From: Acidimicrobiales bacterium
GTDB taxonomy: Bacteria > Actinomycetota > Acidimicrobiia > Acidimicrobiales > VFJN01
Reading direction: 5' to 3'
Assembly (NCBI GenBank): GCA_016936035.1
Contig: JAFGPU010000442.1
Coordinates: forward strand, 1-10,548
Length of the DNA: 10,548 nt
Position numbers and translations under genes: made by a program. Each line of letters opens with the position of its first letter. The stretch's first letter is position 1. The notes under the pieces were generated by a model, which worked only from the letters and a program-made list of their open reading frames with translations, was not told the origin of the DNA and searched no databases. This document shows positions 1 through 10,548 of the stretch, in pieces.

Positions 1-251
1 CCGTAGGGGTGGAAGCCGGCCACCGGCTCGAACGTGTCGCCGTACACATCGGGGTAGGTCTGCTCCCAGTAGGCGGACACGTCGGCGACCGCCCGGTCGG
101 CGACGACGGCCGGGTCCTCCGAGCTGAGGGGAGGCGTCGAGCCCTGGCCGAGCCCGTTCGTGAGGGCGGGCTCGTCGGCCTCGCGGGCGCACGCGACCAT
201 CGACGCCGTCACGAGACCGAGCGCGATCAGTGCTGTGGGCGTGCGCTTCAC
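1..251 (-). CDS. Lipoprotein N-terminus, possible neutral zinc metallopeptidase (partial)
   Basis: This is the first 83 codons of a - strand gene that runs off the left edge of the window. The GTG start at 251 is supported by a strong Shine-Dalgarno sequence GGAAGGAG at 264-257, 5 nt upstream. The protein opens with a lipoprotein signal: basic MKR, a hydrophobic stretch of about 16 residues and a lipobox M-V-A-C at residues 18-21, so Cys21 would be lipidated and the protein anchored outside the membrane. Methionine at the -3 position is less common than leucine. After a short polar linker, the segment DVSAYWEQTYPDVYGDTFEP resembles the start of actinobacterial neutral zinc metallopeptidases of the YpfJ/Zn_peptidase type. 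The HExxH motif would lie outside the window, so the enzyme assignment is only a suggestion. The lipoprotein call is much firmer. The gene is divergent from the acetyltransferase gene at 388. Confidence 0.7.
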   Translation of the reverse strand, partial: MKRTPTALIALGLVTASMVACAREADEPALTNGLGQGSTPPLSSEDPAVVADRAVADVSAYWEQTYPDVYGDTFEPVAGFHPY

Positions 252-297
252 CGGGGCTCCTTCCGCCGCGTCGCGAGCCGGGCGACGCACGGGACGA

Positions 298-303
298 ACG
301 GTA
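298..303 (-). promoter_or_regulatory. -10 element of the lipoprotein gene
   Basis: The - strand reads TACCGT here. It would place the transcription start near 291 and leave a 5' UTR of about 40 nt that contains the GGAAGGAG ribosome binding site. The same hexamer appears in front of the genes starting at 4288 and 9249. No convincing -35 element is seen. Confidence 0.4.
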
Positions 304-325
304 GCGCGCAGGTCGAGGGCTGCTC

Positions 326-353
326 GATCACCGACCCCCGTCGCGAGGTGATC
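326..353. promoter_or_regulatory. Inverted repeat, candidate operator upstream of the Pat-type gene
   Basis: A perfect 7-bp inverted repeat, GATCACC at 326-332 and GGTGATC at 347-353, is separated by 14 nt. The arm centres are 21 bp apart, about two helical turns, so both arms face the same side of DNA, as expected for a dimeric regulator. The right arm reaches the -35 zone of the putative promoter whose -10 is at 375-380. It lies in the shared divergent gap, so it could affect either gene. No known regulator is recognised from the sequence. Confidence 0.35.
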
Positions 354-374
354 CCCGACACGTGGCGACGCCGT

Positions 375-380
375 TACCCT
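375..380 (+). promoter_or_regulatory. -10 element for a leaderless Pat-type mRNA
   Basis: TACCCT ends 7 nt before the GTG start at 388, and no Shine-Dalgarno sequence precedes that start. This geometry puts transcription initiation on or next to the start codon, as in leaderless actinobacterial mRNAs. Confidence 0.45.
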
Positions 381-387
381 CGGCCCG

Positions 388-3078
388 GTGGACGACCCGA
401 TCCCCACCGCCGAGGTGCCCCTCCCGCCCGGCTACCCGGCGGAGTGGGACGCGGACGTCGTGCTGTCCGACGGGGGCACGGTGCGCATCCGGCCCATCCG
501 CCCCGACGACGCCGACCGCATCGTCGACTTCCACGGCCGCCAGTCGCCCGAGAGCATCTACTTCCGCTACTTCACGCCCCACCCCCAGCTGACCGACGAC
601 GAGGTCGCCCACCTCACCAACGTCGACTACGTCGACCGCATGGCGTTCGTCGCCCTGCGCGACGACGTCATGATCGGGGTCGCCCGCTACGACAGGTGGC
701 CACTGCGGTCCGAGGCCGAGGTCGCCTTCTTCGTCGACGACGCCCACCGGGGACGCGGCATGGCCACCCTGCTGCTCGAGTACCTGGCCGAGGCGGCCCG
801 CCGGGCCGGCATCAGCGCGTTCACCGCCACCGTGCTGCCGACCAACCAGCGCATGGTGGGCGTGTTCCGGGCGGCGGGCTTCCAGGTGCGCAGCACCTTC
901 GAGGAGGGGGTCATCGAGGTGCATCTCGACCTCCAGCCGACGCCCGACGCCATGGCCGCCATCGAGTCGCGCGCCCAGCGAGCCGAGGCCGAGGCCGTGC
1001 GCCTGCTGCTGGCGCCGGGCTCGGTGGCGGTCGTCGGCGCGGGGCGCGACCGCCACGGCGTCGGCCATGCCGTGCTGCGCAACCTGCTGGTGCACGACGT
1101 GAACGTGCCCGTCCACCCCGTCAACCCGCATGCCGACCACGTGGGCGGCGTGCCGGCCGTTCCGTCGATCGGCGACGTCGCAGGGCCCGTCGACCTGGCC
1201 ATCGTGGTCGTGCCGGCCGTCGAGGTGCCGGGCATCGTCGAGGAGTGCGGGCGCAAGGGCGTCAAGGCGGTGATCGTCATCTCCGCCGGCTTCGCCGAGT
1301 CCGGGCCCGAGGGAGCGGCGCTGTCGGCCGCCACGTTGCGGGCGGCCCGGCGCTTCGGCGTCCGGTTGCTCGGGCCCAACTGCCTGGGCGTCATCAACAC
1401 CGATCCCGCCATCCGGCTGCACGCCACGTTCGCCACGCCCGACCCCCGGCCCGGCCCGGTGGCGCTGCTCTCCGAGTCGGGCACCATCGGCGGCGCCCTG
1501 CTCGAGCGCATCGGCGAGGCCGGGTTGGGCGCCTCGTCGTTCGCCGCCATCGGCAACCGGGCCGACGTGTCCGCCAACGACCTGTTGCAGTTCTGGGCCG
1601 ACGACGACCGCACCGAGCTGGTCCTGCTCTACCTCGAGTCGTTCGGCAACGCCCGCAAGTTCAGCCGCATCGCCCGCGCCCTGTCGCGCACCAAGCCCAT
1701 CGTGGCGGTGAAGAGCGGGGGAGCGGCCCGGGCCTACCCCGACGAGGGGGGCGAGCTGAACGCCGACACGCTGCAGGCCCTGGTCGAGCAGACCGGCATC
1801 ATCCGGGTCGACACGCTCGCCCAGCAGCTCGACGTCGCCCGCGTGCTGGCCTGCCAGCCGCTCCCCGAGGGACGCAGGGTCGCGCTCGTCGGCAACGGCG
1901 GCGGGTCGCTCGCACTGGCCGCCGACGCCTGCGTCGACGCCGGCCTGACGCTGGCCACCGTGGGCGAGGGCGTGCACGACGCCGTGGGAGGCGAGGGCGG
2001 CAGCGGCGCCCGGTTGCGGGCCAGCACCGTCGACCTGGGCTTCGAGGCGGGAGGCGACGACCTCACGCGGGCCCTCGAGGCGGTGCTGGCCGACGACGGC
2101 GTCGACAGCGCGCTCGTGGTCTGCGCGCCTGCGCCCCGGCAGCCGACGTCCGACCTGGTGGCGGCCATCGCAGCTGCCCGGTCCCGCCAGCCGGGCAAGA
2201 CGCTGGTGGCGTGCGTGTTCGGGCCCCATCCCACCACGATCCGGCCTCCGGGCGCCGCCGAGGTGCCCGTCTTCGACTTCCCGGACGACGCGGCGTACGC
2301 GCTCGGTCGCGTCACGCGCTACGCCCGCTGGCGCGCCGCGCCCGAGGGCGACAGGGTCGTCCCCGCCGGCGCCGCGCCCGACGAGGCCCGCCGTCACGCC
2401 ACCGCCGCGATCGCCGGCGGGCACGAGGGTCAGCTCCCCACCGGCGCCGCGGCCGACCTGCTGTTCGCCGCGGGGTTGCCGATGGCGGCGTCACGGGTCG
2501 CGCCCGACGTCGCCGCCACGGTCGCGGCGGCCGCCGACGTGGGGTATCCGGTGGCGGTGAAGTCGGTGGGGCGCAGCCGGCTGGCCAAGACCGAGGCCGG
2601 CGGTGTCGCGCTCGACGTGCACGACGAGGCCGAGCTGCGGGCCACGCTGACCCGCATGGCCCACGCACTCGGCGACGCCGTCTGGCCGGTGGTGGTGCAG
2701 CAGATGGTCGAACCGGGGGTCGACGTGGCCATCGGCGTGGCCGACAGTCCGATGGTCGGTCCCGTCCTCACAGTCGGGCCCGGCGGGGTCGCCACCGAGC
2801 TCGCTGTTGCGCAGGTCCACGTGCTCCCGCTCACCGACCTCGAGGCCCGGCGGTTCGTCGCCGGGCTCGACCTCGGTGCCCTGCTCGACGCCCCGGCGCG
2901 CGCCCACCTCGAGGACCTGCTGCTCCGCGTGGGCGTCCTCGTCGACGAGGCCCCCGAGATCGCGAGCATCGAGCTGAACCCGGTCATCGTGTCGCCGGAG
3001 GCCGCGGCCATCGTCGACGCCAAGGTGACGGTGGCACCGGTCGACCGCGACCCGTTGCCCCCCGTGCGCCGCCTCTGA
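388..3078 (+). CDS. Pat-type protein lysine acetyltransferase: N-terminal GNAT fused to acyl-CoA-synthetase-like domains
   Basis: The product has 896 residues. Residues about 30-180 form a GNAT domain with the acetyl-CoA pyrophosphate loop R121-G-R-G124-M-A126. Residues about 208-300 are a CoA-binding Rossmann domain (SVAVVGAGRDRHGVGHAVL). A succinyl-CoA-ligase-like region follows, with GPNCLGVIN at 329-337 and SESG at 362-365. A C-terminal ATP-grasp domain covers about 685-885. ADP-forming acyl-CoA synthetases carry a phosphorylated histidine in an SHTGSLAG-like motif; the matching stretch here is YPDEGGELN at 450-458, with no histidine. The ATP-grasp LHKSD-type motif is also altered, to LAKTE at 732-736. 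The body is therefore probably a sensor or regulatory scaffold, and acetyl transfer by the GNAT is the likely activity. In characterised Pat proteins the target is acetyl-CoA synthetase, which is inactivated. The GNAT is N-terminal, the reverse of the enterobacterial PatZ order. The start is GTG without a Shine-Dalgarno sequence. An active ADP-forming synthetase is unlikely. Confidence 0.88.
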   Translation: MDDPIPTAEVPLPPGYPAEWDADVVLSDGGTVRIRPIRPDDADRIVDFHGRQSPESIYFRYFTPHPQLTDDEVAHLTNVDYVDRMAFVALRDDVMIGVARYDRWPLRSEAEVAFFVDDAHRGRGMATLLLEYLAEAARRAGISAFTATVLPTNQRMVGVFRAAGFQVRSTFEEGVIEVHLDLQPTPDAMAAIESRAQRAEAEAVRLLLAPGSVAVVGAGRDRHGVGHAVLRNLLVHDVNVPVHPVNPHADHVGGVPAVPSIGDVAGPVDLAIVVVPAVEVPGIVEECGRKGVKAVIVISAGFAESGPEGAALSAATLRAARRFGVRLLGPNCLGVINTDPAIRLHATFATPDPRPGPVALLSESGTIGGALLERIGEAGLGASSFAAIGNRADVSANDLLQFWADDDRTELVLLYLESFGNARKFSRIARALSRTKPIVAVKSGGAARAYPDEGGELNADTLQALVEQTGIIRVDTLAQQLDVARVLACQPLPEGRRVALVGNGGGSLALAADACVDAGLTLATVGEGVHDAVGGEGGSGARLRASTVDLGFEAGGDDLTRALEAVLADDGVDSALVVCAPAPRQPTSDLVAAIAAARSRQPGKTLVACVFGPHPTTIRPPGAAEVPVFDFPDDAAYALGRVTRYARWRAAPEGDRVVPAGAAPDEARRHATAAIAGGHEGQLPTGAAADLLFAAGLPMAASRVAPDVAATVAAAADVGYPVAVKSVGRSRLAKTEAGGVALDVHDEAELRATLTRMAHALGDAVWPVVVQQMVEPGVDVAIGVADSPMVGPVLTVGPGGVATELAVAQVHVLPLTDLEARRFVAGLDLGALLDAPARAHLEDLLLRVGVLVDEAPEIASIELNPVIVSPEAAAIVDAKVTVAPVDRDPLPPVRRL

Positions 3079-3160
3079 CCGCACGCTCGCCCAGCGCATC
3101 GGAGCGCCCGGAGCGCGGGCACCGTGAGGGCCCGGAACGCCGGAGAGGTGGGGCGCCCGA
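3079..3160. other. Convergent intergenic gap with weak hairpins
   Basis: These 82 bp separate the stop codons of the Pat-type gene and the acyl-CoA dehydrogenase gene, which converge here. A 5-bp stem GCCCG/CGGGC (3106-3110 with 3116-3120) and the palindrome GGGCGCCC (3151-3158) are present, but neither has a T-run. They could help termination in a GC-rich genome. Nothing stronger is visible. Confidence 0.25.
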
Positions 3161-4288
3161 TCAGGCCGGCCGGGGCTCGCGGGGCAGGCCCAGGGTGCGC
3201 TCGCCCAGGATGTTGCGCAGGATCTGGGTGGTGCCGCCCATGATCGTGTAGCCGGGGGCATAGCAGATGTTGCGGCTGACCCGGTGGGCGAGGCCCGGCT
3301 CGTCCAGCAGCGTGCGGGGCCCGAGCACCCGCCCGCAGAAGTTGGCGATGCGCTGCTCCAGCTCGGTGCAGAAGGTCTTGGTCGCGGCGGAGAACTGGCG
3401 GGGCGCCTGACCCAGCGTCTCGCGCAGCACGAGCAGGCGACCGATGCGGTAGCCGGTCTCGATGGCGGCGATCTCCTGGCGGACAAGCGGGTCGGCCGCG
3501 TCGGCCAGCGGGCGGACGTCGTCGTAGAGCCGGCGGTTGGAGACCAGGCGGTCGATCCCGCCCCGCTCGTGCTCCATCTGGCGCATCACCTGGCGGAACG
3601 ACCCGTTGAGCTCGCCCACGAGGTGCGTGGCGGGCACCCGCACGTCCTCGAAGAACACCTCGCAGAAGTGGCGGCTGCCGGTCATGTCGAGGATCGGCTT
3701 GACGGAGACGCCCGGCGCGCGCATGTCGACGATGAACTCGGACAGGCCCTCGTGGGGCCGGGCGGCGGGGTCGGTGCGGGCGATGAGGTAGCACCAGTCG
3801 GCGTCGAACGCACCGGAGGTCCAGATCTTCTGGCCGTTGACCACCCACTCGTCGCCGTCGCGCTCGGCCCGGGTGCGGATGCCCGCCACGTTGGAGCCGG
3901 CGTCGGGCTCGCTCATGCCGATGCACCACATCGACGTCCCCGCGACGATGCCGGGCAGCCAGCGGGCCCGCTGCTCGTCGGTGCCGAACTGCAGCAGGCT
4001 CGGGCCCATCTGCCGGTCGGCGAACCACGAGGCGGCGATGGGCGCGCCCACGCTGATGAGGGCCTCGAACACGACGAACCGCTCGAGGACGTCGCGCCCG
4101 CCGCCTCCGTGCTCGACGGGCCAGGTCATGCCCAACCAGCCCCGGGCACCGAGCTCCTCGGCGAAGGCGCGGTCGTGACCGGTGATCCACGTGTCCTCGG
4201 GGACGTCGGCCCGCTCGGCGGCGGCGAGGCCGACCTCGAGGGCCTCGTCGCGCAGTGCCAGCAGCTCGGGGGACAGCGCGAGATCCAT
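3161..4288 (-). CDS. Acyl-CoA dehydrogenase family protein (FadE-like)
   Basis: The product has 375 residues and catalyses, or helps catalyse, FAD-dependent alpha,beta-dehydrogenation of an acyl-CoA in the cytoplasm. The N-terminal helical domain is residues 1-115. The flavin/substrate region shows MSEPDAGSN at 125-133 and VNGQKIWTSGA at 150-160. The C-terminal helical domain ends in GYTIMGGTTQILRNILGER (346-364). Start choice: ATG at 4288 gives the usual MDLALSPE opening and has TACCGT 8 nt upstream; an in-frame ATG at 4357 would add 23 unconserved residues and run into the divergent gene. The catalytic glutamate of medium-chain enzymes (YEGT) is Gly351 here. Glu241 in MEHER might replace it, as the helix-G glutamate does in isovaleryl-CoA dehydrogenase, or the protein might be the non-catalytic half of a heteromeric enzyme of the actinobacterial steroid type. 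The substrate is unknown. Confidence 0.9.
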   Translation of the reverse strand: MDLALSPELLALRDEALEVGLAAAERADVPEDTWITGHDRAFAEELGARGWLGMTWPVEHGGGGRDVLERFVVFEALISVGAPIAASWFADRQMGPSLLQFGTDEQRARWLPGIVAGTSMWCIGMSEPDAGSNVAGIRTRAERDGDEWVVNGQKIWTSGAFDADWCYLIARTDPAARPHEGLSEFIVDMRAPGVSVKPILDMTGSRHFCEVFFEDVRVPATHLVGELNGSFRQVMRQMEHERGGIDRLVSNRRLYDDVRPLADAADPLVRQEIAAIETGYRIGRLLVLRETLGQAPRQFSAATKTFCTELEQRIANFCGRVLGPRTLLDEPGLAHRVSRNICYAPGYTIMGGTTQILRNILGERTLGLPREPRPA

Positions 4289-4296
4289 GGCGGGCG

Positions 4297-4302
4297 ACGG
4301 TA
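4297..4302 (-). promoter_or_regulatory. -10 element for a leaderless acyl-CoA dehydrogenase mRNA
   Basis: The - strand reads TACCGT, with 8 nt between it and the ATG at 4288, and there is no ribosome binding site. It supports the shorter start of the dehydrogenase. It lies back to back with the element at 4337-4342 in a 62-bp divergent gap, so the two promoters must overlap in their -35 regions. Confidence 0.5.
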
Positions 4303-4336
4303 GCCAAGCGGGGGCGGACGGCGCGAGTCGGGACGG

Positions 4337-4342
4337 TACGGT
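4337..4342 (+). promoter_or_regulatory. -10 element for a leaderless GNAT mRNA
   Basis: TACGGT stands 8 nt before the ATG at 4351, with no Shine-Dalgarno sequence. It mirrors the - strand TACCGT at 4297-4302 that serves the divergent acyl-CoA dehydrogenase. Confidence 0.45.
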
Positions 4343-4350
4343 GCACGGCG

Positions 4351-4866
4351 ATGGCATCGGTGCAGGTCCGCTTGGTCCGCCCGTCCGAGCACGCGGCGCT
4401 CGGCGAGCTGACGGTGGCCGCCTACGCTCGGGTCGACCCAGGCACGCTGCAGAGCGACTACGCGGACGAGCTGCGCGACGTCGCCGGTCGGGCCGCCGGC
4501 GCCGACGTGCTGGTGGCGGTCGACGAGCAGGCAGGCGGCGCTGTGGTCGGTGGGGTCACGTACGTTCCCGACCGGTCGTCGCCGTCGGCCGAGTTCACCG
4601 AGCCCGACGCCGCCGGCATCCGCATGCTGGCGGTCGCCGCCGGCGCTCAGGGGCGGGGCGTCGGCGAAGCACTCACGCAGGCCTGCATCGAGCGGGCCCG
4701 GGCCGCGGGTCGGCGGCAGATCGTGCTGCACTCGACCGACCGCATGGCCACGGCCCACCGGCTGTACGTGCGGCTGGGCTTCGAGCGCGACCCGTCGATC
4801 GACTGGGAGGGCGAGCCGGGCCTGTGGCTGCGCGGCTTCCGCCTGCGCCTCGACCCGCCCGTCTGA
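4351..4866 (+). CDS. GNAT family N-acetyltransferase
   Basis: The product has 171 residues and forms a single GNAT domain that would transfer an acetyl group from acetyl-CoA to an unidentified amine. Motif A is clear: beta-strand GIRMLAVAAGAQ, then Q100-G-R-G103-V-G105 for pyrophosphate binding, followed by an alpha helix (EALTQACIERARAAG). The motif B region is IVLHSTDRMATAHRLYVRLGF (residues 124-144), typical of family members in which the helix leads into a LGF strand. ATG at 4351 is preferred over an in-frame ATG at 4255, because the upstream extension is arginine-rich, unconserved in style and lies over the divergent dehydrogenase gene. The thioesterase gene follows 77 bp downstream on the same strand with its own possible promoter. 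The substrate could be a small molecule or a protein N-terminus; nothing here decides it. Confidence 0.88.
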   Translation: MASVQVRLVRPSEHAALGELTVAAYARVDPGTLQSDYADELRDVAGRAAGADVLVAVDEQAGGAVVGGVTYVPDRSSPSAEFTEPDAAGIRMLAVAAGAQGRGVGEALTQACIERARAAGRRQIVLHSTDRMATAHRLYVRLGFERDPSIDWEGEPGLWLRGFRLRLDPPV

Positions 4867-4931
4867 GGACCCACCGCGGCCAGGGCTCCAGCTCGGGGAC
4901 GCGGGCGGTGACCGGCGATCGCGATCTGCAC

Positions 4932-4937
4932 TAGAAC
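4932..4937 (+). promoter_or_regulatory. Possible -10 element before the thioesterase gene
   Basis: TAGAAC sits 6 nt before the GTG start at 4944. The last position departs from the TANNNT pattern, so this is weaker than the other candidates. No Shine-Dalgarno sequence is seen, which again suggests a leaderless mRNA. Confidence 0.3.
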
Positions 4938-4943
4938 CGGCCC

Positions 4944-5729
4944 GTGATCGACGAACCGCTCGTGCCGCTGCCCGCCCAGGGAAGGGTCTTCCGCCGAGGC
5001 CGGCGGGTGCGCCTCGCCGACGCCGACCCCTCCGGCCGGCTGCGCCTCGACTCGTGCGCCCGCTACCTCCAGGACCTCGGCAACGACGACACGGCCGACA
5101 GCGGCATCGACGACGACGCCATCACCTGGGTGGTGCGGCGGGCCGTCATCGACGTGATGACGCCGCCTCGCTGGGGCGAGTGGGTCGACATGGCGACCTG
5201 GTGCGGCGGGCTCGGCAGCCGCTGGGCCGAGCGCCGCATGTCGATCGTCGGCGACCGGGGCGGCCACATCGAGATCACCACGCTGTGGGTGCAGGTCGAC
5301 GTGGCGACCATGACCCCGATCCGCCTCAGCCCGCGCTTCGTCGACACGTACGGCGACGCCGCCGGAGGCCGCAAGGTGTCGAGTCGCCTGTGGCTGGGCG
5401 ACCCGCCGGTCGGCGCGGCCGCCCAGCCGTGGCCGCTGCGTGCCGTCGACATCGACCTGATCGGGCACGTCAACAACGCCGCCTACTGGGCGGCCGTCGA
5501 GGAGCAGGTGGAGCCGGGCACGGCCTTCGCCCACGCGCTGATCGGCCGCCCGCACCGAGCCGTGATGGAGTACGGGCCCGGCATCGACGCAGGTGCCGAG
5601 GTCGAGCTGCTGGTCGACGAGGCCGACGATCACCTCTCGGTGTGGTTCACGGTCGATGATGCGGTGCAGGCAGCGGCGACGGTCATCCCCTTGCCGGAGG
5701 CCGCGGCGCCGCCGGCCGAGAGCGGCTGA
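4944..5729 (+). CDS. Acyl-ACP thioesterase-like double-hotdog protein
   Basis: The product has 261 residues with two hotdog domains, the layout of the plant FatA/FatB and bacterial acyl-ACP thioesterase family, which hydrolyses acyl-ACP (or acyl-CoA) to free fatty acid. The N-terminal hotdog begins VRLADADPSGRLRLDSCARY (residues 22-41), and the second contains DIDLIGHVNNAAYW (169-182). In plant enzymes the equivalent motif has the form D-x-D-x-N-x-H-V-N-N, with the Asn and His in catalysis. Here the His (H175) and the first Asp (D169) are kept, but the first Asn is Ile173. Simpler 4HBT thioesterases share D-x-D-x-x-G-H-V-N-N and work without that Asn, so activity is still plausible. A run of acidic residues and a Pro/Ala-rich tail end the protein. 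The start is GTG with no Shine-Dalgarno sequence. Confidence 0.85.
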   Translation: MIDEPLVPLPAQGRVFRRGRRVRLADADPSGRLRLDSCARYLQDLGNDDTADSGIDDDAITWVVRRAVIDVMTPPRWGEWVDMATWCGGLGSRWAERRMSIVGDRGGHIEITTLWVQVDVATMTPIRLSPRFVDTYGDAAGGRKVSSRLWLGDPPVGAAAQPWPLRAVDIDLIGHVNNAAYWAAVEEQVEPGTAFAHALIGRPHRAVMEYGPGIDAGAEVELLVDEADDHLSVWFTVDDAVQAAATVIPLPEAAAPPAESG

Positions 5730-5730
5730 G

Positions 5731-5752
5731 CGCGCGCCGGCCCCGGCGTGTG
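5731..5752. terminator. GC-rich hairpin between convergent genes
   Basis: In the 40-bp gap between the thioesterase and MDR stop codons, CGCCG (5735-5739) pairs with CGGCG (5744-5748) around a GCCC loop. The stem can extend to about 9 bp with G-T wobbles out to 5731/5752. No T-run follows on either strand, so it would be an atypical bidirectional terminator. Confidence 0.35.
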
Positions 5753-5769
5753 GACGTCGGTCGTCTGCG

Positions 5770-6714
5770 TCAGTCGGCCACGAGGACGATCTTGCCCAGC
5801 TTGCCGCCGGCGGCGAAGTGCTCGTACGCCTTCGGCGCGTCGGCGAGCGGATAGGTGGCGGCGATCGGCACCGACAGGGCACCACGGGCGAGCAGCGGCA
5901 GCACGTGCTTCTCGACATGCCTGGCGGCCGCGGCCTTGTCCTCGAGGGCCCGGGCCCGCAGCGTGGAGCCGTGGATGCGGCCGCGGGCCCCCATGAGCGC
6001 GAGCAGGTTGATCTCGGCGTTGAACCCGGCGCCCACCCCGATGACGGCGATGCGCCCGCCGGTGGCGAGTGCCCGCAGGTTGGCGGGCATGTTGTCGGCC
6101 CCCACCAGCTCGAGGATCACGTCGTACGGCCCGTGGTCGCCGAAGTCGGCGGGGGCGATGGCGGTGGCCCCCAGTGCGGCGACACCGGACCGGGATGCCT
6201 CGTTGCGCACCGTGGCGATGACGTCGCACCCCGCCGCGACGGCCAGCTCGACCGCGGCGGTGCCCACCCCGCCGGCGGCGCCGTGGATGCCCACGCGCTC
6301 GCCCATGGCCAGCTCGCACTGGCTGAAGAGCGCATCGTGGGCCGTCGTGTAGTTCTCCGGGAACCCGCCCGCCTGCGGCCACGACGTGCCGTCGGGCACG
6401 GGCATCGCCACCATCTCGGGCACGACCGCGAGCTCGGCCTGACCGGCGCCGGTCACCACCGCCATGACGCGATCACCGGGGGCGAACCGGCGCACGCCGT
6501 GCCCGACGCCGACCACCTCGCCGGCCGTCTCCAACCCGGGGAGCTCGGGTGGTGTGGTCCCCGGGGGCGGCGGGTACATGCCGTCGCGCTGCATCAGGTC
6601 GCCCCGGCACACCCCCGCCGCGCGCACCTGCACCAGCAGCTCGCCGGTGCCGGGGACGGGGTCGGGCTGGTGCTGCCAGGCGATGGCGCCGTCGGTGATG
6701 GTGACCGCGTGCAC
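5770..6714 (-). CDS. Quinone oxidoreductase-like MDR family NADPH-dependent oxidoreductase
   Basis: The product has 314 residues of the zinc-independent medium-chain dehydrogenase/reductase type. The catalytic GroES-like half is residues 1-115 (VRAAGVCRGDLMQRDGMYPP; PGLETAGEVVGVG). The Rossmann half opens with HGAAGGVGTAAVELA at 144-158, the nucleotide-binding glycine motif of quinone oxidoreductases. FPENYTTAHDALF (118-130) resembles the PIG3/NADPH:quinone reductase branch. Zinc-binding cysteines are absent. The GTG start at 6714 has no clear Shine-Dalgarno sequence. It lies 12 nt after the citrate synthase stop codon, which is in the same reading frame five codons upstream and excludes any longer start. 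Transcription together with citrate synthase, and translation coupled to it, are therefore likely. Candidate activities are reduction of quinones or enones; the physiological substrate is not evident. Confidence 0.9.
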   Translation of the reverse strand: MHAVTITDGAIAWQHQPDPVPGTGELLVQVRAAGVCRGDLMQRDGMYPPPPGTTPPELPGLETAGEVVGVGHGVRRFAPGDRVMAVVTGAGQAELAVVPEMVAMPVPDGTSWPQAGGFPENYTTAHDALFSQCELAMGERVGIHGAAGGVGTAAVELAVAAGCDVIATVRNEASRSGVAALGATAIAPADFGDHGPYDVILELVGADNMPANLRALATGGRIAVIGVGAGFNAEINLLALMGARGRIHGSTLRARALEDKAAAARHVEKHVLPLLARGALSVPIAATYPLADAPKAYEHFAAGGKLGKIVLVAD

Positions 6715-6726
6715 GCGCGTGCCCGC

Positions 6727-7998
<1,272 letters not shown>

Positions 7999-8008
7999 GG
8001 GGGCGGTG

Positions 8009-8015
8009 CTCCTTC
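8009..8015 (-). promoter_or_regulatory. Ribosome binding site of citrate synthase
   Basis: The - strand reads GAAGGAG, with 10 nt between it and the GTG at 7998. It fixes the start of citrate synthase. It and the lipoprotein gene have the only strong Shine-Dalgarno sequences in the window; both genes also have longer leaders. Confidence 0.7.
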
Positions 8016-8017
8016 TT

Positions 8018-8055
8018 CTCCGGTCGTCTCCGGTGGTCTCCGGTCGTCTCCGGTC
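8018..8055 (-). repeat. Tandem 10-bp repeat in the citrate synthase leader
   Basis: About 3.5 copies of a 10-bp unit (+ strand CGGTCGTCTC at 8021, CGGTGGTCTC at 8031, CGGTCGTCTC at 8041, then CGGTC) fill the space between the putative -10 at 8058-8063 and the ribosome binding site. The copies differ at one position. On the sense strand each unit carries GGAGA, a Shine-Dalgarno-like core. The exact 10-bp period equals one helical turn of DNA. No similar array is seen in front of the other genes. Confidence 0.8.
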
Positions 8056-8057
8056 CA

Positions 8058-8063
8058 ACGCTA
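8058..8063 (-). promoter_or_regulatory. Possible -10 element of citrate synthase
   Basis: The - strand reads TAGCGT, overlapping the TAG stop codon of the LysR gene. It predicts a start near 8050 and a leader of about 50 nt made mostly of the tandem repeat. The -35 region is not recognisable. Confidence 0.35.
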
Positions 8064-9002
8064 GTGCCGCGACCGGGGGTCGGTGGACCCTCGGGCGTCG
8101 GGCGTCGGGTGGACGCCGTCCTGCCGGGATGCCATGACCAGGTCCCGGATGGCGGCGCGCACCGCCCGCGCCGGCGCGGACGGCCGGCCACGGCGGGGCA
8201 GGGCCAGCCCGACCGATCGGGGAGCGAGGCCGTCGACCGCCACCCGCCGGCACGCTCGCTCGATCCACGGGGGCGCCGCCGTGGTGGGCACCATGGCGGG
8301 ACCGAACCCCTCGAACGCAAGGGAGGTCAGGAGGCGGATGCCGTCGATCTCGGCCAGGGCCCGCATCTCCAGGCCGATGCGGGCGGCCTGGTCGTCGAGC
8401 TGGTCGCGGAAGGCGGTGCCCACCGGCTCGAGGAGCAGCTCGTGCTCGCCGAGGTCGGACAGCGCGACGCGCGCCTGCGCGGCGAGAGGATGGCCGAGGG
8501 GTGCCAGGATGATGCGGTCCTCGTCGAAGAGCGGCTCGGTGGTGAGCTCGTGCTCGGCGGTCGGCAGGTTGATGACGGCCAGGTCGAGCGTGTCGGCCAC
8601 GACCTGCGGTATGAGCGAGGTCGTGGTGGCGTCGATGATGACCACGTGGACCTGGGGGTGGCGCTCGGCCATGAGCGCGAGCAGGCGGGGGACCAGCCAG
8701 CGGCCGGTGGTGCCGATGCAGCCGAGGCGGACCGTGCCGGACACCTCGTGCAGCATCGATTCCACGTCTGACCGGAGCGACTCGATCTCGTGGTGGATCC
8801 GGCGTGCCCGCGCGAGCACGACCTCGCCCTCCTCGGTCAGCTCCCCGGTCGCGCGGTCGACCAGGCTGGCGCCGAGGTCGCGCTCGAGGCGGGCGATGTG
8901 GGTCGACACGTTGGACTGGACGGTGTGGAGCCGCCGGGCGGCGGCCGAGAACGACCCTGCTTCGGCGACCGCCGTGAGGGCGGCGAGCTGGCGGAGATCC
9001 AT
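8061..9002 (-). CDS. LysR-family transcriptional regulator
   Basis: The product has 313 residues, standard for the family. The winged helix-turn-helix is residues 1-60, with the recognition region SFSAAARRLHTVQSNVSTHIARLE at 17-40 and the wing near RATGELTEEGE. A linker helix (61-88) leads to the effector-binding domain (about 90-290), beginning GTVRLGCIGTTGRWLVPRLL. LysR proteins act as tetramers that bind dyads near the promoters they control and respond to a small metabolite. The ligand is not predictable here. The gene precedes citrate synthase and the MDR gene on the same strand, with 62 bp to citrate synthase, and is divergent from the small RNA candidate. Regulation of itself, of the RNA or of citrate synthase is inferred from position only. 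The ATG at 9002 starts exactly at the conserved MDLRQLAAL. Confidence 0.94.
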   Translation of the reverse strand: MDLRQLAALTAVAEAGSFSAAARRLHTVQSNVSTHIARLERDLGASLVDRATGELTEEGEVVLARARRIHHEIESLRSDVESMLHEVSGTVRLGCIGTTGRWLVPRLLALMAERHPQVHVVIIDATTTSLIPQVVADTLDLAVINLPTAEHELTTEPLFDEDRIILAPLGHPLAAQARVALSDLGEHELLLEPVGTAFRDQLDDQAARIGLEMRALAEIDGIRLLTSLAFEGFGPAMVPTTAAPPWIERACRRVAVDGLAPRSVGLALPRRGRPSAPARAVRAAIRDLVMASRQDGVHPTPDARGSTDPRSRH

Positions 9003-9010
9003 CGCTCACA

Positions 9011-9016
9011 ATGATG
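9011..9016 (-). promoter_or_regulatory. Possible -10 element of the LysR gene
   Basis: The - strand reads CATCAT, one base from TATCAT, 8 nt before the ATG at 9002. The spacing matches the leaderless starts elsewhere in the window. There is no good ribosome binding site. Confidence 0.25.
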
Positions 9017-9022
9017 ACAGCT

Positions 9023-9053
9023 ATCGGTAACAACTGTTTGACGAATTGCCGAT
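9023..9053. promoter_or_regulatory. Dyad between the LysR gene and the small RNA, candidate LysR operator
   Basis: ATCGGTAA (9023-9030) and TTGCCGAT (9046-9053) form an 8-bp inverted repeat with one mismatch and a 15-nt spacer. The segment is clearly AT-richer than its surroundings. Its position 20-50 bp upstream of the LysR start is where LysR proteins usually bind to repress themselves and control a divergent promoter. It also spans the putative -35 of the small RNA. Binding is inferred. Confidence 0.4.
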
Positions 9054-9066
9054 GCGGCTGCACACT
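9038..9066 (+). promoter_or_regulatory. Putative promoter of the 6C-like RNA
   Basis: TTGACG at 9038-9043 is a near-consensus -35. After 17 nt, CACACT at 9061-9066 could serve as the -10, matching TANNNT except for the first base. Transcription would start near 9073, just before the first stem-loop. This is the best -35 element seen in the window. Confidence 0.5.
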
Positions 9067-9072
9067 GTCCTC

Positions 9073-9204
9073 GACAACGAGCGGCAGACGGGACCCCCCA
9101 CCGTTCCGCTCATCAGACAGTGTGCCGCTGACGGATCCCCCCTCTCGATGCGCAGCACCTGCCAGGAGCCGACCGATCCACCCGCGGTCGGCTCCTCTCG
9201 TTTT
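9073..9204 (+). ncRNA. 6C-type small RNA with two C6 loops and a terminator
   Basis: Two consecutive hairpin regions each present exactly six cytosines: C6 at 9094-9099 and C6 at 9137-9142. The first is formed by GAGCGG/CCGCTC (9079-9084 with 9106-9111) and ACGG/CCGT (9088-9091 with 9101-9104). The second is closed by GCTG/CAGC (9127-9130 with 9153-9156) plus CG/CG. An intrinsic terminator follows at 9164-9204. This matches the 6C RNA described across Actinobacteria (called B11 in Mycobacterium tuberculosis), whose C-rich loops pair with G-rich regions of target mRNAs to regulate them. No protein gene is convincing in this gap. The 5' end near 9073 is inferred from the promoter, and a covariance-model search has not been run. 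A cis-acting leader of the downstream gene is the main alternative. Confidence 0.72.
9164..9204 (+). terminator. Intrinsic terminator of the 6C-like RNA
   Basis: A perfect 12-bp stem, AGGAGCCGACCG (9164-9175) with CGGTCGGCTCCT (9185-9196), has a 9-nt loop and is followed by CTCGTTTT with four Ts at 9201-9204. The T-run exists only on the + strand side. No + strand protein gene lies upstream, which is itself evidence for a small transcript ending here. Confidence 0.75.
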
Positions 9205-9234
9205 CGGCCGACGAGACCACGCACGGCGGCGGGG

Positions 9235-9240
9235 TACCGT
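9235..9240 (+). promoter_or_regulatory. -10 element for a leaderless HAD-PlsC mRNA
   Basis: TACCGT stands 8 nt before the ATG at 9249, with no ribosome binding site. It indicates that this gene has its own promoter downstream of the small RNA terminator. Confidence 0.5.
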
Positions 9241-9248
9241 TCCCGGCG

Positions 9249-10548
9249 ATGACCGCCGCCGCCATCTTCGATCTCGATCGCACGCTGCTCCGCGGGGCGA
9301 GCGGGCCCGTGCTCAGCCACGCCCTGCGAGACGCCGGGGTGATCTCGGGCCGGCCCCTGCCCGGTGAGGGGCTCGTGTACCGGTTCTTCGACCTGGTGGG
9401 CGAGACGCGGCCGTCGATGATGCTCACCAGGCAGGCCGCCCGGTTCGCGAAGGGGTGGCGGCGAGACCAGGTGCTCGACGCCGGCAACCTCGCCGCCGAC
9501 CAGCTCGCCGAGGCCGTCCAGCCGTTCGCCCGCCCGATCATCGATGGCCACCGCGCCGCCGGTCGCCCGCTCGTCCTCGCCACCACGACGCCCGACGACA
9601 TGATCCGCCCCCTCGCCGAGCGGTTGGGCTTCGACGACGTGGTGGCCACGCGGTACGGCGTCGACGGCGACGGCCGCTACGACGGCACCATCGACGGCGA
9701 GTTCGTGTGGGGCAAGGGCAAGCTGCGAGCGGTGCGCGCGTGGGCGGCCGCCCACGGCGTCGCGCTCGACGAGAGCTACGCCTACAGCGACTCCTACTAC
9801 GACAACCCCCTGCTCGGAGCGGTCGCGCACCCCGTCGCCGTCAACCCGGACGCCCGGCTGCTCGCCCTCGCCACGGTGCGACGGTGGCCGGTCGTGCACC
9901 TCGACGTGCCGGCGGGCGTGCCCAAGGTCCCGGTGCTCAACGTCGAGCCGCAGCGCGTCGTGCAGCTGGTGGTGCGACCCGAGCTGGCGCCGTGGGTGCG
10001 CTTCGACATCGACGGCGTCGACCGCCTGCCCGACGCAGGCCCGGCCATCATCGTCGCCAACCACCGCAGCTACTTCGACCCGGTCGCCCTCGGGGTCACC
10101 TTCGCGCGCCGGGGTCGCGCCGTGCGCTTCCTCGGCAAGCGCGAGGTGTTCGACGCCCCGGTCGTGGGCCAGGTGGCTCGGGCGCTCGGCGGCATCCGCG
10201 TCGACCGGACCAGCGGGTCGGACGAACCCCTGGTCGAGGCGGCGGGCGCCCTCGCCAGCGGCGAGCTCGTGGCCATCCTGCCGCAGGGGACGATCCCCCG
10301 CGGGCGGGCGTTCTTCGAGCCGGAGCTGACGGGGCGGTGGGGGGCGGCGCGCCTGGCGGCCATGACCAAGGTGCCCGTCGTCCCCATCGGGCTCTGGGGC
10401 ACCGAGGCCGTGTGGCCCCGCTCCGAGCGGTTGCCCCGCATCTGGAACGTCACGAACCCACCGGTCGTGCGGGTACGGGTGGGGGAGCCGGTCGAGCTCA
10501 AGTACCGGTCGCCGCGAGCCGACACGCGCCGCATCATGGACGCCATCG
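9249..10548 (+). CDS. HAD-IB phosphatase / PlsC-type acyltransferase fusion (partial)
   Basis: The gene runs off the right edge; 433 codons are visible. Residues 1-215 form a HAD phosphatase-like domain: motif I F-D8-L-D10-R-T12 (nucleophile and general acid), motif II around LATTTPD (110-116), and motif IV SDSYYDNPLL (180-189). Residues about 240-433 form a lysophosphatidic acid acyltransferase domain: N-H272-R-S-Y-F-D277 is the catalytic HX4D, GGIRVDR (314-320) is the substrate motif, and PQGTIPRG (345-352) stands where EGTR-type sequences are usual. The acyltransferase half should acylate lysophosphatidate at sn-2 to make phosphatidate at the membrane. The same domain order occurs in Mycobacterium tuberculosis Rv2483c, annotated as bifunctional. 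The role of the phosphatase half is uncertain. A C-terminal extension may lie beyond the window. The ATG start has an adjacent -10. Confidence 0.9.
   Translation, partial: MTAAAIFDLDRTLLRGASGPVLSHALRDAGVISGRPLPGEGLVYRFFDLVGETRPSMMLTRQAARFAKGWRRDQVLDAGNLAADQLAEAVQPFARPIIDGHRAAGRPLVLATTTPDDMIRPLAERLGFDDVVATRYGVDGDGRYDGTIDGEFVWGKGKLRAVRAWAAAHGVALDESYAYSDSYYDNPLLGAVAHPVAVNPDARLLALATVRRWPVVHLDVPAGVPKVPVLNVEPQRVVQLVVRPELAPWVRFDIDGVDRLPDAGPAIIVANHRSYFDPVALGVTFARRGRAVRFLGKREVFDAPVVGQVARALGGIRVDRTSGSDEPLVEAAGALASGELVAILPQGTIPRGRAFFEPELTGRWGAARLAAMTKVPVVPIGLWGTEAVWPRSERLPRIWNVTNPPVVRVRVGEPVELKYRSPRADTRRIMDAI

Follow-up and report, generated by a model that had tools for sequence, protein, structure and literature searches.

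The stretch of Acidimicrobiales DNA analysed here (10,548 nucleotides of contig JAFGPU010000442.1, hereafter the window) probably carries a stand-alone small RNA gene of 6C-like type, which is paired with its own LysR regulator and whose C-rich loops would lower the translation of many mRNAs. In the proposed mechanism, the LysR protein would bind a GAT-N7-ATC site located between both genes and activate the sigma-70-type promoter of the RNA, as is suggested by the position and conservation of this site. The resulting RNA of ~130 nt would expose C6 loops on stable hairpins and end at an intrinsic terminator, and, by analogy with 6C/B11 RNA and NfeR1, the C-loops may pair in trans, and redundantly, with G tracts at ribosome-binding sites, such that translation of many mRNAs would be lowered. 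6C RNAs are common in actinobacteria. The main novelty here lies in the LysR partner and in a site that goes with the promoter of the RNA, in that a C-loop RNA comes with an apparent sensor of its own in a group whose scanned members match no Rfam model for it. In the open-access literature, no paper tying 6C RNA to a LysR protein has been found (the sole match being LysRS), nor has anything been found on 6C RNA or a C-rich sRNA under the stem Acidimicrobi-.

The predicted RNA occupies positions 9073-9204 on the + strand, where two CCCCCC runs are read directly from the sequence at 9094-9099 and 9137-9142, both within hairpin loops. Hairpin 1 extends over 9079-9111 and hairpin 2 over approximately 9127-9156, and they are followed by a terminator-like hairpin with a short T-run at 9164-9204 (12 pairs, 9164-9196). 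Reading of the sequence has borne out the two C6-loop hairpins, the promoter-like sequence and the 12-bp terminator-like hairpin of the preliminary description, as well as its statement that this terminator has no upstream + strand gene to serve, the nearest upstream gene being that of a LysR-family regulator on the other strand (313 aa, 8061-9002, - strand; Pfam HTH_1 and LysR_substrate). The terminator-like hairpin has a 9-nt loop, ATCCACCCG, in which the C-run is broken; directly 3' of the hairpin stands CTCGTTTT, and the T-run amounts to only TTTT (9201-9204), preceded by CTCG. Upstream on the + strand, a -35 box TTGACG (9038-9043), aligned with TTGGACA or TTGACA in relatives, is followed after a spacer of 17 nt by a weak -10 box CACACT (9061-9066; 3/6 identity to TATAAT), the same column of which reads CATACT, CACAAT or CATAAT in relatives, and boxes and spacer together place the predicted RNA start near 9073. 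A scanner for consensus promoters and terminators, run at its own thresholds, has reported nothing at the RNA locus. An inverted copy of the promoter's GCACACTGTC, reading GACAGTGTGC, is located between hairpins 1 and 2 of the RNA (window 9060-9125) and may be due to chance or be an element at the DNA level.

Folding of the predicted transcript 9073-9204 has given a z of -3.6, with 1 of 200 shuffles being equally good. The minimum-energy fold leaves five of the six C unpaired in each C6 run and also pairs the 5' end of the RNA with its 3' tail. Hairpin 1 and the terminator are kept in the centroid fold and hairpin 2 is missing from it, so that the pairing of hairpin 2 is the least certain of the three. 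A fold from 9060 (z = -6.5) has been set aside as overstated, because it includes the promoter and owes its strength to pairing with the -10 region.

The same arrangement has been found repeatedly among relatives. A protein search with the LysR regulator yielded a first sample of 48 loci, 36 of which are close relatives, mostly labelled Acidimicrobiales, Acidimicrobiia or Actinomycetota (L023 is labelled Acidobacteria). Alignment and hairpin counts refer to a set of 37 loci that includes the own genome and two relatives (L001-L003) and leaves out L035 and L039, whose upstream regions are rearranged and hold no C-loop hairpin. At least one hairpin of at least 5 pairs with a loop run of four or more C is present in 37/37 of these loci, a run of five or more in 34/37, and the mean of 2.14 C4+ loop hairpins per locus compares with 0.22 in 60 dinucleotide shuffles of each. 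In a second sample, which consists of whole genomes and overlaps the first in part, a LysR ortholog at E<=1e-60 has been detected in 88 of 296 genomes of the class (own genome included), all of them from the window's order, and at 75 of these 88 loci, in 19 of 22 families of the order, a C5+ loop hairpin lies upstream and divergent from LysR. The preliminary description had named the link to a LysR gene and a citrate synthase operon as a new context should it recur, and it does so at these 75/88 loci for LysR and at 31/36 loci for a citrate synthase gene following LysR. No C5-loop hairpin has been found upstream of the other 13/88 orthologs, comprising families f16, f35 and f54 (10 loci) together with L068, L069 and L070; as all sampled members of three families are among them, the LysR protein can evidently exist without the RNA.

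Hairpins have also been counted with respect to the operator (GAT-N7-AT[CT]) in the genome sample. C5+ loop hairpins number 2.10 per operator-bearing locus, compared with 0.08 in 25 shuffles each, and at least one occurs in 71 of the 72 operator-bearing loci (the exception is L069), while among the 16 loci lacking an operator match within 70 nt a C4+ loop hairpin is seen in 5 and a C5+ one in 4. The number of hairpins is variable: across 123 distinct upstream regions, counting only folded hairpins that retain at least 5 of 8 pairs, none has been counted in 15, one in 24, two in 49, three in 34 and four in 1. The longest C-run in the first hairpins of relatives is at least 5 in 77/84 and at least 6 in 50/84. 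A single C-loop hairpin with C-runs of 6 to 8, the operator being kept, is seen at L014, L019, L020, L034, L036 and L052, and at the locus of Aquihabitans sp. G128 (L018) one C5 loop is accompanied by two C4 loops. Such natural variation in the number of C-loops (1 to 3) amounts to a ready experiment on loop redundancy.

The stems of these hairpins change with compensation while the C-loops stay. When 20 relatives with two hairpins are aligned by MAFFT, at least one two-sided change that preserves the pair is seen in 14/16 terminator pairs, which supplies the compensatory changes for which an alignment of this gap had been suggested at the outset; the first hairpin is too poorly aligned by MAFFT for modelling. 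Arms have additionally been anchored on the loops in the 123 distinct upstream regions and compared with 500 re-deals of the 3' arms. The paired fraction is 0.81 for first hairpins (84), 0.83 for middle hairpins (35) and 0.98 for last hairpins (84), as against 0.40, 0.44 and 0.47, respectively, when the 3' arms are dealt anew, an excess that is partly built in, since folded hairpins with fewer than 5 of 8 pairs had been filtered out. The fair result of this comparison is the variety of the pairs, all four Watson-Crick pairs being found at inner positions of the arms, and for the structure as such weight has been given to the shuffles and to the terminator covariation. Behind the last C-loop hairpin, a T-run of at least 4 follows within 16 nt in 30/75 loci, compared with a frequency of 0.038 in random windows of the same regions, and at least 4 T occur in the next 8 nt in 45/75 loci. 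That GC-rich hairpins have merely arisen by chance within an intergenic gap is conceivable in a GC-rich genome in which both the -10 box and the T-run are weak, but recurrence in 19/22 families, the excess over shuffles and the covariation of 14/16 terminator pairs make this explanation exceedingly improbable.

The predicted LysR operator, GAT-N7-ATC, lies at 9013-9025, with its centre ~54 nt 5' of the predicted RNA start, which is a usual place for LysR activation sites. GAT-N7-AT is present in 37/37 aligned loci (L021 having been realigned to an internal start for this count) and its final C in 35, and 72/88 genome loci have GAT-N7-AT[CT] at no more than 70 nt from the LysR start. A C4+ loop hairpin is present at 76 loci, although L094 probably owes its C4 match to chance; 70 of the 76 show site, -35 and -10, with the boxes matched loosely and LysR starts extrapolated from tblastn. 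The distance from the start of the site to the -35 of the RNA is 25 nt in 54/70 and 24 nt in 11/70 of these loci; the distance from the site to the LysR start is 13 nt in 39/70 and ranges from 16 to 99 nt in the remainder. This near-fixed spacing on one side and variable distance on the other indicate that the site goes with the RNA promoter, and at L093 and L116, where a wider gap separates LysR from the RNA, one copy of it remains beside the RNA.

A search for a pattern composed of operator and -35, allowing at most 3 mismatches, has given a single match in the own genome and likewise a single one per genome in 14 of the 24 others tested, each time beside LysR; at that stringency it has not been matched in the other 10 of the 24, and the reversed control has given no match. 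As the full operator-promoter site has thus been found only at the small RNA, one may tentatively postulate a module of one regulator and one RNA, in which a LysR sensor conserved in much of the order would exert most of its effect on the cell by C-loop pairing, a reading for which we would claim somewhat less than an even chance and for which it matters that the pattern includes the -35, so that LysR sites of other kinds would be missed. If true, the module would constitute an actinobacterial counterpart of LsrB-NfeR1, reached by convergence or by remodelling of 6C, and its signal may have a connection with the citrate synthase gene behind LysR.

The best sequence match of the LysR protein among solved structures is OxyR. 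Across 121 aligned LysR relatives, no column carries cysteine in more than 30% of the sequences, and the OxyR pair C199/C208 is absent; sensing of the OxyR redox type has consequently been judged unlikely. As signal, one might guess at a metabolite from the citrate cycle or from acyl-CoA metabolism. The citrate synthase gene is located at 6727-7992 of the window, and in 17 of the 31 loci (of 36) in which such a gene follows LysR, the two are separated by 1.4-1.7 kb; the one such gap tested, that of L023, contains a gene with a carboxyltransferase domain. Gene order differs in L021, and citrate synthase has not been found within the locus sequence examined in L032, L035, L038 and L039.

On its other side, the RNA is followed by a HAD-IB hydrolase/acyltransferase gene (9249-10547, + strand, running past the window end; TIGR01490 at 135 bits with a cut-off of 98.3, plus an Acyltransferase domain). 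The hairpins could accordingly be read as a transcription attenuator or riboswitch-like leader of this gene, as the terminator lies in between and the HAD gene, running in the direction of the RNA, starts no more than 420 nt away from the start of LysR in 46/120 loci (window included), these 120 being the loci with enough sequence from the two partly overlapping samples. Against a leader stands that the RNA persists although genes of different kinds, on either strand, come next. The next gene is an Rrf2 regulator in L008 and L029, TauE in L018 and an AIR-synthase-type gene in L012, and it is convergent in L019 and L036 (glutamate synthase) and in L023 (aconitase); frames without Pfam match have been judged convergent by codon composition in L009, L017 and L033. 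Moreover, 4 of the 46 loci (L068, L069, L070 and L090) possess LysR and HAD and no C5-loop RNA, which leaves the leader a very unlikely explanation. In these four loci, LysR and HAD-IB are separated by 39 to 126 nt that hold no C-loop RNA, and remnants of the operator are retained in L069 and L070.

With respect to known families, the preliminary description had assigned the RNA to the 6C type. Its C6-loop anatomy and its position divergent from a LysR gene have held, but a match to the Rfam 6C covariance model has been obtained neither in the window nor at 40 relative loci. No Rfam model recognises the window RNA, and RF01066 has not been matched at 20 relative loci at the gathering score nor at 20 further loci up to E 1. 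The Rfam scan of the window and all 40 loci has produced a tRNA and two sub-threshold ar14 matches, at 18.3 bits in the window and 28 bits in L137, with a gathering score of 58.8. As the Rfam 6C model does not recognise it, the RNA has not been filed as 6C and the label has been softened to 6C-like. Canonical 6C has likewise not been found in 40 genomes of the class, 10 of these from the order, by an RF01066 search that is not very sensitive, since among 14 control genomes only Corynebacterium glutamicum matched, below the cut-off. In the phylum sample, RF01066 matches occur in 10 of 149 genomes, 6 of them above the gathering score. A further RNA of two hairpins, the loops of which carry C6 and C7 and the tail of which is rich in T, has been noticed in another family of the phylum (L166, G225:C1:65038-65129, minus strand); it is not among the RF01066 matches, and no LysR or HAD homologs are found in 3,092 bases around it.

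Whether the window RNA is a true 6C ortholog that has become too divergent for the Rfam model, LysR control being the local novelty, is a question of its own, and we incline towards this origin with modest confidence. The RF01066 loci (6C RNA, B11 in mycobacteria) have the same anatomy, with C5+ loops on at least two stable hairpins, both RNAs are actinobacterial, and the two C6-loop hairpins used as a criterion for 6C are present in the window, whose terminator hairpin loop is ATCCACCCG and not a C-run, the last C-loop hairpin being expected to act as terminator in 6C. A homolog of the window HAD-IB adjoins 7 of the 10 RF01066 matches, within about 260 nt; at the other 3 (G223, G180 and G233) no match to the window HAD domain is adjacent to the RF01066 locus. 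This neighbour is the genome-best match to the window HAD domain in 6/10 and the second best in G135, and no HAD homolog has been found at 12 distant LysR loci, the majority of them in other phyla. The shared HAD-IB neighbour favours descent from 6C, and the lack of canonical 6C in the 40 class genomes is in line with it. This HAD-IB gene has also been described beside Ms1 RNA (PMC9130861), and mycobacterial 6C has been placed one gene from Ms1 (PMC9569102).

A covariance model built from the 20 relatives only, R1, has pairs solely in the terminator hairpin. R1 finds the window and, with scores of 20.0-27.7 bits, the 6C site of 9/10 RF01066 loci, and it gives no match at 12 control loci, but because it models only the terminator hairpin and its matches across the 149 phylum genomes outside the order look mostly like ordinary terminators, it has been dropped as proof of homology. 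In G180 and G233 the best R1 match is not the 6C gene, and no HAD homolog has been found at 13 off-target R1 loci. Orthology is further weakened by the failure of the Rfam 6C model to recognise the RNA, by the fact that just 6/10 RF01066 matches exceed the gathering score, and by an opposite orientation, as canonical 6C points away from HAD whereas the window RNA points towards it. The window RNA and its counterparts in relatives also differ from 6C by their divergent LysR gene and conserved site and by a number of 1 to 3 C-loop hairpins. The other side of the question, an independently evolved C-loop RNA that is convergent with 6C and ar14/NfeR1, seems rather unlikely to us: C-runs on freely changing stems have arisen elsewhere, as in ar14 of another phylum, and weak scores with ar14, but none with 6C, have been obtained for the window and L137; against it stands the HAD-IB neighbour shared with 6C. 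Overall, common descent with 6C appears the more probable history.

The 6C-like RNA with its own LysR regulator resembles regulator-RNA pairs from other bacteria. OxyR activates the small RNA OxyS from a divergent gene, and the window LysR family differs from OxyR in being devoid of C199/C208. The VtlR-AbcR and OxyR-OxyS RNAs are not known to share the structure of the window RNA. VtlR is reported to control small RNAs directly (PMC7486931), and in VtlR-AbcR, as is predicted for the window pair, a LysR protein activates a small RNA. A similar mode of action is known from NfeR1 of Sinorhizobium, for which three hairpins, anti-Shine-Dalgarno loops, divergent stems, redundant loops and activation of transcription by the LysR protein LsrB have been described (PMC10746234). 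NfeR1/ar14 (RF02344) has in common with the window RNA three hairpins, C-rich loops, divergent stems and, as predicted here, redundancy of the loops and activation by a LysR protein; its loops, however, carry the motif CCUCCUCCC where C-runs are found here, and it is alphaproteobacterial. Scoring below the gathering score and having C-runs in place of CCUCCUCCC, the window RNA has not been placed in ar14/NfeR1. The locus may represent a second phylum in which a LysR protein drives a multi-loop C-rich RNA, and it makes it possible to test the idea that such RNAs act, under the control of a sensor, as brakes on G-rich ribosome-binding sites. In mycobacterial B11/6C, compensatory mutations have shown that each of the C-loops is able to repress a six-G leader (PMC10470900).

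Among possible targets, the neighbouring genes have been considered and rejected, as no clear excess of G tracts is seen before the starts of citrate synthase, HAD or LysR: G5+ runs near starts occur in 2/41, 4/51 and 2/122 cases, respectively, and C5+ runs in 6, 2 and 0. Genome-wide, G6-N3-12-ATG (both strands summed) is commoner than the reversed pattern in 10/10 genomes, one of which (G081) is not among the LysR-positive genomes, a comparison to be read with the differing frequencies of ATG and GTA in mind; in G343 the excess is only slight (16 vs 13). Elsewhere in the window, at 388-3078, a GNAT acetyltransferase domain is fused ahead of an NDP-forming acyl-CoA synthetase.
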